Shown here: in pieces, positions 1 to 64,000 of the stretch
Numbering within the stretch: position 1 is the stretch's first letter
Layout: each line of letters starts with the position of its first letter
Assembly: GCF_002056795.1 (NCBI RefSeq)
Contig: NZ_CP020104.1
Location: 4,473,501-4,537,500, forward strand
Reading direction: 5' to 3'
Origin: Spirosoma aerolatum
Lineage (GTDB): Bacteria > Bacteroidota > Bacteroidia > Cytophagales > Spirosomataceae
Length of the DNA: 64,000 nucleotides
The notes under the pieces: model-generated
Database searches by the model: none
What the model was told of the DNA's origin: nothing
What the model saw: only the letters and a program-made list of their open reading frames with translations
Made by a program: the position numbers and the translations under genes

Positions 1-766
1 CCAAATTAACGGTCAACACTGCCATATAAGGCGAGAACTTTCGTAACAGGCTCACCCCTATCGAATAAGCATAGACCGTACAAACTAGTGAAAGCACCAA
101 TAACCAGAGCCATTGCCAGGTCGATTCAGGCACATATTGAACACTGGCCGATGTATCAACCGAAGCCGTCCATTGAACTAGCAGCCACAAGCCCAGAGCC
201 GCCACAGATGCGCCAATCATTTCATAAAACGAAATAACCAGGGCATTATAGCGCTGGGTAAACCGACTATTGATGATGGTGAACAACGACGATAGCATAG
301 CCGAAAGCACGGCTACCGTCAACCCAACGACTTTGTCGAACTCAAACCGAAAAATCAGGTAAAGCCCCAGCATTACAACGGCTCCCAGCACGACTTCAAT
401 CGGCCTTACCCGCCTACGCAACACCAATGGCTCCAACACACTCGCCCAAAGTGAACTCGTCGCCATACCGGCCAGACACACCGATACGTTGGCCAGTCGG
501 GCAGCCAGAAAAAACAATACCCAATGCAGGCCAATCAATCCGCCCGTAGCCAGTAATCGCCAATAATCGGTAGAAGCTACGTTCAGATTCTGCCTGCGAC
601 CTAACAGAACGAGTCCCATTCCCACTACCGCCAGCACCGTACGAAACAATACGACTCCTGACGCATCAAGCGGAGCCAGCAATTTTCCTAATATAGCCGT
701 AAACCCCCAGATCAGAACAATGAAATGGAGCTGGAGATAGTCGGTGAACGTGGGTTTATAAGTCAT
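1..766 (-). CDS. EamA/DMT-family transporter, 3' part outside window
   Basis: This is an inner-membrane permease of the drug/metabolite transporter superfamily. Reading leftward from an ATG at 764-766, the frame stays open to the window edge (about 255 codons), so the C-terminus is missing. The protein starts MTYKPTFTDYLQLHFIVLIW and continues as a run of hydrophobic helices separated by short Arg-rich loops, with the early 'GFTAILGKLL' and 'FRTVLA' helices typical of EamA repeats. A full member has about ten helices in two repeats of about 140 residues; the first repeat and most of the second are visible. The substrate cannot be told from sequence. It lies downstream of the lptG-like gene on the same strand, separated by a hairpin at 775-834. 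Confidence 0.8.
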   Translation of the reverse strand, partial: MTYKPTFTDYLQLHFIVLIWGFTAILGKLLAPLDASGVVLFRTVLAVVGMGLVLLGRRQNLNVASTDYWRLLATGGLIGLHWVLFFLAARLANVSVCLAGMATSSLWASVLEPLVLRRRVRPIEVVLGAVVMLGLYLIFRFEFDKVVGLTVAVLSAMLSSLFTIINSRFTQRYNALVISFYEMIGASVAALGLWLLVQWTASVDTSASVQYVPESTWQWLWLLVLSLVCTVYAYSIGVSLLRKFSPYMAVLTVNL

Positions 767-774
767 TAATTTTA

Positions 775-834
775 AATGATAGGCTGAGTGAATAATAGAA
801 TTGGAACAGCTAACCATCCACTCAGTCTATCATT
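775..834. terminator. Imperfect hairpin between lptG-like gene and EamA gene
   Basis: Arms 775-790 and 819-834 are complementary over 16 bp with one mismatch. The hairpin lies just after the stop of the minus-strand permease gene and just before the EamA start. It probably ends or attenuates transcription of the upstream gene. There is no clear T-run. Confidence 0.45.
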
Positions 835-847
835 CGCTCAGTCAGAA

Positions 848-1924
848 TTATCGGGGAATCGTATTGTACAACAGCACACCAATAGCGGTAAAAATAGCAT
901 TGGGAAGCCATACGGCGATAATAGGATTCAGATTACCGGATTCGGCAATTCCCTTCGCCAGCATAAAAAATAGTAGGTAGGTAAAGGCCAGTATGAAACC
1001 GAGTGCCACTTGCCAACCAACCCCCCGACGGCTTTTACGGGCCGACATAATAACCCCAATAATCGTCAGGATAATAATCGCAAACGGTCGGGTATCTCGA
1101 CTGTATTTTTCAAGCAGGTACGTCTCTACCCCATCCGAACCACGGCTTTTCAGCAAATCAATGTATTTGTTGAGTTCCGGCCGGGTAAGGGTTTCAAAAA
1201 GATTGAAATTAGAGCTAAAATCGTCTGGTTTCAGATTCAGTGTCGTATCGATACGGGAACCGGGTGTGAGGGTTTCATGCATCCCATTAATGTCCCGAAT
1301 CCGATAATCAACAATCGACCATTTCTTTTTCTTGGCATCCCATTCAATATGGTCGGCCGAAAGCTTTTGTTTCAACTGATTGCCTTCTACACGTTCCAGG
1401 GTGAATTTATACCCGGTATTGCTCATGTTGTTATAGCTTTCCAGATAGGCGTAGGTATTGGGAGCTATTTTGAGGTGTACGTTTCGGTTCGAGTACGTAA
1501 AAGCATCGTTAATGTATTTAATCTCAAACGCAATCCGGGTTTTATTGGCTTTCGGAATTACGTAATTGACCATAAAATACGTCAGCACCGCCAGCACGGT
1601 TGCTCCCAATGTATAGGGAAATAATAGCCGAACAAAACTGACTCCACTGCTCAGAATAGCAATAATTTCGGTCCGGGCGGCCAATCGCGAGGTCAGGAAT
1701 ACGGTGGCGATAAAGACCATCAGCGGACTAATGTAATTGGCCCAATAGGGAATAAAGTTGAGGTAATAATCCCACAGGATCTCATTACCAGGTGCATTTG
1801 TCTTGTGAAAATTGTCCACCTTCTCGGTGTAATCGATCATCACAACTACCAGCACAATCACCATTACCACAAAAATGTAGGTCTGTAAAAAGCGCTTAAG
1901 AATATACCAGTCTAAAAGTTTCAT
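848..1924 (-). CDS. LptF/LptG (YjgP/YjgQ) family permease
   Basis: An inner-membrane permease subunit of the lipopolysaccharide export system. LptF and LptG flank the LptB2 ATPase and pull LPS from the inner membrane toward the periplasmic LptC/A bridge. The 358-residue length matches the family. The N-terminus MKLLDWYILKRFLQTYIFVV has the family's characteristic 'D.Y..K.F' amphipathic start followed by the first helix. Helices near residues 15-32, 60-80 and 100-120 precede a beta-rich periplasmic domain (about 130-265), and three helices follow, including 'DTRPFAIIILTIIGVIMSARKSRRGVGW'-like residues just before the last two. Which of the two paralogues it is cannot be decided here. It is followed by EamA and preceded by mntR on the same strand. 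Confidence 0.85.
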   Translation of the reverse strand: MKLLDWYILKRFLQTYIFVVMVIVLVVVMIDYTEKVDNFHKTNAPGNEILWDYYLNFIPYWANYISPLMVFIATVFLTSRLAARTEIIAILSSGVSFVRLLFPYTLGATVLAVLTYFMVNYVIPKANKTRIAFEIKYINDAFTYSNRNVHLKIAPNTYAYLESYNNMSNTGYKFTLERVEGNQLKQKLSADHIEWDAKKKKWSIVDYRIRDINGMHETLTPGSRIDTTLNLKPDDFSSNFNLFETLTRPELNKYIDLLKSRGSDGVETYLLEKYSRDTRPFAIIILTIIGVIMSARKSRRGVGWQVALGFILAFTYLLFFMLAKGIAESGNLNPIIAVWLPNAIFTAIGVLLYNTIPR

Positions 1925-1968
1925 ATTCCGATTGATCGTTTACGATTTCCAAAAACCGTAAACACGCA

Positions 1969-2622
1969 CTAATTCACTAATAAATTTTTAGCCACTTCAT
2001 GGCTTACAAACACCGTTCTGCCCGTTTCGGTCTGCACCCGAAACGACTTATCAAACGCACTGATTTCCTGAATAACAACCGTACTTCCAAGCGAAAGATC
2101 GGAATAGTCGAGGTGTTGTAGAAACCCTGTCGAATGCTCCAGCACAGCCATCAGGCATACGCCTTCACCAACTTCAGCTTCCGATAGCTTCCGATACCCC
2201 GTTTCGGGCATCTGCCCAGCCGATGTCGGAATCGGATCGCCATGTGGATCAAACTGCGGATTGCCTAAATACGTATCTAATCGCGTTACTAACTCTTCCG
2301 ATCGAATATGTTCCAGTTCCTCCGCGATATCATGTACTTTATCCCAACTAAAGCCCAGTTTTTCAACCAGAAAAACTTCCCAGAGCCGATGCCGCCGGAT
2401 AATCTGCAACGCCAATCGTTCCCCTTCTTCCGTCAACCGCACTCCCTGGTATTTTTTGTAATGAATAAGCTGTTTGTCAGACAGTTTTCGCAACATATCC
2501 GTTACCGAAGCGGCTTTGGTAGCGGTTACTTCTGCCAGGGCATTCGTACTGACTTCGCCCTGCTGCCGGTTAGCCAGGTTGTAGATGGTCTTCAGATAGT
2601 TTTCTTCCGTGAACGATTGCAT
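1969..2622 (-). CDS. mntR: DtxR/MntR-family metal-dependent repressor
   Basis: A metal-sensing transcription repressor. When loaded with Mn(II) or Fe(II), such proteins bind palindromic operators and shut down metal import. Of 217 residues, 1-60 form the winged helix (MQSFTEENYLKTIY start), about 65-140 the dimerisation and metal site (RRHRLWE, HDIAEELEH, DPHGDPIP at 125-132), and about 150-215 a FeoA-like SH3 domain, as in the long MntR/IdeR forms. The gene is divergent from mntH across a 186-bp region that holds a perfect dyad (2703-2730). That arrangement argues for MntR rather than an iron regulator. The Mn specificity is inference from context. Confidence 0.85.
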   Translation of the reverse strand: MQSFTEENYLKTIYNLANRQQGEVSTNALAEVTATKAASVTDMLRKLSDKQLIHYKKYQGVRLTEEGERLALQIIRRHRLWEVFLVEKLGFSWDKVHDIAEELEHIRSEELVTRLDTYLGNPQFDPHGDPIPTSAGQMPETGYRKLSEAEVGEGVCLMAVLEHSTGFLQHLDYSDLSLGSTVVIQEISAFDKSFRVQTETGRTVFVSHEVAKNLLVN

Positions 2623-2702
2623 ATAGTACGGCGCTCTTGCTCAGAACAACGAACAAAATCAAAACAGTTTGGCAACAAAGGTAGTTTTTATGTTAAACTT
2701 TC

Positions 2703-2730
2703 TAAAAATTTAGGCCAGTCTAAATTTTTA
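2703..2730. promoter_or_regulatory. Probable MntR operator upstream of mntH
   Basis: The arms 2703-2713 (TAAAAATTTAG) and 2720-2730 (CTAAATTTTTA) are perfectly complementary around a 6-bp spacer. The core TTTAG-n6-CTAAA resembles DtxR-family boxes. It sits in the mntR/mntH divergent region, about 13 bp upstream of a TAnnTTTG box at 2744-2751, so a bound dimer would cover the -33 region of the mntH promoter. Confidence 0.7.
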
Positions 2731-2743
2731 TTTCAACATTACC

Positions 2744-2751
2744 TATATTTG
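2744..2751 (+). promoter_or_regulatory. Bacteroidota -7 element of the mntH promoter
   Basis: TATATTTG matches TAnnTTTG exactly. It lies 57 bp upstream of the mntH ATG and directly downstream of the dyad operator. The -33 region falls inside the operator's right arm. Confidence 0.55.
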
Positions 2752-2808
2752 TTGCGTTATAGAGGAGAACAATCAATTGACTCAACTAAAGCAGCTTATT
2801 GAAGCTAA

Positions 2809-4143
2809 ATGGAAGTAACGAATACATCAACGCAACACTGGTACGCTGAAGATACAACATCCCCGTTGACCGATGTTCACGGGTCAGTGCATGTTCCGGT
2901 CGGACGGGGGTTCTTCCGAACGTTGCGTGCCTATGCAGGTCCCGGTCTGATGGTGGCCGTTGGCTATATGGACCCCGGCAACTGGGCCACCGATATTGCC
3001 GGGGGTGCCCAGTTCGGCTACCAGCTCCTATCAGTCGTTTTGATTTCCAACCTGTTTGCTATTTTATTACAGCATTTGGCGCTAAAACTGGGCATTGCCA
3101 CCGGCCGTGATCTGGCACAAGCCTGTCGCGATCATTTTAGCCGCCCGGTAGGTATAGGTCTGTGGCTACTGGCCGAAATAGCTATTGCCGCCTGCGATTT
3201 GGCTGAAGTGATTGGGTCAGCTATAGCGCTGAATTTACTCTTTGGCCTTCCGATTACGATTGGCGTACTCATAACAGCGCTCGACGCATTACTTCTGCTG
3301 TATCTGCAAAACAAAGGTTTTCAGATTCTGGAACGGATTGTAGCGGGTTTAATCTTTCTAATCGTAGGCTGTTTTGGTTATGAACTGATCGTTTCTCAGC
3401 CCGTCATGGCCGATGTTGTTGCGGGATTGATTCCTCGTTCAGCCGTCGTCACAAATCCGGGCATGCTTTACATAGCCATCGGCATACTGGGGGCTACCGT
3501 TATGCCGCACAACCTCTATCTACATTCCAGTATTGTGCAAACCCGCGATTACGGACGCAACGATACTGGTCGTAAAGCCGCTATTAAGTTTGCAACAATC
3601 GATTCGACGGTTTCGCTCTTCCTGGCCTTTTTTATCAATGCCGCCATTCTTGTGCTGTCGGCGGCTACATTCCACTTTTCAGGAAATCAACAGGTGGCCG
3701 ATATAGCCGATGCTCACCGTCTGCTCGATCCGATTCTTGGGGTCAAATTAGCGGGTATTTTGTTTGCCGTAGCGCTGCTCGCTTCCGGCCAGAACTCTAC
3801 ACTGACGGGTACACTCGCAGGTCAGATTGTGATGGAAGGATTTCTGAATCTACGGCTAAAGCCCTGGGTTCGCCGGCTGGTTACTCGTCTGGTGGCCATT
3901 ATCCCCGCCCTCATTGTAGCCATTTTATATGGCGAACGCGGAACCGCTGAATTGTTAGTACTTAGCCAGGTTATCCTGTCACTGCAACTCAGCTTCGCGG
4001 TTGTTCCTTTGGTGCAGTTCACCAGTGATAAAACCCAAATGGGCCGCTTTGCCAATCCGAGCTGGTTAAAAATACTCTCTTGGGCCGTTGCGCTGATCAT
4101 CATGGGGCTGAACGGGTATTTGCTTTGGGATACGATTCATTAA
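2809..4143 (+). CDS. mntH: Nramp-family Mn(II)/Fe(II) transporter
   Basis: An inner-membrane proton-coupled divalent metal importer. Its 444 residues fit the 11-helix LeuT fold of the family. The two metal-binding signatures are intact: DPGN in helix 1 (residues 55-58) and MPHN in helix 6 (232-235). The short cytosolic N-terminus precedes '[20 protein letters not shown]'. The gene stands alone, divergent from mntR, with an operator and -7 box upstream, so repression by metal-loaded MntR is expected. A strong hairpin terminator lies downstream at 4309-4370. Confidence 0.93.
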
Positions 4144-4540
4144 GTTGAGCGCCAAGGAATTGTATTACACTGAAATAGCTTGAGACTAACCGTGCAGAGA
4201 TATGAAAGTGAGCAGTTTGGCGATACCAGGAAAACCATTGCCCTACCCTCTGGTCAGGTACTAGCAAATGTCGATGAGTTTTACCGTCGCGATGGTAGCT
4301 TTGTAATTACACCAAAACAGGGTAGTGTATCGTAGACTAAATATTCCGCTGCACTACCCTGTTTTGGTGTTTTTTATAGGTTTATCAGGACGATAGTCAG
4401 TTTATTTTAGCCACCAAGTTGTTTTTAATTCGCCTGTATTTGCTTTCTGATAAATAATTTCATTTTTGGGCCAGCGATATGAACAGGCTTAGTTGTTTTC
4501 CGCTTGCTTGTCGGCTTCATCGGCTATACTGACCTAAACT
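4144..4540. other. Intergenic stretch with terminator and a possible 47-codon frame
   Basis: Between mntH and the broken peptidase gene. A plus-strand frame from GTG 4192 to TAG 4335 (starting VQRYESEQFGDTRKT, ending TPKQGSVS) is open for 47 codons, but it lacks a clear ribosome-binding site and runs into the hairpin at 4309-4370. It may be a gene remnant or chance. Nothing else is recognisable in the remaining 170 bp. Confidence 0.3.
4309..4376 (+). terminator. Strong hairpin terminator, 19-bp perfect stem
   Basis: Arms 4309-4327 and 4352-4370 are perfectly complementary over 19 bp around a 24-nt loop. The right arm is followed by a T-rich stretch. It lies downstream of mntH and probably ends its transcript. 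Confidence 0.75.
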
Positions 4541-5277
4541 ATGCGATTATTTTTACGATTTTTAGCGCTCTTGCTTGCGCTGCTGCTCATTGTACTGGTT
4601 GTCAACACGTTTCGGCTGACACCGCACCAACTGATCAGCGTACCTCCTGCTGCTCCCATTTCCATCCCCGATTCAGCCATTCAGCGACTGGCCGGAGCTA
4701 TCCGAATCCCTACGGTATCCTATACCGACCACAGCCTAACCAATACGGCTCAATTCGACAAATTCCTAGCTTACATTCAAACGGCATTTCCACTCATCCA
4801 TCAACGACTGAAACGCGAAACGTTTAACAAATACGGTTTACTATTGGAATGGAAAGGCCGCAATACCAATCTGAAACCCATGTTGCTCATGGGTCATTAC
4901 GATCTAGTGCCCGTTATTCAGGGTACGCAAAAAATGTGGAAGTGTCCTCCGTTCGGCGGTATTATTGCAGGCGATTTCCTCTATGGACGCGGTATTCTCG
5001 ACGACAAAATGAGCGTTATTGCTTTATTGGAATCGACTGAATATCTACTCAGAACCAATTTTCAACCCGAGCGCACCTTATTTCTGGCCTTTGGTCCCGA
5101 TGTTTCTTCATCGGGCCGTGAAGCGCAAACCATTGCGGCTGCTCTGAAAAACGAAACATTTCACTCAACTATATTCTGGACGAAGGTGGCGTCATTAAAA
5201 CAGAAGGCGTAGCCGAACTTAACAAACCTGTTGCCCTGATCGGCATTGGGGAAAAAGGGTATTTAAGCCGGTACTAA
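4541..5277 (+). pseudogene. Frameshifted and truncated M20 peptidase (PM20D1/carboxypeptidase S-like)
   Basis: The first frame (4541-5212) encodes an N-terminal membrane anchor (residues 1-25) and the start of an M20 zinc peptidase. 'LLMGHYDLVPV' carries the first metal ligand and catalytic Asp, and 'YGRGILDDKMS' the bridging Asp. At about 5155-5170 homology jumps to the -1 frame, which reads NYILDEGG...IGIGEKGYLSRY and stops at TAA 5275. DEGG and GEKGYL are the next conserved M20 blocks. One base appears to be missing, and everything after about residue 245 (a family member has about 480) is gone. It is therefore a decayed gene. A sequencing error could explain the frameshift but not the missing C-terminal half. 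Confidence 0.8.
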
Positions 5278-5648
5278 TGAACGTATCCGTATAACGGATT
5301 ATCGGAATATGATCCAATTATGTGGCTTTAATTCGCAATAGCCAGTCTAACAAAGGAATTCATCATAGGCAGGCTACCAAAAGAGATGGCCTGCCAAGTA
5401 GACAGACCATCTGCCAACTACACCTAATTAAAACCCAAACTGACTAGAATATGGGCACATGTATGTACGTATTTTCCCGACCGACAGTTTTCTGGCCACC
5501 TCCCAACGTTTATTTGGTATATGGCTGGATTATTGCATTTTGACAGGGAAGGTAACTTTCGATTAAACTGCGATTAATGAATCTAAACATCGGTTATCTT
5601 TGCGCCGTTTTGACCCGCCCGTAAGGCAAAAAGGCGTAAGCCTATTTT
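5278..5648. other. Intergenic region upstream of kup
   Basis: This holds no convincing gene. It probably contains decayed sequence 3' of the M20 pseudogene. A weak hairpin (arms 5368-5374 and 5389-5395) and the kup promoter box at 5595-5602 are the only signals seen. I see no structure resembling the ydaO c-di-AMP riboswitch that precedes kup in Firmicutes. Confidence 0.5.
5595..5602 (+). promoter_or_regulatory. Bacteroidota -7 element of the kup promoter
   Basis: TATCTTTG fits TAnnTTTG exactly and lies 46 bp upstream of the kup ATG. The same octamer precedes tsaE at 24999. No clear -33 TTG was found at the expected spacing. Confidence 0.5.
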
Positions 5649-7601
5649 ATGGAAGACAAAAAACATTTAGACACCGTTACCGCTGCCGGACTGCTGGTAG
5701 CCATGGGAATCATCTACGGTGATATTGGTACATCCCCTCTGTACACCCTCCGGGCGATCGTTGGACCCAATAATGCAATTCGAGCCGATGTGGTTCGTGG
5801 AGCCCTTTCCTGCGTACTCTGGACGCTCACCCTCCAGACGACGGTTAAGTACGTGATCCTGATTCTTCGGGCCGACAACCGGGGCGAAGGGGGTATTTTC
5901 GCCCTTTATGCGCTGGTACGTCGACATGCTCGCTGGCTCACATTACCGGCTATTATTGGTGGAGCGGCTTTGCTGGCCGACGGGATTATTACACCCCCAA
6001 TTTCGGTATCTTCAGCCGTTGAAGGCTTACGTTTGCTGTATCCAGCCATTACGCATATTCAAATCATTGAAATTGTAATTGCTATTCTCACGATACTATT
6101 TCTGATTCAGGCATTTGGTACAAGCGTTGTAGGGACCGCCTTTGGCCCCATTATGTTTGTGTGGTTTGTGATGCTGGGAACACTAGGTATTATTCAAATC
6201 GCTCAGGCACCAGGGATTCTGTCGGCTATAAATCCCTATTACGCGTATTGGCTACTAACCGAATACCCCGGCGGGTTCTGGCTTCTTGGCTCGGTTTTCC
6301 TTTGTACAACGGGAGCCGAAGCTCTGTATTCCGACATGGGGCACTGCGGCCGGGCCAATATTCGGGTTAGTTGGGTATTTGTCAAAACCTGCCTGATTCT
6401 CAACTATTTCGGACAGGGTGCCTGGTTGATTGGTCAGGAAGGACAGGTTCTGAATGAGCGGATTCCGTTCTATGAAGTAATGCCCTCCTGGTTTCTGACT
6501 ATCGGTATCAGTATTGCTACAGCCGCTACGGTCATTGCCAGTCAGGCACTGATCAGCGGATCGTTCACCCTGATCAGTGAAGCCATCCGACTCAATTTCT
6601 GGCCAAAAGTTCGGCTACGTTATCCGAGTGTCCAGAAAGGACAACTTTATGTGCCCAGTGTGAATATGCTGCTATGGGCAGGCTGCGTTGGCGTGGTGCT
6701 GTATTTCCGTGAATCATCGAACATGGAAGCCGCTTACGGTCTGGCGATCACCCTGACGATGCTCATGACCACGCTGCTTATGTCGTATTACCTTTACACC
6801 CACAAGTATCAGGCCTGGTGGGTGGTTTTGTTTCTGACGGTTTATCTGGGTATTGAAGGCTCATTCCTGGTCGCTAACCTAATCAAATTCCCGCACGGTG
6901 GTTGGGTATCTGTTTTGATTGGTTCTACCATTGCCGGTGTCATGTATATCTGGCTACAGGCCTTCCAGATCAAACTTCGCCTGACCGAGTACGTTCGCAT
7001 CGATCAATACATACAGGCCATCAAAGAACTTAGCCGCGACATCAGTATTCCCAAATATGCTACGCACCTGGTGTTTATGAGCAACGCGGCCCGGCAGTCG
7101 GAGATTGAATCAAAAATTATTTACTCCATTTTCCAGAAGCGGCCAAAACGTGCCGACATCTACTGGTTCGTTCACGTCGATACGACCGATGATCCGTATA
7201 CAATGGAGTATAAAGTAAACACCATTGCCCCCGACGATGCCTATAAAGTGACGTTTAAACTGGGTTTCCGGGTCGAACAGCGTATTAACCTCTTCTTCCG
7301 CAAAGTGATCGAAGATATGGTGAAGAATAAAGAGGTGGATATTACCAGCCGTTACGAATCGCTGAGTCGTCAGAATGTAATTGGTGATTTCCGGTTCGTA
7401 GTATTGGAGAAATTTTTATCGTTTGAGAACGAACTACCTCCCCGCGAGCGGCTTATCATGAACATCTACTTTGCCATCAAGAACTTCACAACCCCCGAAG
7501 ATCGCTGGTTCGGTCTGGATAGCAGTTCAGTTAAAGTCGAAAAAGTCCCTCTGGTTATTCGTCCAGTCGAAAACGTCCAACTCAAACGCATCACTTCTTA
7601 A
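5649..7601 (+). CDS. kup: Kup-family potassium transporter
   Basis: An inner-membrane proton-coupled K+ importer. The 650 residues include the family N-terminus (AAGLLVAMGIIYGDIGTSPL), about twelve helices up to roughly residue 440, and a soluble C-terminal domain. 'GDIGTSPLYTLR' and 'FALYALVRR' are hallmark blocks of the first helices, and 'DRWFGLDSS' closes the C-terminal domain as in other Bacteroidota members. The gene is transcribed alone from a promoter with a -7 box at 5595 and a leader of about 40 nt. A TGAATGAT-type palindrome follows the stop codon. Confidence 0.92.
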   Translation: MEDKKHLDTVTAAGLLVAMGIIYGDIGTSPLYTLRAIVGPNNAIRADVVRGALSCVLWTLTLQTTVKYVILILRADNRGEGGIFALYALVRRHARWLTLPAIIGGAALLADGIITPPISVSSAVEGLRLLYPAITHIQIIEIVIAILTILFLIQAFGTSVVGTAFGPIMFVWFVMLGTLGIIQIAQAPGILSAINPYYAYWLLTEYPGGFWLLGSVFLCTTGAEALYSDMGHCGRANIRVSWVFVKTCLILNYFGQGAWLIGQEGQVLNERIPFYEVMPSWFLTIGISIATAATVIASQALISGSFTLISEAIRLNFWPKVRLRYPSVQKGQLYVPSVNMLLWAGCVGVVLYFRESSNMEAAYGLAITLTMLMTTLLMSYYLYTHKYQAWWVVLFLTVYLGIEGSFLVANLIKFPHGGWVSVLIGSTIAGVMYIWLQAFQIKLRLTEYVRIDQYIQAIKELSRDISIPKYATHLVFMSNAARQSEIESKIIYSIFQKRPKRADIYWFVHVDTTDDPYTMEYKVNTIAPDDAYKVTFKLGFRVEQRINLFFRKVIEDMVKNKEVDITSRYESLSRQNVIGDFRFVVLEKFLSFENELPPRERLIMNIYFAIKNFTTPEDRWFGLDSSSVKVEKVPLVIRPVENVQLKRITS

Positions 7602-7607
7602 TGATTG

Positions 7608-7686
7608 AATGATTGAATGATTGAATTGACGAATGGCCTTATGCCAGCTTTATTCAATCATTCAACAATTCAATCATTCAATCATT
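7608..7686. repeat. Palindrome built from TGAATGAT words, kup/epimerase junction
   Basis: Arms 7608-7628 and 7666-7686 are perfectly complementary over 21 bp. Each arm is a tandem of the octamer TGAATGAT. The word array continues on the left to 7601, and the right arm ends 6 bp before the epimerase ATG. Related elements occur at 54465-54520 and 55961-56010. It probably acts as a terminator for kup. Confidence 0.7.
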
Positions 7687-7692
7687 GATTTT

Positions 7693-8754
7693 ATGAAACT
7701 TCTCATCACCGGCGGAGCTGGGTTTGTTGGCTCATCACTGGCCATTTCGCTTAAGCAAAATTATCCTGATTATCAAATCTTTGCCCTCGACAACCTCAAG
7801 CGTCGAGGTTCAGAACTGAGTCTGGCACGGCTGAAAGCTGCCGGTATCGAGTTTCTACATGGCGACATTCGGAATAAGGAAGATTTTGATGCGCTGCCTG
7901 CTGTTGATACCGTCATCGAAGCGTCGGCCGAACCATCGGTATTAGCGGGTCTGGATGGAACGCCCGATTATCTGATTAACACCAACTTATTCGGTACGGT
8001 CAACTGCCTGAATTACGCCCTAAAACACCGGGCTAATTTTATTTTCCTGTCGACCAGCCGTGTTTATCCAATCAAGACGATTGAGACCCTGAATTTCGAG
8101 GAAGCCGAAACCCGCTTTGTCCTGACAGACGATCAACCCGTGTCAGGGGTTTCTTCGAAAGGTATTGCCGAGAAGTTCCCACTCGATGGTGCCCGGTCGT
8201 TGTATGGCACCACGAAACTGGCATCTGAACTGTTGATTCAGGAGTATAATGAATTCTACGGCCTGAAAACGGTCATCAATCGCTGTGGCGTCATTACCGG
8301 CCCCTGGCAGATGGGTAAAGTCGATCAGGGGGTCATGGTACTCTGGATTGCCAAACACTATTTCGAGCAGCAACTGGCCTACATCGGCTACGGGGGTACC
8401 GGTAAACAAACCCGCGACATGCTCCACATAGCCGATCTGTATCGGTTGATCGACTGGGAGCTGCACAATCTGGACAAAGTCAATGGCGAAATTCTGAACG
8501 CAGGTGGTGGTGTGGAAAGTAGTGCATCACTCCAGGAATTGACTAAAATTTGCCAGGAAGTCACGGGCAAAACCATCCCGATCAAGCAGGTCACAGAAAA
8601 CCGGGCCGCTGATATTCGACTATATATCACCGACAATACGAACGTAACGAAGCTGACAGGCTGGAAGCCTGAACTTGGCATCCGCGAGATTGTCACCGAC
8701 ATTCATGCCTGGCTCGACGCTAACCGGGCCGCGCTAGAACCTATTTTGAAGTAA
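7693..8754 (+). CDS. NAD-dependent nucleoside-sugar epimerase/dehydratase (extended SDR)
   Basis: A cytosolic sugar-nucleotide modifying enzyme. The start at 7693 is chosen because it gives MKLLITGGAGFVGSSLA, the usual Rossmann start; the longer frame from 7633 would translate the palindrome. The TGGAGFVGS dinucleotide-binding loop is at residues 6-14 and the YGTTK catalytic Tyr/Lys pair near 170. 'RCGVITGPWQMG' and 'GKQTRDMLHI' resemble CDP-paratose 2-epimerase-type enzymes, but the substrate is uncertain. The protein has 353 residues, normal for the family. No other sugar-nucleotide genes are adjacent. Confidence 0.82.
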   Translation: MKLLITGGAGFVGSSLAISLKQNYPDYQIFALDNLKRRGSELSLARLKAAGIEFLHGDIRNKEDFDALPAVDTVIEASAEPSVLAGLDGTPDYLINTNLFGTVNCLNYALKHRANFIFLSTSRVYPIKTIETLNFEEAETRFVLTDDQPVSGVSSKGIAEKFPLDGARSLYGTTKLASELLIQEYNEFYGLKTVINRCGVITGPWQMGKVDQGVMVLWIAKHYFEQQLAYIGYGGTGKQTRDMLHIADLYRLIDWELHNLDKVNGEILNAGGGVESSASLQELTKICQEVTGKTIPIKQVTENRAADIRLYITDNTNVTKLTGWKPELGIREIVTDIHAWLDANRAALEPILK

Positions 8755-8769
8755 ACTTAACCTATTTTC

Positions 8770-8824
8770 AACCGGCACTCCTTTCCTCTCTCCAGTTGTT
8801 GGAGAGAGGAAAGGAGTGCCGGTT
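8770..8824. terminator. Bidirectional terminator palindrome, 24-bp perfect stem
   Basis: Arms 8770-8793 and 8801-8824 pair perfectly around a 7-nt loop. It fills the gap between two convergent genes, and the right arm ends next to the stop codon of the DUF4249 gene at 8825. Confidence 0.75.
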
Positions 8825-10132
8825 TTAATCCCGCCAGCCTTCGGGTTTATAAGGGGTTTTTGTTTCGCTGGGCGTACAGGGCGCTGTAGGCGGACGATCA
8901 TTATTGGGCCAGATCCTTACGTTTGGCGGGAAACGATTTCCTTGATAGGGGGGCGATGGTTCGGGATTGGGACGACGGCTGTTCAGGGCATAAAACAAAT
9001 CATCCCCGATGTTATCGTGCGGTCCTGCCGGGTCCATAGCCCCTAATGGGATACCTTCTGCATCTTTCCGGTCAAGCCACTGATGATACAACGATACTGC
9101 TGAAGCAGTGAAATAACCTGCCACCGGCTCCCGGCTGTTCGCTGTATTTCGCACATTTCCGGCCAGCGCCGTTGGGGGCGAATCGGCTAGACCACCCGTA
9201 TTTTGCGTCTGTTGCTGAAGCAGTTGAAAATAGCGATAAGCGTCTTTCGTCAGCGATAGCTGCCAAACATCGACCAGGCAGGGAGCATGCTGATAAAATG
9301 GGATACTAGCCACTTTTCGTTTCACAAGTAGCCCTCCATTGCTGTATTGATCATCGAACACATTTATCGTTACGTTGCGTACAATTTCCCAGCAGGCTGT
9401 TCGGCAATTGTAGTCGTAATACCAATAACCTTTGGGAACATACGGAGCCCCATAGTCGGTCGTATACGTAGGTGGAATAAAACAGTCTTCAAACAACTCA
9501 TTCCCGGCTACAAAGTAGTATTCGTTTAAATACGTATGTGGCAAGACTTTGTACACCGAATAAACACCCTGCTGGCAGGTTTTGCACCAGTATTGCCGCT
9601 CGTAGAGTATCCAGTCCCAGCGATAATAATTATGTTGATTAACCGGGTCCTGCACATCGATAGAAATATCGTGACCAGCAGTAAAACCGTCAAATTGATT
9701 AGCGGGCAGGCTTTTCGGATTAAACTCAGCATATGCCTTTTGAATAGGTACTACAGTCGGCATAACCTGCTGGCTCGATTGATAGGTGGTTCCATCGGTT
9801 AGCGTAAACCGTAGTTGATAGGCATGCCCAGTTTGTCCTTTGAAATCGCTAGGTAGTTGGTACGATCCATCAATCGTTTCATGGCAGGTAATCAGAACGG
9901 AAGAATCGACCATTACCTGTACGGTCGCTCCGGTAATAGGCAGGGTTCCAAAACGACCCGTGAAGGGATCTGCTTTAGAGCGATTGAGTTTGATAATCTG
10001 TGCTTCGGCCCGGTCCGAAATTGTGCCATCTACCACGATAATATCGTTAGTCCCATGCAATAACAAATCTTCAGGGTCAACGCAGGCCACTACCAGCATT
10101 GTAAGTCCGACAAAAAAAAGCCGTAGGTGCAT
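8825..10132 (-). CDS. DUF4249 lipoprotein, copy 1 (last gene of operon)
   Basis: A predicted outer-membrane or surface lipoprotein of unknown function. The signal peptide ends in a lipobox (LVVAC, Cys17). An N-terminal beta domain follows (NDIIVVDGTI, near 30-125) containing the highly conserved block ETIDGSYQLPSDFKGQ at about 85-100. Later come two Cys pairs, WCKTC (182-186) and CRTAC (243-247), and an EDC near 216. The C-terminus ends TPYKPEGWRD, a tail shared by all four copies here. The gene is 18 bp downstream of copy 2, which puts it in the same transcript as the TonB receptor at 13764-16169. Similar proteins are often encoded beside TonB receptors in Bacteroidota; a role in substrate capture is inference. 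Confidence 0.85.
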   Translation of the reverse strand: MHLRLFFVGLTMLVVACVDPEDLLLHGTNDIIVVDGTISDRAEAQIIKLNRSKADPFTGRFGTLPITGATVQVMVDSSVLITCHETIDGSYQLPSDFKGQTGHAYQLRFTLTDGTTYQSSQQVMPTVVPIQKAYAEFNPKSLPANQFDGFTAGHDISIDVQDPVNQHNYYRWDWILYERQYWCKTCQQGVYSVYKVLPHTYLNEYYFVAGNELFEDCFIPPTYTTDYGAPYVPKGYWYYDYNCRTACWEIVRNVTINVFDDQYSNGGLLVKRKVASIPFYQHAPCLVDVWQLSLTKDAYRYFQLLQQQTQNTGGLADSPPTALAGNVRNTANSREPVAGYFTASAVSLYHQWLDRKDAEGIPLGAMDPAGPHDNIGDDLFYALNSRRPNPEPSPPYQGNRFPPNVRIWPNNDRPPTAPCTPSETKTPYKPEGWRD

Positions 10133-10150
10133 AGTCGAAAAGTTGCTAGA

Positions 10151-11449
10151 TCAATCTCGCCAGCCTTCGGGCTTTAGCGGGGTTTGGTTAGGGCCGGGTG
10201 TACAGGGGGCGGTGATAAAGCGGCCGTGACTACCCGGCGTAAACGGTGGTCCTTCGGGACCTTGCGTTGGCAAACGAACCTTCAGCGCGTAGAATAGTTC
10301 ATCATCGTCCTGTACAATATTTCCGGCATCGTCATAGGCACCCAGTGGAAGTTTGGTAGCGTCTTTTTTATTGAGCCAGATTTCTTTCACGGCTACCGTG
10401 CTTGCCGTAAAGAATCCGACTACCGTTTCCCTAGTATTCGTTACATTTCTGACATTCCCCACCAAAGCCGTTGGGGGCGTGTCGGCCAGACCGCCCGTAT
10501 TCTGGGTTTGCTGCTGAAACAGATAAAAATACCGGTAGGCTTCTGCCGTTAGCGACGACTGCCGCAGTTGCATTAACGCAGGCTGGCGGGTCAACAGAGG
10601 AACCTGGGCTACTTTGCGGCCCACCAACAAACCACCGTTACTGAGCTGGTCGTCGAATACATTCAGGTTATAATTACGAATCCGTGCCCAGCAGGGTGTC
10701 CGGCACAGGTAGTCGGAATACCAGTCGCCATTGGGAAAAGTCCAGCCGGAGAACACCGTTAATGGATTTACGCAGTTTTCAATAGCTTGTTTCATAGTAG
10801 CTACCACACCATTCTGGATGTAGCGGGTCTGCATGGTGTCGATGTAAATACTTTGGTAGCAGCTTTTGCACCATTTTTGCTTTTCGTACAAAATCCAGTC
10901 CCAACGATAATAATTACGCTGATCGGGCGGGTCGTTGGTGTCAACAAACGCATCATACCCTGCCCGGAAATTTGTCGGGTACAGGCCCGGCGGCAAACTG
11001 ACCGGATTGAACTGTACGCGTGCTTTATCGATTGGCGAAACTGGTAGCATCACCTGCTGACTGGATACATAACGGGGACCTTCATTGAGTGTAAACCTCA
11101 GTTGGTAGGCATGGCCCACCTGCCCGCGAAAATCATTGGGCAATCGGTAAATACCATCTTCCGTTTCTTCGGCTTTTACGACTTCGGCCGAATCTACTAT
11201 CACCTCAACCTGCGCTTTAGTAATCGGCAATACCCCAAATCGGCCTGTAAGTGGGTCAGCGCGGGAGCGATTGAGCGTAATAAGTTGCTCCTCAATCAGG
11301 TTTGTCAGGGTGCCATCTACGACTACTACATCCAACGTACCACCCAGAAGTACATCGTCTGGCTTAACACAGGCAATCGGTGACCAGCCTATGACAAGCC
11401 AACCGATCAGCCAGAACACTAAACGTTTAGTTGTATCTACGGCTTTCAT
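10151..11449 (-). CDS. DUF4249 lipoprotein, copy 2
   Basis: A paralogue of the neighbouring lipoproteins, 432 residues. It has a signal peptide with lipobox SPIAC (Cys27), a DVVVVDGTL strand near residue 40, the Cys pairs WCKSC and CRTPC, and the tail TPLKPEGWRD. It differs from the other three copies at the conserved block: ETEDGIYRLPNDFRGQ lacks the preceding Cys-His found in copies 1, 3 and 4, so it is the most diverged in that patch. Spacing is 19 bp to copy 3 upstream and 18 bp to copy 1 downstream. Function is unknown; surface location is inferred from the lipobox and the company of the TonB receptor. Confidence 0.85.
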   Translation of the reverse strand: MKAVDTTKRLVFWLIGWLVIGWSPIACVKPDDVLLGGTLDVVVVDGTLTNLIEEQLITLNRSRADPLTGRFGVLPITKAQVEVIVDSAEVVKAEETEDGIYRLPNDFRGQVGHAYQLRFTLNEGPRYVSSQQVMLPVSPIDKARVQFNPVSLPPGLYPTNFRAGYDAFVDTNDPPDQRNYYRWDWILYEKQKWCKSCYQSIYIDTMQTRYIQNGVVATMKQAIENCVNPLTVFSGWTFPNGDWYSDYLCRTPCWARIRNYNLNVFDDQLSNGGLLVGRKVAQVPLLTRQPALMQLRQSSLTAEAYRYFYLFQQQTQNTGGLADTPPTALVGNVRNVTNTRETVVGFFTASTVAVKEIWLNKKDATKLPLGAYDDAGNIVQDDDELFYALKVRLPTQGPEGPPFTPGSHGRFITAPCTPGPNQTPLKPEGWRD

Positions 11450-11468
11450 AACGTACGTTCAGGCTGGA

Positions 11469-12803
11469 CTAATCCCGCCAGCCTTCGGGTTTATTGGGTG
11501 TTCTATTATCGTTTGGCAAACAAAGGGCCGTTGGAGGACGGTTCGGGCTATTCTGTATTACCATTTGTGGAATAGCTGGCGGAGTAGGCTCCATGACAGG
11601 CTGACGTCTGTTCAACACATAAAATAGCTCTGACCCTACATCACCTCCATACCCAGCAGGCCCGGAGCCCCCAAATGATACACCAGAGGCATCTTTCCGG
11701 TCGAGCCAATACCGCAACGAGGCTAGAACAGATGCAGAAAAAAAGCCAACAACAACTTCTTTACGATTGGCTACATTATGCACATTGCCCGCCAAAACTG
11801 ACGGCGGTGTATCGGCCAGGCCACCCGTGCGTTCGGTCTGATCCTGAATCGCTTTAAAATAGCCATAAGCGTCGGCTGTGAGCGCGCTTTGCCGAATTTC
11901 GACCAAACACGGATTATAGGTATAAAACGGAATTTGCGCTGCCTTAAGTCCAGTAATTAACCCACCGTTGGTATACACATCATCGAAGACGGTAATGTCG
12001 TGACTGTAAAAGATTTCCCAGCAATTGGTACGGCACATGTAATCATAGGTGTAGTCGGGCAAAGGCGTGCGATAGGAGAAAGCGGGGGGCGTTAATTCCC
12101 GATAGCAATCTTCCAACCGGGTCGACCGATCTTCCGTGTAGCTATAATAGTTTCCCCGCGACGCATTCGACAATACCAAGCTGTCTCGAATTCCGTAAAC
12201 GGCATAAACGCCCTGCTGGCAAGTCCGACACCATTGCTGCTTTTCCCAAATCCTCCAGTCCCAGCGGTAATAATTATGGGCCTCGACAGGGTCTTTAAAT
12301 TCAACAAACAGGTCGTGCCCCGCTGTATAGAAACCATCCAGTGGTGTTCGTAAACTTTTGGGATTGAACCGGGCCGTTAGTTTATTGATCGACGGAACTG
12401 GATAAGCCGGCACAATCTGTTGAGTCGACGCATACCGGGTTCCATCCACCAGTGAAAAACGGAGTTGATATGCGTGACCGATTTGCCCTTTAAAATCGCT
12501 GGGGAGTTGGTACGAGCCATCAATGGTTTCGTGGCAGGGGATCGCTTCAGCCGAATCCACTACGACCTCTACAGTTGCCCCGGTGATTGGCGTAAAGCCG
12601 GTCTGTCCCGTAAATGGATCGGATTTTGATCGATTGAGTCGAATAACCTGTGGTTCTGGCAGATTATTAATGATCCCATCCACCACTAGCACATCCACCG
12701 TTCCGAGCAGTATTCCGTCCACAGGATCGACGCAGGCGATAAGCAACGCAGGTAACAAGCTCATTCGTAAAAACCAACGAAAAAGGCGCATGAGTTGTAT
12801 CAT
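11469..12803 (-). CDS. DUF4249 lipoprotein, copy 3
   Basis: A paralogue with lipobox LLIAC (Cys24); M5 is an alternative start. It carries the conserved block CHETIDGSYQLPSDFKGQ followed by IGHAYQLRF, the Cys pairs WCRTC and CRTNC, and the tail TPNKPEGWRD. Copies 3, 1 and 4 are especially similar across the block, including near-identical DNA, which suggests recent duplication or gene conversion. The start codon is only 2 bp after the stop of the metzincin gene, so the two are probably translationally coupled. At 444 residues it is the longest of the four, owing to extra residues between the two Cys pairs. Function is unknown. Confidence 0.85.
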   Translation of the reverse strand: MIQLMRLFRWFLRMSLLPALLIACVDPVDGILLGTVDVLVVDGIINNLPEPQVIRLNRSKSDPFTGQTGFTPITGATVEVVVDSAEAIPCHETIDGSYQLPSDFKGQIGHAYQLRFSLVDGTRYASTQQIVPAYPVPSINKLTARFNPKSLRTPLDGFYTAGHDLFVEFKDPVEAHNYYRWDWRIWEKQQWCRTCQQGVYAVYGIRDSLVLSNASRGNYYSYTEDRSTRLEDCYRELTPPAFSYRTPLPDYTYDYMCRTNCWEIFYSHDITVFDDVYTNGGLITGLKAAQIPFYTYNPCLVEIRQSALTADAYGYFKAIQDQTERTGGLADTPPSVLAGNVHNVANRKEVVVGFFSASVLASLRYWLDRKDASGVSFGGSGPAGYGGDVGSELFYVLNRRQPVMEPTPPAIPQMVIQNSPNRPPTALCLPNDNRTPNKPEGWRD

Positions 12804-12805
12804 CG

Positions 12806-13750
12806 TTACCGTATGAATGAGCTGTTTTGTAGAATTACTTTATCGCCCGAAGTCAACTGACAGGTCAGAAAAACAGGACGCGGGGCATCAGGGAAATAGC
12901 CACTGTTATCAACTGGCCCAAACATAAGTGCATCTGGATTCAGATTGTGCGACAGCCCCAAGGCATGACCCAACTCATGCGCTGTTGTCCAATAGCCAAG
13001 ATTTTGGCCGCTAGGGTCTGTTTTAGTCAGGCTCTGACAGGCGCTAGCCCCAATAAGCCCGACCCGCCGGTCAATTCCATTCTGTTGAGTAGCTATACCT
13101 ACTCCTTCGGCACTAGCAATTCCCATCGGATAAAATACCAGGAAGACCTGTTCGTTCGGATTTAGTTTCGCTGCTGTTTTTTTATAGATCTCTTCCGAAA
13201 TACTGTTTAACAGGTCGATGGAGTTGACCCCATATTCATAGCTGTAGCGACTACAGTGAAGCGTATCGACAATCGGTGTATTTAAAGTAAAAGTTTGACC
13301 ACTCAACCGCTGACCATACCAGGTTTGAACAATGGGCATTGCCTTTCGGATCGCAGCCAGCAAACCTGGGTCGAAATCCCGCTCTTTAGGGACCATATAT
13401 AACACGGCTACGCTAATCCGTCTGAACGGAACCTCGACCCGTTTCATGACCGACTGACTCAACTCACCATACGTTACTGTCAAACGTACAGGAAATGAAC
13501 CGCTTGAATCATACGGAATAACAGGAGAAAATTCCTTTGAACTTCGTCCGTTTCCAAAATCCCACTGGGCAGCGCCTGTACTATCCGATACATTTACAAA
13601 CTGAACACGTATAGGGTAATTCAGTGAACGAGCGGCCGTCGCCATAAAGTCAACGTTGCGCGATGGGGCCATAGTAGCCTCTCTGGAGCAGGCCATCGGC
13701 AACCCGATAGCCCCTGCACAAACCAACAAAATCAGGCAGAAGAAGCGCAT
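12806..13750 (-). CDS. Lipoprotein metzincin-type zinc protease with PKD-like domain
   Basis: A predicted surface or periplasmic metallopeptidase of 314 residues. The signal peptide ends in a lipobox (PMAC, Cys21). A PKD-like beta domain lies at about 35-108 (AQWDFGNGRSS, then the FPVRLTVTYG strand). The catalytic domain carries HELGHALGLSH at 258-268, which is the HExxHxxGxxH zinc motif, followed by ALMF at 274-277 as a probable Met-turn. This places it with the metzincins (matrixin or archaemetzincin-like), but the subfamily is unclear. It lies 13 bp after the TonB receptor gene and 2 bp before DUF4249 copy 3. It could process a substrate at the surface or trim its lipoprotein partners; both are inference. 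Confidence 0.85.
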   Translation of the reverse strand: MRFFCLILLVCAGAIGLPMACSREATMAPSRNVDFMATAARSLNYPIRVQFVNVSDSTGAAQWDFGNGRSSKEFSPVIPYDSSGSFPVRLTVTYGELSQSVMKRVEVPFRRISVAVLYMVPKERDFDPGLLAAIRKAMPIVQTWYGQRLSGQTFTLNTPIVDTLHCSRYSYEYGVNSIDLLNSISEEIYKKTAAKLNPNEQVFLVFYPMGIASAEGVGIATQQNGIDRRVGLIGASACQSLTKTDPSGQNLGYWTTAHELGHALGLSHNLNPDALMFGPVDNSGYFPDAPRPVFLTCQLTSGDKVILQNSSFIR

Positions 13751-13763
13751 TCCGTTGAGCCGT

Positions 13764-16169
13764 TTACTTAAACTCGAAATTGTAGGTCAGGCTAGGAATC
13801 GGAGCAGCGAAAATACTCAGCCGATACGGGTTAGTCGCCTGTCCCTCAGTCCGGTAAAAGATCGAGTACACATTCCGGCGACCGTACAGATTATATACGG
13901 TAAAGGTCCAGTGCCCCTGCCACCGACGATGCTTCATGCTGGGGTTGTAGATGTTCCAGGCGAAATCCAGCCGATGGTAATCGGGTAGCCGGTACTGATT
14001 CCGTTCGTCGTAATACGGATAGGTGCGTCCCTGATAGCGAATGAACCCTTCTGGAGCCGTATACGGTCGGCCGGTACTGTAGGCAAAATTGAACGAAAAA
14101 CTGTGATGTCGTCCCTGGTTGATATTCAGGCTTATATTGACACTATGTGGTCGGTCGTAATTGGCTCGGTACCAATCGCCACCATTGATCTGCTGCTGAA
14201 AATCGACCCCAGCGGCTACCTGGTTCAGCGTTCGGGCATAGGTGTAGTTAACCCAACCCGTGAGCTCGCCCTTCTTTTTGGCCATCATGATTTCCAGCCC
14301 ATAGGCCTTGCTTCGACCGGGTAGCAATTGCGTTTCGGGATAGGGTTGCAACAGAAAATCAGCCCCCGGTTTGTAATCCAGAATATGCTGGGTACTACGC
14401 CAGTACACCTCAGCCGACAACTCAAAAATGTTATTCTTCGAATTATGAAAATACCCCGCCGACCATAGCTGACTCACCTGCGGCTGGATGTGCGCATCCG
14501 AGGTTTTCCAGCGCGACGTAGGTAATGGCGTTGTAGTATTGGTAATCACCTGCAAATACTGCCGCATCAGGTTATAACCCAGTTTGATGGATGAGTTATC
14601 ACCCAATGCATAGCGTAAACCCAGCCTGGGTTCAAATCCACCGTATTGACCCGCCACCTGACCAGCCCCGTATCGGACGGAATCAACCACATTGGTGATA
14701 TCGTAAACAGCACCGCTCGTTCCTTCACTACCGTAACGACGAACTACTGATGGGCCCAGACTAAGAAAATGGGAATACCGAAGCCCCACCGACACCGCCA
14801 GCTTTTCTGAAACACTAATCTCATCTTCAGCATGGATGCCCAGTTCCATAGCATTTTCGATGGGTGTCCGCTGATAATTCACCGCGAGGCTGTTGTTCGG
14901 TATCAACTCGCCGGGATTCAGTCGGTAATGGGTTCCGCTAATCCCGATTTCAATTTTCTGATTCTCTAACTGATAGTTCAGGTTCGACTTGAGCTGCCGT
15001 TGCAAGAGCGACTGTTTCAAGACCACTTTATTGAATGTGCTGTCCTCAGTCGATAGGATACGAGGAATATACTGAGCCACCAATGCTGTGGTTTGCAGAT
15101 TCAGACGGGGGTTGAAGGCATGGAACCAGCGTACCATCCCATTAGCTGTTTGCTGGGCGTACTGCGTATTAATTGCATTCACATTCGCCAGACTACCCAA
15201 TAGATTGGTCTGGAACAAATCCTGACTGAAATACCCCATTGCCGTAACCGTGTTGCGGTCGTCGATGCGCCAGAAAAGCTTAGCAGTCCCATCACCAAAC
15301 TTAGCCCGGATATCGTCCAGTCGTTTGGAGGCCAGTCGAAGCAGAAAATCGTTAAAAGCACCTCGACCCGAAATCAATAATCCCAGTTTTCCTTTTATAA
15401 TTGGGGTTTCGACCGTTAACCGATTGGCAACCAGACTAGCTCCACCGCTCAGCTTAAACTCGTTCAGATCAGGATTGCGCAAGCTAATGTCCAGCACCGA
15501 AGCCGCTCGCCCACCGTACCGAGCGGGCACATTACCTTTGTATAAATCAAGGCCTCCTACGGCATCGGGCGGGAATACCGAAAAAAGCCCAAACATGTGG
15601 GTAGGATTAAAAATGGGCGTATCGTCCATCAGAATCAGGTTCTGATCGGTTGTTCCACCCCGGATATTGACTCCGTTGGCCGCTTCGCCCACACTCGTAA
15701 CACCCGGCAGCATTTGCAGACTACGCATAATATCGACCTCCCCTAAAGCAGCCGGCATCTTCTTGAGCGTAGCAATATTAATTTGACTGACACCCAGCAA
15801 CGGCTGACGAACATTCCGATCGTATCCTTTACTGGTAACGACTACCTCTTCGAGCTGGCTGGCTACGGAGGGTAAGCGTACATCCAGGGTAGTGTTGCCC
15901 CGAATGGAAATCGTTGTTCGGAAGGGGACAAAGCCAATACTACGCACCACCACAATGTGCTGGCCCATCCGGGCCTTGATCGAATAGTGCCCCTGCTCGT
16001 CGGTGTACGTACCCGTAGCCGACTTGTCATAGTCCAGCACAACAGCCGCCCGAACAACGGGTTGATTGGAGGTTGAGTCTCGAATCGTACCCGATAGAGT
16101 GTAAAGAATCTGGGCAGAAGCCGCTATACTGCTCAGCCCGAGAAGAAGGATAAATACGAATCGAAGCAT
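13764..16169 (-). CDS. TonB-dependent receptor with carboxypeptidase-like N-terminal domain, no SusD partner
   Basis: An outer-membrane beta-barrel importer of 801 residues, energised by TonB. A signal peptide (ending ASAQ) is followed by a carboxypeptidase-regulatory-like Ig domain (about 20-105, LSGTIRDSTSNQPV), the junction LEEVVVTSKG, a plug (about 110-245, with VNIRGG and YKGNVPARYGG), and a 22-strand barrel ending in the aromatic C-terminus NFEFK. It is the first gene of a minus-strand operon with a metzincin and three DUF4249 lipoproteins. There is no SusD homologue beside it, so DUF4249 proteins may fill the lipoprotein-lid role; that is inference. The promoter must lie in 16170-16400, shared with the divergent fourth DUF4249 gene. 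Confidence 0.9.
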   Translation of the reverse strand: MLRFVFILLLGLSSIAASAQILYTLSGTIRDSTSNQPVVRAAVVLDYDKSATGTYTDEQGHYSIKARMGQHIVVVRSIGFVPFRTTISIRGNTTLDVRLPSVASQLEEVVVTSKGYDRNVRQPLLGVSQINIATLKKMPAALGEVDIMRSLQMLPGVTSVGEAANGVNIRGGTTDQNLILMDDTPIFNPTHMFGLFSVFPPDAVGGLDLYKGNVPARYGGRAASVLDISLRNPDLNEFKLSGGASLVANRLTVETPIIKGKLGLLISGRGAFNDFLLRLASKRLDDIRAKFGDGTAKLFWRIDDRNTVTAMGYFSQDLFQTNLLGSLANVNAINTQYAQQTANGMVRWFHAFNPRLNLQTTALVAQYIPRILSTEDSTFNKVVLKQSLLQRQLKSNLNYQLENQKIEIGISGTHYRLNPGELIPNNSLAVNYQRTPIENAMELGIHAEDEISVSEKLAVSVGLRYSHFLSLGPSVVRRYGSEGTSGAVYDITNVVDSVRYGAGQVAGQYGGFEPRLGLRYALGDNSSIKLGYNLMRQYLQVITNTTTPLPTSRWKTSDAHIQPQVSQLWSAGYFHNSKNNIFELSAEVYWRSTQHILDYKPGADFLLQPYPETQLLPGRSKAYGLEIMMAKKKGELTGWVNYTYARTLNQVAAGVDFQQQINGGDWYRANYDRPHSVNISLNINQGRHHSFSFNFAYSTGRPYTAPEGFIRYQGRTYPYYDERNQYRLPDYHRLDFAWNIYNPSMKHRRWQGHWTFTVYNLYGRRNVYSIFYRTEGQATNPYRLSIFAAPIPSLTYNFEFK

Positions 16170-16275
16170 GAAAAGAAAAGGTAAACTAGGGTGCGGTTAT
16201 ACTTTATTGCACACAGGAGCCTTGTTCTATTCAGTGAGGAGGGAACAATAGACTAGTGTTCAACAGTATATGATA

Positions 16276-16363
16276 CTATTTAGTTAAACCATCTTTTCTG
16301 TAAAATCTACCTATAAGCATAGTCCACTTGCTAGAACAGCCTCTTAATTCGTTAACTAAATAG
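16276..16363. promoter_or_regulatory. Widely spaced 12-bp inverted repeat in the divergent control region
   Basis: CTATTTAGTTAA at 16276-16287 is repeated in inverse as TTAACTAAATAG at 16352-16363, perfect over 12 bp with 64 bp between the arms. It lies between the divergent TonB receptor operon and DUF4249 copy 4. It could be a pair of operator sites for a regulator controlling both sides. The long spacing makes a terminator unlikely. Confidence 0.45.
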
Positions 16364-16400
16364 CAATCCAGCCGTACTGGACAGCTTATTTATCAGGAGT

Positions 16401-17699
16401 ATGCGTTCATTTCTTTTGCTTTCGCTCTGTCTATCAATCACCTACTGGCTTACCGCCTGTGTCGATTCACTTGATCTTACTCTCAACAGTTCGATCGATG
16501 TGCTGGTCGTGGATGGCACGATCACAAACCTACCAGAGCCGCAGGTGATCCGACTGAATCGCTCCAAAGCCGACCGGCTGACCGGTCGTTTTGGAGCCGT
16601 ACCCGTTACGAAAGCCACGGTAGAAATCATCGTGGACTCGACTCAGGTTATTCCCTGCCACGAAACCGTTGACGGTACCTATCAACTTCCCAGTGATTTT
16701 AAAGGACAAATTGGGCACGCCTATCAACTGCGGTTTACCCTTTCCGATGGTACTCGCTATCAATCGACACAGCAGGTTATGCCAGCTGTACCCCCAATTC
16801 GTAGTGTATCAGCCCGCTTCAATCCCGTGGCATTGCCCGTTGAGCAGCAGTTGGATGGAGGCTACCGAGCTGGGCACGACGTTTTTATTGAGACGCAGGA
16901 CCCCGCCGATCAGCCAAATTATTACCGCTGGGACTGGAAGCTCTGGGAAAAACAAAGCTGGTGCCGGAGTTGTCATGAAGGAATTTATTCCGTGAATAAC
17001 ATCCTGCTTCACACCTACAAAGACAAAACATTTTACGTAGCAGGCAATGACCTCTATGAAGACTGTTTCGTTCCCGTAAATTATATGGAAGCTGGTCAGC
17101 CGCCCTTTCAGACTGGGTTATATGTCTATGATTACCCCTGCCGTACCGATTGCTGGGAAATTCTCTATAGCTATGCACTGAATGTATTCGATGATCAATA
17201 CACGAATGGGAGTCTCATTCAGCATCGGTCCGTGGCTCAGATTCCTTATTATGATAGCACTGCCTGCCTGGTCGAAATTCGTCAGTCGTCACTAACCCAA
17301 TCCGCTCATGCCTACTTCAATCAATTTCAGCGCACCCAATTGACTAATGGGCTGACCGATACGGCCCCTTCCGCACCTGTCGGTAACATTCGAAATATGG
17401 CTGATAGTCGGGAGAAAGTAGTAGGGTACTTTACAGCATCGGCCGTGTCGGCCAAACGATACTGGATCGACCGAAACGATGTGAATGGGCTTCCCTTTGG
17501 CAACATCGTTCCTGAAAAAGTGCCCTGGCAACCTGGTGCAGCCTTTTTTTATTCCTTAAACCGTAGGCAACCGATACCAGAACCCATTTATCCATACCCC
17601 AGCATCCGAATATGGGGTGGCCCTCCCCGACCGGTTACTGCCATTTGCGTACCCAGCGACAGCCGAACGCCGTTTAAGCCAGAAGGTTGGCAGGAGTAG
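16401..17699 (+). CDS. DUF4249 lipoprotein, copy 4 (divergent)
   Basis: The fourth paralogue, 432 residues, transcribed away from the TonB receptor operon. AGGAG just before the ATG is one of the few good Shine-Dalgarno sites in the window. Lipobox WLTAC (Cys20) follows the signal peptide. It has DVLVVDGTI near residue 34, the block CHETVDGTYQLPSDFKGQ, WCRSC, EDC, CRTDC, and a slightly altered tail TPFKPEGWQE. Its position and shared control region suggest it is co-regulated with the receptor. Function is unknown. Confidence 0.85.
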   Translation: MRSFLLLSLCLSITYWLTACVDSLDLTLNSSIDVLVVDGTITNLPEPQVIRLNRSKADRLTGRFGAVPVTKATVEIIVDSTQVIPCHETVDGTYQLPSDFKGQIGHAYQLRFTLSDGTRYQSTQQVMPAVPPIRSVSARFNPVALPVEQQLDGGYRAGHDVFIETQDPADQPNYYRWDWKLWEKQSWCRSCHEGIYSVNNILLHTYKDKTFYVAGNDLYEDCFVPVNYMEAGQPPFQTGLYVYDYPCRTDCWEILYSYALNVFDDQYTNGSLIQHRSVAQIPYYDSTACLVEIRQSSLTQSAHAYFNQFQRTQLTNGLTDTAPSAPVGNIRNMADSREKVVGYFTASAVSAKRYWIDRNDVNGLPFGNIVPEKVPWQPGAAFFYSLNRRQPIPEPIYPYPSIRIWGGPPRPVTAICVPSDSRTPFKPEGWQE

Positions 17700-17824
17700 G
17701 TTCCGGTGGCATTCTTAGCCGCTCAGGAAAAAACGGTATGAATCTATCGTGCAGATTTGGTGGTCTATAAGGTAATTGTAATTTTGACGCATAATCGTTG
17801 ATCTAAATTCCTATAATTATTAAT

Positions 17825-19582
17825 ATGACTACTGCCCTCGACTCTTCTACCCAGCAACGTGTTGATAAATGGCTCAGTGGCAATTACGATGCCGCCACGA
17901 AAGAATCGATTCAGCATTTGATTGACTCAGGAAATACCACTGAACTTACCGACTCGTTTTATCGCGACCTGGAATTCGGAACCGGAGGGCTTCGGGGCGT
18001 TTTGGGTGTAGGCTCCAATCGCATGAACCGCTACACCGTGGGTGCGGCTACACAGGGGCTTTCCAACTACATCAATGCGGCATTTCCCGGCGAAGATGTG
18101 AGCGTAGCTATCGCGCACGACAGCCGCCGGATGAGTCCGGAATTTGCCCAGTTAGCGGCCGATATTTTTTCGGCCAATGGCATAAAAGTATACCTGTTCA
18201 GCAGTCTGCGCCCAACGCCCGAGCTGTCGTTTGCCATCCGGCAGTTAGGTTGCCAAAGTGGCCTGGTTATCACGGCGTCGCACAATCCGCCTGAGTATAA
18301 TGGGTATAAAGTGTACTGGAGCGATGGCGGCCAGGTTGTGTCTCCGCATGATAAGGGGATTATTGCCGAGGTAAATAAAGTTACTTCCGTTGATGACATC
18401 AAGTTCATGGGTATTCCCGAACGTATCACGATGATCGACGAAATAATCGATGCCCCATATGTGGAGCGCGTAAAGTCGAACGCTGTCAATCCCGATGTAA
18501 TTAAGCGTCAGGCAAACCTGAATATTGTCTATACACCCATTCACGGAACAGGTATTACACTGGTACCGCGCGTACTTGATGCGCTGGGCTTCAACAATGT
18601 CCATATTGTAGAACAGCAGGCGACTCCCGATGGCAATTTCCCCACCGTAAAATCCCCCAACCCCGAAGAACGGGCTGCCATGCAACTGGCTCTGGACCTG
18701 GCTTTATCGATCAACGCCGACCTGGTGATGGCAACCGACCCTGATGCCGACCGCGTTGGTGCTGGTGCTCGCAACCATCATGGGGAGTTTGAGCTACTCA
18801 ACGGTAACCAGATGGCCAGTCTGATTATTTACTACCTGCTCAACGCCTGGAAAGACGCCGGTAAGCTGACGGGGAAAGAGTTTGTCGCCAAAACCATCGT
18901 GACCACCGATCTGATCGATCAGATGTGTAAGAACTACGGCGTCACCTGTTACAATACCCTCACTGGCTTTAAATACATCGCCGAAGTTATCCGTGAACTC
19001 GAAGGCAAAGAGAAATTCATTGGAGGGGGTGAAGAAAGTTATGGCTACCTCATCGGCGATTTCGTCCGCGACAAAGACGCTATTGCCTCCTGTGCAATTA
19101 TTGCCGAGCTAACTGCCTATGCCAAAGATCAGGGCAAGAGTCTGTTCGACATGCTGATGGCTATGTACATGGAAAACGGATTCTATTACGAAGCGCTGGT
19201 ATCGTTGACCAAGAAAGGTAAATCAGGCGCTGAAGAAATCCAGAAAATGATGGCCGACTTCCGGGCAAACCCTCCGCAGGCGATTGCCGGATCGCCTGTC
19301 GTACGTGTCGATGATTACAAAGCCCTGACGCGACTGGATGCACAGACAGGTACAACGACCGCTATCGAAGCGGGGAAAATGGGGATTGAGTCATCCAATG
19401 TGCTACAGTTCTTTACCGAAGATGGCACTAAAGTATCAGCACGTCCGTCGGGTACTGAGCCTAAAATTAAATTTTACGTCAGCGTACGTGAGCCACTGGC
19501 AAGCAAAGAAGCTTTTGACGAAACCTATGCGCAGTTGAAGGCGAAAGTCCAGCGTGTAATCGACGAATTGCAGCTAAACTAG
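17825..19582 (+). CDS. Phosphoglucomutase/phosphomannomutase (alpha-D-phosphohexomutase)
   Basis: A cytosolic enzyme interconverting hexose 1- and 6-phosphates. The phosphoserine loop TASHNPPEYNGYK lies near residue 148, and the Mg-binding loop DPDADR near 303. 'GGGEESYGYLIGD' is the sugar-binding loop and 'RPSGTEPKIKFYV' the C-terminal phosphate-binding loop. At 585 residues it belongs to the longer PgcA/PMM2-like bacterial group. It sits between the DUF4249 cluster and a SusC/SusD pair but has its own terminator at 19629-19662, so it is probably an independent unit. Confidence 0.92.
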   Translation: MTTALDSSTQQRVDKWLSGNYDAATKESIQHLIDSGNTTELTDSFYRDLEFGTGGLRGVLGVGSNRMNRYTVGAATQGLSNYINAAFPGEDVSVAIAHDSRRMSPEFAQLAADIFSANGIKVYLFSSLRPTPELSFAIRQLGCQSGLVITASHNPPEYNGYKVYWSDGGQVVSPHDKGIIAEVNKVTSVDDIKFMGIPERITMIDEIIDAPYVERVKSNAVNPDVIKRQANLNIVYTPIHGTGITLVPRVLDALGFNNVHIVEQQATPDGNFPTVKSPNPEERAAMQLALDLALSINADLVMATDPDADRVGAGARNHHGEFELLNGNQMASLIIYYLLNAWKDAGKLTGKEFVAKTIVTTDLIDQMCKNYGVTCYNTLTGFKYIAEVIRELEGKEKFIGGGEESYGYLIGDFVRDKDAIASCAIIAELTAYAKDQGKSLFDMLMAMYMENGFYYEALVSLTKKGKSGAEEIQKMMADFRANPPQAIAGSPVVRVDDYKALTRLDAQTGTTTAIEAGKMGIESSNVLQFFTEDGTKVSARPSGTEPKIKFYVSVREPLASKEAFDETYAQLKAKVQRVIDELQLN

Positions 19583-19628
19583 AAAATTCCGCTTTTGTTT
19601 AGTTAAAAAATAGAAGTAATAATATACT

Positions 19629-19662
19629 AAGCCCGTGCGCCCACCAACGTACGGGCTTTTTT
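19629..19662 (+). terminator. Intrinsic terminator after phosphohexomutase gene
   Basis: Stem 19629-19639 with 19648-19658 (11 bp, one mismatch), followed by a T-run to 19662. It is a classical rho-independent structure 47 bp after the stop codon. Confidence 0.8.
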
Positions 19663-19781
19663 GTGCTTTATTTTTAATTTTTTACACAAAAGCAACATTA
19701 TATAAAACGTCTTACTCTTTATATTTAGGCATAATTACCTATCCAATTTTCCTATATATTTTACTAATTTCAATCAACCCT

Positions 19782-22700
19782 ATGACAAACAATTATTTAC
19801 GGCAAACATGTCGTACAGTGGCCTTATTTTTATTTAGTTGGCTCCTTTGCATATGCGTTTATGCCCAGGACCGCAAAATAACGGGGCGCATTACCGACGG
19901 AAATGACAACAGCGCAGTCCCCGGAGCGAACGTTGTGGTAAAGGGTACCCAAACGGGCGTGGTCACCGATGCCAATGGGCAGTTTTCCTTGAATGTAGCC
20001 TCAGGTCGCAATGTGCTTACCGTTTCGGCTATTGGGTACGTTTCGCAGGATGTAACCATCGGCTCCCGATCTTCTGTAGACATCACATTAGCGCCTGATA
20101 TTAAGACCCTGAGTGAAGTGGTTGTAACGGGGTATGGTGCACAGGCCAAACGAGACATTACTGGTGCCGTTGCTACGGTCGATACCAAACAATTATTATC
20201 CGTACCCTCTACCAACGTAGGGCAGGCTTTGCAAGGCCGCGTAGCGGGTGTACAGGTCGGTAACGAGAATGCGCCGGGTGGCGGGGTGATGGTTCGTATT
20301 CGAGGATTCGGGACCATCAACGACAATTCACCTCTTTACGTGATTGACGGTGTTCCCACAAAAGGCAACCTGAACACGCTGAACCTCAACGACGTTGAGA
20401 GTATGCAAATTCTGAAAGATGCTTCGGCTGCCTCTATCTATGGCTCACGGGCCGGTAACGGTGTTGTCATTATCACAACCAAGAAAGGGAAAGCCGGTAA
20501 GCCAAAATTCACCTATGATACCTATTATGGCACACAACGTCATGGTAAACTCCTCGACATGCTCAATACGCAGGAGTATGCCCAACTAACCTGGGAATCT
20601 CGTATCAATTCGGGCGTAGTTGGTGCCAATGGCAATCCGGTTCACTCACAATTTGGCAACGGCCCAACGCCCGTCATTCCAGATTTCGTACTACCCAGTG
20701 GCGCTTCGGCCAGCGACCCACGCGTAGCCTTAAACCCGGATGGAACGTATAAGAACTATAACAATGACATCAACTCGCCTAACTTCCTGCTGATCACCAA
20801 GGCGAACAAGGTAGGAACAAACTGGCTGGAAGAGATTTTCCAGACCGCTCCCATTCAGAATCACCAGCTAGGTGTATCGGGCGGTAGCGAAAACGGGCGA
20901 TATGCCATGTCGTTAAACTACTTCAACCAGGATGGGATTATGAAGTATACGGGCTACAAACGATATTCGTTGCGGGCTAATACAGAATTTAACGTCAACA
21001 AGCGGGTGCGCGTGGGGCAGAACTTTCAGGTGGCCTATGGCGAGCGTATTGCGCAGGCCAACGGGAATAACGCTGAAAGCAACCCCATTTCATTTGCGTA
21101 CCGTATTCAGCCCATCATTCCCGTATATGACGTAGCCGGAAATTTTGCCGGTACACGCGGTGGCGATCTCGACAACGCCAACAACCCGGTTGCCCTCCTG
21201 TATCGGAACAAAGACAACGTTCAGAAAGAAGTTCGTCTGTTTGGTAATGCATTCGCCGAGGTGGACATTCTGCCAAATCTGACGGCTCGTACTAGTTTCG
21301 GTATCGACTATAACCTGTACAACTACCGCAACTACATCATCCGAGACATTGAATCAGCGGAAGCGCGTGGGTCGAACCAGCTTACCACCAACAACAACTA
21401 TGAGTGGACCTGGACCTGGTATAACACACTGACTTACAACCTGTCGCTGGGTGATCGACACCGTTTCAATGTAATTGCCGGTACGGAATCGATCAAAAAC
21501 TACTTCGAAACCTTTGATGCAACCCGAACCAACTTCGCTGTCGATGACATTGAGAACCGCTACCTGAGTGCAGGTACGGGCGTGCAGACTAACAATGGAG
21601 GTGCTTCTAACTGGCGGCTGGCGTCGGAATTTGCTAAAGTCAACTACGCGCTCGACGATAAGTACCTGATCGACCTGACCATCCGTCGGGACCGCTCTTC
21701 CCGTTTTGCGCCCGAATATCGTTCGGCTGTATTCCCGGCTGCCAGTGTGGGCTGGCGGGTTTCGAAGGAGAATTTCTTTAAGCCTCTCACCTTGTTCGAT
21801 GATCTGAAATTCCGGGCGGGTTTGGGTCAGACGGGGAACCAGGAAATCGGTAACTATAACTCGTTCACGCAGTTCAGCACAAATCCAGCTACCTCGTTCT
21901 ACGACATCAATGGTACGCGTACATCAGCCGTACCAGGCTATGAGTTGACTCAGTTTGGGAATGCGAAAGCCAAATGGGAAACCACGACCAGCCTGAACAT
22001 CGGTTTTGACGCCAGCCTGCTGAAAAATCGCCTGACGGTTAATTTCGACTGGTACACGCGCACCACAAGCGATATGTTGTTCCCGGTATCGGCACCACTC
22101 ACACAAGGGGTGGCTACGAACCCATTCCAGAACATTGGCGAGATGCGCAACCGGGGGGTTGACCTCATGATCAACTATGGCGACAAAATCGGGAGCAGTG
22201 GCCTGACGTATAACATCGGAGCGAATTTCAGCACGTATCGGAACACCGTCACCAAAACCAACGGCGATCCAAGCACGCAGTACTTCGGTATCAACGACGA
22301 ACGGATTCAGAATTTCGTTGTGACGCAGCAGAACTACCCAATCGCATCGTTCTTCGGGTATACCATTGATGGTATCTTCCAGACAAACGAAGAAGCCAAA
22401 GCGTACCTCCCTCAGTTTGGCACAACGACAACGAACAATCCTGAAAATGTGGCTGGTCGTTTCAAATTCCGGGATGTCAACGGCGATGGTGTTATTAATT
22501 CAGGCGATCTAAGTATCATTGGCAATCCCCACCCCAAATTCACTTACGGTCTGAACATCAATCTGAACTACAAAAACTTTGGCCTGACTTTATTTGGCCA
22601 GGGCGTGCAGGGGAATCAGATTTTCAACTACGTAAAATACTGGACGGATTTCCCAACGTTTGCCGGAAACCGCAGTACCCGCATGCTTTATGAGTCATGG

Positions 22701-23042
22701 CGGCCAGGCAAAACCGATGCTATTCTTCCTCAGCTTAGAGCGAGTGATCAGATCAGTATTCTGCCCTCGACCTATTATCTTGAAAGCGGCTCTTATTTCC
22801 GGATGAAAAACATCCAGTTGACCTATCAACTGCCGCAAACGTTGCTGAACAAACTAAAGATGGGAGCTACCTCGGTATATATCCAGGGTCAGAACCTGTT
22901 TACGGTGACTAAATACTCTGGCATGGACCCCGAAATCAACCTGCGGAACTACACCGCCGGTAACGACCGTCAGATTGGTGTCGATGGAGGCTCATATCCG
23001 GTTGCAAAAACGATTCTTGTGGGTTTAAATCTGTCGTTCTGA
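19782..23042 (+). CDS. SusC/RagA-family TonB-linked outer-membrane protein
   Basis: An outer-membrane importer barrel of about 1086 residues that forms a 'pedal-bin' with the SusD lipoprotein encoded next. The start at 19782 gives a proper signal peptide (hydrophobic FLFSWLLCICVYAQ) and is preferred to a 49-codon longer frame that would cover the AT-rich leader. A carboxypeptidase-like domain comes first (ITGRITDGNDNSAVPGANV), then the SusC junction [20 protein letters not shown], the plug with IRGFGTINDNSPLYVIDGVP, and the barrel to the terminal LVGLNLSF. No glycoside hydrolase or regulator gene lies nearby, so the substrate is unknown. TATATTTA at 19720 is a near match to a -7 element. Confidence 0.93.
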   Translation: MTNNYLRQTCRTVALFLFSWLLCICVYAQDRKITGRITDGNDNSAVPGANVVVKGTQTGVVTDANGQFSLNVASGRNVLTVSAIGYVSQDVTIGSRSSVDITLAPDIKTLSEVVVTGYGAQAKRDITGAVATVDTKQLLSVPSTNVGQALQGRVAGVQVGNENAPGGGVMVRIRGFGTINDNSPLYVIDGVPTKGNLNTLNLNDVESMQILKDASAASIYGSRAGNGVVIITTKKGKAGKPKFTYDTYYGTQRHGKLLDMLNTQEYAQLTWESRINSGVVGANGNPVHSQFGNGPTPVIPDFVLPSGASASDPRVALNPDGTYKNYNNDINSPNFLLITKANKVGTNWLEEIFQTAPIQNHQLGVSGGSENGRYAMSLNYFNQDGIMKYTGYKRYSLRANTEFNVNKRVRVGQNFQVAYGERIAQANGNNAESNPISFAYRIQPIIPVYDVAGNFAGTRGGDLDNANNPVALLYRNKDNVQKEVRLFGNAFAEVDILPNLTARTSFGIDYNLYNYRNYIIRDIESAEARGSNQLTTNNNYEWTWTWYNTLTYNLSLGDRHRFNVIAGTESIKNYFETFDATRTNFAVDDIENRYLSAGTGVQTNNGGASNWRLASEFAKVNYALDDKYLIDLTIRRDRSSRFAPEYRSAVFPAASVGWRVSKENFFKPLTLFDDLKFRAGLGQTGNQEIGNYNSFTQFSTNPATSFYDINGTRTSAVPGYELTQFGNAKAKWETTTSLNIGFDASLLKNRLTVNFDWYTRTTSDMLFPVSAPLTQGVATNPFQNIGEMRNRGVDLMINYGDKIGSSGLTYNIGANFSTYRNTVTKTNGDPSTQYFGINDERIQNFVVTQQNYPIASFFGYTIDGIFQTNEEAKAYLPQFGTTTTNNPENVAGRFKFRDVNGDGVINSGDLSIIGNPHPKFTYGLNINLNYKNFGLTLFGQGVQGNQIFNYVKYWTDFPTFAGNRSTRMLYESWRPGKTDAILPQLRASDQISILPSTYYLESGSYFRMKNIQLTYQLPQTLLNKLKMGATSVYIQGQNLFTVTKYSGMDPEINLRNYTAGNDRQIGVDGGSYPVAKTILVGLNLSF

Positions 23043-23120
23043 TGTCTGTACAGGATGTAAGCTATATGGGCTCAAACGTTCATACACCCTATCTCCTACA
23101 TCATACATAAAAACATAACT

Positions 23121-24848
23121 ATGAAAAAAATTACCCTACTCATAACCATCTTCTGTCTGGCAGTGGCTACGTCCTGCTCCGACAAATTTCTGGACGTACA
23201 ACCTAAAGCAGCGCTGGCCGTAACCACGCTGCAAAATAAGGTTGGGGTCAATGCTTTATTGATTGGCGTGTATTCGCTGCTGGATGGCTGGGCTACTGCC
23301 GAAGGTGCTTATCGTTCTTACAACGTAGGCGCCGACAACTGGGTATACGGCAGCGTAGCCAGCGATGATGCCTACAAAGGAACCATTGCCGGTGACCAGC
23401 CCCCCATTTCGCTGATCGAACAAGGCAACAGCCAGTCAGACAACATCTATTTCCGGGGTAAATGGCGGGGTATGTACGACGGAATTGCCCGTGCAAACGA
23501 CGTTTTACAGGCCCTTACAGCAGTTAAAGACATGACCGATGCCGAAAAAGCACAAGTAACTGCCGAAGCCCGATTCCTGCGGGGGCACTTCCATTTTGAA
23601 CTTAAAAAGATGTTCAATATGGTGCCTTACATCGACGAGAAAATCTACAATCCGAATGATCTGGAAAGCACCAAGGTCCCAAACAACGTCGACATCTGGC
23701 CGAATATAGTAGCTGATCTGAAAGCTGCTTACGATGTTTTGCCAACCAAACAGACGTCGGTAGGTCGGCCAACCAAATGGGCTGCGGCTGCCGAGTTAGG
23801 CAAAGCCTATCTGTTCCAGAAAAAATATGCCGAAGCCAAACCCTTGCTCGAAGCCATTGTAGCCAGTGGACAGTATAAGCTGGTCGATAAGTACCACGAT
23901 AATTTCAGAGCCGTAACCAACAACAACGCTGAATCGATTTTTGAGGTACAATATTCAGTAAACGACGGGGCTCCGGGTGGCGAAAACGGTAATATTGGTT
24001 CCACACTGAACTACCCCTATGGTGGTGGTGGCGTAACGACCTGCTGCGGATTCTTCCAGCCATCTCAAAATCTGGTTAATTCCTTCAAAACCGACGCCAA
24101 CGGTTTACCCTTGGTCGACAGCTTCAATGCTACCGACATGACCAATGACCAGGGTATCGAATCGACGGCTCCGTTTACGCCATACGCAGGTACAGTTGAC
24201 CCTCGCCTGGATCATACGGTAGGTCGCCGGGGTATTCCCTTTCTCGATTGGGGTGTTCACCCGGGCAAAGCCTATGTTCGTGATCAGTCATACGGTGGCC
24301 CTTATTCGCCGAAGAAGCATGTCATGTACAAATCGGATGTTGGTACAAATACTTTTGCCGGTAACCCACGTTTGAATGCCAATAACTACCGCATGATTCG
24401 CTACAGCCACGTACTGCTCTGGCTGGCCGAGATCGAAACCGAAATTGGTGATCTAAATAAGGCCCGCGCCTATGTGAACCAGATTCGCCGTCGGGCAGCT
24501 AATCCAGATGGGTTTGTTAAAAATGCGGATGGAACCCCTGCCGCCAATTACCTGATTAAAGAATATACAACTCCCTGGACCGACCAGGCTACGGCCCGCA
24601 AAGCGGTGCAATTTGAGGAGCGACTGGAGTTTGGGATGGAAGGACACCGTCGGTTCGATCTGGTACGCTGGGGTATTGCCGATCAGACGCTCAATGCCTA
24701 TTATGCAGCCGAAGCCAGCAAGCGTATTTATCTGAAAGGGGTTACGTTCGTAAAAGGCAAGCATGAGTATTTCCCGATCCCAATTCAGGAAATCTTCAAC
24801 AGTAAAAAAGATGGGAAAGAAACGTTAACACAAAATCCCGGCTATTGA
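23121..24848 (+). CDS. SusD/RagB-family outer-membrane lipoprotein
   Basis: The surface substrate-binding lid for the SusC partner 78 bp upstream. The signal peptide ends in lipobox VATSC, followed by the usual SDKFLDVQPK. The family's N-terminal TPR scaffold is evident (GIARANDVLQAL, AEARFLRGHFHFEL), as is the C-terminal RagB domain (RYSHVLLWLAEIETEIGD, ERLEFGMEGHRRFDLVRW). It has 575 residues, typical of the family. The pair ends at the hairpin 24899-24932. A single SusCD pair without enzymes cannot be assigned a glycan. Confidence 0.93.
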   Translation: MKKITLLITIFCLAVATSCSDKFLDVQPKAALAVTTLQNKVGVNALLIGVYSLLDGWATAEGAYRSYNVGADNWVYGSVASDDAYKGTIAGDQPPISLIEQGNSQSDNIYFRGKWRGMYDGIARANDVLQALTAVKDMTDAEKAQVTAEARFLRGHFHFELKKMFNMVPYIDEKIYNPNDLESTKVPNNVDIWPNIVADLKAAYDVLPTKQTSVGRPTKWAAAAELGKAYLFQKKYAEAKPLLEAIVASGQYKLVDKYHDNFRAVTNNNAESIFEVQYSVNDGAPGGENGNIGSTLNYPYGGGGVTTCCGFFQPSQNLVNSFKTDANGLPLVDSFNATDMTNDQGIESTAPFTPYAGTVDPRLDHTVGRRGIPFLDWGVHPGKAYVRDQSYGGPYSPKKHVMYKSDVGTNTFAGNPRLNANNYRMIRYSHVLLWLAEIETEIGDLNKARAYVNQIRRRAANPDGFVKNADGTPAANYLIKEYTTPWTDQATARKAVQFEERLEFGMEGHRRFDLVRWGIADQTLNAYYAAEASKRIYLKGVTFVKGKHEYFPIPIQEIFNSKKDGKETLTQNPGY

Positions 24849-24898
24849 TAAACGATAAAGTTGTTGATATTTCCCCAACGTTTCTTTAGCATGGCGAC

Positions 24899-24936
24899 AG
24901 TGGTCAATAGGTAATTTTTCCTGTTGACCACTTTTG
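24899..24936 (+). terminator. Terminator after the SusC/SusD pair
   Basis: Arms 24899-24911 and 24920-24932 pair over 13 bp with one mismatch around an 8-nt loop, followed by a T-rich tail. Confidence 0.7.
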
Positions 24937-24998
24937 TTTCTACAAAGTTGCTGGATCATTCGAATGGCTTATCACAACGTAAACAGCCTAAAAAACTG

Positions 24999-25006
24999 TA
25001 TCTTTG
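24999..25006 (+). promoter_or_regulatory. Bacteroidota -7 element of the tsaE promoter
   Basis: TATCTTTG (TAnnTTTG) ends 23 bp before the chosen tsaE start. It rules out the longer upstream start at 24934, which would precede the transcript. Confidence 0.55.
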
Positions 25007-25029
25007 CGGGCTATTCCTGTTACATGTTT

Positions 25030-25452
25030 ATGAAACTACACATGACTCAACTCGATCAACTTAGTCAGATAGCCCACAACCTGTTGGCTGAGGGGCGTGG
25101 GCAGTCGGTGTGGCTATTCGAAGGTGACATGGGGGCAGGTAAAACAACGCTTATTAAAGAACTTTGCAGGGCCCTTGGTGTTATCAGCATAGTCCAAAGC
25201 CCAACGTTCTCTATTGTCAATGAATACACTACACATGAAGGTCATTCTGTATATCATTTCGACTGTTATCGGCTTCGCAATGAAGCCGAAGCGTTAGACA
25301 TTGGGATTGAGGAATATTTTGATTCAGGCAATTACTGTTTCATTGAATGGCCCGAACGCATTCAGTCGCTCTGGCCAGCAACGTATTATAAGGTCTATCT
25401 TTCGGTTGATTTAGAAGGGCACCGAACCGTGGACGCTAAATTGATTGACTAG
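25030..25452 (+). CDS. tsaE: tRNA threonylcarbamoyladenosine biosynthesis ATPase TsaE
   Basis: A small P-loop ATPase needed, with TsaB and TsaD, for t6A37 modification of ANN-decoding tRNAs. The Walker A motif is GDMGAGKTTLIKEL, followed by 'VQSPTFSIVNEY' and 'HFDCYRL', both family signatures, and 'FIEWPERI'. The start at 25030 (MKLHMTQLDQL; 25024 is a close alternative) is chosen because the -7 box at 24999-25006 lies inside the longer frame. Its 140 residues are normal for TsaE. It is followed by ald across an imperfect palindrome. Confidence 0.9.
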   Translation: MKLHMTQLDQLSQIAHNLLAEGRGQSVWLFEGDMGAGKTTLIKELCRALGVISIVQSPTFSIVNEYTTHEGHSVYHFDCYRLRNEAEALDIGIEEYFDSGNYCFIEWPERIQSLWPATYYKVYLSVDLEGHRTVDAKLID

Positions 25453-25464
25453 TTTCGGTATTCA

Positions 25465-25543
25465 GTTTACCGTTTACGGTTTACAGTGGTCCAATGCAAA
25501 AGCCTTTGATGCGTCAGCCCATTATAAACCGAAAACGGTAAAC
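25465..25543. repeat. Imperfect palindrome between tsaE and ald
   Basis: Arms 25465-25483 and 25525-25543 are complementary over 19 bp with one mismatch. Both are built from GTTTACCG/CGGTAAAC words. A short version of the same word occurs around 1934-1961, between lptG and mntR. It may act as a terminator. Confidence 0.5.
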
Positions 25544-25559
25544 CGTAAACTTTTTACAA

Positions 25560-26771
25560 GTGACTGGATTTGAGGAATTGGCCAAACAGACGGCCCTATA
25601 TCCGAAAGAAGCACTGCAAGCCGTAAAGACCAATCGTAATGGTCTGTTAATTGGCCTGCCTAAAGAAGTGTCGCTTCAGGAGAATCGTATTGCGCTTACG
25701 CCCGAAGCGGTGGCTATTCTGGTTCGACATGGCCATAACGTCATTGTTGAGCAGGGTGCTGGCGAAAAAGCTAATTTTTCCGATACGGAATACAGCGAAG
25801 CCGGTGCGCAAATTGCGCAATCGCCCAAGGAAGTGTATACGGCCAATTTGATCCTGAAAGTTGAACCACTTATCGACGGTGAATTCGAATTTATTCAGGC
25901 TGGCAGTACGGTTATTTCCGCCCTCAACCTACCGGCCCATGATCGGTCTTATTTCGAGAAAATCAACGAAAAAAACCTGACCGCTTTCGGGTACGAGTAT
26001 ATTGAAGATCAGTCAGGCGGACTACCTGTAATTCGGTCCATGAGCGAAATTGCGGGCAGTACGGTTATGCTCATCGCCGGAGAGTACCTTAGCAATGCGG
26101 CCAACGGTCGAGGTATTATTCTCGGCGGTATCACAGGTGTTCCACCCACGAAAGTAGTGATGCTGGGGGCAGGTACTGTAACTGAGTATGCCATTCGAAT
26201 GGCGCTGGGAATGGGTGCAGAAGTAAAGGTTTTCGACAAATACCTGTATAAACTTCAGCGGCTCAAATACGCAGTTGGACAGCACGTATACACCTCCATC
26301 ATTGCCTCCGATACCCTGGCCGAAGCCGTTCAGCGAGCCGATGTGGTCATTGGTGCCATGCGGGCCGAAGATGGACTAAGTCCGGTAGTCGTGACGGAAG
26401 AAATGGTGGGCCGCATGAAACCTGGTTCAGTGATCATTGATGTATCCATCGATCAGGGTGGAAACTTCGAGACTTCACGCATGACAACCCATAAAAACCC
26501 CACCTACAAACACATGGGGGTTATCCATTACTGCGTGCCCAACATAGCGGCTAGAGTAGCGCATACGGCTAGTATGGCACTGAGCAACATCTTTTTACCG
26601 TTCCTACTCGAAACCGGCACCACGGGCGGTATTGAACAGATGATGTACGCGAACCGTTGGTTTATGAAAGGTGTTTATACACACAAGGGAACGCTCACAA
26701 ACGCCTACATCGCCCGTAAGTTCAACATGCGGTTCAAAGATCTGGACCTCCTGCTGGCAGCACGGTTTTAA
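25560..26771 (+). CDS. ald: Alanine dehydrogenase
   Basis: Converts L-alanine to pyruvate and ammonia with NAD+. The start is GTG at 25560. The N-terminal domain shows GLPKEVSLQENRIALTP, the catalytic substrate-binding block, then HGHNVIVEQGAGEKA. The NAD domain has VVMLGAGTVTEYAIRMALGMGA with the usual glycine pattern, and 'MKPGSVIIDVSIDQGG' follows. Its 403 residues are slightly longer than the usual 370 owing to an N-terminal extension of about 30 residues. Bacteroidota commonly carry this longer alanine dehydrogenase/PNT-like form. A REP-like palindrome begins 17 bp after the stop. Confidence 0.88.
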   Translation: MTGFEELAKQTALYPKEALQAVKTNRNGLLIGLPKEVSLQENRIALTPEAVAILVRHGHNVIVEQGAGEKANFSDTEYSEAGAQIAQSPKEVYTANLILKVEPLIDGEFEFIQAGSTVISALNLPAHDRSYFEKINEKNLTAFGYEYIEDQSGGLPVIRSMSEIAGSTVMLIAGEYLSNAANGRGIILGGITGVPPTKVVMLGAGTVTEYAIRMALGMGAEVKVFDKYLYKLQRLKYAVGQHVYTSIIASDTLAEAVQRADVVIGAMRAEDGLSPVVVTEEMVGRMKPGSVIIDVSIDQGGNFETSRMTTHKNPTYKHMGVIHYCVPNIAARVAHTASMALSNIFLPFLLETGTTGGIEQMMYANRWFMKGVYTHKGTLTNAYIARKFNMRFKDLDLLLAARF

Positions 26772-26788
26772 AAATAGTATTGAGGAGC

Positions 26789-26847
26789 GAGGAGTGAGAA
26801 TGACTGGCGCATCAAGAAAAAATGAGCGCCAGTCATTCTCACTCCTC
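26789..26847. repeat. REP-like palindrome A of the GAGAATG family
   Basis: Arms 26789-26810 and 26826-26847 are perfectly complementary over 22 bp around a 15-nt loop. The stem contains GAGTGAGAATG and TGGCGC, shared with elements at 32152-32235 and 42211-42294. Confidence 0.75.
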
Positions 26848-26868
26848 ACTTCGAACTCCGAAAAAAAT

Positions 26869-27273
26869 ATGATTAACCACAGCAACGAAAATACCCTACT
26901 TGACGACGCCAACTCCTACGATGTGAATCAGGAGTTAATGGGCCTAATTTCATCGGATTTTGTCAAAGTGGCCGATCAACTGAAAGAAGCATCGTACCAG
27001 ATTCGGAAACGTGGCTTTTCCGACTACCCCATTTTTGTCGCTTCCCGCCGGGAAGTACCCATGGGCCAACTACTGTTCGGCGCTAATGAATTAGATAATC
27101 AGTGGAATTACAAAGCCTCATTTCTGGACGAGTTTATACAACGAGCCCTCATCGGCATGGAATCCGTCGATTTGTGGAAAGAGAACTACAAAAAGCCTGA
27201 CGAGTACTGCTGTTTATTCGTGGTACACGGAGACTTTGCAGGCTTTGTCTATATCCCATATCCAGAGGATTAG
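26869..27273 (+). CDS. Conserved-looking hypothetical protein, 134 residues
   Basis: Not recognised. The start at 26869 (MINHSNENTLLDD) is chosen because the longer frame from 26671 overlaps ald and translates the palindrome. The protein is soluble, acidic and without a signal peptide or helix-turn-helix. It has a compact alpha/beta look: 'FVKVADQLKEASYQIRKRGFSDYPIFVASR', 'MGQLLFGANELDNQWNYKA' (both split across strands and helices), ending in 'CCLFVVHGDFAGFVYIPYPED'. Codon use matches its neighbours. It lies between ald and gyrB and ends in a strong terminator, so it is probably a real gene. No function can be offered. Confidence 0.7.
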   Translation: MINHSNENTLLDDANSYDVNQELMGLISSDFVKVADQLKEASYQIRKRGFSDYPIFVASRREVPMGQLLFGANELDNQWNYKASFLDEFIQRALIGMESVDLWKENYKKPDEYCCLFVVHGDFAGFVYIPYPED

Positions 27274-27291
27274 ACTTGAAAATCAGGCAAG

Positions 27292-27333
27292 AAAAGTGAA
27301 GCCGAATCCAATTGGATTCGGCTTCACTTTTTT
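27292..27333 (+). terminator. Terminator palindrome, 20-bp perfect stem
   Basis: 27292-27311 and 27312-27331 form a continuous perfect palindrome centred on CCAATTGG, followed by a T-run. It ends the 26869-27273 transcript. Confidence 0.8.
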
Positions 27334-27646
27334 ACTGCCTCAATAATACTTTTTTTAGAAATAACGACCTCTGAAAAAAGAGGTCTAAAGTCGTATTTTC
27401 TCGGCCTTAATCAAGCCATCAGAAGCATATTCGGAAAAATACACGCACCATAAAAACCTACTTAGAAACTAGTAAAAGGGGTATTTATTGTTGATTAGAA
27501 TATTTTTTTGTATATTAAGCCAATCTTGTTAAAAGGGGTAGGAAAAGACGAATAATTTTTGTATTTTTACAATCTGTAATACTATACAGAACCATCGAAA
27601 TTCCTAAGCCTTAAGCAACAGATTTCTGACATTTTTTCATTCTAAT
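27334..27646. other. AT-rich leader/promoter region of gyrB
   Basis: No gene seen. The region is very AT-rich and contains a small hairpin (ACCTC/GAGGT around 27370-27385). TATTTTTAC sits about 85 bp before gyrB, a near match to TAnnTTTG. The same near-match octamer precedes the hypothetical gene at 61871. The gyrB promoter is expected here, but I could not fix it. Confidence 0.4.
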
Positions 27647-29650
27647 ATGACCAACGAATTGATTGAAGCTGATGCTCCTGCAGCGACCACACCTAACAGC
27701 AACTATGGTGCCGATAACATCACTGTATTAGAAGGTCTGGAGGCCGTTCGCAAACGCCCATCTATGTACATCGGCGATGTTGGTATACGGGGCTTACACC
27801 ATCTGATCTGGGAGGTCGTTGACAACTCGATCGATGAAGCACTGGCAGGTTATTGCGATAAAATCAGCGTCACGATTAATCCCGACAACTCAATTACCGT
27901 TCAGGATAATGGTCGGGGAATTCCAACAGGTATAAATACCAAAATGGGTAAGTCGGCCCTCGAAATTGCCATGACCATTCTGCATGCTGGTGGCAAGTTC
28001 GACAAAGACACCTATAAAGTCTCGGGCGGTCTGCACGGCGTTGGTGTATCCTGCGTCAATGCGCTCTCAACCGATGTGCGGGTCGAAGTGCATCGCGAAG
28101 GCAAGATCTTCGAACAGGAATACAAAATCGGCGTTCCTCAATATGATGTTCGGGTTATTGGCGAAGCGTCTGATACAGGCACCAAAACGCACTTCAAACC
28201 CGATGCCAGCATTTTCACAGAAACGGTTTATAAATACGATACCGTTGCTGGTCGTCTGCGCGAGTTGGCCTATTTGAACAAAGGCATCCATATCTTCCTC
28301 AGCGATCTGCGTGAACTCGATGAAGCGGGTGAGCCAATTCGGCAGGATGATTTTTATTCCGAAGGTGGCCTGATCGAATTTGTCCAGTATCTGGATGAAA
28401 CCCGCCCTTCACTCGATGGGATGAAGCCCATCTATATGGAAAGCGACAAAGGCTCTACCCCCGTTCAGGTAGCGCTAGTCTATAACTATGAGGCTGGTGA
28501 GAACGTACAGTCGTACGTAAACAATATTAACACACACGAAGGCGGTACGCATGTTCAGGGATTCCGTTCTGCACTAACGCGTGTGCTGAAAAACTACGCT
28601 GATCGCAACGCCGATAAGCTGCCCAAAAATACGGGTAAGGTACAGTTTAGCGGAGAAGATTTCCGCAAAGGACTGACCGCCGTTATCTCGGTAAAAGTAC
28701 AGGACCCTCAGTTTGAGGGACAGACCAAAACCAAGCTGGGTAACCAGGAGGTTGTGAGTGCGGTTAGTCAGGCAATGGCCGATCTGCTCGAAACCTGGCT
28801 GGAAGAGAACCCTAAAACGGCCATTGGCATTGTCAAGAAAGTGCTCGTATCCGCCCAGGCACGGCTAGCCGCCGAACAGGCGTATAAACGCATCATGGCC
28901 GACCGTAAAGACTTTATGGGCGGTATGGGCCTGCCGGGTAAGCTTGCCGACTGCTCGGATACGGATCCTGAAAAATGTGAGCTTTATCTGGTAGAGGGCG
29001 ACTCGGCAGGTGGTACTGCCAAACAAGGTCGTAACCGGGCATTCCAGGCCATTCTGCCGCTGCGTGGTAAAATCCTGAACGTCGAAAAGGCGCTCGAACA
29101 CAAAGTATACGAGAACGAAGAAATTAAAAATATCTGGACGGCTCTGGGGGTTCGGCTTGAGAAAAAAGATGATGAGACCATCATGAACCTGGATAAGCTC
29201 CGGTATCATAAAATCATCATCATGACCGATGCCGACGTTGACGGTAGTCATATCCGGACACTGATTTTGACGTTGTTCTATCGCAACATGAAGGCGCTGA
29301 TCGATAACGGCTACATATACATTGCTCAGCCTCCGCTTTACCTGGTCAAAAAAGGGAAGGAAGAGCGCTACTGCTGGACTGAAGCCCAGCGTGAAGCCGC
29401 CGTAAAAGAACTCGCTGGTGCCGGTAAAGAAGAAAATGTAGGTGTTCAGCGGTATAAAGGACTTGGTGAAATGAATGCCGAGCAGCTCTGGAGTACAACC
29501 ATGAACCCCGATACCCGTACGCTCAAAGTGGTAACGGTTGAATCGGCCGCCGATGCCGACCACGTGTTCTCAACACTAATGGGTGATGAGGTGGCCCCCC
29601 GACGCGACTTTATCGAACGAAATGCAAAATACGCCCGAGTGGATGTTTAA
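27647..29650 (+). CDS. gyrB: DNA gyrase subunit B
   Basis: The ATPase subunit of type II topoisomerase, which introduces negative supercoils with GyrA. The GHKL ATPase domain shows VVDNSIDEALAGYCDKI, DNGRGIP and GGLHGVGVSCVNALS within the first 130 residues. The Toprim domain has EGDSAGGTAKQGRNRAFQAI near residue 448 and DADVDGSHI near 530. The C-terminal block RYKGLGEMNAEQLW confirms GyrB/ParE. 667 residues without the enterobacterial insert fits Bacteroidota GyrB; ParE cannot be excluded from this sequence alone, but GyrB is more likely. An intrinsic terminator follows. Confidence 0.93.
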   Translation: MTNELIEADAPAATTPNSNYGADNITVLEGLEAVRKRPSMYIGDVGIRGLHHLIWEVVDNSIDEALAGYCDKISVTINPDNSITVQDNGRGIPTGINTKMGKSALEIAMTILHAGGKFDKDTYKVSGGLHGVGVSCVNALSTDVRVEVHREGKIFEQEYKIGVPQYDVRVIGEASDTGTKTHFKPDASIFTETVYKYDTVAGRLRELAYLNKGIHIFLSDLRELDEAGEPIRQDDFYSEGGLIEFVQYLDETRPSLDGMKPIYMESDKGSTPVQVALVYNYEAGENVQSYVNNINTHEGGTHVQGFRSALTRVLKNYADRNADKLPKNTGKVQFSGEDFRKGLTAVISVKVQDPQFEGQTKTKLGNQEVVSAVSQAMADLLETWLEENPKTAIGIVKKVLVSAQARLAAEQAYKRIMADRKDFMGGMGLPGKLADCSDTDPEKCELYLVEGDSAGGTAKQGRNRAFQAILPLRGKILNVEKALEHKVYENEEIKNIWTALGVRLEKKDDETIMNLDKLRYHKIIIMTDADVDGSHIRTLILTLFYRNMKALIDNGYIYIAQPPLYLVKKGKEERYCWTEAQREAAVKELAGAGKEENVGVQRYKGLGEMNAEQLWSTTMNPDTRTLKVVTVESAADADHVFSTLMGDEVAPRRDFIERNAKYARVDV

Positions 29651-29666
29651 CCGAATAATAACATAG

Positions 29667-29691
29667 AGCGGGCCTTAAAGCCCGCTTTTTT
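29667..29691 (+). terminator. Intrinsic terminator of gyrB
   Basis: Stem AGCGGGC (29667-29673) with GCCCGCT (29680-29686), a 6-nt loop, then a run of six Ts. A textbook rho-independent terminator 17 bp after the stop. Confidence 0.9.
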
Positions 29692-29814
29692 GTTTTATTT
29701 CGGCGTTACTAAGTTAGTTAGGAGAATACAGGCATAAAATTCGATGCACGCCTGAGCGTAGAGCCGACCAGTTGAGTCGTAATTCATAGTGCACCCGTTG
29801 AAACTTATAGTAGT

Positions 29815-32148
29815 ATGCGTTATTCGTTAAACCCAAACAGAAACATATTGGGCAATCTGGTTTCACGCTTTACCCAACGTCAGGCCAAAACCGCAGCCCA
29901 GGCAACTGATAAAATGGCAAAAGTCAGTGAAAAAGTAAGCAGCGTAATCGACCAGAGCGACTATTTGAGTCGGGATCTAAGCTGGATTAAATTCAACGAA
30001 CGCGTATTGGATCAGGCTCGAAGTACAGACCGCACCTTGATGGAACGTCTGAAGTTTCTGGCTATTTCGGCCTCAAACCTGGATGAATTTTTCATGATTC
30101 GGGTGGGGAGTTTGTATAATTACCTTGATTACCACAAACAACGGGTCGACTACTCCGGGCTTCGGGAGGTCCCGTTCCGAAAGGCGCTCTATACAGCCTC
30201 TCATCAGTTCTGTCAGGACCAGCAGGCCGTATTTACTGAGCAACTTTTACCGCTCTTTGCTGAAAATGGGCTCCAGTTGGTCAACTTCGATGATCTGAAA
30301 GCTGAAGAAAAGGCAGAAGCCACTGCTTACTTCGACCGTACGATCTATCCTACCCTTACTCCCATGTTGTACGACTATACGCACACCTTCCCGGTACTGT
30401 TGGCGAAGGTGCTGATTTTTGGCGTCGTCACACAAAGTCCCGAACATAACGCATCGGGGAGTCATGCAGCGGATGATGATGATCGGCAGCGGCTTTCGTT
30501 CGTACAGATACCTGCCAACCTACCCCGCTTTCTGTCGTTTGAGCGCGAGGATATAACACTGTTCGTACCGATTGAAGAAATTGTTCGTCAGAATATCAAG
30601 AAGCTTTACCGAAACATCGAAATCCTATCGGTCAATCTGTTCCGCATCACGCGTAATGGCGATTTTACACTTGATGAAAACGATGATGACGAGGTCGATT
30701 TTCTGGATGAAGTACGCCAGAAAATCAAAAATAGGCGCTTGGGGCGGGTTACCCGGGTCGAAGTTGAAGTGGATGGCATTACCGAGGACAGCGAAACCTG
30801 GATGCTGAACCTGCTAAAAAAACGCTGGGAAATCGATGATCTGAATATTTTCGAATCGACAAGTCTACTCGATTTTTCAGCCTTCTGGCAGATAATTGGT
30901 CATCCGGATTTTAAGGATGATATGCCTCGTCCTCATGCACCGGTGCCTCCGCTTGGATTGACACGGGAAAAAACGGATAACATTTTTGAGCAGATCAAAC
31001 AGCGCGATCTACTGCTTCATCATCCATATAACAACTTTGAGCCTGTGCTGCAATTGCTTGAACAGGCTGCCGAAGACCCAAACGTACTGGCTATTAAAAT
31101 TACGGTCTATCGCCTGGCCAAGCGCTCGCGTATTACCGAAGCCTTGCTGAAAGCGGCTGAAAATGGTAAACACGTATCGGTTCTGTTTGAGGTGAAAGCC
31201 CGTTTCGATGAGGAAAATAACATCCGTGAAGCCCAGCGACTACAGAAAGCAGGCTGTTTTGTGATTTATGGAATTAGCCGGTACAAAACCCACACCAAGC
31301 TACTATTGGTAGTTCGGAGTGAGGGGACGCGTGTGGTACGCTATGCGCACATGGCAAGCGGCAACTACAACGAAGACACGTCTAAACTCTACACCGACAT
31401 TGGTTTGCTAACAACCGATGAAATTTACACGCACGACATCTCTGAGTTTTTCAACGTTATTACCGGTCATTCGCTGCCCAACGAATACCAATATCTGATT
31501 ACCGCTCCCCGCGATATGCGTGATCAGTTGGTACGGCTCATTCGGCAGGAAGCCACTAATGCCCAACACGGGCTGGCCAGTGGCATATGTATAAAAGTAA
31601 ATTCGCTGGAAGATAAGCAGGTTATTGACGAACTGTACAAAGCCTCACAGGCAGGCGTCCCCGTTCGCCTGATTGTACGGAGCATCTGCTGCCTACGCCC
31701 ACAACGTCCGGGTTTAAGCGATAATATTACCGTCCGGTCTATAGTAGGTGATTTTCTGGAGCACACCCGGGTCTATTATTTCCATAACAATGGTGATCCA
31801 AAGATCTATGGTGGAAGTGCTGATGTTATGGTACGCAGCTTCGACCGACGAATTGAATCTTTATTCTATCTGGCAGATGCCCGTGTAAAGCAGTTGGCTA
31901 TGCTGATTCTAAAGTATAATCTGCTTGATAATGTTAACGCGTATGAATTGAAAGAAGACGGCAACTTCCAGAAATGCGATGTTTCGGCTGGTGAAGAACC
32001 GTTCAATATGCATCAGCGCTTCTTCGATGTGACCGAAAAAGAAACTATGACAATCCGGCTGTTTGATGAGGAGATTAAACCGGCCGAAGTAGCTAAAATC
32101 GAAGAAGAATACCAGGAAGGTGCCGAGCGTGCCATAGCGGATATTTAA
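29815..32148 (+). CDS. ppk1: Polyphosphate kinase 1
   Basis: Reversibly polymerises ATP gamma-phosphate into inorganic polyphosphate, usually at the inner membrane. The N-terminal domain has LSRDLSWIKFNERVL and FLAISASNLDEFFMIRVGSL. The phospholipase-D-like catalytic half has FEVKARFDEENNI and RYKTHTKLLLVVR, whose histidine (about residue 493) is the expected phosphorylation site, plus HMASGNYNEDTSKLYTDIG. The protein has 777 residues, about 85 more than typical, from a charged N-terminal extension of about 45 residues and an acidic C-terminal tail. A 35-bp perfect palindrome starts 4 bp after the stop. Confidence 0.93.
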   Translation: MRYSLNPNRNILGNLVSRFTQRQAKTAAQATDKMAKVSEKVSSVIDQSDYLSRDLSWIKFNERVLDQARSTDRTLMERLKFLAISASNLDEFFMIRVGSLYNYLDYHKQRVDYSGLREVPFRKALYTASHQFCQDQQAVFTEQLLPLFAENGLQLVNFDDLKAEEKAEATAYFDRTIYPTLTPMLYDYTHTFPVLLAKVLIFGVVTQSPEHNASGSHAADDDDRQRLSFVQIPANLPRFLSFEREDITLFVPIEEIVRQNIKKLYRNIEILSVNLFRITRNGDFTLDENDDDEVDFLDEVRQKIKNRRLGRVTRVEVEVDGITEDSETWMLNLLKKRWEIDDLNIFESTSLLDFSAFWQIIGHPDFKDDMPRPHAPVPPLGLTREKTDNIFEQIKQRDLLLHHPYNNFEPVLQLLEQAAEDPNVLAIKITVYRLAKRSRITEALLKAAENGKHVSVLFEVKARFDEENNIREAQRLQKAGCFVIYGISRYKTHTKLLLVVRSEGTRVVRYAHMASGNYNEDTSKLYTDIGLLTTDEIYTHDISEFFNVITGHSLPNEYQYLITAPRDMRDQLVRLIRQEATNAQHGLASGICIKVNSLEDKQVIDELYKASQAGVPVRLIVRSICCLRPQRPGLSDNITVRSIVGDFLEHTRVYYFHNNGDPKIYGGSADVMVRSFDRRIESLFYLADARVKQLAMLILKYNLLDNVNAYELKEDGNFQKCDVSAGEEPFNMHQRFFDVTEKETMTIRLFDEEIKPAEVAKIEEEYQEGAERAIADI

Positions 32149-32151
32149 CAG

Positions 32152-32235
32152 AAAGTAGTTAGAAGCGAGGAGTGAGAATGCGGACGCATTAAAAAATACC
32201 CGTCCGCATTCTCACTCCTCGCTTCTAACTACTTT
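32152..32235. repeat. REP-like palindrome B of the GAGAATG family
   Basis: Arms 32152-32186 and 32201-32235 are perfectly complementary over 35 bp around a 14-nt loop. The central stem (GAGGAGTGAGAATG) is identical to element A, while the loop-proximal part (CGGACG) differs. It lies between ppk1 and nupC. Confidence 0.8.
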
Positions 32236-32278
32236 TTCCCTATCTTAGCTCACCTAACTGTAACTATGATTTTACTGA

Positions 32279-33520
32279 ATGGAGCGCTTTACTGGACTGA
32301 TTGGCGTCGTCTTGATCCTGGGCATTGCTTATGCACTTTCTGATAACCGAAAAGCTATTAATTTCAGAACTGTAGGTGTAGGCCTCGCCTTACAATTTGG
32401 CCTTGCTGTTTTTGTACTGAAAACCCCCGTTGGGCAACAGGTTTTCCAGACCGTTGGGCATTTCGTGGAACGCCTGTTAGGGAAGGCAGCCAAAGGAGCC
32501 GAGTTTGTTTTTGCCCCACTTGTGAACCCCGCTGCCCTGACAAAAGCGTTTGGCCCAGGCAACAACTTCATCTTCTTCTTTTCCATTATTCCAACCATTA
32601 TTTTCGTTGCCGTATTGGTAAACATCCTTTATCACCTGGGTATTATGCAACGTATAGTTGCATTGATGGCCAAAGCCATGAAGTGGCTGATGGGAGTTAG
32701 TGGTGCCGAAGCGTTATCCAACGTTGCCAGCACCTTTGTTGGTCAGGTAGAAGCCCAGATCATGATTAAGCCGTATCTGAATGGCATGACGAACTCCGAG
32801 TTGCTGGCCAGTATGACCGGGTCTTTTGCCTGTATTGCGGGTGGTGTACTGGCGGTCTATATTTCCTTAGGTGTCCCCGGCCCTTACCTCCTGGCAGCCA
32901 GTATTATGGCGGCACCGGGAGCGCTGGTAATCAGTAAGATTGTTATGCCTGAAACACAGGTTTCAGAAACACAGGGTACCGTAAAAGTAGAGATCAAGAA
33001 AATCCATGCAAATTTATTGGATGCTATTGCAGCAGGGGCTAGCGAGGGTTTGAAAGTAGGCTTCAATGTAGTAGCTATGCTGATTGGTTTTATCGCGCTG
33101 ATCGCCCTACTCGATACAATTCTGTTCAAGATTGGCTTTTACCTGATAGGCATCGACTACCTGAGCCTGAATTTCCTATTGGGTAAAGTATTCTCCATTT
33201 TTGCGTGGGCGATGGGGGTGCCGGGTAAAGATGTGCAAACGGCCGGGGCCTTGATGGGTACAAAAATGGTGGTAAACGAGTTTGTTGCCTACCTGGACAT
33301 GGTAAAAATCAAACAAACACTCGACCCAAAAACAATTGCTATTGTCAGTTTCGCTCTTTGTGGATTTGCCAATTTTAGCTCGATCGCCATTCAGGTAGGA
33401 GGCATTGGTGAACTGGCCCCAAAACGGCGAAGCGATCTGGCTCGTATTGGCTTCAAAGCCTTGATCTGTGGTACGCTGGCCAGTTATATGTCAGCCACAT
33501 TAGCTGGCCTACTCCTGTAG
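32279..33520 (+). CDS. NupC/CNT-family nucleoside transporter
   Basis: A concentrative nucleoside importer of the inner membrane driven by H+ or Na+. It has 413 residues with about ten helices. The family order is kept: N-terminal helices with AINFRTVGVGLALQFGLAVFVL, then 'FFFSIIPTIIFVAVLVNILYHLG' (split over a helix), SNVASTFVGQVEAQIMIKPYL, MTGSFACIAGGVLAVY, and the C-terminal ALCGFANFSSIAIQVGGIG. The last two are hallmark CNT motifs near the nucleoside site. The gene is monocistronic, between REP-like palindrome B and a terminator at 33595. Confidence 0.92.
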   Translation: MERFTGLIGVVLILGIAYALSDNRKAINFRTVGVGLALQFGLAVFVLKTPVGQQVFQTVGHFVERLLGKAAKGAEFVFAPLVNPAALTKAFGPGNNFIFFFSIIPTIIFVAVLVNILYHLGIMQRIVALMAKAMKWLMGVSGAEALSNVASTFVGQVEAQIMIKPYLNGMTNSELLASMTGSFACIAGGVLAVYISLGVPGPYLLAASIMAAPGALVISKIVMPETQVSETQGTVKVEIKKIHANLLDAIAAGASEGLKVGFNVVAMLIGFIALIALLDTILFKIGFYLIGIDYLSLNFLLGKVFSIFAWAMGVPGKDVQTAGALMGTKMVVNEFVAYLDMVKIKQTLDPKTIAIVSFALCGFANFSSIAIQVGGIGELAPKRRSDLARIGFKALICGTLASYMSATLAGLLL

Positions 33521-33594
33521 CCAGATCGTGTTGAGCGTAAGTCAAGCTCAGTTATACCTGACCACAATTGACACAATCTAAGATTGGTAACTTA

Positions 33595-33630
33595 AAAGCC
33601 CTGTCCTGAACTAGGATACAGGGCTTTTTT
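33595..33630 (+). terminator. Intrinsic terminator of nupC
   Basis: AAAGCCCTGTCCT near 33596-33608 pairs with AGGATACAGGGCTTT at 33613-33627 (one bulged base), then a T-run to 33630. Confidence 0.75.
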
Positions 33631-33713
33631 ATGGATTACTATTTTTTCTTTCCATCGTTCAATCCTACCTTCGACGTACGCGTTTTTAGACGATCATAAC
33701 CCTTAGGCAACCC

Positions 33714-35405
33714 ATGATTCACACAAAACTAATTCCACGTACACCAGAGGCCAATGAACCACCTCTCTTAATAAAATCGCTGCTGGCCCAGTCTGCCCGG
33801 TACGAGCCGCAGCGTGAAATTGTTTACCGGGATTTATTTCGAATCAATTATACTCAGTTTAACCAGCGGGTTCGTCAATTGGCGAATGCGCTAACTAAAC
33901 TGGGCATAAAACCAGGCGATACGGTAGCCGTACTGGACTGGGATAGCCATCGGTATCTTGAGTGTTTCTTCGGTGTAACGAGCCTCGGCGCTATTCTGCA
34001 TACAGTTAATATTCGCTTGTCGCCTGCGCAGATTCTATATACCATGAATCACGCAGAAGATAAAGCGGTGTTGATTCATGAAGATTTTCTTCCCATTCTG
34101 AACGCAATCAAAGGCCAGCTACAAACGGTTGATACCTACGTTGTTCTTAGCGATAAAGTGTATAACAATGCTACCGAAACGCAGCCGCTTTCTGAATTAC
34201 CAGAAGGGTTTGCGGGCGAATACGAAGCCTTGCTGAACGAAGCCTCTACCGAATACGATTTCCCGGACTTCGACGAAAATACCTGGGCAACGACGTTCTA
34301 TACAACAGGAACGACCGGTAATCCCAAGGGTGTCTATTTCTCCCACAGGCAATTATTCATGCATACGATGGGATTGTTGACCTACCTGATCGGATACGAA
34401 GCGCTCCCGTTTAAGTCTCGCAATGATGTATACATGCCCATAACGCCCATGTTCCATGTGCATGCCTGGGGCTTCCCGTTTCTGGCAACATTGATGTCGG
34501 CAAAACAGGTATATCCGGGTAAATATGAACCTGAGATGCTGTGCAGACTGATTGTCACCGAAGGCGTAACCCTATCCCACTGTGTACCAACCATCCTGAC
34601 CATGCTCGTCGGTAGTCCAGCGGCTCAGAAATTCCGCGATAATCTCAGTCGCTGGAGCGTATTGATTGGCGGTTCTGCCCTTACTAAAGGTTTAGCCAAA
34701 GCAGCTATGGAGCTAGGTATCAATATACTGGCAGGTTATGGAATGTCCGAAACGGCACCCATTCTTACTGTCGTTTACCTAAATGATTCCGAACGAACAC
34801 TGCCGCTTGATGAACAGATTGACTTACGGGTACGGGCCGGAAGAATTGCTCCTTTTGTTGAAGCACGACTGATGGATGACGACGGGAATTTTGTGCCCCA
34901 CGATGGCCATTCACTAGGCGAAATTGTGGTACGTACCCCCTGGACTACGCAAGGTTACTACAACGACCCAGAGCGGGGTGCCGAACTTTGGCGAGGGGGT
35001 TGGCTGCATACGGGTGATGTGGCCAGTATCACGCCTGATAACTGGGTAATGATAGCAGATCGGACCAAGGACGTTATTAAAACTGGTGGGGAGTGGGTTT
35101 CATCACTAGATATGGAAAATGAACTCTCGCAGATAGAAGGCGTAGCTGAGTCGGCCGTGGTAGGTTTACCAGACGATCGCTGGGGAGAGAGACCTTATGC
35201 GCTTGTCGTACAAAAACCGGGTTTTAATCTCTCCCCAGAGAGCATACGGTCAAGTCTACAAACGAAAGTTGACCGAGGTGAACTACACAAATGGTACGTG
35301 CCAGACCGGATCGTTTTTGTATCCGAAATCCCAAAGACCAGTGTCGGTAAAATTGACAAAAAGCGAATTCGATCCGAAATGAAAGAACAGCTTTTAGGGT
35401 CTTGA
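33714..35405 (+). CDS. Fatty-acid--CoA ligase (acyl-CoA synthetase)
   Basis: An adenylate-forming enzyme that activates fatty acids as acyl-AMP and then acyl-CoA. The AMP/P-loop motif is TTFYTTGTTGNPKGVYFSH near residue 200, AGYGMSETAP near 345 is the second core motif, and GWLHTGDVASITPDNWVMIADRTKDVIKTGGEW the hinge region (read in pieces). The catalytic lysine region is PKTSVGKIDKKRIR at the C-terminus. The length of 563 residues fits medium/long-chain ligases. The chain-length preference is not readable. A perfect palindrome separates it from the phosphodiesterase gene. Confidence 0.9.
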   Translation: MIHTKLIPRTPEANEPPLLIKSLLAQSARYEPQREIVYRDLFRINYTQFNQRVRQLANALTKLGIKPGDTVAVLDWDSHRYLECFFGVTSLGAILHTVNIRLSPAQILYTMNHAEDKAVLIHEDFLPILNAIKGQLQTVDTYVVLSDKVYNNATETQPLSELPEGFAGEYEALLNEASTEYDFPDFDENTWATTFYTTGTTGNPKGVYFSHRQLFMHTMGLLTYLIGYEALPFKSRNDVYMPITPMFHVHAWGFPFLATLMSAKQVYPGKYEPEMLCRLIVTEGVTLSHCVPTILTMLVGSPAAQKFRDNLSRWSVLIGGSALTKGLAKAAMELGINILAGYGMSETAPILTVVYLNDSERTLPLDEQIDLRVRAGRIAPFVEARLMDDDGNFVPHDGHSLGEIVVRTPWTTQGYYNDPERGAELWRGGWLHTGDVASITPDNWVMIADRTKDVIKTGGEWVSSLDMENELSQIEGVAESAVVGLPDDRWGERPYALVVQKPGFNLSPESIRSSLQTKVDRGELHKWYVPDRIVFVSEIPKTSVGKIDKKRIRSEMKEQLLGS

Positions 35406-35417
35406 CAGTCGTTTAAC

Positions 35418-35492
35418 AATAGTAGCCCGGACGGCCACGTCCGGGCTTTATCACAATGCTTTTACCCGGACGTGGCCGTCCGGGCTACTATT
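35418..35492. repeat. 28-bp perfect palindrome with nested hairpins, abutting a start codon
   Basis: Arms 35418-35445 and 35465-35492 pair perfectly. Each arm is itself a smaller palindrome: GCCCGGAC (35425-35432) pairs with GTCCGGGC (35439-35446), so the DNA can fold as one long hairpin or as two side-by-side hairpins. The right arm ends exactly at the base before the next gene's ATG (35493). Confidence 0.8.
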
Positions 35493-35984
35493 ATGACGCG
35501 AATTGGTCTTTTATCTGATACACACGGCTATCTTGATCCGCAGATTTTTACTCATTTTGCTGATTGCGATGAAATCTGGCATGCGGGCGACGTAGGTATT
35601 CTGACGGTGGCTCAACAACTTCGCGATTTCCGGCCATTGCGGATCGTGTCAGGCAATATCGACCAGGAATCCGTAGACTTACCGGCCAATCAGCGCTTTA
35701 CTATAGAAGGTCTTGACATCTGGATAACGCACATTGGCGGCACACCACCAAAATATAATCCAACAGTCCGTCCCCTACTCTTAGCAAACCCACCCGATAT
35801 TTTTATCTGTGGTCATTCGCACATTCTTAAAGTAATTAGAGACTCAACCCTAAACCGGCTACTGTATATCAATCCCGGTGCAGCAGGAAAGACTGGCTTT
35901 CATACAATGCGTACAGTCGTTCGATTTACACTTAATTCCGGCCAGGTTCTGGATATGCAGGTTATAGAATTAGGGAAAAAGTAA
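35493..35984 (+). CDS. YfcE/MJ0936-type metallophosphoesterase
   Basis: A small calcineurin-fold phosphodiesterase. It reads MTRIGLLSDTHGYLD, where SDTHG is the first metal-binding motif, then HAGDVG, SGNID, THIGG, and CGHSHILK with NPGAAG near the C-terminus: the complete family set. The start at 35493 is chosen because the frame from 35472 would translate the palindrome. It has 163 residues, normal. The physiological substrate of this family is generally unknown. It is convergent with ftsH across a 33-bp palindrome. Confidence 0.9.
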   Translation: MTRIGLLSDTHGYLDPQIFTHFADCDEIWHAGDVGILTVAQQLRDFRPLRIVSGNIDQESVDLPANQRFTIEGLDIWITHIGGTPPKYNPTVRPLLLANPPDIFICGHSHILKVIRDSTLNRLLYINPGAAGKTGFHTMRTVVRFTLNSGQVLDMQVIELGKK

Positions 35985-36062
35985 TGCGGGTGGAACCCCT
36001 CGATTGGCGAACTGACTAAGAAGTTTTGTGCCAATCGAGGGGTTCCACCCGCATTACTTTTT
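35976..36062. terminator. Bidirectional terminator palindrome, 33-bp perfect stem
   Basis: Arms 35976-36008 and 36030-36062 pair perfectly around a 21-nt loop, with A-runs on the left and T-runs on the right, so it can work in both directions. The left arm covers the last codons of the phosphodiesterase gene. The ftsH stop follows at 36070. Confidence 0.85.
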
Positions 36063-36069
36063 ACTATTT

Positions 36070-38100
36070 TTAAATGGGCAACGACTCAGGTTCAGTTTCA
36101 GCAGGTTTGGACTCTTTGCCAATTTCCTCTTTTATTGCTTCAGCGGTGCCTTTGTTCTTATAAGCCTGATAAACCGTTTCCCGCTCAAATGGTCGCTTGC
36201 CGATCAGACGAACGAGATCGTTTTGATATAGAATCTCTTTTTCGAGCAATTCTTTAGCAATGACCTCCAATGCTTCCCGTTTGTCGGTCAACAAGTCCTT
36301 GGTACGGGTATACGCCTGATCTACAATTTTTCGTACCTCTTCATCAATGTGTTTGGCGGTCTCTTCTGAGTAGGGCTTATTAAACGAATAATCAGATTGT
36401 TTCGAATCGTAGAACGACACGTTACCAATTTTATCGTTCATGCCATACATAGTCACCATACTGTAGGCTAGTTTAGTGATACGTTCCAGATCACTCAGGG
36501 CACCCGTCGACACTTTTCCAAAGATTAGGTCTTCGGCTGCACGGCCACCCAAAGCCATACACATTTCATCCATAAGCTGCTCGGTCCGGTACAGATACTG
36601 TTCACGAGGAAGGTACTGCGCGTAACCCAAGGCCGCTACACCACGCGGCACGATCGTCACTTTTACGAGCGGATCGGCATGTTCGAGAAACCAGCCAGCT
36701 ACAGCGTGGCCCGCTTCATGATAGGCAACAATCTCTTTCTCTTCGGGTGAGATGATCTTATTCTTTTTCTCCAGACCACCAATCACTCGGTCCATAGCGT
36801 CCTGGAAGTCCTTCATATCGACAGCTTCCTTATCACTACGAGCGGCAATCAGAGCGGCTTCATTACAAACGTTGGCAATTTCAGCACCAGCAAAGCCAGG
36901 AGTCTGAGCAGCCAGTTCTTTTGGATCAACATCAGCAGCCAGCTTTATTGGTTTCAGGTGCACCCGGAAAATCGCTTCACGTCCGATAATATCTGGCTTA
37001 TCAATGCTAATCTGACGGTCGAAACGACCTGGGCGCTGCAAAGCTGAATCCAATACATCAGGACGGTTGGTAGCCGCCAGAATAATGATACCCGAGTCAG
37101 TAGCAAAACCGTCCATCTCTACCAACAATGAGTTCAGTGTGTTTTCACGTTCGTCGTTGGCTCCAGGCATTGATCCCCGTCCACGGGAACGGCCCACAGC
37201 ATCAATCTCGTCGATGAAGATGATACAGGGAGCTTTTTCTTTCGCCTGTTTGAATAGGTCACGTACACGGGCGGCACCCACCCCAACAAACATTTCAACG
37301 AAGTCCGAACCCGACAGCGAGAAGAATGGAACGCCAGCTTCCCCAGCTACAGCCTTCGCCAACAAGGTTTTACCCGTACCAGGAGGGCCAATCAACAACG
37401 CTCCTTTCGGAATTTTAGCACCTAGCTTGGTAAACTTGGTTGGATTTTTCAGATAATCAACAATTTCTTTGATCTCTTCCTTGGCTTCATCCAGGCCAGC
37501 AACATCGTTGAAGGTGATTTTCACCTTGTTATCGGCATCGAACAGGGCGGCTTTCGACTTACCGATATTAAAAATCTGCCCTCCAGGTCCACCGGCACCC
37601 GACATACGTCCAAGCAGGAAATACATCGCCAGAATCATAACGATCAGGAATCCCCAAGTACTGATAATGCTTCCAAAGTCGCTACGCTGTTCGAAGCGGT
37701 AGTCCACTTTTTCATTATCAGGTACTCCCTGTTGCATTGCATCCAGATCCTTTTTGAAGGTCTCCCCAGATGCGATCTGAAATTGAAAATGAGGGCCTCT
37801 ATTCGACCCAAAATAAGGTTTGTCGGCAAACAGGTTTCGGTATTTGGGGCTTTGCGCTGCTTGCGGTGTAAGCGTTACCTCCGCAATTTTATCATTAACC
37901 ACAACAACCTCAGCCACTTCATGCTCCTTCACCATCCGCTCAAACCGCTTCTGTGTCGTTTCCTGCGTTGATGAGCTTTTGTTAAAGAACGTAATGCCAA
38001 GGATGGCGGCAATTAGTAAAGCAACAATCCAACCCTGAAAATTGGGCTTACGTGGCCCACCACGGGGTACTAGCGGATTTCTATTATTGTTTTCTGCCAT
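36070..38100 (-). CDS. ftsH: ATP-dependent zinc metalloprotease FtsH
   Basis: A membrane-anchored AAA+ protease that degrades misfolded membrane proteins and regulators. Helices lie at about residues 23-41 and 145-165, flanking a periplasmic domain. Walker A is GPPGTGKT (238-245), Walker B IIFIDEID (293-300), the second region of homology 343-362 with [20 protein letters not shown], and the zinc site HEAGH (461-465). It has 676 residues with an acidic tail. It lies downstream of rsfS on the same strand, but a hairpin at 38200-38243 separates them, so it may have its own promoter or be attenuated. Confidence 0.96.
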
Positions 38101-38199
38101 TTTTTCAGGTTATACAAAACGGATTTCAAAAAGTAACACCGTTTTACAAGTGAATGTTTCTTTAGTGATTCGGTTAGGACAGACGGTTAAACAAAACGA

Positions 38200-38243
38200 T
38201 AAACGGCCTAAAATCAAGAGTCCTTATTCGACATGGCCGTTTA
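38200..38243 (-). terminator. Hairpin between rsfS and ftsH
   Basis: TAAACGGCC (38200-38208) pairs with GGCCGTTTA (38235-38243) around a 26-nt loop, 5 bp past the rsfS stop. On the minus strand it is followed by TCGTTTTG. It may terminate or attenuate the transcript before ftsH. Confidence 0.5.
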
Positions 38244-38247
38244 AGGT

Positions 38248-38643
38248 TTACGATGCGGGGGTCAGTTCGTTATCTTCTACCAAATGAATTTCGGCATCAC
38301 CCCATAACTGCTCCAGGTCGTAAAAAGCACGACGCTCTTTTTTAAAGACATGGGCCACTACATCGACATAATCCAGCAAGATCCATTCCCGGTTCATTTT
38401 CCCCTCTTTATGCCAAGGGTCTTGTTTACTAGCTTTATAGACTTCCTCTTCAATAGACGTTGAGATGGCATCAATCTGCGTATCGGAATTACCCGAACAG
38501 AGTACAAAGTAATCACAGATTGCATTTTTAACGTTGCGAAGGTCCATAACCACGATGTCCTGCGCTTTCTTTTCCTGCATCCCCCGAACAACGAAGTCAC
38601 GAATTTGCTCAGCGGTAAACTCTTTATTGTTGTTTATTCTCAT
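38248..38643 (-). CDS. rsfS: Ribosome silencing factor RsfS
   Basis: Binds ribosomal protein uL14 and blocks subunit joining when nutrients are scarce. It has 131 residues of the Iojap/DUF143 fold. The hallmark blocks are present: KAQDIVVMDLRNVKNAICDYFVLCSG (read in two parts), the conserved W in 'GKMNREWILLDYVDVVAHVF', and 'FYDLEQLWGDAE'. It is divergent from birA, with ftsH next downstream, an order found in many Bacteroidota. Confidence 0.95.
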   Translation of the reverse strand: MRINNNKEFTAEQIRDFVVRGMQEKKAQDIVVMDLRNVKNAICDYFVLCSGNSDTQIDAISTSIEEEVYKASKQDPWHKEGKMNREWILLDYVDVVAHVFKKERRAFYDLEQLWGDAEIHLVEDNELTPAS

Positions 38644-38745
38644 GCTTTCGGTTTAACATTGCCACACTAATCAGCGGGTACTTTGTTTAAAAGGCAATCC
38701 GCCCGAAGCACCATTCATTAGCTTTCTACTAAACTATACAATATT

Positions 38746-39510
38746 TTGTACAAAATCTATCCCAAAACGCTTTTTCTTGGACAAATAATCCAATATCTGC
38801 CAAGCTGTCAGTCTACTAACGACGAAGCGTCTGCTTTGATTGCCCATGCCGACCCCTCCGAAGGCACCCTTGTCATAACTGACAATCAGACCGCCGGACG
38901 CGGACAGCGTGGTAATCAATGGGAAGCCAAAACAGGGCAGAATCTAACCGTTTCGGCTATCCTACGGCCTACTTTTTTATCGGCCAGCGAACAATTCTGG
39001 CTAAACATTGCCCTGTCGCTTGGTATTTATGACACGCTACACCCACTAATTGGCGACTCATTGCGGATCAAATGGCCAAACGATATCTACGTAGGAAATC
39101 AGAAATTAGGCGGAATACTTATTGAAAATATTTTACACGGATACAATATTGAGTGGTCGATTGTTGGGATGGGGCTCAATATTAACCAAACTGAATTTGG
39201 CTACACTACTGCCACGTCCCTTCAGTTGCAGTCTCCCCTACCCAATGCCTATGATCTGCCGGGTATTCTTAGCCGGCTGTGCGAAACGCTGGAGCAACGC
39301 TATATCCAGTTACGCTCAGGCCAGCGCGACTCACTAAAAATCAACTATTTACAAATTCTCTATCGCTATCAGGAAGAACATTCCTTTGAAAGCGAAGGCC
39401 AACTGTTTCGTGGTACAATCGTTGGAGTAGATACCACCGGACGCCTGGCTATTGCTGTCGATGGCCAGGTAAGATATTTTGGGTTTAAGGAAGTAAGTTT
39501 TATAATGTAG
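38746..39510 (+). CDS. birA: Biotin--[acetyl-CoA-carboxylase] ligase, no HTH domain
   Basis: Attaches biotin to biotin carboxyl carrier proteins through biotinyl-AMP. The catalytic core has PSCQSTNDEA, the ATP/biotin loop AGRGQRGNQWEA and KWPNDIYVGNQKLGGIL. It lacks the N-terminal DNA-binding domain, so it is a pure ligase (254 residues). The start TTG at 38746 is chosen because MYKIYPKTLFLGQ matches the expected start of this family and no ATG lies upstream in frame. The stop lies within the hairpin shared with the convergent phosphatase gene. Confidence 0.9.
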   Translation: MYKIYPKTLFLGQIIQYLPSCQSTNDEASALIAHADPSEGTLVITDNQTAGRGQRGNQWEAKTGQNLTVSAILRPTFLSASEQFWLNIALSLGIYDTLHPLIGDSLRIKWPNDIYVGNQKLGGILIENILHGYNIEWSIVGMGLNINQTEFGYTTATSLQLQSPLPNAYDLPGILSRLCETLEQRYIQLRSGQRDSLKINYLQILYRYQEEHSFESEGQLFRGTIVGVDTTGRLAIAVDGQVRYFGFKEVSFIM

Positions 39511-39542
39511 GATGTGTAGCTAGAATTAAAGACATCCTACAT
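39505..39542. terminator. Short bidirectional hairpin between birA and pafA-like gene
   Basis: ATGTAGGATGT (39505-39515) pairs with ACATCCTACAT (39532-39542), 11 bp perfect, 16-nt loop. The birA stop codon lies in the left arm. The sequence after it (CCTACATC...CATACATC) resembles the stretch at 23094-23108 between susC and susD. Confidence 0.6.
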
Positions 39543-39554
39543 CATAATCATACA

Positions 39555-41222
39555 TCACTTCAACGCTTCCTCCACCGGATTCCCGATGCATCCATTTGGC
39601 TCAAGTAGCTTTAAAAGGGCCGTGATAGTTGGGGCTATGTCATGGATATGCGTCCGACGGAGCGTTTGACCCGGTTTTATACCCCAGCCATATAGTAAAA
39701 ACGGGACGTGGGTATCGTAGGCGTAGGTTGTGCCATGTGTCGTGCCTTTCGACCGACCTTCCAGCCAGCCCGGTGGTTGCATTACATAGAAGTCGCCACT
39801 GCGGTTTGGGTGATAGACATTTCGAAACAAATTTTCCTGTAATACTGGCAGAGCCTCTGCCCCAAGATTGTGTAGATTGACGACATTGACGACTGCTTTC
39901 TGCTTTAACAATGCTGCCCGCAGAAGTTCATAAACTTGCTGAATAGAAATCTTCTTTTCTGTCAGTAAGGCATGATTCAGGTATACCTGCTGATTAATAT
40001 ACGACAGCATCCACTGACCTGGACCGTATGCTTTTTCGAGCGTGGCTTTTACCACTTCCCCAATCTCTCCGTAGCTTTTGATACCTGACGGAATACGGTA
40101 CTCCTGCAGAAATCCGGGCACATCGACAACCCCATGGTCGGCAGAAAGGAAGGCGACCCATTGTCCTTGCCCGACTGTGGCATCCAGCTGCGAAAAAATA
40201 TCGGCCAACTGCCGGTCGAGCCGAATGTAGTTATCCTCCGTTTCAACGGCATGGGTACCAAAGGCATGACCAATATAATCGGGCGAGGAAAAGCTCAGGC
40301 AAAGCATATCAGTTACGTCATGCTGGCCTAGCTGCTCACCTTTAAGCGCAGCTAGCGCGAATTCTTTCGTGATCTGGTCGCCATAAGGGCTGGTACGCAG
40401 CACCTCATATTTGCTGCTGCCCGTCTGAACAGCGAACTCATGGGGAAAAACTGATTTTGCTTCACCCGGCATCGTGCTTTCATACGGCTTATCATCAGAC
40501 GTACTTTCCGTATACTGGTTCATGGGAAGAGTCATCTCCCATTTTTGAGCCAGGAATTGATCACCCAGCTTACGCGCGTTGAACTCCTGCACCCATTTCG
40601 GTAATTCATTCTGATAAAACGTGCTGCTGATGAAACTACCATCTTTCGAATCGAACCAGTAGGCAGCATTTGCCGAGTGCCCAGCTGGCAGAATAGCCCC
40701 CCGATCTTTCAGCGCAATACCGATCACTTTCGATCGACCATCGGTAGCGAGTTTAAGCTGATCACCAATCGTAGTTACCAGCAAGTTTCGGGGCGACATT
40801 TTTCCGGCGGTTCCGGTATTACCTACGGTGCTGACGGTTGTATCTTCAGCACAATAAAGTAATCGCCCAATATTCCGTTCATAGAAATCATTACCGACAA
40901 TACCGTTGAGAGCCGGAGCTGAACCGGTATAAATGGCAGCATGACCCGGACCGGTATACGTAGCCGCATAGTGGTAGTGATTATTTCGGGCATTGAAGCC
41001 ACCATCCATCATGCGTCGGAACCCACCCGTGCCAAATTTGTTGTAGTATCGATACAAGTAGTCATAACGCATCTGGTCAACCACAATACCCACTACCAGT
41101 TTAGGTCGGGCCAACGCTTGTCCAGCCGTCGATTTGGCCGTTGCGGTTGAGGGTTGTTTGGGTTGAGCGAAAGCAGTGAGTGCCGCTAAAGGGATTAGAA
41201 AAGCAGAAGTAATCAGGCGCAT
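39555..41222 (-). CDS. PafA-like alkaline phosphatase (type I phosphodiesterase/NPP superfamily)
   Basis: A secreted or periplasmic zinc phosphomonoesterase that releases phosphate from organic esters. A signal peptide (MRLITSAFLIPLAALTAFAQ) precedes PKLVVGIVVDQMRYDYL, whose Asp is a metal ligand. The nucleophile motif TYTGPGHAAIYTG (Thr near residue 88-90) follows. Later metal ligands sit in SPDYIGHAFG, ADHGVVD and KGTTHGT. Its 555 residues match the phosphate-irrepressible PafA group common in Bacteroidota. A TAnnTTTG box on the minus strand lies 36 bp upstream. Confidence 0.87.
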   Translation of the reverse strand: MRLITSAFLIPLAALTAFAQPKQPSTATAKSTAGQALARPKLVVGIVVDQMRYDYLYRYYNKFGTGGFRRMMDGGFNARNNHYHYAATYTGPGHAAIYTGSAPALNGIVGNDFYERNIGRLLYCAEDTTVSTVGNTGTAGKMSPRNLLVTTIGDQLKLATDGRSKVIGIALKDRGAILPAGHSANAAYWFDSKDGSFISSTFYQNELPKWVQEFNARKLGDQFLAQKWEMTLPMNQYTESTSDDKPYESTMPGEAKSVFPHEFAVQTGSSKYEVLRTSPYGDQITKEFALAALKGEQLGQHDVTDMLCLSFSSPDYIGHAFGTHAVETEDNYIRLDRQLADIFSQLDATVGQGQWVAFLSADHGVVDVPGFLQEYRIPSGIKSYGEIGEVVKATLEKAYGPGQWMLSYINQQVYLNHALLTEKKISIQQVYELLRAALLKQKAVVNVVNLHNLGAEALPVLQENLFRNVYHPNRSGDFYVMQPPGWLEGRSKGTTHGTTYAYDTHVPFLLYGWGIKPGQTLRRTHIHDIAPTITALLKLLEPNGCIGNPVEEALK

Positions 41223-41257
41223 AAAGCCGTTTCGTTAGTCGTTAAGGTAACTTGCTG

Positions 41258-41265
41258 CAAATCTA
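41258..41265 (-). promoter_or_regulatory. -7 element of the pafA-like gene
   Basis: On the minus strand this reads TAGATTTG, an exact TAnnTTTG match, 36 bp upstream of the start codon. Confidence 0.45.
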
Positions 41266-41439
41266 CAAAACAAAAGCAGAGGGTTATGGATTGCCCAACA
41301 TGAAGTCATTGTTATTGGCATTTCGTCATAAACTGGCCGTCGCCTTTCGTGCTACGTTTTATCGACAATATTTTTAGAGGTGTTATTCAATGAAAATCAG
41401 CCTAATCTTGTTCAAACTACTGGAATTGGATTCATCTCT

Positions 41440-42231
41440 ATGATTCACATTACTGGACCGGCTACTTTCTGGCTAACTGCGATCCTGTTTTTCATCGCAA
41501 TTTTTGGGCGCTATGTGCTCTTTTCCATCGCCTTCTGGTGGGTATTCAAAGTATCGATGAAAGATCAGTTTGCCCACCGTGAGGTACAGTTACGACCTCG
41601 AAAAGCAGGTCAGGACTGGCGCGAAATTGGATGGTCGGCTGTGACGTCCTTAATTTTTACCCTAATTGGTCTCGGCGTTATTTTGACTTATCAGAATGGG
41701 TTTACCCAAATTTATACGGATATACATGCCCACTCTGTGCTTTGGTATCCGATGAGCATTCTACTGGTCCTGTTCATTCACGAAACGTACTATTACTGGC
41801 TGCATCGCTGGATGCACCGGCCCGGTATATACCGCTGGGTTCATAAGACACATCACGACAGTATAACCACATCGCCCTGGACAGCCTTCTCGTTTCACCC
41901 GCTTGAGAGTACATTACAGGCGATTATTATTCCAGCCTTAACGTTCGTTATACCGCTGCATTTTACAGCCGTTGGTCTGATTCTGATTATTATGACCCTT
42001 TCGAGCGCGGTCAACCATCTGAACACGGAAATCTACCCAAAAAACTTCGATCATCACTGGCTGGGTCGCTGGCTAATTGGCGCTACTCACCATAGCCTGC
42101 ATCATACGCAATTTCGGTTCAACTACGGCCTCTATTTTACGTTCTGGGATAAGTGGATGAAAACCGAAAGTCCGGATTTCCACCGAACATTTGGGGAGAA
42201 AACAAGTAACAGTGCTAGGCGTGAGAAGTGA
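41440..42231 (+). CDS. Sterol desaturase/fatty acid hydroxylase family protein
   Basis: A membrane di-iron oxygenase of unknown substrate. The histidine clusters are complete: HETYYYWLHRWMH, HKTHHDS, and the C-terminal HHSLHHTQF, with HLN between. There are about four hydrophobic helices. The start at 41440 (MIHITGPATF) is preferred to a GTG at 41380. The last eight or so codons (ending NSARREK) are encoded inside the left arm of REP-like palindrome C, so the natural C-terminus may have been replaced by the repeat. It is convergent with the polyprenyl synthase gene. Confidence 0.87.
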   Translation: MIHITGPATFWLTAILFFIAIFGRYVLFSIAFWWVFKVSMKDQFAHREVQLRPRKAGQDWREIGWSAVTSLIFTLIGLGVILTYQNGFTQIYTDIHAHSVLWYPMSILLVLFIHETYYYWLHRWMHRPGIYRWVHKTHHDSITTSPWTAFSFHPLESTLQAIIIPALTFVIPLHFTAVGLILIIMTLSSAVNHLNTEIYPKNFDHHWLGRWLIGATHHSLHHTQFRFNYGLYFTFWDKWMKTESPDFHRTFGEKTSNSARREK

Positions 42232-42294
42232 GAATGGCTGGCGCATATACTTTCCTTGATGCGCCAGCCATTCTCACTTCTCACGCCTAGCACT
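42211..42294. repeat. REP-like palindrome C of the GAGAATG family
   Basis: Arms 42211-42246 and 42259-42294 are perfectly complementary over 36 bp with a 12-nt loop. The stem holds GTGAGAATG and TGGCGCAT, shared with element A. It overlaps the hydroxylase stop codon (42229-42231) and ends 5 bp before the polyprenyl synthase stop, so it also serves as a bidirectional terminator. Confidence 0.82.
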
Positions 42295-42299
42295 AAGCC

Positions 42300-43274
42300 T
42301 TACTTACTCCGCTCAATCGTATACTGCACCAGTTGGTGTAAGGATTTTCGATAGACAGAATCAGGGTAGGCGTTCAATAGGTTCTGAGCTTCGGTAACGT
42401 ACTGATTCATAGCCTGGGTAGCGTATTCAATACCGCCTGAATTTTTCACGAACGCAATCACTTCAGCCACTTTTTTCGGGTTATCGCTTTCATTTTTGAT
42501 GATGTTGATAATCCGTCGTTTCTCTAGAAACCTGGCCTTATTGAGTGCATATATCAGGGGAAGGGTCATCTTTTTTTCCTTGATGTCGATGCCCAGCGGT
42601 TTACCAACTTCGGCAGTTCCGTAATCGAACAGATCGTCTTTGATCTGAAAAGCAATGCCCACTTTTTCCCCGAACACGCGTGCCTGCTCAACGGTAGCGG
42701 GATCAGATCCGGCGGAGCAGGCACCTACTGCGCAACAGGCTGCAATCAACGACGCTGTTTTCTGCCGGATAATTTCGTAGTAAACATCTTCGGTAATATC
42801 GAGCCGACGTGCTTTTTCAATCTGGAGCAGCTCGCCTTCGCTTAGTTCCCGAACAGCCATGGTTACAATCCGCAGCAAGTCGTGGTCATTATTGTCGATA
42901 GCCAGGAATAGCCCACGGGTCAACAAATAATCGCCGACCAAAACAGCAACTTTATTTTTCCAGAGCGCATTGATTGAAAAAAAGCCACGTCGATAATTCG
43001 ACTCATCGACCACATCATCGTGAACCAGCGACGCGGTATGGCAAAGTTCGATAAGTGACGCTCCCCGGTAGGTCGATTCGGTAATTTGGCCGCAAACACC
43101 CGCCATCAGAAATACGAACATCGGGCGCAGTTGTTTGCCTTTCCGCTTGACAATGTATTTCGTGATTTGATCCAGAAGCATCACATCGCTTTTCATTTGC
43201 TTCCTGAACTTCTGCTCGAACAATTCCATTTCGGCAGCAATCGGAGCTTGTATATCAGCGACAGTAAGAGGCAT
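42300..43274 (-). CDS. Polyprenyl diphosphate synthase (octaprenyl/solanesyl type)
   Basis: Condenses isopentenyl diphosphate onto allylic diphosphates to make the long isoprenoid tail of menaquinone. The first Asp-rich motif is HDDVVD (in LVHDDVVDESNYRRG) and the second is KDDLFDYG. GKQLRP and RQKTASL are the other conserved blocks. The length is 324 residues, as in IspB-type enzymes. The residues before the first motif are small (EL-C-HTAS), compatible with a long product, but chain length is inference. No other quinone genes are adjacent. Confidence 0.92.
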   Translation of the reverse strand: MPLTVADIQAPIAAEMELFEQKFRKQMKSDVMLLDQITKYIVKRKGKQLRPMFVFLMAGVCGQITESTYRGASLIELCHTASLVHDDVVDESNYRRGFFSINALWKNKVAVLVGDYLLTRGLFLAIDNNDHDLLRIVTMAVRELSEGELLQIEKARRLDITEDVYYEIIRQKTASLIAACCAVGACSAGSDPATVEQARVFGEKVGIAFQIKDDLFDYGTAEVGKPLGIDIKEKKMTLPLIYALNKARFLEKRRIINIIKNESDNPKKVAEVIAFVKNSGGIEYATQAMNQYVTEAQNLLNAYPDSVYRKSLHQLVQYTIERSK

Positions 43275-43548
43275 ATTGGAGTCGATAGTTGACAGTCGAT
43301 TGGCGCGAGTACTCAGTCAACAGTGAGATACCGGCCACTAAACCTACTCTCTCTTTATCATTGACTGACAGCTAACGCGTATCGGCTATCGACTAAATTT
43401 CTGGCAATATTAGTAAGGAAAGCGCAGATGCCGAAAAGGCATTTTGAAAAACACGTCCATTCTCACAACTATCGATACGGCAATTCGTTTTGATAATTAT
43501 TTGAAAAGCGTCAACTTACCGACGTCTAAATCCAGTCGCTTCTGTTTC
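43275..43548. other. Divergent control region with AGTCGATAG words
   Basis: Lies between the polyprenyl synthase and patatin genes. AGTCGATAG at 43280-43288 and its complement at 43386-43394 form a loose dyad about 100 bp apart. The same word makes the hairpin at 61376-61441. No gene was recognised. Confidence 0.4.
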
Positions 43549-44535
43549 ATGATTGATAATCCTACCCCGCCCGTTCCAAAAGCAGAGCAAATTCTGCCTA
43601 CACCTCAATCACCCATGCGTGCCCTTGTGCTGGGCGGAGGATCACTCAAAGGAGCTTTTCAGGTTGGTGCAGTTATGGCGCTTTTTGAATCGGGCTTCGT
43701 CCCCGATCAACTCTATGGCATTTCGGTAGGCAGCCTTAATGCAACCTTTATTGCTAATGAAGCCGCCCGTCAGCATCGTGAAACCGGACAGACGGACTGG
43801 GTGAAAGTAGGGAAACACCTCATTGAATTCTGGATACGCAACATCACAAAACCCGACGATGTAGCTGTGATTCGATCCAGATTTAGAATGGGTTACAATA
43901 CCATTATGAGCCGTTTCGACGGTTTACTGGACAATTCGCCCATTCAGAATCTGATCAGTAAACATGTGGATATGGAGGCTATTCGAAAAGGCCCTGTGAA
44001 GATAAAAGTTGGTGCCGTCGATATTATTCAGGGTGATATGTGTTATGCGGATGCCAGCGATCCCCATTTTCTGGACTACGTATATGCCAGTAGTTCGTTA
44101 CCGTTTTTGATGCCTGCCGTTCAGATTGGTGGCGATCATCGACGGGCCTTTTTAGACGGTGGTCTGCGCGAAGTGGCTCCTTTGCGGGTAGCCATTGAAG
44201 ATGGGGCAACGGACATAGCCTGTGTGGCCTGTCATGCCCGAAAAATATATAACGAGAAATTTAACTACCGTAACCTGCTGAACCTAATGGACCGGGTAAA
44301 AGATATCACGGTTAATCAGTTGGTTAACAATGACATTGCCTGGGCAGAACGTTTTGTAGAGCGCGAACGTCTACATGGCCGAACGCTGAACCTGACGGTT
44401 GTTCGACCCACTGAACCGCTTTACCTCAACCTAATGAAATTTACCTCCGACGATATCAGTAAAATGATTGTACAAGGGTATCAGGCTGGCGTTGAACTGC
44501 TAAAAAAAAGCCAGGTCGACAAAGAAATACGCTAA
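43549..44535 (+). CDS. Patatin-like phospholipase
   Basis: A Ser-Asp dyad acyl hydrolase. It shows the oxyanion loop LGGGSLKGAFQVG (residues 29-35 for GGGSLKG), the nucleophile elbow GISVG (Ser59) and the DGG motif in FLDGGLREVAPL. The start at 43549 (MIDNPTPPVP) is chosen over a TTG-started frame from 43444, whose first 35 residues show no relation to the family. No signal peptide is seen, so it is probably cytosolic. It is convergent with an MBL-fold gene with only 12 bp between the stops and no palindrome, unlike most convergent pairs here. Confidence 0.85.
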   Translation: MIDNPTPPVPKAEQILPTPQSPMRALVLGGGSLKGAFQVGAVMALFESGFVPDQLYGISVGSLNATFIANEAARQHRETGQTDWVKVGKHLIEFWIRNITKPDDVAVIRSRFRMGYNTIMSRFDGLLDNSPIQNLISKHVDMEAIRKGPVKIKVGAVDIIQGDMCYADASDPHFLDYVYASSSLPFLMPAVQIGGDHRRAFLDGGLREVAPLRVAIEDGATDIACVACHARKIYNEKFNYRNLLNLMDRVKDITVNQLVNNDIAWAERFVERERLHGRTLNLTVVRPTEPLYLNLMKFTSDDISKMIVQGYQAGVELLKKSQVDKEIR

Positions 44536-44547
44536 AACGTGTGTAGC

Positions 44548-45807
44548 TTACCGTGCCGAATATGGCCCATAGATGGCTTTTACCTTGTATGACTCGCTTT
44601 GGTCATCCAGAACCAGCACGTGGTATGTTTTGCCCCCTTTTTCTACGCGAATAACAATATGCCCTGATTCGCTTTTCAGGTGGGGCAGCAAATCGGCAAT
44701 AGTCGTTTTGGCTTCAGGCAGCAGGTGTGTAGCAAAGACATCCCGTTCACCTTTATAAAACTGGTCTGAAAAAAGCCGTTCGAGAACATCACGACCAGGA
44801 TGCGAGGAAGCCCAGGCTGGCAGAACCAACACCCTTGGTTGTAGCCTGGATAGCAACGATCCATTTTGCGAATCGGGATACCCATGATGATCGACTAGTT
44901 GTACATCCACCGGCCCCACGACCTGAGCGATGGGCGTTTCAACATCATGCCAGGCAGGTGCACCAAACTGAAGTACGCCTTGAAGATCGGCCCCCGAAAA
45001 GTAATCAAAGGCTCCATAGCGAATCTGTAACGCAATACTGCACATATTTTCGTTTGGATACTCGGCGGGCTTCAACGAACGCAAACCGGGAAACAGGCCC
45101 TTTATTTTATCCCCCTCACCTGTCCATAGCTCGCCATTGACCATCAGATTTCGCACCTCAAAAGGATTTTTCTGCCGCGTTGAAGCGGATTTCACCGAAA
45201 CGATTTGATCAGCTCTACCGGCCTGAAATCGCTCGACAACTAACCCTTTATGTTGTTGCTGCCACGACAAAAACCGGCGATAATTAACCACCATCGAATC
45301 AGCGTCCATCGGTTTAGGGTACGCATAATCGGGCCAGCCACGGTCCAGAATTTTATGAATCGGCACGTAGTCTGCAACTTCAGTAATGCCTGTCAGCGTA
45401 TAATCCCCTTTCGATCGTTTAACGACGTTGAGCGGAGTGCCCATATGATCATCGTGAAAATGCGTAATAACGGCATAATCAATAGCAGGGATACGCTGAA
45501 AACGTAATACATTTCGTATATATCGAGCAATCCATTCACCTGCCTGTCGTTCGTTGCTGGGCCAGGTTGGGATATTCCGGGGCTTGTTGGTCCGCCAATC
45601 CATCGAATTAATGGCACCCGCGTCAATCAACAACGTAGTGCCCTCCGGGAAAACAACGAAGGTAGCATTGCCTTGTCCAGTATTTATATGATGAATATCG
45701 AGCTGCCCCTCCTGCCAGACCGGGATTGGCTCGCCTACTCGCTGCGCCAACCCCCAGCCGGGTAGCACCATCAGAAGCGCACTAATTACTCTATGAAGAA
45801 CACACAT
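44548..45807 (-). CDS. Secreted metallo-beta-lactamase-fold hydrolase (ComEC C-terminal-like)
   Basis: A predicted exported hydrolase of 419 residues. A signal peptide (hydrophobic ISALLMVLPGWGLAQ) is followed by LDIHHINTGQGNATFVVFP, the start of the ComEC/Rec2-like MBL domain, and the metal motif HFHDDHMG. Further ligands lie in 'FSGADLQG' and 'VDHHGYPDS'. Its role is unknown; it lacks the ComEC channel, so it is not a competence protein on its own. It is 13 bp downstream of the glycerophosphodiesterase gene and is likely co-transcribed with it. Confidence 0.82.
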   Translation of the reverse strand: MCVLHRVISALLMVLPGWGLAQRVGEPIPVWQEGQLDIHHINTGQGNATFVVFPEGTTLLIDAGAINSMDWRTNKPRNIPTWPSNERQAGEWIARYIRNVLRFQRIPAIDYAVITHFHDDHMGTPLNVVKRSKGDYTLTGITEVADYVPIHKILDRGWPDYAYPKPMDADSMVVNYRRFLSWQQQHKGLVVERFQAGRADQIVSVKSASTRQKNPFEVRNLMVNGELWTGEGDKIKGLFPGLRSLKPAEYPNENMCSIALQIRYGAFDYFSGADLQGVLQFGAPAWHDVETPIAQVVGPVDVQLVDHHGYPDSQNGSLLSRLQPRVLVLPAWASSHPGRDVLERLFSDQFYKGERDVFATHLLPEAKTTIADLLPHLKSESGHIVIRVEKGGKTYHVLVLDDQSESYKVKAIYGPYSAR

Positions 45808-45820
45808 AGTTGATGAACCA

Positions 45821-46690
45821 TTAAAACAGCGCAGCCACCGCCACAGGACGATCGGTTGTGATAATATCGCCCCCCTGACGAACTAACTCCCGATAACCCG
45901 GCGCAGCTTCAGTCATTGCTTTTTCGTCCAGTTGACCCGTACCATAGGTACCAACTGAGCAGGGAATGTTGAGCTTATGCAACCGCTCGTAAAAGGAGGA
46001 AGGCTGAAGTTTCTGTGGCGTTAGGGCAATCAGCCGACCAGACATGGCTATAGGTGTTTTTTCGAAACGATCCAGATCGGGCATACTATTTACCCCAACG
46101 GCCAGCCAGAGCGTTGGGTATTGATCTCGTACCCGCTGTGCTTCGGCTATTGAATAGCAAATCACAAAAACAGAATGCACCGCCTGGTGGCTTTCCACTT
46201 CCTTCATCACTCGGAGCGGATCAGTACCGGGCTTTACATCCAGCGCAAGCATATACCGGTTTTTATTCCAGTTCAATATATCTGTAAACGTAGGAATCTG
46301 CTGCGTGGTAAGTTCACCAGCCAGTGTTTTTAGCCTGACTTTTTTCAAATCTGCCAGCGTCCATTCAGCCACTGCCCCTTTGGCATCCGACTCCCGATCC
46401 AGTGTAGGGTCGTGTAACAGCACATAGCTGCTATCGCGAGTCAGGCGTACATCCATTTCGATAATGGCATCAGGAAGTCCTTTGGCTGTCTTATCGAAGG
46501 TAGTCATCGAATTCTCGGTATCAGTCGAGCCCGGTCCACCCCGATGAGCCAAGATCAGTGGGTGTTTATGGTCAGGATCTAGCCGAAAATAAGCGTCAAT
46601 CGTTTGGGTATCTTTAAAGCGATTAACACGTTGTGCCACAACCTGAATAGCCACTAAACTGATTAGAAAAAATAAAAAGGAAGTTTTCAT
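45821..46690 (-). CDS. Glycerophosphodiester phosphodiesterase family protein
   Basis: Hydrolyses glycerophosphodiesters to glycerol 3-phosphate and an alcohol. A signal peptide (LFFLISLVAIQVVAQ) indicates export. The TIM-barrel signature is intact: LAHRGG, then ENSMTTF, IEMDVRLTRD and LLHDPTLDR, giving the His-Glu-Asp-His active site. It has 289 residues. It is followed closely by the secreted MBL-fold gene, and a terminator of the upstream Oar-like gene lies before it. Confidence 0.88.
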   Translation of the reverse strand: MKTSFLFFLISLVAIQVVAQRVNRFKDTQTIDAYFRLDPDHKHPLILAHRGGPGSTDTENSMTTFDKTAKGLPDAIIEMDVRLTRDSSYVLLHDPTLDRESDAKGAVAEWTLADLKKVRLKTLAGELTTQQIPTFTDILNWNKNRYMLALDVKPGTDPLRVMKEVESHQAVHSVFVICYSIAEAQRVRDQYPTLWLAVGVNSMPDLDRFEKTPIAMSGRLIALTPQKLQPSSFYERLHKLNIPCSVGTYGTGQLDEKAMTEAAPGYRELVRQGGDIITTDRPVAVAALF

Positions 46691-46711
46691 AGACTAAAGC
46701 TACAATAACAA

Positions 46712-46744
46712 AAAATCCCCCGCCAAAACTGTGCGGGGGATTTT
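46712..46744 (-). terminator. Intrinsic terminator of the Oar-like receptor gene
   Basis: Arms 46712-46723 and 46733-46744 pair over 12 bp (AAAATCCCCCGC with its complement) around a 9-nt loop. On the minus strand the right side continues as a T-run. It lies 20 bp after the receptor's stop. Confidence 0.85.
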
Positions 46745-46763
46745 CATGCAGAAATAAATCAAT

Positions 46764-49700
46764 TTAGAACGAATAACGAAGACCAAGCTGAGCCTGCCAC
46801 ACGTTATCAATCGTTATGCTCTTAACCCATGAATCTTTCAGCAGAATAGTCTGACCATTCAAATTCTGGGTAGCAAGCCGGTAGGTTGGCAAACCTGCCG
46901 CATTTACACTAGCAATAGCCAATGGGTTAGCGGTTGTCGAAACCCAACCTACACCCCATTTATCGTTCAGTAAGTTACCTACGTTGAGGATATCCGCACG
47001 CAATTGAATTGTGTGCTTCGTTCCTTTCGATCCAACAGCTACGTAGAACTCCTGCAGTACAGTGAAGTCGAAACGGGTCAACCAGGGAGCATATGCACCA
47101 TTCCGTTCTGCATACTGCCCACGACGAGTTTTCAGATAATCATTACCTTCAATATACGCATCGAAAGCAGCTTGCTGTTGTTCTGCCGAATAGGTTACAG
47201 CCGACGTTCCAGACCCCACAGTAAGTGGAGCAAATGTCAACTCAGAAGCAGCTTTAGGAACGTAGATCAGGTCGTTCGTTTGACCATCGCCATTCAGGTC
47301 GCTACCATAAATATATGATCCCTTATATCCACTGGTCGATTGCATACCCAGCGTAAAGGTAGTCGAACCCCCAAACTTACCACCATAGTTCAAACGGTAG
47401 TTCAGGTAACCAATAATCCGGTGACGCAAGTCATTATCACCATACGAAACGGTCAAATAGTTTTGTCCACCAACTGTTGGGGTGTTACCAACTACCGTAC
47501 TACCTACTGACATTAAATCGCGAGCCAGGCCGTAGGTATAGGCAAGCATTCCACCGAAGCCATTGGCTGTTGGTTTTTCAAGCTTAGCCGTAAAGGTGTA
47601 GGCATTACCCTGGTTCGTATTCTTCAATACAAACGCGTTTGTATTGTAAGGAAAGTTAATGTAACGGGCCGTGTTGATAGCCGCAGTACCAGTAACACCT
47701 AATGCTGGATAACGGCCACGGGTATCAGGACCAGTCAATGTGCCAGTCGGTGCTTTTAAGTTCGCATCAATATACCGAAGAGCCTGGATAGTCTTGTTAT
47801 AAATAACTTCAACCGTTCCAATTAACCCCCAGGGTAAACGTTGGTCAATAGCAAGGTTCGTTTTCCAAACTGTCGGATACTTCAGGTTCGGATCAGTTGC
47901 GTTAACAGCATAGCCCGTCAAATCTTCAACTTTTACCTTCGATGGATCAGGCAGTATCCCTGCTGGCAATTTACTTGGATCAGTAACGAATGGAATATTC
48001 GAGTTCTGAAGATTGAGTACACCCGTATTTACACCATTATTACCTAACTGGTTAGATACCAATACTTCGGGAATACGCGATACGAATAAACCGCTACCCC
48101 CTCGGATCTGAGTCATTTTGTTGCCATTCACATCCCAGTTGAAACCAACACGAGGAGAAACCAACAGACGAGCTTTTGGGAAAGCGCCCGTATTTAGTTT
48201 ATAATCAGCGCCATTCTCGTCTTTATAAACGAGGCTTGCTACCCGTGGGTTGTTAAATGCTTCAGCCGTAGAGTTGTCATAAGCGAAGATGTCAGCCCGT
48301 ATACCTGCCGTCAGTTTGAAATTTGGGTTGACCTGGAATTCATCCTGAACGTAGGCGCTATAGGTACTTCTGTGTAGCGTTTGCAGAGGCTCAGCACCAC
48401 CTGGTACTAACGAATACCGCAAATTGTAACGGTTCAGTGTAACAGGCGAAGAGGTTGAGGTTGGATTGCTGATAGAAGCCAGGGCGGCTGCTTTAAAATC
48501 GGCAATCGAGTTATACACATACACACCGTTCGAAGCAGGGAAGAATACGTTGTTAGACGTATATTTTTCGTAGGACAATCCGAATGTAAGCGTGTGTTTA
48601 CCAGCAAAATAGCTGAAGTTATCCGTAATGTTCAGCGTCGAATAATTCAGTTTGTTGTTCGGCGTAAACGGATCAAAACCAATTGACGTATAGGTCGTTC
48701 CATCTTTCAAAATATCGATGGTTGGGAAAAGCCCCGTTAGATACGTACGGTCTTCGTTTTGGTAGTTATAAGTAGCCACCAATTTGTTGGCAAATTTACC
48801 GCTGAAGGTCGAGTTTAATTCAACCGCAATCGAGCGGGTATTATCGGCAATTTGATAACCTGTATTTCGCGGAGACAAAGCCAGGTTACCTGCATAACCC
48901 GAAGAAGCATACCCTGTTCGGTTACCATTACCCGCTGTATTACTACTGTTACTGTTGCTAATCGCCTGATCTGACTGCGAATTGTGATGAGAATATCGAA
49001 CCGACAACTTGTTGTTGTCATTGATGTTCCAGTCAAGTCGGATCAAGCCTTTCAAGCTTTTTACTTCATTGTTGAAGTTGTCAATGGCACCCAGATCACG
49101 ATTGAAGTTGGTCTTCATGAACTGAGACAGATCATTCAAATCATCAGCCGTAACCCGTGACACGTTTCCGGTTGCTCCCGGACGGCTAGCTACCCAATCC
49201 AAGGCAGGCACACTGCTCTTAAATTGTTCTACGTTAATGAAGAAAAACAATTTATTCTTAATGATTGGCCCACCCAGACGGAAACCTTGAGTTTTTTTAT
49301 CAATCGTCACTGGAGGAAGATCTCTACCATCTGCCTTTTTACCCGCCAGACTGCTGTTTTGGAAGAGATAATAAGCAGAGCCTGAGAAATCGTTGGTTCC
49401 TGACCGGGTTACCGCGTTAATACCAGCCCCAGAAAAACCCGTCTGACGAACGTCGTAAGGCGCAACGTTTAACTGAATTTCGTCAAGAGCGTCTAATGAA
49501 ACAGCGGTTGTACCGGTACGACCACCTGCAATCGCTGAGCTACCCAGACCGAATCCGTTGTTGAATACCGCACCATCAATGGTGATGTTGTTAAAACGAG
49601 AATCCTGACCACCAAATGACTGCCCATTGCCGTAGGCATTGTATTTGGTAACATCATTCAGCGTACGCCCAATCGTTGGAACCGTATTGATCATAGCGCG

Positions 49701-50147
49701 GCCATACGAAGTCGCAGCACCCGTACGGTTCGAACTGATAATGTCGTTTCGGTTTCCGGTTACAACAACTTCCGACAGGGCGGTGCTATTATCAACCATT
49801 TTGAAGTTTACGTCCGCAGTTGTACCCAGGTTCGTGAATACACCTTCAACTACCTGATCTTTAAATCCAACATAGGTGGAGGTAATTTTGAAAGGGCCAC
49901 CTACCCGAACACCGGGAAGTGTGTACCGGCCTGATGCATTCGTTGTGGTACCGTACCGGCTACCCGACGGCTCGTGAATGGCAACGACAGTAGCTCCGGG
50001 CAAGGAGCCGCCTTTATCGTCAGTAACTTGTCCGCTGATTACGGAGGTCGTTACCTGCGCCATGGCTACGCTTCCGCCGAGCACAGCCAATAGAATACTG
50101 CCGATTAGCATAAAAGCCGCTCGAAATTGCAGTAGTTTTTTAGACAT
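46764..50147 (-). CDS. Oar-like TonB-dependent receptor
   Basis: A large outer-membrane barrel of 1127 residues. The signal peptide ([21 protein letters not shown] region) is followed by a carboxypeptidase-like domain ([19 protein letters not shown]), the junction [11 protein letters not shown], and a plug with [14 protein letters not shown], '[20 protein letters not shown]' and [10 protein letters not shown]. These are signatures of the Oar subgroup. The barrel ends in [11 protein letters not shown]. Oar proteins act in outer-membrane adhesion or export-signal roles in Myxococcus; whether this one imports, adheres or exports is not known. No SusD partner. Confidence 0.9.
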
Positions 50148-50459
50148 AGAAGTGTTTGTTTGGTTAGCAGTGGTGAGTATTCATCGATTCGATGCGTTCT
50201 CAATTAGGAGACAAATATGCTATTTTTTTTAAGCTTCCAAAAGAGGGGTGTCTTAAAAAAGTACCACCATATTAATTTCTATAGACAAATTCCTACAAAT
50301 AACACAATTTTTAAATGTTTACGTTCTATTAATCAATGTTACCATATTATTAAGTCATTTTTTACAACTCACCCACTTCGATGGCCCAGTAAATCTGTTT
50401 CAGTAAATAACTTAACCGGCACTTGCCCGACTGCCTGATTTCTGTCTTAGTTTTGTCTC
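50148..50459. other. AT-rich divergent promoter region, Oar-like gene / selD
   Basis: No gene seen. Strongly AT-rich. On the minus strand CTTTTGG near 50229-50235 and CATATTTG near 50212-50219 are spaced like -33/-7 elements and may drive the receptor gene, although the second is an imperfect match. The selD -7 box lies at the right end (50448-50455). Confidence 0.45.
50448..50455 (+). promoter_or_regulatory. -7 element of selD with almost no leader
   Basis: TAGTTTTG is an exact TAnnTTTG match ending 4 bp before the first of two adjacent ATGs (50460 and 50463). If used, the transcript would begin at or next to the start codon. Confidence 0.45.
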
Positions 50460-51548
50460 ATGATGACACCATCGGAAACACAAGCTGTACAGCTTACCCA
50501 ATACAGTCATGGAGCGGGATGTGGCTGTAAAATCTCGCCCAAAATCCTGGACAAGATTCTGCATGGCCGCACCAGTAATACAGACGTACCGGTGCAAGCA
50601 GGTCAACCTTTACATTCCTCAATCAACTATTCACTTATTGTTGGGAACGACTCGCGCGACGATGCAGCTGTTATGGATATTGGCAATGGTGAAGCCATTA
50701 TCAGCACAACGGACTTTTTCATGCCCATTGTGGATGACGCGTTTGACTTTGGGCGGATTGCTTCGGCCAATGCCATCAGTGATGTATATGCTATGGGAGG
50801 AGAGCCGATAATGGCGATTGCCATACTCGGTTGGCCACTGGACAAATTGCCACCGGAGGTCGCGGGTCAGGTGCTGGAAGGATCTCGTGCTATTTGCCGG
50901 GAAGCGGGTATCCCATTGGCGGGTGGCCACAGCATTGATTCCCCTGAACCGATCTTTGGTCTGGCAGTTACCGGACGAGTACGACTTGATCACCTCAAGC
51001 AGAACAATACGGCGACGAAAGGCTGCCGGCTTTACCTGACTAAACCATTGGGAGTGGGGATTCTGACGACTGCGCAAAAGAAAGGTTTGCTAAAACCCGA
51101 GCATGCTGATATCGCTCCTCGCCAGATGGCTCAACTCAACAGCTTTGGCGCTATACTTGGCAAATTACCATACGTTAAAGCTTTGACCGATGTGACTGGT
51201 TTTGGCTTGCTCGGCCATCTGATCGAAATGGCAGAAGGGTCTGGTCTTAGTGCTATAGTTAATTTCGAAGCTGTTCCTACGTTGGCTATGCTGGACGAAT
51301 ACCTGGCTCAAAAAAGTTTTCCAGGTGGTACCATTCGTAATCTGGACAGCTACGGACATAAATTAGCTGTACTAACTGATTTACAACGATACGTTTTGGC
51401 AGACCCTCAAACGTCTGGCGGTTTACTCATCGCTGTAGCCCCTGAGAGTACAGACGAGTTCGAACGAGTAGCCTCCGAAAACGGATTCTATCTAACCTCG
51501 TTTGGCGAACTGGTCGAGCAACGAGAAAAAATCGTGTACGTAAACTAA
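50460..51548 (+). CDS. selD: Selenide, water dikinase (selenophosphate synthetase)
   Basis: Makes selenophosphate from selenide and ATP for selenocysteine or 2-selenouridine in tRNA. The N-terminal [19 protein letters not shown] carries the catalytic Cys21 and Lys24; the codon is TGT, so this is the Cys form, not a selenoprotein. '[14 protein letters not shown]', [12 protein letters not shown] and '[12 protein letters not shown]' are conserved metal and ATP loops. It has 362 residues. M2 at 50463 is an equally good start. It leads a tight unit with an esterase and a methyltransferase. No selA, selB or mnmH lies in the window. Confidence 0.93.
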
Positions 51549-51555
51549 CGTTTGG

Positions 51556-52329
51556 ATGAAATTATTTTACCGCCAAACTGGCGAGTCAGGTCCGGCCATT
51601 GTGATTCTGCATGGCGTATTTGGCTCATCAGACAATTGGCTCACAACCAGTAAAGCCATTGCTGCACGAGGCTACCGCGTTTTTGCAGTCGATCAACGGA
51701 ATCATGGACAGTCGCCGAGAGGTACCGAACATGACTACCAGAGTATGGCTTCTGATTTACATGAGTTTCTTACCGACCATCAATTAGATAATTCTATTCT
51801 GGTCGGGCATTCGATGGGAGGTAAAGCTGTGATGCAATATGCCATGCTCTACCCAGGTACCTATCAAAAACTTGTGGTGGTCGATATTGCCCCTAAATTC
51901 TATCCTGTTCATCATGCCGAACTCATACGAGGTCTGAAAGCCATTGACCTCAATACAATTAAAGGGCGTACAGAAGCCGATGCGGTTTTGCAACGCTATG
52001 AACCCTCATACACCGTACGGCAATTTCTGCTGAAAAACCTTTACCGAAACGAACAGGGTGGATTTGACTGGCGCATAAACATCCCGGTCATTGAACGCGA
52101 ACTGCATGGCATAGGAGAAGAACTGACCAATCCCCGGATTATCACCGAACCTACGCTGTTTATTCGAGGTAGCGAATCTCCTTACATTCTGGACGATGAT
52201 ATTCCGACGATCAAGCGAATATTCCCCAAGGCCCAGATTGAAACGATTCAGGGAACCGGGCATTGGGTTCAAGCCGAAAAGCCAGTCGAGTTCGTTGACG
52301 TGTTGATGAAGTTTATTGAAAATAAGTAA
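51556..52329 (+). CDS. Alpha/beta-fold hydrolase (YbfF-like esterase)
   Basis: A cytosolic serine esterase of 257 residues. It shows the oxyanion HGVFGSSDNW near residue 19, the nucleophile elbow GHSMGG in 'ILVGHSMGGKAVMQ' near 91, and the C-terminal catalytic His in 'GTGHWVQAEKP'. DQRNHGQSP is also typical of the YbfF/acyl-thioesterase group. It starts 7 bp after selD and its stop overlaps the next start by one base, so the three are probably one transcript. The substrate is unknown. Confidence 0.88.
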   Translation: MKLFYRQTGESGPAIVILHGVFGSSDNWLTTSKAIAARGYRVFAVDQRNHGQSPRGTEHDYQSMASDLHEFLTDHQLDNSILVGHSMGGKAVMQYAMLYPGTYQKLVVVDIAPKFYPVHHAELIRGLKAIDLNTIKGRTEADAVLQRYEPSYTVRQFLLKNLYRNEQGGFDWRINIPVIERELHGIGEELTNPRIITEPTLFIRGSESPYILDDDIPTIKRIFPKAQIETIQGTGHWVQAEKPVEFVDVLMKFIENK

Positions 52330-53030
52330 TGCCAACACTTTACTTAATTCCGACTTTACTCGCCGACGATACGGCACACAGGGTGCTCCCCTCTACCATT
52401 CGGGAGATAATTGAAAAAACGGATACGTATTTTGTTGAAAATGTACGGTCGGCACGACGATTTATCAGCGGGTTGAAAACCGCTCGTGTCATTGACGAAA
52501 CGCTATTTTTCGATCTTACGAAGGAAACGCCACCAACCGATACCCGGCGGCAGATTCAAGAGTTGACCGAACGAAAACAAAATGCAGGTGTCCTGTCGGA
52601 AGCAGGGTGCCCAGGCGTGGCCGATCCGGGTGCAGTAGTCGTTGGTATGGCCCATACGCTGGGGTGGCGCGTAGAACCATTGGTGGGTCCTTCGTCTATT
52701 CTACTGGCCCTGATGGCGTCGGGCATGAGTGGGCAATCATTTGTTTTCCACGGCTATCTACCGATTGACCGACAAGACCGGGCTCGTACACTTCGCAACC
52801 TGGAAAAAGAGGCTCAGCAGCGGCAGCAAACCCAGATTTTCATGGAAACGCCCTACCGAAATGATGCACTTTTCGCGGATATATTGGCTAGCTGTCAGGC
52901 TAACACCCGGCTGTGTGTAGCCAGTAACCTGACCGCGACGGATGCGTTGGTTCGTACACTAACCATCCGCGAATGGAAATCGAACGTACCAGATTTACGA
53001 AAAAAACCAACCGTGTTTCTACTTTTGTAA
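52329..53030 (+). CDS. SAM-dependent methyltransferase of the tetrapyrrole methylase / RsmI fold
   Basis: A 233-residue protein related to RsmI (16S rRNA C1402 2'-O-methyltransferase). 'LYLIPTLLADD', 'YFVENVRSARRFI', 'LSEAGCPGVADPGA' and 'LVGPSSILLALMASGMSGQSF' follow the order of RsmI, but the N-terminus lacks the RsmI GTPIGN motif. This short form is a paralogue widely found in Bacteroidota whose substrate is not established. The start overlaps the previous stop (TAATG), which suggests translational coupling. Confidence 0.85.
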   Translation: MPTLYLIPTLLADDTAHRVLPSTIREIIEKTDTYFVENVRSARRFISGLKTARVIDETLFFDLTKETPPTDTRRQIQELTERKQNAGVLSEAGCPGVADPGAVVVGMAHTLGWRVEPLVGPSSILLALMASGMSGQSFVFHGYLPIDRQDRARTLRNLEKEAQQRQQTQIFMETPYRNDALFADILASCQANTRLCVASNLTATDALVRTLTIREWKSNVPDLRKKPTVFLLL

Positions 53031-53058
53031 CCGTAAGGCAGCTGGACAGACGTTTCCG

Positions 53059-53096
53059 ATCTTGTCCGAATACTTACCTAACAAAGCGGACAAGAT
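53059..53096. terminator. Hairpin between methyltransferase and MBL hydrolase genes
   Basis: ATCTTGTCCG (53059-53068) pairs with CGGACAAGAT (53087-53096) around an 18-nt loop. It covers the ATGs at 53062 and 53095, which supports the later start at 53110 for the downstream gene. Confidence 0.55.
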
Positions 53097-53109
53097 GTCT
53101 GCGTCACGC

Positions 53110-53748
53110 ATGATTCACTCCTTTACATTTTCTCCGTTTCAGGAAAACACGTACGTCATTGCCGATGAAACGACTAATGAAGCCGTCATCATCGATCCTG
53201 GCTGTTACGAACAAATTGAAAAGGAAACCTTATGGCGTTTTATCGAAACCCATAAGCTAACGGTTAAGTACTTACTGTTAACGCATGCCCATCTGGACCA
53301 TGTATTTGGCGTTGCCTATGTAAAACGAAAATTTGGGGTAAAGGCCTATCTGAATCAGCTGGACATGGTCATCTACAACGACGTTGCGTCCCGTTGTGCG
53401 CTTTTTGGCTTACGTGGCTACGAACCCTCAGAGATAGATGAGTTTATCCAGGAGGGCGATCAATTTCTATTTGGCAATACCGTGCTGGATACGCTGTTTG
53501 TACCTGGCCACGCACCCGGACATGTTGCGTTTGTCAATCATGCCGAACACTATGTAGTCGGTGGTGATGTATTGTTCAGGGGCAGTGTTGGCCGTACAGA
53601 CCTTCCGTACTGTAGCTATTCCGACTTAATGAGCAGTATTCGAACAAAACTGTATACCTTGCCCGACGATTATACTGTGTATCCAGGCCACATGGCTCCT
53701 ACCACAATTGGTCGCGAGAAACAAACAAATCCATACGTAAAACTATAA
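53110..53748 (+). CDS. MBL-fold hydrolase (glyoxalase II-like)
   Basis: A cytosolic metallo-hydrolase of 212 residues. It begins MIHSFTFSPFQENTYVI, the typical start of this group; longer frames from 53062 or 53095 would translate a hairpin. The metal motif is THAHLDHVFG, with GHAPGHVAFV, VGGDVLFRGSVGRTDLP and 'YPGHMAPTTIG' providing the remaining ligands. It is close to bacterial hydroxyacylglutathione-hydrolase-like proteins; the real thioester substrate is unknown. Confidence 0.9.
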   Translation: MIHSFTFSPFQENTYVIADETTNEAVIIDPGCYEQIEKETLWRFIETHKLTVKYLLLTHAHLDHVFGVAYVKRKFGVKAYLNQLDMVIYNDVASRCALFGLRGYEPSEIDEFIQEGDQFLFGNTVLDTLFVPGHAPGHVAFVNHAEHYVVGGDVLFRGSVGRTDLPYCSYSDLMSSIRTKLYTLPDDYTVYPGHMAPTTIGREKQTNPYVKL

Positions 53749-53770
53749 AACGGACGGCTAGTCCGTTTTA
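53748..53770. terminator. Small perfect hairpin before pssA
   Basis: AAAACGGAC (53748-53756) pairs with GTCCGTTTT (53762-53770), loop of 5. It is flanked by A and T runs and ends 6 bp before the pssA start. Confidence 0.6.
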
Positions 53771-53775
53771 CAGAT

Positions 53776-54447
53776 ATGAACCTGCTCAAACATCTCCCGA
53801 ACGCCATGACCTGCGGCAATTTGCTATGCGGGTGTATTGGACTGGTTATGGCCATGCGTGGCTACCTTGATACAGCAGCCTGGTTAATTGGCGTAGCTGC
53901 CATCCTCGACTTTGGAGATGGATTCGTAGCCCGGCTGGTAAAGGTATCGGGGCCGTTTGGTAAGGAACTGGATTCGCTGGCCGATATGGTTACGTTTGGC
54001 GTTCTTCCCGCGACCATCATGTTCCAGCTTTGCTGGTATCAGAATCTGGGGAGTATTTCATACGGTGCTTTCCTGATCGCTGTGCTATCAGCTCTGCGGT
54101 TAGCCAAATTCAATATCGACACCCGGCAAAGCGACCAGTTTATTGGCGTGCCTACGCCCGCCAACACGATGCTAATTGCGGCTTTCCCGCTCATGCATAC
54201 GTATCAGCCTCAGTACGATGCTTTCTGGCAAAATGATTACGCACTGGGGATGATCATCGCTTTTTCATTCCTGATGGTCTCCGAAATCCCCCTCTTTGCA
54301 CTGAAGTTTAAATCATTTGGCTGGGCCGACAATCGAATAAAATATAGTTTTCTGATTGCTTCCGCGCTACTGCTATTATTTTTGCAGTTTGCAGCCATTC
54401 CCCTGATTATTCTGCTATATATCGTTGTTTCACTAATCTCTAAATAA
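53776..54447 (+). CDS. pssA: CDP-diacylglycerol--serine O-phosphatidyltransferase
   Basis: Makes phosphatidylserine, the precursor of phosphatidylethanolamine, in the inner membrane. The CDP-alcohol phosphatidyltransferase motif is complete from residue 45: DFGDGFVARLVKVSG, then GKELDSLAD. The N-terminal MNLLKHLPNAMTCGNLLCG is typical of Bacteroidota PssA. It has 223 residues with about six helices. The missing N-terminal cytosolic domain of type-II PssA is usual for this subclass. Confidence 0.92.
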   Translation: MNLLKHLPNAMTCGNLLCGCIGLVMAMRGYLDTAAWLIGVAAILDFGDGFVARLVKVSGPFGKELDSLADMVTFGVLPATIMFQLCWYQNLGSISYGAFLIAVLSALRLAKFNIDTRQSDQFIGVPTPANTMLIAAFPLMHTYQPQYDAFWQNDYALGMIIAFSFLMVSEIPLFALKFKSFGWADNRIKYSFLIASALLLLFLQFAAIPLIILLYIVVSLISK

Positions 54448-54464
54448 TCGAATGATCGAATTAC

Positions 54465-54520
54465 TGAATGATTGAATATGGTTCAGAGCCGCTTTACTCA
54501 TTCAACGATTCAATCATTCA
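54465..54520. repeat. TGAATGAT-word palindrome between pssA and purS
   Basis: TGAATGATTGAAT (54465-54477) pairs perfectly with 54508-54520, and flanking copies of the word extend the array on both sides (about 54447-54535). It belongs to the same family as 7608-7686. Confidence 0.65.
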
Positions 54521-54537
54521 ATCATTCACTCATTAAA

Positions 54538-54789
54538 ATGAAGTACATCGCCGAAATCAACATCATGACCCGTTCGGAAATTCTGGACCCGCAGGGCAAA
54601 GCCGTAAAACTGGGTTTGCATAATCTCCAGATGGACACCATCGATAATGTTCGGATCGGAAAACATATCCGGCTCGAAGTGGATGCCGATACCGAAGAAC
54701 AAGCCCGTACGACCGTTGATTCGGCTTGCCGCCAGCTACTGGCCAACCTGATCATGGAGGAGTATTCGTTTGAGCTGCAACCTGCTTAA
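54538..54789 (+). CDS. purS: Phosphoribosylformylglycinamidine synthase subunit PurS
   Basis: The small dimeric subunit of the PurSQL amidotransferase of purine synthesis. The 83-residue protein starts MKYIAEINIMTRSEILDPQG, with family signatures 'ILDPQGKAV', 'VRIGKHIRLEV' and 'CRQLLANLIMEEYSFEL'. The start at 54538 is chosen because the longer frame from 54472 would translate the TGAATGAT repeat. purQ and purL are not in the window. A loose hairpin (54811-54819 with 54878-54886) follows. Confidence 0.9.
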   Translation: MKYIAEINIMTRSEILDPQGKAVKLGLHNLQMDTIDNVRIGKHIRLEVDADTEEQARTTVDSACRQLLANLIMEEYSFELQPA

Positions 54790-54925
54790 TCGTACGTATC
54801 TTTAGTATATAGGCACAGCCATCCCAAAGAACGACGGCCATTAATTCACTGGTTATGAGGTGTCCTTCTTTGCAGTAGCTGTGCCTTTGCATGGACAATG
54901 AACACGATTGTGGGTGATTCCTTTG

Positions 54926-54933
54926 TACCTTTG
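54926..54933 (+). promoter_or_regulatory. -7 element of the fabH promoter
   Basis: TACCTTTG matches TAnnTTTG exactly, 21 bp before the fabH ATG. Confidence 0.5.
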
Positions 54934-54954
54934 CCGACTATTTGATTTTGACGA

Positions 54955-55962
54955 ATGAATACCACTTACGCTAGTATTAAAGGGTTAGGATTCTACGTTC
55001 CTGAAACCATCGTAACGAACCAGGATTTAACCCAACATATGGACACCTCGGATGCCTGGATTCAGGAGCGGACGGGAATTAAACAAAGGCGCTACTTCAC
55101 CTACGGTAAAGACACCAACGCCAGCATGGCTACGGCTGCCTCGCGCATGGCCCTTGATCGAGCCCAGGTCGATGCCAAAGAAGTTGACCTGATTGTTTAT
55201 GCAACCATTACCCCCGACTATTATTTTCCCGGTTCAGCCTTTCTTATGCAGCGTGAATTAGGCTTGGAAGGCGTTGGCGTAATCGACATTCGGAATCAAT
55301 GTTCTGGCTTCGTTTATGCACTTTCCATTGCCGATCAGTTCATTAAAACCGGCATGTACAAAACCATACTGGTTGTCGGCTCAGAGATCCAATCAACCTT
55401 CCTGAATAAAAGTAATGAAGGAAGGGGTGTGGCCGTCATTTTCGGCGATGGAGCCGGGGCTGCTGTTGTACAGGCTACGACTGACCCAGAACACCGCATT
55501 CTATCGACTCACCTACATGCCGACGGACGTTATGCGGAAGATCTGTATGTTCGAGACCCTGGTAGTAGTCGTGAAGGGCGCTGGCTTACGGAAGAAACGC
55601 TGGCAGGTGGCAACTACAATGTGACCATGAATGGGAACGCTGTCTTCAAGCATGCTGTCGTACGGTTTATGGAAGTTATTCAGGAGAGTTTGGCGGCCAA
55701 CGAGTACAAACCGGAAGATCTAGCCTTACTGGTTCCTCACCAGGCAAATATTCGAATCTCGGAGTATGTTCGGCAGCAGATGAATCTGCCAGAAGAAAAA
55801 GTCTTTAATAACATTCAAAAGTATGGCAACACGACAGCGGCATCCATCCCAATTGCGTTAACCGAAGCCTTTGAAGAAGGGCGTATCAAATCGGGCGATC
55901 TGATTTGTCTGGCCGCTTTTGGCAGTGGATTCACCTGGGCATCAGCACTAATCAAATGGTGA
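54955..55962 (+). CDS. fabH: 3-oxoacyl-ACP synthase III (KAS III)
   Basis: A condensing enzyme that starts fatty acid chains by joining acyl-CoA with malonyl-ACP. The Cys-His-Asn triad is intact: Cys116 in RNQCSGF, His262 in VPHQANIRI and Asn292 in YGNTTAAS. 'DAWIQERTGIKQRRY' is the usual N-terminal block. It has 335 residues. As a stand-alone gene away from other fab genes, it could be a paralogue serving branched or special starters. Its stop codon touches the left arm of the palindrome at 55961-56010. Confidence 0.88.
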   Translation: MNTTYASIKGLGFYVPETIVTNQDLTQHMDTSDAWIQERTGIKQRRYFTYGKDTNASMATAASRMALDRAQVDAKEVDLIVYATITPDYYFPGSAFLMQRELGLEGVGVIDIRNQCSGFVYALSIADQFIKTGMYKTILVVGSEIQSTFLNKSNEGRGVAVIFGDGAGAAVVQATTDPEHRILSTHLHADGRYAEDLYVRDPGSSREGRWLTEETLAGGNYNVTMNGNAVFKHAVVRFMEVIQESLAANEYKPEDLALLVPHQANIRISEYVRQQMNLPEEKVFNNIQKYGNTTAASIPIALTEAFEEGRIKSGDLICLAAFGSGFTWASALIKW

Positions 55963-56010
55963 ATTGTTGAATGACTGAATGAAATTAACAATTCAGTCAT
56001 TCAACAATTC
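55961..56010. repeat. 20-bp perfect palindrome between fabH and CoA-binding gene
   Basis: Arms 55961-55980 and 55991-56010 pair perfectly around a 10-nt loop. The words GAATTGTTGAATGACTGAAT are relatives of the TGAATGAT family. It separates two convergent genes and probably acts as a bidirectional terminator. Confidence 0.75.
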
Positions 56011-56015
56011 AATCA

Positions 56016-56394
56016 TTAATAGGTGCCCACCGAAAGCATGACCAGTGTACATGCTTCGATGGTTTCAATTCCCTCCGCCTGAAGCTGTTTTTCGAATTCG
56101 GGATTTTCTGCACCGGGGTTAAAGATGACCCGTTTGGGTTTCAGCCGTTTAATGTACGCATACAGCTTAGGCTGATTTTGGGGACCTACATACATCGTTA
56201 CCGTATGGATACCCTGTAAATCAGGTTCTCCAGTTCGTATAGGATGTCCTTCGATGTCCCCCTCCCGTAGTCCCAATAATTCTATATCATGCCCGTGTCG
56301 AAGCAATCGATAAGCAGCCAGATTGGCATAACGTCCCTCTTTGGCTGTTGCTCCAACTACAAGCGTTTTTTTTTTCCTGAACAGTCTTTGTCAT
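56016..56394 (-). pseudogene. CoA-binding domain protein (YccU-like) interrupted at an A10 tract
   Basis: A Rossmann-fold CoA-binding protein. The intact downstream frame (56306 to 56016) starts mid-fold at MLRHGHDIELLG. Upstream, another frame supplies the missing start: MTKTVQEKKK from ATG 56392-56394, then TLVVGATAKEGRYANLAAYR in the frame of the rest. The switch falls in a run of ten As on the minus strand (T-run 56366-56375). With nine As the frames would join into a normal protein of about 125 residues. It may be a true pseudogene, a phase-variable or slippage-corrected gene, or a sequencing error in the homopolymer. Confidence 0.75.
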
Positions 56395-56678
56395 AGTCGT
56401 ACGCAGGCATAAGATGCCTATCTATACCCTTAACCAATCTGGTGAAGAAGCAGTTTCGGAGCCATTTACACCCACTCTATCAATAAAATTTACAATCGAC
56501 ATCCATTATGATTTAAATTTGTTCATTATCAGTAGTTTATCAGGTTAAGTGAGCATTTTAAAAGAATCTTGGTAGTAAAATCATTATGTTACAACTATTT
56601 TGCCCTATAGTTGTTAAGGACTCATCAGAAAGCTCTTATCCGGCTGAAATTCACGGCTAATCATAAAAATCATCGGTC
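56395..56678. other. AT-rich spacer before the HNH gene
   Basis: No gene recognised. The composition is more AT-rich than the flanking core genes. A plus-strand frame at 56611-56856 overlaps the HNH gene out of phase and looks like a shadow. Confidence 0.4.
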
Positions 56679-57272
56679 ATGGATGCCAAAGACAAACAGA
56701 ATTTTTGGAATGAAAAGTGGACACCGATCGTGTTTGAAGGCATTGAGAATCCACCTCATTATGAAGTCTCCAACTACGGACGACTGCGAAGCTTCCAATC
56801 GGTTCCCGCAACTCGTTCAGCAAGCCCTTCCGGTCATACACCGGGCAAACCTATAAAAGGTTCTGTTATACAGGGTTACAGATCGCTTAACATTCGATCA
56901 GGCGGTAAAACCATAAATCGGTACATCCATAAGTTGGTAGCCGAGCATTTTGTTACCCGTAGCCATCCCGATCAAACGTTTGTGATCCATCTCGATCATG
57001 ACAAACTCAATAACCACTTCCAGAATCTGCGATGGGTTACAAAAGCCGACATGATTGAGCATAATCGGAACAATCCCAGCCTCAAAAACCGGCAGCTTCC
57101 TCGTCAAACCCGTAATTATAAACTAACCGAAAGCAAGGTCAAGATCATCAAGAAACTTCTACTAAACGACAAAAACCGGTTAAAGATGATTGCCAAACAG
57201 TTTGGTATCACACACACCCAACTGAACCGGATTCGGTCAGGTGAGAACTGGAAGCATGTCACAATTGAATAA
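56679..57272 (+). CDS. NUMOD4/HNH endonuclease-like protein with C-terminal HTH
   Basis: A 197-residue DNA-binding or nicking protein. The NUMOD4 motif is KWTPIVFEGIENPPHYEVSN with YGRLRS. The HNH_3-type core follows: HKLVAEHFV, then 'VIHLDHDKLNNHFQNLRWVT' with the conserved His/Asp/Asn. From about residue 145 a helix-turn-helix-like segment (KLTESKVKIIKKLLL, IAKQFGITHTQLNRIRSGENWKHV) resembles the NUMOD1/resolvase-like tails of homing endonucleases. It stands alone in AT-rich flanks, with no phage or intron around it. It could be a solitary mobile endonuclease or a co-opted regulator. Confidence 0.83.
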   Translation: MDAKDKQNFWNEKWTPIVFEGIENPPHYEVSNYGRLRSFQSVPATRSASPSGHTPGKPIKGSVIQGYRSLNIRSGGKTINRYIHKLVAEHFVTRSHPDQTFVIHLDHDKLNNHFQNLRWVTKADMIEHNRNNPSLKNRQLPRQTRNYKLTESKVKIIKKLLLNDKNRLKMIAKQFGITHTQLNRIRSGENWKHVTIE

Positions 57273-57393
57273 ACTCCTCTTTCTGAGTGAATCTAAAGGC
57301 TAACCCGTATACAGTCTGCTTTAAATAACTAAGTAAAGTAGGGTAACCACTGGCGATCAGGCAATTTACACTTGCTTTTGTGTAGCATGTTCG

Positions 57394-57441
57394 ATGACAA
57401 ATTTTTCAAAATCAGAAGCTGAGTTTTGAAAAATTTGTCAT
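57394..57441. terminator. AT-rich bidirectional palindrome, 18-bp perfect stem
   Basis: Arms 57394-57411 and 57424-57441 pair perfectly around a 12-nt loop, with A/T runs on both sides. It lies between the convergent HNH and histidine kinase genes. Confidence 0.75.
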
Positions 57442-57448
57442 AATTGTT

Positions 57449-60400
57449 TCAATAATTCACATTGGCCCCAACACCGAGTCCTGGCGCGCCAGCCAGAGGC
57501 ATCGAAACAAAAAATGAGGTTCCCACTCCTTCATCCGTCTCGAACCAAATGGAGCCACCAGCGTGTTCAACACCACGTTTGGCAATCCAAAGTCCAAGGC
57601 CTGATCCCCCTCCTTTGGTACTGAAATTGGGCAGAAAGACTTTATTTCGAATCGTTTCGGGTATGCCAACTCCATTATCATGCACTTCTATCAAGACCGA
57701 ATCACTGCTGGTCGAAAGCTTGAGATCGATTACAGGCTTCCGGTCGGTCGGGACCGACTGAATGGCATTAATCAGCAGGTTGGTCATGATGCGCCCCATA
57801 AACTGCCGATCACCTACAACCATAATGGGGCCTTCTACACTTTCTCGTCGAAGTGTAATCCGTTTGTCATCAGCGTATAAATCTGCCGTTTTATTGAAGA
57901 CGCCTGTTACTTCAAACTCTTCTTTTTTAGGCATTGGCATCTTGGCAAACTCTGTAAAGGAGTTGGCAATGTCACTGATGTTATCAATCTGATCCAGCAA
58001 CGAATCGAACGTTCGAAGTATCACCTTACGCGAAGGATCTCCGTTCAGCCCTGCCGTGTCTTTTCCATTATTTGGGAATGTCCGCTGCAGATGCTGCAAG
58101 GTTAACTTCATGGGTGTCAGCGGATTCTTGATTTCATGAGCAATCTGTTTGGCCATTTCTCGCCAGGCCGATTGTTTCTCTGTTTGAGCCAAAGCCTGCT
58201 TACTTTCTTCCAGTTTCAACAGCATTCGGTTATATTCCCGAATCAGCAGGCCGATTTCGTCGTCCGATTGCCAGGGCAATGGATCATTCGGACGCTCCAG
58301 ATTAGTTTTCCGAATTTTTTGCGTCAACAGCCGAAGCGGTTTGGTCAGCATATGCGACGCGAAATAGGATAAGATCAGAAAGAAGAGGAACAGAGCCGTG
58401 AAAATGCTCAATGATGTCGCAATAACCTCAATAATTTTCCGGTCAAGTTCGGGTTGGGCGTAGAAATACGGAATACTCAATACGCCCAGCAGGTGCCCAT
58501 CGTACGACTTAATACTGGCATAGGCCGTCCGATAGTTCAGCGTTCCCAGCGATTCGTCGAGCAAAACCTGGTTCTCCTTATCCTCAATAATATGGTTATA
58601 GGCTTCCGGATTGATTCGTTTGGAGAGATACCCTCTTTCATAAATGATCGGGCGCGTCGAGGTGTATAGCTTCCCCTGAGCGTCGAACAAATTAATATCG
58701 ATATTAGCATCTCGGGCAATCTTTCCTAACTCCTCTTCCATCGACGCCTTACTCCGCTTTTGCGCATACAGGTGTTCGTCGAGGTAAATCAGAAAGTTGG
58801 ACGCAATATTCCGGGTATTGACAATATAGGTATCTTTCTGGTTATCAACGTAATTCGAACTTATGACGCCCAGAATAATGAGGATCACGAATATCAGCGG
58901 CAGAAAAAAGGCTAGATTCAACAGGATCTGAATCCGGGTTGAATAATTGATATTGAATTTGGAGAATCGATAATTGATCGCATAGAAGGCAATGACCAGA
59001 ATGACCGTCAGCACCAGCAACAGATACAGAAATGAGAAATTGGAAAAGATATTCCGAAATGGGTACTCCGGCGACGATACCACTACAACACGCCCATTCT
59101 GGCCTCTTTGTGCAATGTGCTGATAATGATTACTCGAAATTCCGGTTGTAAACAAAGCCGGATTATTCAGCAGCGAAAGTTCAAGCTGCCGGTCATAGTT
59201 GTAATTTCCGGGAGAGCTGTACCAAAGCTTATACTTTACTGGCCCAGCCGATGCTTTACCCAGGTCGGGGCCTGTAAAAAAGGCATAGCTGTATTCCTGG
59301 GTATCCTGGTTTTGGGTAAACTTTGTATCGACCAGCAGCCCAGGATACACGCCTTTAGGCCGTTCTTTTCGAAGCCGCAGGTCAAGTACAACGTATCCTA
59401 AGGTGTCAGATGATGACGTTCCTGATTGGTTAACTGAATTCGCTGGTGACATCGACCGAAGAATCGGCACAAAGCACACGTATTGTTTTACAAACTGGTT
59501 ATCTGCTTCACTGACAAAGTAAATACCTGCATACTCCGTTTTATAAGCCTCCTGACGATACCGGGCTGTCAGCGACGAAAGCGACACAGGATCAGGGCTA
59601 ATATCGAGAGGCCGACCATTCGACCGAAACGAAAACACCTCAATATCGTACTTATCGAAATATTTGTCTAGATGTAAACTTTTCACCCGATGTTGGATGC
59701 GCTCACGAACCAGGAGCGTATCGGTTCGCAGCGCACGACCAATTTCCGCATCCTTCTGAATCGACTCCTGTGCTTTACTCATTAAGAATTCGCCAAATAC
59801 GTCGTTTTCGGCCAGAAGCTGGGCAGCAAATTGCTGTTCATGACTTAGCTGTTTCCGAATCTCCTGATTATAAACGACGTACGATGTCATCACCGCGCAA
59901 ATGAATGCCGCCAGAAACAGATAGATGGATGTTTTATAGCGAAATGTATAAAGCGTTTTGGGTAACTGACTTACATAGACAACCAGAAAATAAATACCAT
60001 TCAGCAGAAATACGGGCTCCAGAGCACCACCTACCAATAACCAGATACCTGCGCTTAATACGGAACCAGCCATGATCAATGACAGGCCGATGCCAACATG
60101 ATTAATGCGGTTATAGCGTAAAAACAGGCTGGCAAGCAAATGGGTAACCAGAAAATAAATACAGGATATGATGATGAAGACAACCAGGCAAGCAATCTTC
60201 AGAAATGAAAAATGGATATTAAGCGTAATATCAAGCGTAAACTGCGACTTTTCGTAGATATTGGTCAGCTCTATGTAGCATAGCGTAAATGCCACATAAC
60301 TGAGCACAACACAGGCTACTGATACTACAAGTTTTAGCCACTGGGGCTGATTTAGCAGCCAGACATAGAACTGAGAACGGAAATAGTACCTCACCCAGTA

Positions 60401-61309
60401 AAAAGCCAGAATGGCCATTACGAGCGCATTAAGCAGCAAATCGCCCAAAGACGGAACCAATATCGAGGACGCGTAATATTTAGGGTTGAACAGGTCCGAT
60501 TCGATGAACAAAAACGGAACCCCGAAGAAAAGCATAACGGCCCGCAGAAGTAGCAGATACGTTGCCAACGCCACAAATCCCCATTCATAACGTCGTTTTT
60601 TCCGGAGTCGGACCATAAGTTGTAACACATACAACCCCAGGAAAATAACTCCCAGTGTAGCCAGAATAACCGTGTTGACGGGTGTTGAATGGTTCCGATA
60701 GGCATCGACTTTAGGCGGTACTACCGAAAATAGAAAGGCTGACGTGTTGTCGTAGATAGCCTCGTATGTATTGAGTCGTTTGTCCGTAACGGCCTGTGGG
60801 TCAAGCGAAAATATATCTGGGTTGTACCCCGACTGTAAATAGGCATTATTGCTGTGATAATACCGATGGATAGTCACCAATGAATATACGTCCAGCACAT
60901 TACCTCCAGTTGCAAGACGACGATGACTGACCACAAAACGGCCTTGCTCAAAGTCAATTAATTTCGGTATGGTTGTTACGACCGATAACTGGCCATAATC
61001 GGGCACAAACCGATAATCCGACCAATACTCTAATCGACCGTCGCGAAAGACAAAGAATGGGTAGTAAGAAGGTAGCTTAAAATAGTCGGTAAATGTGGGT
61101 TTAGGACTTCGAACCAGCAATGCCGACACACTATCCAGTTCGGATGTACTCACCTGCATCTCCTCCTTCACCCGCTGCTGCACCGCACTCAGGTATTGCT
61201 CATCGGTAGCCCCGGGTTCATTCTGCTCCAGAAAGAGGAAATACAGAACCGAACAGCCGATTGTTACTGCAGCCAGGAGCAGGAAAATATGTTTCTCTAT
61301 ACGCTTCAC
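57449..61309 (-). CDS. Large multi-domain membrane histidine kinase (NtrY-like C-terminus)
   Basis: A sensor kinase of 1286 residues. Residues 8-26 form a first helix, and about 27-215 an extracytoplasmic domain. About 215-480 holds a block of roughly seven or eight helices, followed by a second extracytoplasmic domain (about 495-760), two helices, a third sensor segment (about 825-955) and a last helix. HAMP follows (TKPLRLLTQKIRKTN), then HisKA with QIAHEIKNPLTP (His near 1056), then the ATPase domain with DNGVGIP, FSTKGGGSGLGLWIAKRG and G-rich lid. The C-terminal third resembles NtrY. No response regulator gene lies next to it, so its partner is elsewhere. What it senses is unknown. Confidence 0.88.
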   Translation of the reverse strand: MKRIEKHIFLLLAAVTIGCSVLYFLFLEQNEPGATDEQYLSAVQQRVKEEMQVSTSELDSVSALLVRSPKPTFTDYFKLPSYYPFFVFRDGRLEYWSDYRFVPDYGQLSVVTTIPKLIDFEQGRFVVSHRRLATGGNVLDVYSLVTIHRYYHSNNAYLQSGYNPDIFSLDPQAVTDKRLNTYEAIYDNTSAFLFSVVPPKVDAYRNHSTPVNTVILATLGVIFLGLYVLQLMVRLRKKRRYEWGFVALATYLLLLRAVMLFFGVPFLFIESDLFNPKYYASSILVPSLGDLLLNALVMAILAFYWVRYYFRSQFYVWLLNQPQWLKLVVSVACVVLSYVAFTLCYIELTNIYEKSQFTLDITLNIHFSFLKIACLVVFIIISCIYFLVTHLLASLFLRYNRINHVGIGLSLIMAGSVLSAGIWLLVGGALEPVFLLNGIYFLVVYVSQLPKTLYTFRYKTSIYLFLAAFICAVMTSYVVYNQEIRKQLSHEQQFAAQLLAENDVFGEFLMSKAQESIQKDAEIGRALRTDTLLVRERIQHRVKSLHLDKYFDKYDIEVFSFRSNGRPLDISPDPVSLSSLTARYRQEAYKTEYAGIYFVSEADNQFVKQYVCFVPILRSMSPANSVNQSGTSSSDTLGYVVLDLRLRKERPKGVYPGLLVDTKFTQNQDTQEYSYAFFTGPDLGKASAGPVKYKLWYSSPGNYNYDRQLELSLLNNPALFTTGISSNHYQHIAQRGQNGRVVVVSSPEYPFRNIFSNFSFLYLLLVLTVILVIAFYAINYRFSKFNINYSTRIQILLNLAFFLPLIFVILIILGVISSNYVDNQKDTYIVNTRNIASNFLIYLDEHLYAQKRSKASMEEELGKIARDANIDINLFDAQGKLYTSTRPIIYERGYLSKRINPEAYNHIIEDKENQVLLDESLGTLNYRTAYASIKSYDGHLLGVLSIPYFYAQPELDRKIIEVIATSLSIFTALFLFFLILSYFASHMLTKPLRLLTQKIRKTNLERPNDPLPWQSDDEIGLLIREYNRMLLKLEESKQALAQTEKQSAWREMAKQIAHEIKNPLTPMKLTLQHLQRTFPNNGKDTAGLNGDPSRKVILRTFDSLLDQIDNISDIANSFTEFAKMPMPKKEEFEVTGVFNKTADLYADDKRITLRRESVEGPIMVVGDRQFMGRIMTNLLINAIQSVPTDRKPVIDLKLSTSSDSVLIEVHDNGVGIPETIRNKVFLPNFSTKGGGSGLGLWIAKRGVEHAGGSIWFETDEGVGTSFFVSMPLAGAPGLGVGANVNY

Positions 61310-61375
61310 CAGGTGGGCAATCTTGTCTTTCCCGAAACCATCCCTAAAATCATGCCAAGATTTTAACCCAGGACT

Positions 61376-61441
61376 AATAGTCGATAGGACTAGTAATCAT
61401 TCATATCAACAGCATACTGATTAGCCGCCCTATCGACTATT
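61376..61441. terminator. Hairpin with AGTCGATAG words upstream of the kinase gene
   Basis: AATAGTCGATAGG (61376-61388) pairs perfectly with 61429-61441 around a 40-nt loop. The right arm overlaps the stop codon region of the HesB-like gene (61437). It probably ends that gene's transcript before the kinase. Confidence 0.55.
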
Positions 61442-61733
61442 GATCATTGGACAGTTTTTCTACCGTATAGCCGCCTGTTTCATATCCGATTTCAGCACCA
61501 AATACATAAAGCAAATGCTTCCGGTCGATAATGACCTGTACCCCTTCTACGTTATACACTTCGTCGGAGGGGCCAGGCAAGTCAAATCCCAGTAACCATG
61601 ATGACCCGCAACCTCCCCCGCGAATGCCTACGCGTAATCCGTACTCGCCAGGAATTTTATTAGCCTGAAGTGTGTCCAGTATCTGTTGGCGTGCTTCAGG
61701 TCGAACGCGAATGGGATTATCTAGTATGAGCAT
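61437..61733 (-). CDS. HesB/IscA-like protein lacking the C-terminal Cys pair
   Basis: A 98-residue member of the A-type Fe-S carrier fold. It begins MLILDNPIRVRPEARQQIL and has the core 'YGLRVGIRGGGCGSSWLLGFD', where Cys42 is the first canonical ligand, then 'VIIDRKHLLYVFGAEIGYE'. Canonical A-type carriers end with a CGC triplet after the last strand; here the end reads GGYTVEKLSNDQ with no Cys. It can therefore supply only one ligand per subunit and may have a different role. Residue spacing otherwise matches IscA. It sits between the kinase gene and a divergent hypothetical gene. Confidence 0.83.
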   Translation of the reverse strand: MLILDNPIRVRPEARQQILDTLQANKIPGEYGLRVGIRGGGCGSSWLLGFDLPGPSDEVYNVEGVQVIIDRKHLLYVFGAEIGYETGGYTVEKLSNDQ

Positions 61734-61870
61734 ATATTCTGTTGGTTTACCGCTTCCAATATACGGACGTACTGAAGTTTGAACAGTAAACTGAAACCGG
61801 TAAACCTGGTAACGTTAAAAAACCCTTTTATCAAAATTACTATTTTTACGGAACAACGTTCCTTCTTTTT

Positions 61871-62395
61871 ATGGATCTAGTGAGTGATTTCCTCAAACTG
61901 ATTGTACCTGCGGGCTTAGTGCTTTATGGAATGTATCTGACCGTTAAACTATTACTCGAACGCGAGGCCGACCGGCATCGTTATGATGTGCAGGCACGAT
62001 ATACGGAGACAGTTGTACCGATCCGCTTACAGGCTTACGAACGAATGGTACTTTTTCTGGAACGTATCAGCCCCAATAATTTATTGTTACGACTTGGCAA
62101 TAGTTCGACTACCGTCATCGAGTTCCAGCAGCGGCTTCTTCAGGAAATCCGGGATGAGTATAACCACAACCTGTCACAGCAGGTATACATGAGTCAGAAG
62201 GTCTGGGATCAGATTCAGGCGGCTATGAACGAAGTGGTTACCCTGATCAACCAGGCCTCGGGCGATACGCGACCTGATGCACCCGCCCTCGAACTCTCAA
62301 AGCGCATTTTTGAACGGATTATTCAAAAAGACCGCCAACCAACGGCCGATGCCCTCCGTGCCGTGAAAGAAGAAATTCAAGCCATGTTTATGTAA
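61871..62395 (+). CDS. Hypothetical membrane-anchored protein, 174 residues
   Basis: Not recognised with confidence. One N-terminal helix (about residues 7-30, LIVPAGLVLYGMYLTVKLLL) is followed by a charged, mainly alpha-helical cytosolic part rich in Arg/Gln/Glu: YTETVVPIRLQAYERMVLFLERI, then LLQEIRDEYNHNLSQQVYMS. The C-terminus (KRIFERIIQK...ALRAVKEEIQAMFM) looks coiled-coil-like. The layout suggests a membrane-bound helical protein that may oligomerise. TATTTTTAC lies close upstream as a near-match -7 element. It is convergent with the lyase gene across 38 bp without a clear palindrome. Confidence 0.7.
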   Translation: MDLVSDFLKLIVPAGLVLYGMYLTVKLLLEREADRHRYDVQARYTETVVPIRLQAYERMVLFLERISPNNLLLRLGNSSTTVIEFQQRLLQEIRDEYNHNLSQQVYMSQKVWDQIQAAMNEVVTLINQASGDTRPDAPALELSKRIFERIIQKDRQPTADALRAVKEEIQAMFM

Positions 62396-62433
62396 CGCGG
62401 TGATGCGCCATTCCGCCATTATGTCGTCGTCAA

Positions 62434-63276
62434 TCAAAACACGGCCGACGATACCATAAGGGCTTTTTGCAGAGCTGACTGATTGATGGCTAAGGCAATC
62501 TCTTCATCCAACAGGGTTTGGATGATTTCTTCAGTTGGTAGATTCCCGGTTAACGCATCGGCGGCCATTGGGCATCCGCCAAAGCCGCGTAACGCACCGT
62601 CGATACGGTTAACCCCAGCCCGAACGGCCGCTCGTACTTTTACCCGAGCCTCACCCGGACGTGCATGCAGGTGAGCCCCAAATTCAACTGATGGAAATGT
62701 TTGAATCAACAGTTGAAAAAGTGTTTCGATCGCTTCGGGTGTCGAAGAGCCAATGGTATCGGATGGAGCAATAATACCTATTCTCAGTTGCAGAAGTTTT
62801 TCCGTAAAGTCACTGACGATAGCTGAACTATATGGATCGCCATAGGGATTACCGAATCCCATCGATAAGTAAACCACCAATTGCTTACCCGACTCTACAC
62901 AAAGCTGCTGCATATCGGCCACTTCAATAAACGCCTGAGCAATTGTCCTGTTGGTATTGCGCTGCTGAAAAGTCTCCGAAACGGATAAGGGGAAGCCAAT
63001 GTATTGAATTTGCGGATAAGCGACCGCCTGTTCGGCACCTCGTCGATTGGCCACAATGGCCAGTAGTTTGGTTCGCGTAACGGTTAGGTCAAGACCCGCC
63101 AATACCTCGGCAGTATCCCGCATCTGAGGGATCACCTTAGGCGATACGAAACTCCCAAAATCCAATGTATCGAACCCAACCTGTAAGAGTGTATTGAGGT
63201 ACTGAATTTTGAGGTCAGTCGGAACAAAATGGTCCAGCCCCTGCATCGCATCGCGAGGACACTCGATTAGTTTCAT
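62434..63276 (-). CDS. Hydroxymethylglutaryl-CoA lyase
   Basis: Cleaves HMG-CoA to acetoacetate and acetyl-CoA in leucine breakdown. A TIM-barrel of 280 residues. 'ECPRDAMQG' corresponds to the family's GPRDGLQ block with the catalytic Arg/Asp, 'FGSFVSPKVIPQM' is the second conserved segment, 'GAHLHARPGEA' holds the metal-binding histidines, and GFGGCPMA contains the catalytic Cys. The first motif lacks the usual Gly-Pro pair order, so it belongs to a Bacteroidota variant. Its start overlaps the stop of the upstream small membrane protein (4 bp), so the two are coupled. Confidence 0.87.
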   Translation of the reverse strand: MKLIECPRDAMQGLDHFVPTDLKIQYLNTLLQVGFDTLDFGSFVSPKVIPQMRDTAEVLAGLDLTVTRTKLLAIVANRRGAEQAVAYPQIQYIGFPLSVSETFQQRNTNRTIAQAFIEVADMQQLCVESGKQLVVYLSMGFGNPYGDPYSSAIVSDFTEKLLQLRIGIIAPSDTIGSSTPEAIETLFQLLIQTFPSVEFGAHLHARPGEARVKVRAAVRAGVNRIDGALRGFGGCPMAADALTGNLPTEEIIQTLLDEEIALAINQSALQKALMVSSAVF

Positions 63277-63623
63277 CGACGTACAGTTTGGCGCGTCAAA
63301 AAGGCGAACATGAGCATCACCATTCCGCAGATCGCTAGCCCCCCGGCTTCGCGGGCCATTTCGATATTCAGACTACGCATACCTACTTCACTGAACAGAA
63401 ACCCTTCAAATTTCGGAGGCCACTGATACACTGCTGACGCAAAAAACAGGACGGCCAGTACAACAAAAAACCACCAACGCCCCAGATTGGCGTAGGCCAT
63501 AAAACAGGCTGCAGCTGCCACGCCATAAATAGGAATCCAAACTTCAGGGTCGGGATCGTTGTATTGGAATGCTGCAAATAGAATAAACAACAGTCCGAAA
63601 ATGATCGCCAGTGTTTTACGCAT
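63273..63623 (-). CDS. TMEM220-like small membrane protein
   Basis: A 116-residue protein with four hydrophobic helices. The FQYNDPDPEVWIPIYG motif after helix 1 is the hallmark of the transmembrane family 220. The remaining helices lie at about 35-48, 52-68 and 90-108. Function is unknown in this family. The stop overlaps the HMG-CoA lyase start, so the genes share a transcript. Confidence 0.8.
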   Translation of the reverse strand: MRKTLAIIFGLLFILFAAFQYNDPDPEVWIPIYGVAAAACFMAYANLGRWWFFVVLAVLFFASAVYQWPPKFEGFLFSEVGMRSLNIEMAREAGGLAICGMVMLMFAFLTRQTVRR

Positions 63624-63726
63624 AGTTTACTGGAGTTAAATGGAGTTAGAACGATACATACGATGGCAGGAATAAGTTTCACGAGTGCCGTTCCTACTGC
63701 TCTACCCCAGTTGATTAAAATCACCC

Positions 63727-64000
63727 TTAGTTACAATATTCCGCCACGGCGTTGGCAGCGTCGACATAACCCAGCGTCTGTGCCTGTTTCAGACTCAGGC
63801 AGGCCGACTCACGGTCGTTTTGCAAAACCTGGGCAATACCCAGCCCATAAAACGCTTTCCCAAATTTAGGGTCTGCCTTAACGGCCTGCTGAAAATCGGC
63901 AATGGCCCCCGCCAGATCTTTCTGCTGGAATCGCAGGTTTCCCCGGTTATAAAAGGCCAGCGCATTTTGCGAATCTAACGCGATTGCCTGTGAGAAATCC
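63727..64000 (-). CDS. TPR-repeat protein, C-terminal part
   Basis: The frame is open from the window edge to TAA 63727-63729 (91 codons). It shows at least two TPR units: ALAFYNRGNLRFQQKDLAGA followed by IADFQQAVKADPKFGKAFYG, LGIAQVLQNDRESACLSLKQ and AQTLGYVDAANAVAEYCN. Each has the spaced small/large residues of TPRs. The N-terminus is outside the window, so length, signal peptide and role cannot be judged. Confidence 0.8.
   Translation of the reverse strand, partial: DFSQAIALDSQNALAFYNRGNLRFQQKDLAGAIADFQQAVKADPKFGKAFYGLGIAQVLQNDRESACLSLKQAQTLGYVDAANAVAEYCN

Follow-up and report, generated by a model that had tools for sequence, protein, structure and literature searches.

Several DUF4249 lipoproteins as candidate exchangeable lids for one TonB-dependent receptor in Spirosoma aerolatum

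In Bacteroidota, the pairing of an outer-membrane barrel with a lipoprotein lid is known from SusC/SusD and RagA/RagB. Comparable arrangements have been described for small ligands: in BtuB-BtuG (vitamin B12) and XusA-XusB (DUF4374, ferric siderophores), the ligand is bound by a surface lipoprotein that forms the lid of a TonB-dependent receptor (PMC10404256, PMC13142918). As described there, BtuG and XusB are beta-propellers, each belonging to its own receptor. A partial precedent for larger numbers is offered by BtuB loci, which encode an array of surface B12-binding lipoproteins, but that array serves one ligand (PMC10404256, PMC13142918). DUF4249 proteins have themselves been proposed as lids of TonB receptors (PMC11003636), the closest described cases being the BT2172/BT2173-type TBDT-DUF4249 pairs of Bacteroides (Price, Deutschbauer, Arkin 2023, bioRxiv 10.1101/2023.03.17.533168, as cited in PMC11003636). 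In these pairs, a DUF4249 gene lies beside a TonB receptor gene as its proposed partner, and the cited title speaks of lids (PMC11003636). Throughout the lipoprotein-capped importers described in these three sources, each barrel has a lid of its own.

The locus reported here lies in a window (the whole stretch of DNA analysed) of 64,000 nucleotides from S. aerolatum. It shares with BT2172/BT2173 the placement of DUF4249 genes next to a TonB receptor gene. Whereas a single DUF4249 partner is described for that system, up to eight linked long DUF4249 genes accompany one receptor of the present type, besides unlinked ones, and the proteins have a loop containing Cys as well as a C-terminal stretch that varies. 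The lid idea itself is published; the provision of many lids for one gate, some of them encoded far off on the chromosome, looks new. No description of several lids per receptor was found in the titles and the starts of abstracts searched, a scope that leaves out bioRxiv and most subscription journals.

Six open reading frames make up the locus (Table 1). Their coordinates and strands, including those of the divergent D4, agree with the initial annotation, as does an operon in the order receptor, protease, D3, D2, D1 with gaps of 13, 2, 19 and 18 bp. The absence of SusD was likewise confirmed, as Pfam returned no SusD match among the six genes. The receptor consists of CarboxypepD_reg_2, Plug and barrel domains and falls outside the SusC/RagA family, scoring 61 bits against a TIGR04056 cut-off of 368.25; in this respect, and in the lack of SusD from the operon, the locus differs from SusC/SusD and RagA/RagB. 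A true SusC gene (887 bits, TIGR04056) starts at 19635, 3.5 kb beyond the receptor start.

Table 1. Features of the receptor-DUF4249 locus, in window coordinates
Feature	Position	Strand	Basis
TonB-dependent receptor, 801 aa, CarboxypepD_reg_2-Plug-barrel, not SusC	13764..16169	-	ORF list, Pfam, TIGR04056
PKD-metzincin lipoprotein (HELGHALGLSH; Met-turn ALMF)	12806..13750	-	Pfam, alignment, fold
Extra block relative to closest relative: protease gene and first 67 nt of D3	12737..13745	-	blastn breakpoints
D3, long-subfamily DUF4249 lipoprotein, 444 aa	11469..12803	-	
D2, long-subfamily DUF4249 lipoprotein, 432 aa	10151..11449	-	
D1, long-subfamily DUF4249 lipoprotein, 435 aa	8825..10132	-	
D4, long-subfamily DUF4249 lipoprotein, divergent from operon, 432 aa	16401..17699	+	
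Receptor/D4 intergenic region	16170..16400	.	alignment of three species
Perfect 25-bp inverted repeat, 5-nt loop, directly 3' of D1	8770..8824	-	

D1 to D4 all belong to DUF4249 (PF14054), with scores of 115-119.5 bits against a Pfam cut-off of 28.5. Together with two unlinked copies elsewhere in the genome, at C1:4342502-4343698 and C1:4833444-4834781, they represent a long, Cys-rich subfamily with six members in this genome. By a loose rule applied to the sequences only, a lipobox-like Cys is present in 128/128 long DUF4249 members, and 106 of the 128 carry at least two acidic residues at positions +2 to +7, which fits the surface-export signal described in PMC10404256. Among solved structures, phmmer found no relative of DUF4249 (best E 0.047). 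The two unlinked members, like the insertion status of the protease, had been missed by the initial annotation.

Long DUF4249 genes are genetically coupled to one receptor clade, in which the relatives are 63-98% identical to the own receptor at E <= 1e-220. Among 36 Spirosoma genomes, own genome counted, 30 carry both the receptor and a near-full-length long DUF4249 gene (as defined by a coverage filter), and the remaining 6 have neither (Fisher p 5e-7, uncorrected for kinship, with cut-offs set only after an earlier search result was known). On a single-gene pgm tree, this joint pattern needs five changes. When the coverage filter is dropped, a stop-interrupted long DUF4249 gene counts as present in one receptor-less genome (G212). 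The coupling extends to a second genus (g8), in which both genes occur in the same 13/48 genomes with one lid each, 25-70 bp apart as measured between the matched parts. A DUF4249 reading frame also lies within 1 kb of the receptor gene in all of 40 receptor-orthologue stretches, each 3.8-18 kb long and picked by receptor similarity. Within the S. aerolatum genome, DUF4249 genes are not scattered independently of such receptors, since 13 of the 15 share a locus with a related one. Linkage and joint presence or absence thus support the initial suggestion that these proteins act as lids, yet that idea had already been put forward by others (PMC11003636).

The proposal that several paralogues serve one channel was also borne out, and on a larger scale than had been claimed: six occur in the own genome and up to 17 in a relative (G183), many of them unlinked. 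In Spirosoma, 126 long DUF4249 genes stand against 42 receptor rows; 83 are receptor-linked and 43 unlinked, all of them in receptor-bearing genomes. Exactly one linked copy is found at 24/42 receptor rows, so a 1:1 ratio is the commonest state. The unlinked total includes at least three array members from a broken contig (C83 of G215). A comparison of 340 neighbouring reading frames revealed few recurring neighbours of the unlinked copies, the widest family being present at only five loci, and many other shared neighbours reflect the synteny of the three closest genomes.

It is judged reasonably probable that one receptor is served by many exchangeable DUF4249 lids, some acting in trans, and that the protease is an optional recent insertion. 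This reading draws on which genes are present and linked, on the shared distribution of receptor and lids across genomes, and on two further observations at the level of selection and variation. Both unlinked copies of the own genome are under purifying selection, with dN/dS values against G202 of 0.093 and 0.050; the corresponding values are 0.037 for the receptor, 0.060 for D1, 0.085 for D3 and 0.066 for D4, while D2 gives 0.317 with low dS. Residues 183-247 and 346-418 are only 33% identical across the six paralogues, against 57% for the core, and 89-98% identical inside five of the six orthologue groups; the L022 lineage departs from this pattern (loops 0.78, core 0.88). Segments that vary between paralogues and are conserved within five of six lineages behave as expected of specificity loops.

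From the perspective of mechanism, the locus would comprise one TonB-dependent outer-membrane importer and the surface lipoprotein lids of the long, Cys-rich DUF4249 subfamily. All lids probably dock on the same receptor; each would capture its own ligand via the two variable segments and pass it on to the common channel, and TonB would then open this channel in a 'pedal-bin' step analogous to that of BtuBG and XusAB. With four lids encoded at the locus and two elsewhere, the six probably share the one receptor or compete for it by exchange, with ligand specificity probably residing in the lid; on this proposal, the ligand range is widened by adding lids rather than channels. Somewhat more tentatively, and with confidence just short of even, the receptor may be the hub of an expandable system in which interchangeable lids from the operon and from scattered genes each bring a ligand of their own, the docked lid sets specificity, and lid genes enter as cassettes at the position following the receptor. 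If one barrel can indeed take many lids, the substrate range of Bacteroidota can grow through lid duplication alone, receptor counts would understate the uptake range, and scattered lipoprotein genes lacking a transport neighbour could become assignable to a receptor. One conserved receptor with up to 17 lids in a single genome further provides a clean test set.

The paralogues could also serve different conditions or other functions, which counts against shared exchangeable lids. If they were dosage copies, or lids for the same ligand under different growth conditions, the range would not be widened; cores about 57% identical and a single receptor serving the locus fit that account. Most of the difference between the paralogues nevertheless lies in the two segments, which five of the six lineages keep conserved between species; dosage copies would have no need of this, and the account is considered unlikely. 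A more doubtful alternative still is that long DUF4249 proteins, rather than being lids, are surface adhesins, bind other partners or work as co-receptors at the side of the barrel, as the distance of the unlinked copies from the receptor and the phmmer result might suggest; against it, they are present or absent together with the receptor in both genera, and this holds for the unlinked copies too.

The metzincin, which the initial annotation had taken as a functional part pointing to a peptide substrate, is central to a further alternative, in which peptides cut by the protease from surface proteins or glycoproteins enter through the receptor and the DUF4249 proteins are lids. The gene sits inside the operon with gaps of 13 and 2 bp, and its product is intact in catalytic motif and fold: it matches Peptidase_M10 at 26.1 bits (cut-off 24) with borderline PKD matches, the HExxHxxGxxH motif and Met-turn are invariant in a 13-row alignment (H258, E259, H262, G265, H268, M276), and the fold is that of a metzincin, with matches nearly tied among many. 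Compared with other metzincins (matrixins, the O-glycopeptidase OgpA), it belongs to a small, rare PKD-domain subfamily, with 12 homologues besides itself in a set of 5.8 billion proteins. A 70% homologue is listed on a contig of 4,037,608 bases, a length that recurs in the entries of four long DUF4249 proteins; the other homologues (contigs of 20,227, 14,662, 8,263 and 5,199 bases) had no counterpart among the best 120 DUF4249 hits, both lists being clustered. The insertion of about 1.0 kb (breakpoints at 13746 against G202 and G195, and at 12736 against G202) supplied a new 5' end of D3, so a donor may already have had the protease beside DUF4249. Against this alternative, neither of the two closest relatives has the protease in the same operon and none of the 40 receptor-orthologue stretches contains it, so that this protease does not recur with the receptor as a dedicated surface hydrolase would. 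Strong matches were confined to the own genome (1/222 in the family; 1/390 in the order and 1/395 in the class at E <= 1e-25), in samples that overlap and with only a few candidates per genome being scored. At E <= 1e-3, 70/222 family genomes gave some match, all but that in the own genome at 39.6 bits or less; most cover the PKD part alone, and a few span the catalytic residues at 22-24% identity (e.g., G134, G137, G080, G221). At least 37 matching loci were found in named GTDB genomes, mostly as short matches around the zinc motif, none full length among the matches listed. On synteny and the three scans the protease was rejected as a core part, and a protease-driven machine is regarded as very unlikely. 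The insertion is probably recent and optional, occupying the first slot after the receptor and seen only in the own genome among those searched.

D4 keeps an identical position in both closest relatives, and invertible switching of this gene was set aside because the inverted arms are paralogue matches, 70-75% alike, and its place is unchanged there. In the region between receptor and D4, about 205 nt on the receptor side can be aligned in three species with 82% mean column identity; this region probably holds divergent promoters, and the inverted repeat behind D1 is probably a terminator.

The host genome, a single contig of 7.96 Mb, holds 15 DUF4249 genes, four within the window (D1–D4) and 11 elsewhere. 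For nine of these 11, the locus also encodes a relative of the window TonB receptor; the remaining two, in the stretches L022 and L024, have no adjoining receptor. Both are of the long subfamily that includes D1–D4, and the genome therefore carries, at the cut-offs used, six long lids (near-full-length long DUF4249 proteins) against one receptor of the matching clade. Members of this subfamily carry five Cys in residues 183-247, which are kept throughout an alignment of 98 sequences, those of D1–D4 plus 94 from the 120 matches listed. Among these matches, the closest relatives that carry a name come from Spirosoma. Three shorter DUF4249 proteins that were also aligned largely lack this stretch, as well as much of residues 346-418.

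The gene labels proposed for the locus in the initial annotation were matched by Pfam, and in a model search the window TonB receptor failed the SusC/RagA model. Intergenic gaps in the operon, from receptor through protease, D3 and D2 to D1, are 13, 2, 19 and 18 bp, and the inverted repeat following D1 is plausibly a terminator. At window positions 7600-7686, where an epimerase ORF begins, AATGATTG-type repeats are accompanied by inverted copies that are nearly perfect. The protease should not be used as a guide to cargo. At L124:10194-15419, some 3 kb away from a paired receptor and lid, lie genes for two large proteins whose sequences contain metzincin-like motifs (HEVGHTLGLPH and HEVGHQFGMSH); no relationship between them and the window protease was detected.

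Features of the receptor-DUF4249 locus (positions within the window)
Feature	Position	Strand	Remark
TonB receptor	13764-16169	minus	first gene of operon
PKD-metzincin lipoprotein	12806-13750	minus	second gene of operon
DUF4249 D3	11469-12803	minus	operon
DUF4249 D2	10151-11449	minus	operon
DUF4249 D1	8825-10132	minus	last gene of operon
DUF4249 D4	16401-17699		divergent from minus-strand operon
Perfect inverted repeat, 25-bp	8770-8824		directly after D1

Receptor and long lids are present or absent together. The receptor clade (E <= 1e-220, a cut-off chosen after an earlier receptor scan had been inspected) was found in 30 of 36 genomes from the genus (Spirosoma). Long DUF4249, counted at E <= 1e-50 when 300 or more of the 434 model positions were covered, occurred in exactly these 30 and was missing from the other six. 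These six possess more distant receptors only (best E 2e-199 to 1e-191); one of them, G212, contains long DUF4249 as two partial, stop-interrupted matches, which would bring the tally to 31 if counted. We read the six absences as about five joint losses of receptor and long lids, because five changes are needed to place these genomes on a tree of the neighbouring phosphoglucomutase (a single gene, with some weak nodes). In a second genus (g8, n = 48), a best receptor match printed as E = 0 and long DUF4249 (E <= 1e-70) occurred in the same 13 genomes, each with one long lid 25-70 bp from the receptor; receptor matches in the remaining genomes were at 1e-158 or weaker than 1e-169. This split was drawn after both lists were seen, with 4 and 7 candidates scored per genome. 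Fisher p values for receptor versus long lid, with kinship ignored, are 5e-7 (genus) and 5e-12 (g8).

Of 138 long DUF4249 rows in the genus, 126 cover at least 300 positions (the 12 shorter pieces were left out), compared with 42 receptor rows, among them two pieces from the fragmented genome G207. With linkage defined by a 3-kb chain rule, receptor rows have from 0 to 8 linked lids: none in 2 rows, one in 24 and two or more in 16. The 43 unlinked lids all lie in receptor-bearing genomes. At least three of them (G215:C83) belong to an array on a short contig whose end carries a receptor fragment; others are close to the end of a contig or just a few kb past the 3-kb rule (e.g., G183:C19:35777). 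The neighbours of the unlinked lids are mostly non-recurring (41 stretches, examined with one more array stretch). The largest set in one genome numbers 17 (G183). In a tree of 128 long members, built by a quick method with some members from other genera and 28 of 125 inner branches weak, every window lid and each unlinked host lid has counterparts outside the host species, and unlinked copies originated in several clades.

Within the longest lid array (G183), L089:1190-2671 encodes a redoxin/thioredoxin-like domain protein of 493 aa, which may form or repair disulfides in the lids beside it; these lids share five invariant Cys within a single segment. In G203, a gene of beta-lactamase fold (PF00144; L088:2506-3519) separates the divergent lid from the receptor. 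In G213 (L090), the lid array is mostly split into partial ORFs, either true pseudogenes or assembly frameshift errors.

The unlinked host copies are under purifying selection, with dN/dS against G202, a closest relative, of 0.093 and 0.050; D1, D3 and D4 are similar (0.060-0.085). D2 gives a higher value (0.317) with a dS of 0.13, far below that of the other three window lids (0.39-0.46), which suggests local recombination. Across the six host paralogues, identity is 33% in residues 183-247 and 346-418 versus 57% in the core. When orthologues from two or three species are grouped, these segments come near to or exceed core identity in five of six groups (segments/core: D1 0.96/0.90, D2 0.89/0.92, D3 0.95/0.95, D4 0.92/0.93, and O24, the L024 group, 0.98/0.91), the exception being the L022 group (0.78 versus 0.88). 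Wider groups gave 0.76/0.76 (D4), 0.79/0.75 (O24) and 0.71/0.87 (O22, the L022 group). The segments were picked after the paralogue profile was seen; the D1 group had been viewed by then, and the other groups were new. Segments that differ between lineages and are fixed within them would be the expected pattern of ligand-specificity loops.

In BtuBG and XusAB, a lipoprotein lid binds the ligand, and lid closure is proposed to hand it to the barrel (PMC10404256, PMC13142918). By analogy, every long DUF4249 would act as a lid, docking on a common receptor through its shared core and binding ligand with its Cys loop and its C-terminal stretch. The DUF4249-as-lid idea has already been proposed (PMC11003636, the one paper in the literature searched that names DUF4249); what looks new is the growth in lid number for a single receptor, with some lids unlinked, of which no description was found in the literature searched.

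Some receptors of the window clade bear an N-terminal alpha/beta-hydrolase domain before the plug (L102:10944-14339 and L122:10290-13871; also in L103, L104, L123, L215, L216 and L217), assigned to BD-FAE/Abhydrolase_3 by Pfam in the two receptors tested. Alignment by eye showed that the catalytic His of stand-alone homologues (GGHGF-like) is missing from all eight full fused domains, three of which also lack the catalytic Ser. The fused domain resembles a transporter-borne esterase that is decaying or has been repurposed; in L218 and L219, it is reduced to remnants.
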